In this document: piece after piece, positions 1-5,788 of the stretch
Layout: each line of letters begins with the position of its first letter
Position numbering within the stretch: the first letter of the stretch is position 1
DNA from: Acidobacteriota bacterium
Lineage (GTDB): Bacteria; Acidobacteriota; Thermoanaerobaculia; Thermoanaerobaculales; Thermoanaerobaculaceae
Length of the DNA stretch: 5,788 nt
Direction: 5' to 3'
NCBI GenBank assembly: GCA_021782525.1
Contig: JAJXUY010000124.1
Location: forward strand, 1-5,788
Notes under the pieces: generated by a model
What the model was told of the DNA's origin: nothing
Databases searched by the model: none
Seen by the model: the letters and a program-made list of their open reading frames with translations, nothing else
Program-made: the position numbers and the translations under genes

Positions 1-1104
1 CGGCGGTTGCCCCCCAATAGGTCCCAGGCGCGCTACATCGGGCCGGATCTCGGCCGGCACAACGCGCCTGAGACGTTCACGAGCAAGGTGGACGCCGAAG
101 GCTGGCTCTCCGCCGAACGTCGGCTGATCGAGTGGGACGAATGGTCCCCGCCGGCCCAGCGCCGGGCGAAGCAACTGCACGACGACACCCAGACCCTGCA
201 CACCTACGTCGGCACCTGGCTGCCGGAGCGTGCCGCGGTTCGGGGGTTGAAGCCGAAGACCCTCAGCGAGTACCAGCGCTACCTAGACCGGCTGATCTTC
301 CCGACGCTCGGAGACCTGCGGCTGAAGGACATCACGCCGGCCACCGTCCGCGCCTGGATCGGCAAGCTGAACCCGGCGACGCCACGGCTCAACGAGCACG
401 CCTACACCCTGCTCAAGACGATCTTCGCGACTGCCGTCCAGGACGAATTACTGGACCGCAACCCGTGCCGCGAGCGGATGCGCAGGCCCGTCCGCCACAT
501 CGGGGAGCCGGCCACCCTCGACGAACTGGCCCTGCTGGTCGCCGCAATGCCCGAACGGCTGCGCCTCATGATCGAACTCGCGGCATGGTGCGCCCTGAGG
601 TTCGGGGAGGTCGCCGAGCTCCGCCGCGGTGACATCGACCTGACCAATGGTGTGATCCGGGTGAGCAGAGCCGTCCAGTGGGTCGACGGCACGAAGATCG
701 TCGCCGCCCCGAAGGCCGACAGCGTCCGCGTGGTCGCGTTCCCTCCCCACATCGGCGATGCGATCAAGGAGCACCTTCAGAAGCACGCCCAGTGGGGCAA
801 GGACGGCCTGCTCTTCCCGACCACCCACGGTGAGCAGTACCGGGCGCCCACGTTCCACCAGGCGTACTTCAGGAAGGCCCGGGAGGCCGCCGGACGCCCC
901 GACCTCCGCTTCCATGACCTCCGCCACACTGGAGCCACGATGGCGGCCGCGTCAGGCGCCACGCTGGCGGAGTTGATGCAGCGTCTTGGGCACTCGACCG
1001 TCTCGGCGGCCTTGGCGTATCAGCACGCCGTCGAGGGCTCAGACAAGCGGATCGCCGCGCAACTCTCGCTGATCGCCCTGGCGAGGGACGGTGATGGCCG
1101 CTAG
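1..1104 (+). CDS. int: Tyrosine recombinase / phage-type integrase, 5' end cut by window edge
   Basis: Site-specific recombinase that would integrate and excise a mobile element (integrative element or prophage) by strand exchange through a phosphotyrosine intermediate. The frame is open from base 1. Counting from the TTG at 7, an N-terminal arm-type DNA-binding segment is recognisable (about residues 5-50, with RYIGPD and the AERRLIE stretch), so the real start probably lies just upstream and few residues are missing. A SAM-like core-binding domain follows (about 62-160). The catalytic domain has the full set of active-site residues: R198 (ALRFGE), K236 (APKADS), H303 and R306 (HDLRH), H329 (LGHS) and Y338 (AYQH). 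The protein ends at TAG 1102-1104. Leu148 is encoded by TTA (448-450), rare in such GC-rich DNA. The family call is firm; the element it mobilises and its attachment site cannot be determined from this window. Confidence 0.95.
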   Translation, partial: RRLPPNRSQARYIGPDLGRHNAPETFTSKVDAEGWLSAERRLIEWDEWSPPAQRRAKQLHDDTQTLHTYVGTWLPERAAVRGLKPKTLSEYQRYLDRLIFPTLGDLRLKDITPATVRAWIGKLNPATPRLNEHAYTLLKTIFATAVQDELLDRNPCRERMRRPVRHIGEPATLDELALLVAAMPERLRLMIELAAWCALRFGEVAELRRGDIDLTNGVIRVSRAVQWVDGTKIVAAPKADSVRVVAFPPHIGDAIKEHLQKHAQWGKDGLLFPTTHGEQYRAPTFHQAYFRKAREAAGRPDLRFHDLRHTGATMAAASGATLAELMQRLGHSTVSAALAYQHAVEGSDKRIAAQLSLIALARDGDGR

Positions 1105-1184
1105 AGAGTCATCGGGGGGGCCGACCGAAATTCAATCGCCCTGAGCCAACGCCAGAGATACAGGCCAGCTTGGGGCCAGTGTCT

Positions 1185-1201
1185 GGGACTCCTTTGGTCC
1201 C
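1185..1201 (+). terminator. Small GC hairpin after the integrase, possible weak terminator
   Basis: GGGAC at 1185-1189 can pair with GTCCC at 1197-1201 around a 7-base loop. A wider, imperfect pairing is also possible between GGGGCCA near 1172 and TGGTCCCC near 1196. No T-run follows, so as a terminator it would be the T-less type sometimes proposed in actinobacteria. It overlaps the candidate -35 box of the next gene, so it could equally be an operator or recombinase arm site. Confidence 0.25.
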
Positions 1202-1223
1202 CGCTCGGTTCCACGGATACATT
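1194..1223 (+). promoter_or_regulatory. Candidate promoter for a leaderless nuclease mRNA
   Basis: A TTGGTC -35-like box (1194-1199) is separated by 18 bases from a TACATT -10-like box (1218-1223), which fits the actinobacterial TANNNT pattern. Transcription starting 7 bases after the -10 box would begin at the A of the ATG at 1230. There is no Shine-Dalgarno sequence before this ATG, and leaderless messages are common in actinobacteria, so promoter and start codon support each other. The assignment rests on pattern only. Confidence 0.45.
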
Positions 1224-1229
1224 CAGACC

Positions 1230-1937
1230 ATGCATCGTGGGGCAGGGGCTGAGCCCAGGGTCAGCTTCACGGCCGAGACTGACATGGCACCGCTCGTTGA
1301 GCGCTGGCTTGAGACGATTGGCAGCGTGTGTATCGGACGTGAGGTGGAGGTCGGGTTTGGCATCCCCGACCTAGTTGCCGGCGTGGGCGACAGAGCCGCC
1401 CTGCGTAACCGCCGCCGGCAGGCACAGCCAGTCACGCAGTCACTTCAGTTGGCTCTCCTGGATTTCTGTCGAGTGAGCAGGTCTGAATCCGACTTACGAG
1501 AGTGGGCACCTAGCGGCTTTTCCGAGCTCAAGCGCCAAGCGCTTCAACCGCTTATGAAAAGAGAACTAGTGCTCGTGCGGAACGGAAAGTTCCGCGCCCG
1601 AGTTGCCCCGAGGGACCCTTTCGATACGCTCGTAGCAGTAGAGTTGAAACTTGCAGACGCCACCCGCGGTTTGGCACAGGCTCACGCCTACCGCGTGTTT
1701 GCGGACATTTCCTATCTTGCTCTTCCAGCGCGCCGAGTGAGCAGTTCTGTCATGGACCGGGCGCGCTCGATCGGGGTTGGGATCCTAGCCGTGCACCCCG
1801 GCCTCGTGGAGGAAGTCGTCTGTCCCGACCCGGCATCGTTCGCGACCGCCGGCCGTAGACGAATGGCGAGCGAGTATACGTTGGCGGCGCATGCGGACGG
1901 CGCCTCGCGGCTAGCAGGGGCCCCGAAGCGACGTTAG
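1230..1937 (+). CDS. PD-(D/E)XK-type nuclease-like protein with inserted winged-helix-like segment
   Basis: A 235-residue protein, probably a DNA-cleaving enzyme. The core motifs of the PD-(D/E)XK fold are visible: an N-terminal helix with candidate acidic residues E24/E28, GIPDLV with D47 in place of the PD motif, VAVELKL with E138 and K140 as the (D/E)XK motif, and Q150 to Y154 (QAHAY) in the position of the RecB-like QxxxY motif, followed by strand-like YLALP (162-166). Between D47 and E138 lies an extra stretch (about 70-125) that reads as a winged helix: helices, an LxxLxKRxLV pattern and a GKFR turn. The tail is basic (RRR, PKRR). I chose the ATG at 1230 because a candidate leaderless promoter sits exactly upstream; ATG 1284 is an alternative. 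Leu89 is a TTA codon (1494). It converges with the kinase gene, their ends overlapping by 4 bases. The fold assignment is by motif; substrate and family name are unknown. Confidence 0.75.
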   Translation: MHRGAGAEPRVSFTAETDMAPLVERWLETIGSVCIGREVEVGFGIPDLVAGVGDRAALRNRRRQAQPVTQSLQLALLDFCRVSRSESDLREWAPSGFSELKRQALQPLMKRELVLVRNGKFRARVAPRDPFDTLVAVELKLADATRGLAQAHAYRVFADISYLALPARRVSSSVMDRARSIGVGILAVHPGLVEEVVCPDPASFATAGRRRMASEYTLAAHADGASRLAGAPKRR

Positions 1938-4021
1938 GCGAGGACCTCCGCCCACCGCTCCAAGAACGCCCCACTATCCCCGACAATTCGAGGCGGCGGA
2001 AGTGCTCTGTAGAGCGCGGACGCATCCTGAACGAGGTCGCGCAAGTGTCGGATACGCTGGCCTGCCGGAAGGGCGGCCAGCGCGTCAACTTGGTTCCGCT
2101 GAGCGACCAAATTGTGCTGCACAAGGAGCACACGGTCTCTTGTCGTTAGGTCCTCCAAATCCGGGTTGCTACCGAACAGAGCAGCGGCCTGCGGTGTACC
2201 GAGAGCCACGGCTCCCGCATTCGCCTTTCTCATCAACACGTAGGAGTCCACGGCGACCGAGTTAAGTAGTTGAGGCACGTAGATGCGATCCAGAGGGCTC
2301 CAACCCTCCTCCTCGGCTTCCGGCTGAGGAATCATGTTCATCAGGTTGCCGCTCACACCTGTACCCCAACCGCTTGCTCCGAGCGCGAGCAACAGAAGGC
2401 CGCTACTTGCTCGCTTCCCAACGACCACGGAAATACCAGCTTCTCGCAGCACAGTCAAGAGGTCGTGCAACCCACGGAGCACGGCGACATCCGCCAAAGG
2501 GGCGAACGACGCCTGCGGCGATGAGACCAAGAGGTAGAGGGTGGACATCGGCTGCCCCGTTACAGCCGCAAGCAAGACGTCTCTCGATGTCTCCTCCGAC
2601 AGCCAGGAGCTATGGACCGCAATGCCTGTCCATAGCTCGGCCCCCGTACCCAGGTCGAGTGATGTCAATTGATGCTCTGCCTCTGCAGCACACGCTAATG
2701 ACTCATGAATCCAGGACGCCTCACCCTCTCCTGCATAGAAGTAGGGTGTGATGACTGCGTCGGGTGAGGATTCGAGTACGTGATGAAGCACGGCCGCACA
2801 ATAGGTTCCGCGAGCAGTGTCGTCGGAGAATCCCGTCAGTCGCGGCCCCTGACCGTACGGCAATCGCATGACTTGCTTCGGCCTGAACTCCTCAGGGCTC
2901 CGCGAGTAATGGGTGACCGGGTCCACCACTGACATCGCCCCGATCTCCCTCGCTGAAGCGATGAACTCGGCCACTCGCCGGCCAGCGCGGATGTCGACGA
3001 TGACACCATGTGGGCCAATGTCCCGTAGGCCATCGCCCTCCGCGAAGTTCTTGACTTGCGCCAAGTTTACGAAGAATCTTTGAGATGCCGCCTCGCCCAA
3101 CTGGGAACCTTCGATAGCCAATAGCGCCCGATCCACGTCTGCGAGGAGGTCCGCCGGCCGCAAGTAGCGGCGGTGAGGTTGTTTCTGCAGCATTCGCTCG
3201 ATCACGTCTGCAGCGACGCTAGGGATGTTGGGGTCGATGGCGCGGACGGGCTGGGGTGTCTGGCGTAACGGTGCCAGCCACCGATCCTGAAGACTTGGGG
3301 CGAAGAAGGGCTGGACGTTCGTGAGGAGCGTGTAGCCCAAGGCCCCGATCACAAACTGGTCGCTCCGCCAATCGCCATGAGTGGGCGTCGACCGCACCTG
3401 CTCGGGACTCATCCACCCGGGGGTCCCTGGCGTCGGAAGGTTCGTCAGCGTCTCATCATCCATGTGCCGCGCAAGCCCAAGATCGACAATTACGGGCGCC
3501 CCGTTCGGCCGGATGATGATGTTGCCTGGCGACAAGTCTCGGTGAGCCGTGCGTTGAGCCCAGATAGCAGAGGCCGCATCAACAAGTGCGCGAACGAGTT
3601 GCATTGCTTCCGGGACCGTGAAGACCTGCCCCCCCGCAAGGCAGTCGCGAAGAGAGTGACCCTCGACGAATGCCATCTTGATCCATTTGAACGTGAGGCC
3701 CGCGCGTTGGTAATCGCCGTGGTCGATGAAGTCCACCACGCCAGGGTGATTCACTCGTTGAAGGGCGGCCAACTCCCGATCTACTCGAGCAGCTTCGGAT
3801 AGACCCGGGTCTATCACCTTCAATGCGTATCGCCCCTCGCTCGCAAGCACCTTGAAGGTGCAGGCGAACCCCCCGGTGCCGAGGTGCGAGAGGGAAGCGT
3901 CGGATGGAGAGATCTCGCGTGCGACATCTTCGAGAATGGTCCGGTCAGCGGGCATGGTTTCTTGCTCCGAGGCGAGTTGGGGCAACAGCGGTTCCACCTT
4001 CAACGCGAACGTATCAGTCAC
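1934..4021 (-). CDS. Ser/Thr protein kinase fused to a C-terminal putative TIM-barrel domain
   Basis: A 695-residue, two-part protein with no evident membrane segment, so probably cytoplasmic. The N-terminal kinase domain (about 44-300) looks active: glycine loop LGTGGF (47-52), ATP lysine K68 (YALKV), helix-C E83, HRD catalytic loop H160-R161-D162 with N167, metal-binding D180 in DLG (usual DFG), GTPGWMSPEQ activation segment (199-208) and D221. The loop reads HRDLSPGN; the lysine usual in Ser/Thr kinases is Ser164. Residues about 335-560 alternate hydrophobic strands and helices (GVIVDI, MSVVDP, DAVITPYF, ELWTGIAV, STLYLLV, ISVVVGK, LLLLALGASGWGTG), which suggests a (beta/alpha) barrel; I cannot name its family. 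A helical tail ends with FLERWAEVLA. The start is either GTG 4021 (AAGG 6 bases upstream) or ATG 3955 (GGAG at 3965-3968, 9 bases upstream), which would drop 22 residues outside the kinase core. Leu252 and Leu442 are TTA codons. Kinase call firm; C-terminal role unknown. Confidence 0.88.
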   Translation of the reverse strand: MTDTFALKVEPLLPQLASEQETMPADRTILEDVAREISPSDASLSHLGTGGFACTFKVLASEGRYALKVIDPGLSEAARVDRELAALQRVNHPGVVDFIDHGDYQRAGLTFKWIKMAFVEGHSLRDCLAGGQVFTVPEAMQLVRALVDAASAIWAQRTAHRDLSPGNIIIRPNGAPVIVDLGLARHMDDETLTNLPTPGTPGWMSPEQVRSTPTHGDWRSDQFVIGALGYTLLTNVQPFFAPSLQDRWLAPLRQTPQPVRAIDPNIPSVAADVIERMLQKQPHRRYLRPADLLADVDRALLAIEGSQLGEAASQRFFVNLAQVKNFAEGDGLRDIGPHGVIVDIRAGRRVAEFIASAREIGAMSVVDPVTHYSRSPEEFRPKQVMRLPYGQGPRLTGFSDDTARGTYCAAVLHHVLESSPDAVITPYFYAGEGEASWIHESLACAAEAEHQLTSLDLGTGAELWTGIAVHSSWLSEETSRDVLLAAVTGQPMSTLYLLVSSPQASFAPLADVAVLRGLHDLLTVLREAGISVVVGKRASSGLLLLALGASGWGTGVSGNLMNMIPQPEAEEEGWSPLDRIYVPQLLNSVAVDSYVLMRKANAGAVALGTPQAAALFGSNPDLEDLTTRDRVLLVQHNLVAQRNQVDALAALPAGQRIRHLRDLVQDASALYRALPPPRIVGDSGAFLERWAEVLA
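3965..3968 (-). promoter_or_regulatory. Ribosome binding site for the alternative kinase start at 3955
   Basis: On the - strand GGAG lies 9 bases before an ATG at 3955-3953. It is a better Shine-Dalgarno match than the AAGG (4028-4031) before GTG 4021. The kinase may therefore begin at Met23, giving 673 residues; the kinase fold itself is not affected. Confidence 0.4.
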
Positions 4022-4122
4022 AAGAGGCCTTGGGGCAAACGTAATTGGCTCGCCCGTCGAGCGGAAGGGTTACCCCTACTAGAGCACTACCCGGGTGATC
4101 GTCCTGGCTGACGTCAGTTCAG
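4022..4122. promoter_or_regulatory. Kinase upstream region with clustered palindromes
   Basis: About 100 bases between the kinase start and the IS left end. It contains GGGTTACCC (4067-4075, arms of 4), ACCCGGGT (4089-4096, perfect), and CTGACGTCAG (4108-4117, perfect 10-base palindrome), plus TACCC twice (4071 and 4088). Such sites could bind a dimeric regulator of the kinase gene. A possible -10 box for the kinase is TACGTT on the - strand (4038-4043), but its -35 partner is poor. The IS ends this region, so part of the original upstream sequence has been moved away. Confidence 0.35.
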
Positions 4123-4140
4123 CCTGAATCCGCCGAGCCT
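4123..4140 (+). repeat. IS left terminal inverted repeat
   Basis: CCTGAATCCGCCGAGCCT matches the reverse complement of 5741-5758 with mismatches only at positions 5 and 15. Similarity fades after position 18. The last two flanking bases (AG) also agree with the other side, so the exact terminus may be off by a base or two. Confidence 0.85.
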
Positions 4141-4158
4141 GTTGGGGTGTCAGAATGG

Positions 4159-4228
4159 CGAATGCTCCTGTGACAAGCGAGGATAGGACTTACCACAGCT
4201 CTATTCCACGGCTTGACAGGAGCACTCG
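4159..4228 (+). promoter_or_regulatory. Hairpin that buries the transposase ribosome binding site
   Basis: TGCTCCTGT (4163-4171) pairs perfectly with ACAGGAGCA (4216-4224). Past a 2-base bulge, CAAG (4174-4177) pairs with CTTG (4212-4215), and outside a single mismatch CGA (4159-4161) pairs with TCG (4226-4228). That gives 16 base pairs around a 34-base loop. The 3' arm contains the AGGAG Shine-Dalgarno sequence and ends 2 bases before the GTG start. In other IS families such structures block translation when transcription enters from outside the element; the same role is inferred here. Confidence 0.6.
4218..4222 (+). promoter_or_regulatory. Ribosome binding site fixing the transposase start at GTG 4231
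   Basis: AGGAG lies 8 bases before GTG 4231, ideal spacing. The longer frame from TTG 4213 would place its start inside this site and is not credible. Confidence 0.85.
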
Positions 4229-4230
4229 TA

Positions 4231-5604
4231 GTGAAAGTGTGCCACAGCTTTGAGCCCGCGTTCGATGACCCGACTCTGGTGTCGTTCGGTGGGCTGCCCG
4301 CGGTGATGGCCTTGGCCGAACAAGCCGGCCTGCACCACCTGGTCGGCGAGCACGTGAGCGTGCCCGGGACGGCGGGGTCGAACGCCGCGATCAAGGTGTC
4401 CGGGCTGGTGGCGGGGATGGTCGTCGGCGCGGACTCGATCTCGGATCTGGATGTGCTGCGGCATGGCGGGATGGGCAGGGTGTTCGACGGGCTCCGCGCC
4501 CCGACGACGCTGGGCACGCATCTACGAGGTTACCGGTTCGGGCATGTCCGGCAGGTGGATGCGGTCGCTTCCCGGCTGCTGGCCAACCTCGCCCGGTTGT
4601 CGCCGATCCTGCACGGTGCGGACCAGCTCGTCTACGTGGATGTGGATGACACGATCCGTGAGACCCACGGCTACCGCAAGCAGGGCGTCGCCTACGGCTA
4701 CTCCGGGGTGAAAGGCCTCAACGCCCAGGTCGCCACCGTCTCCACGATCACCGCGGCTCCGGTGATCGCCGCGACCCGGCTACGCAAAGGCAACGTGGCC
4801 TCCGCGCACGGGTCGGCCCGGCTGATCACCGACACCCTCGCCACTCTCCGCCGGGCCACCACCCCGGGGGTGGTTGTCGTGCGCGCCGACAGCGCGTACT
4901 TCACTCACCAGGTGATCTCGGCGATCAGCCGTGGTGGGGCGTTGTTCTCGGTCACCGCGAGGATGAACCCGGCTGTGACCAAGGCGATCGCCACCATCGA
5001 GGAGCAGGCGTGGACGCCGATCCGTTACCCGCAGGCCATCTTCGACGAGGACCAGCAGTGCTGGATCTCCGACGCCGAGGTCGCCGAAACCACGTTCACC
5101 GCGTTCACCTCCCGCCGCCAGGGCGATCACGTGACCGCCCGGCTGATCGTGCGCCGGGTGAAGCGCCTCAACCCCCAGGCGAAGGTCCAGGGCGAGTTGC
5201 TGCCCGGCTGGCGTTACCACGCGGTGTTCACCGATTCGACCTTTGGCCTGGTCGAGGCCGAAGCCGCGCATCGGGACCACGCGATCATCGAGTCGGTGTT
5301 CGCGGACCTGAAACACGGGCCGCTGGCCCACGCCCCGTCCGGCCTGTTCACCGCGAACGCCGCCTGGCTGGCGCTGGCCGGGATCGCGTTCAACCTCACC
5401 CGGGCTGCCGCACGCCTCACCGGCACAACCCTCGGCAAGGCCCGTACCGCGACCGTGCGTCGCACCATCATCGCCGTGGCCGCCCGGGTCGCGAACCGGG
5501 CCCGGCACTGGATCCTGCACCTGCCCCGCGACTGGCCTTGGCAGCAGCAACTCGCCGCCCTCTACGACACGACCATGCCCCAGCTCTCGGCCGCCGGACC
5601 CTGA
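4231..5604 (+). CDS. tnp: IS1380-family transposase (DDE)
   Basis: Cuts and joins the ends of its own insertion sequence. The 457-residue protein starts at GTG 4231 (Met-Lys-Val-Cys-His), chosen from the AGGAG at ideal spacing. Family hallmarks are in order: an N-terminal region with LRHGGMGRVF (about 76-85), VDVDDT (136-141) carrying the first catalytic Asp, GYSGVKGLNA, a RLRKGN segment, RADSAY (218-223) with the second catalytic Asp (220), and HAIIESVFADLK (about 350-361) with the catalytic Glu (354), then NAAWLALAGIAFNLTR. All three acidic positions are present and there is no frameshift or internal stop, so the enzyme is probably functional. Its base composition is strongly GC-rich and it has no TTA codons, unlike the kinase and nuclease genes to its left. 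Translation is probably damped by the leader hairpin that covers its ribosome binding site. Confidence 0.96.
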   Translation: MKVCHSFEPAFDDPTLVSFGGLPAVMALAEQAGLHHLVGEHVSVPGTAGSNAAIKVSGLVAGMVVGADSISDLDVLRHGGMGRVFDGLRAPTTLGTHLRGYRFGHVRQVDAVASRLLANLARLSPILHGADQLVYVDVDDTIRETHGYRKQGVAYGYSGVKGLNAQVATVSTITAAPVIAATRLRKGNVASAHGSARLITDTLATLRRATTPGVVVVRADSAYFTHQVISAISRGGALFSVTARMNPAVTKAIATIEEQAWTPIRYPQAIFDEDQQCWISDAEVAETTFTAFTSRRQGDHVTARLIVRRVKRLNPQAKVQGELLPGWRYHAVFTDSTFGLVEAEAAHRDHAIIESVFADLKHGPLAHAPSGLFTANAAWLALAGIAFNLTRAAARLTGTTLGKARTATVRRTIIAVAARVANRARHWILHLPRDWPWQQQLAALYDTTMPQLSAAGP

Positions 5605-5740
5605 CCGGGCATCCCCACTGTCGGCACACGAGCGAGGAACCCCAGTGGAAAAGCCGGGCAGACCGGCGGATCTCCCACGCCCACCCACGAAATCACCCGG
5701 GAGGCCCGCAGGAAATCGCGGGAATCCTCACTCACGAATA
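5605..5740 (+). other. Non-coding 3' segment of the IS
   Basis: About 135 bases between the transposase stop and the right terminal repeat. I see no gene. Two short inverted repeats are present: CCACTG near 5615 with CAGTGG near 5643, and CCCGC (5705-5709) with GCGGG (5718-5722) around an 8-base loop. The latter could act as a T-less terminator for the transposase, but support is weak. Confidence 0.45.
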
Positions 5741-5758
5741 AGGGTCGGCGGATCCAGG
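5741..5758 (-). repeat. IS right terminal inverted repeat
   Basis: Read on the - strand it is CCTGGATCCGCCGACCCT, the partner of 4123-4140 (16 of 18 identical). It marks the outer end of the element. Confidence 0.85.
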
Positions 5759-5788
5759 CTCAGCCACCCCTGCATGGTTGCTGCGGGC
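5759..5788. other. Flanking DNA right of the IS
   Basis: Thirty bases that begin with CTCAG, nearly the same as the TTCAG left of the IS. Too short to assign to a gene. This is the sequence that lay upstream of the kinase region before the IS arrived. Confidence 0.5.

Follow-up and report, generated by a model that had tools for sequence, protein, structure and literature searches.

A Ser/Thr kinase fused to a predicted TGT-fold barrel beside a PD-(D/E)XK-type protein: one copy of what looks like an undescribed, possibly defensive module

Introduction

What might a Ser/Thr kinase do when it is fused to a long C-terminal segment of no familiar family and encoded between an integrase and an insertion sequence? 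Such a gene lies in a 5,788-nucleotide stretch of DNA (contig JAJXUY010000124.1; hereafter the window) from an Acidobacteriota bacterium. An original prediction, made from the letters, held that the protein, beside a nuclease and an integrase, could be a sensor or effector of an undescribed conflict system. Our analysis supports this interpretation; the order of sensor and effector is one that we infer. The module looks previously undescribed and possibly defensive. At about an even chance, we read the window as holding one copy of a mobile module that consists of a TGT-fold barrel, in which the chemistry of tRNA-guanine transglycosylase (TGT) is probably lost, a small PD-(D/E)XK-type protein (here called ExK) and a Ser/Thr kinase that is fused to the barrel in this copy, with the barrel as sensor, the kinase as switch and ExK as effector.

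Results and Discussion

The kinase-barrel gene and its setting

The reading frame reported for the gene (1934-4021, reverse strand, 695 aa from a GTG) is present as given. Its true start is probably the ATG at 3955 (M23) rather than 4021, because the homologue consensus opens at M23, 12 of 63 homologues are exactly 673 aa long and GGAG stands 9 nt upstream; the fusion gene would thus span 1934-3955 and encode 673 aa. The homologue set comprises 63 proteins, the window's own included, retrieved and scored through residues 315-695 only, at 32-100% identity; 57 of the 63 have lengths of 650-700 aa. Although gathered through the C-terminal domain, 61 of the 63 carry the kinase Pfam domain, so the fusion, which was to be checked for recurrence, is recurrent, and by these alignments the C-terminal domain is real and recurrent as well.

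A tyrosine recombinase/integrase (1-1104, forward strand), its 5' end cut by the window, suggests a mobile setting. Upstream of the kinase gene, approximately 165 bases from the likely start, lies an IS1380-family insertion sequence (4121-5760, forward strand; transposase 4213-5604) with 20-nt inverted repeats (4121-4140 and 5741-5760) that are 90% complementary; no target-site duplication was evident by eye. We do not think that the element is part of the module. It may influence expression of the kinase gene; a scan for promoters and terminators gave nothing above chance.

The kinase domain

The Ser/Thr kinase domain covers residues 44-286 (3164-3892, reverse strand; Pfam protein kinase, 7e-29). 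The catalytic set proposed for it at the outset (K68, E83, D162, N167 and D180) was borne out, each residue being shared by 90% or more of the 63 aligned proteins. In the relatives where kinase and barrel are separate genes, all 14 kinases have HRD...N, a Lys and the Asp of the DFG position, with the variants DPG in L066 and L078 and DMG in L063. Judged by these alignments, the kinase carries the residues of an active enzyme. The catalytic loop commonly has the form HRDLKPxN; that of the window kinase (3164-3892) reads HRDLSPGN, and HRDLS likewise replaces HRDLK in the kinases of L066, L067, L068 and L078.

The domain is PknB-like (28% identity, Foldseek 2e-16). The model for PASTA kinases of the PknB type scored 120 bits against a cut-off of 450 and matched the kinase part alone, the C-terminal part being the barrel rather than PASTA repeats. 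Pfam was empty beyond the kinase, in line with the earlier claim that no usual sensor module follows it. Among the defence families of PADLOC, the window kinase domain scores 9e-47 with the PD-T4-6 kinase and 6e-36 with the Mad6 kinase of MADS. Unlike in either family, the match ends soon after the kinase, short of the whole length of PD-T4-6. The score for MADS is 99 bits versus a cut-off of 460, and the other genes of the window are ExK, the integrase and the transposase. No significant PADLOC match was found for the barrel or ExK (best E 0.011).

A TGT-fold barrel that has probably lost its chemistry

The predicted structure of residues 308-695 (1937-3100, reverse strand) is a (beta/alpha)8 barrel with C-terminal helices. 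This agrees with the TIM barrel suggested at the outset, and the extent then proposed (residues 339-554) is slightly too small: the strands lie at 339-343, 363-367, 422-424, 462-470, 494-500, 531-535, 551-554 and, for the eighth, 579-582. A strand (315-320) precedes them and helices follow to 694. The suggested likeness to TGT-type barrels is found at the level of the predicted fold, which together with its C-terminal subdomain is that of the TGT/queuine tRNA-ribosyltransferase family; sequence profiles gave no match. The structure prediction that had been proposed as a check thus returned the barrel, but the catalytic Asp pair of TGT is not conserved in it.

Pfam found no match to PF01702, the TGT family (QTRT1/QTRT2), in the window domain or the scanned relatives, and hhalign of the barrel against 11 TGTs gave probabilities below 1%. 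Homology of barrel and TGT by sequence was therefore rejected, as Pfam, a PDB sequence search and hhalign all lacked a significant match; the L036 barrel, aligned singly to a stretch of TGT, gave an E of 0.085 and was set aside as evidence. With sequence matches non-significant, we draw the link to TGT from the fold and from a zinc-like motif in some relatives. The window lacks this site, CxCxxC plus His, which occurs in just one of the 63 proteins of its clade and in 1/65 proteins of stand-alone length, and is present in 21/23 Bacillota-type proteins.

TGT uses two aspartates, Asp102 and Asp280 in Z. mobilis (PMC6165067, partial text). This pair is not conserved here: across 57 sampled barrels, with columns absent from the window not counted, the sole acidic column of at least 75% identity is D367, which is Ser in the L036 barrel. 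The comparison is by alignment columns rather than by a structure-based residue map, and a relocated nucleophile could escape it. On this evidence the barrel has probably lost TGT chemistry.

The fold shared by TGT and the barrel is presumably also that of DpdA. One could therefore propose a Dpd-type restriction-modification system, in which the barrel is an active base exchanger that marks host DNA or RNA, ExK cuts unmarked DNA and the kinase regulates. In favor of this proposal, TGT homologues occur in Dpd and in BREX-related capture systems (PMC12839542, partial text), where, as here, a TGT-fold protein stands beside nucleases in a conflict setting. Unlike in those systems, no DpdB/C, PglZ, HerA, GNAT or 7-deazaguanine genes were noticed in the loci read (short flanks, selected genes scanned), and the barrel is accompanied instead by a Ser/Thr kinase and by a PD-(D/E)XK protein of small size. 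As TGT's two aspartates face one conserved acidic column, and 7-deazaguanine genes were not noticed in the window or the other loci read, we regard this Dpd-type reading as very unlikely.

A search with the barrels alone yielded 91 proteins. Of these, 65 have 380-460 aa, several of them named as haloarchaea, 3 are shorter, and 23 of at least 570 aa are kinase fusions, those with a name coming from Bacillus, Priestia, Peribacillus, Paenibacillus, Brevibacillus and Gorillibacterium. The barrels are homologous, as indicated by BLASTP (8e-9, Priestia versus Natribaculum) and by hhalign (98.5-100% among the Actinomycetota, Bacillota-type and haloarchaeal-type families). As to whether kinase and barrel were joined in a single event, a barrel-only tree (n=62; long branches, arbitrary root) places the fusions of Bacillota type apart from those of Actinomycetota.

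ExK, a predicted PD-(D/E)XK-type protein

The ExK gene (1230-1937, forward strand; 235 aa from the likely ATG at 1230, mechanical reading frame from 1170) is convergent with the kinase-barrel gene, and their 3' ends overlap by 4 nt. ExK has no significant match in Pfam, PADLOC or NCBIfam, and a PDB sequence search gave no meaningful match. In an alignment of four relatives, E36, D67, E158, K160 and Q170 are invariant and form a series of PD-(D/E)XK type; the N-terminal E is invariant in a further alignment of eight rows (A9) too. The D...ExK...Q series that characterizes the superfamily was found in all 22 ExK proteins examined, the preceding D being chosen through a loose pattern and by eye. 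We thus predict that ExK is a PD-(D/E)XK-type protein, with an insertion inside this series that, by its sequence, is likely a winged helix. The insertion is absent from L021, from the short ExK of L069-L071 and from that of L079. As the motif residues are kept everywhere and the insertion is lost in some loci, cleavage is the more likely job of ExK.

Recurrent linkage of barrel, kinase and ExK

In plasmids of Kocuria rosea (NZ_CP127859.1) and Priestia megaterium (NZ_CP140272.1), the fusion gene stands tail to tail with an ExK gene, as in the window. In plasmids of the haloarchaeon Natribaculum breve and of Polaromonas naphthalenivorans, three successive genes on one strand encode ExK, kinase and barrel, the latter two as stand-alone proteins. 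Altogether, copies of the module are found on plasmids in four phyla. Twenty-one of 63 kinase-barrel clusters, the window included, share a contig with an ExK cluster when paired by identical length of the longest contig, versus 0, 0, 0, 0, 0 and 1 in six shifted controls; for the Bacillota-type rows the count is 6/24. These contig-sharing counts are lower bounds, with one contig, the longest, shown per cluster.

A genome scan with the full-length profile returned kinase cross-hits besides G001 and G002, and profiles of the barrel and of ExK were therefore used instead. All genome scans scored the best candidates per genome, so that their rates are lower bounds: in a family where ExK later gave 10 loci in 378 genomes, the full-length profile had detected not one full member among 398. 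A Pseudomonadota survey gave 0/398 genomes in a scan that ran without a positive control and so carries no weight. The barrel profiles led to nine loci, with three in 396 Actinomycetota genomes and seven in 201 genomes of one order, G754 being in both. Kinase and ExK accompany the barrel in L036, L046, L047 and L048, a RES-Xre pair in L045, L049 and L050, and none of these in L037 and L051.

The ExK profile alone detected loci in 10/378 genomes of the G001 family and 6/201 of the G754 order, and in 16/16 a barrel gene lies directly beside ExK; a kinase is present in 12/16 and absent from 4/16. Among the first ten loci, seven barrels were recognized by hmmsearch and three (L067, L068 and L070) by hhalign at 96-98%. 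Four of the six G754-order loci were at places already seen and two (L078 and L079) were new; the L079 barrel was found with the first profile (1e-4), and that of L078 only with a profile widened to include L062-L071 members. Adjacent barrel and ExK genes were found by both profiles in 4 of the 201 genomes (hypergeometric 8e-6), or in 3 (1.5e-4) without G754, which is not independent because its genes are in both profiles. As far as seen, ExK goes with the barrel, and the barrel does not need ExK.

Seventeen loci contain all three of kinase, barrel and ExK (the window, L001, L002, L020, L021, L036, L046-L048, L062-L068 and L078). Three of them have the kinase fused to the barrel and 14 have the two as separate genes, a ratio that hangs on the route to the loci, as protein searches gave mostly fusions in bacteria. 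ExK is tail to tail with the barrel in 14 and first in the operon in 3 (L020, L021 and L047). Partial or lesser loci were also seen. L006 has ExK and a barrel within which the contig stops. The L005 kinase frame (9120-11339) is related only to approximately residue 287, where a transposase-like frame lies on the other strand, and neither barrel nor ExK was found; L007, L008, L009 and L019 (only 3.8 kb) have a related kinase, no barrel and no ExK match.

The distribution bears on the possibility that the protein is a chromosomal kinase for signalling, its barrel binding a metabolite, that plays no part in conflict, for which the PknB-like domain and the ordinary-looking neighbours at some loci (L046 and L062, by eye) would speak. 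Against it, presence is patchy, as the Actinomycetota count for the barrel profile indicates, the module is carried by plasmids in four phyla, an integrase and an insertion sequence adjoin the window copy and restriction or Abi genes neighbour some loci; we consider it improbable. A phage origin was also considered and rejected: in viral_contigs, pattern matches included no barrel relative that passed tblastn, and phage records gave no match with the Natribaculum barrel and kinase-region matches only with the window protein.

Exchange of partner genes and defence neighbours

The barrel has further partners. Four kinase-less operons (L069:3797-6582, L070:3672-6469, L071:3939-6762 and L079:3305-6340) encode a short ExK and the barrel, preceded by a small frame and a membrane-like frame. 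The small frame is weakly Panacea-like in L070 and L071, below the Pfam cut-off (E 0.03-0.04), with no such match in L069; the Panacea label of L079 and all membrane-like labels were assigned by eye. In L045 (612-2789), L049 (3023-5205) and L050 (5108-7283), the barrel is divergent from a pair of Xre antitoxin and RES toxin. The barrels of these loci and of L037 and L051, taken as one set, match the kinase-linked families by hhalign at 98.5-98.9%. It is possible that barrel, Xre and RES form a three-part toxin-antitoxin module.

Several copies have neighbours linked to defence, observations that do not amount to a rate, as the neighbours of L062-L068 and L078 were outside the family-library scans. 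A cluster annotated as methyltransferase, S subunit and helicase lies approximately 5 kb from the Kocuria module, a DrmMI/type IIG-like enzyme near that of Natribaculum, and AbiEi/AbiEii beside that of L048; L047 has Mrr and an HNH enzyme nearby, along with a weak match to SIR2 (1.7e-5). Integrases or recombinases are near the window copy, L001, L047 and L049. No recognized defence neighbour appeared in the genes scanned or read for L036 and L046.

HipA-type kinases are toxins, and the module could be a kinase toxin-antitoxin module in which the kinase is a toxin in that manner or in the manner of KKP, ExK a winged-helix regulator or antitoxin, and the barrel a neutralizing or ligand-binding part. 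The likely wHTH insertion in ExK, the barrel relatives beside RES-Xre pairs and the AbiE genes beside the L048 module all fit, and KKP provides an example of kinases acting as toxins within a defence module (PMC11341870, partial text). In contrast, a nuclease motif in 22/22 ExK proteins and an insertion missing from some (L021, L069-L071 and L079) are the reverse of what a pure DNA-binding antitoxin would lead one to expect, and four of the 16 loci found with ExK have no kinase. We find this explanation doubtful.

Kinases are part of PD-T4-6, MADS, PglW, KKP and CapK, and we rate the relation to known systems as that of a kinase-bearing conflict module. KKP is likewise a mobile Ser/Thr kinase module, with defence via kinase output, and Natribaculum has a metallophosphoesterase gene after the barrel; unlike KKP, the window has no second kinase or phosphatase, and KKP as described in the partial text names neither barrel nor ExK (PMC11341870). 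CapK/CapS pairs a kinase with a wHTH protein adjoining immune operons (PMC13373217, partial text); in that pair the kinase is of the GHKL type and its partner is a STAS-wHTH repressor, whereas here a Pkinase-family kinase meets ExK with its nuclease motif. A single system that combines a TGT-fold protein with a kinase and a PD-(D/E)XK protein was not among the matches listed in the open-licence literature (bioRxiv aside).

A proposed mechanism

Across the versions seen, the barrel stays and the partners differ (kinase plus ExK; weakly Panacea-like plus membrane-like frames with ExK; RES-Xre), and we therefore assign it the sensor role; together with the kept motif of ExK and the active-type residues of the kinase, this leads to our account of barrel as sensor, kinase as switch and ExK as effector. 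The ligand of the barrel would be a nucleobase, a modified nucleic acid or some feature of a tRNA, and the barrel would keep the attached kinase off. Invading DNA or infection might alter what the barrel binds and so turn the kinase on, which would then phosphorylate ExK or a host target. ExK, steered by its winged helix where present, would cut DNA, causing restriction or growth arrest.

Tentatively, a retired TGT fold may be a general sensor of prokaryotic immunity that reads a nucleobase or nucleic-acid signal and has at least three outputs (kinase plus ExK, the Panacea-like and membrane-protein operon with ExK, and RES-Xre) across bacteria and haloarchaea. Should the barrel prove to be a sensor, kinase and RES-type modules would share it as a recognition part with a testable ligand class, nucleobases or tRNA, and the TGT fold would have entered conflict by a second route, besides Dpd. 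Barrel and ExK are two families that Pfam does not recognize here, linked to each other in Actinomycetota, Bacillota, a betaproteobacterium and a haloarchaeon, on plasmids as well as chromosomes, with swapped partner genes. The module is readily tested, as nature provides both split and fused forms.

Three further observations concern individual loci. The ExK genes of L001 (14044-14772) and L021 (5815-6324) and the whole Natribaculum module (L020:5710-8466) are unannotated in the plasmid gene tables. At L051 (2264-6922), a barrel with neither kinase nor ExK is convergent with a 425-aa frame that Pfam assigns to no family, and a SIR2_2 gene lies close by. The metallophosphoesterase gene directly after the Natribaculum barrel (L020:8488-9177) is calcineurin-like and is placed as a phosphatase might follow a kinase module.
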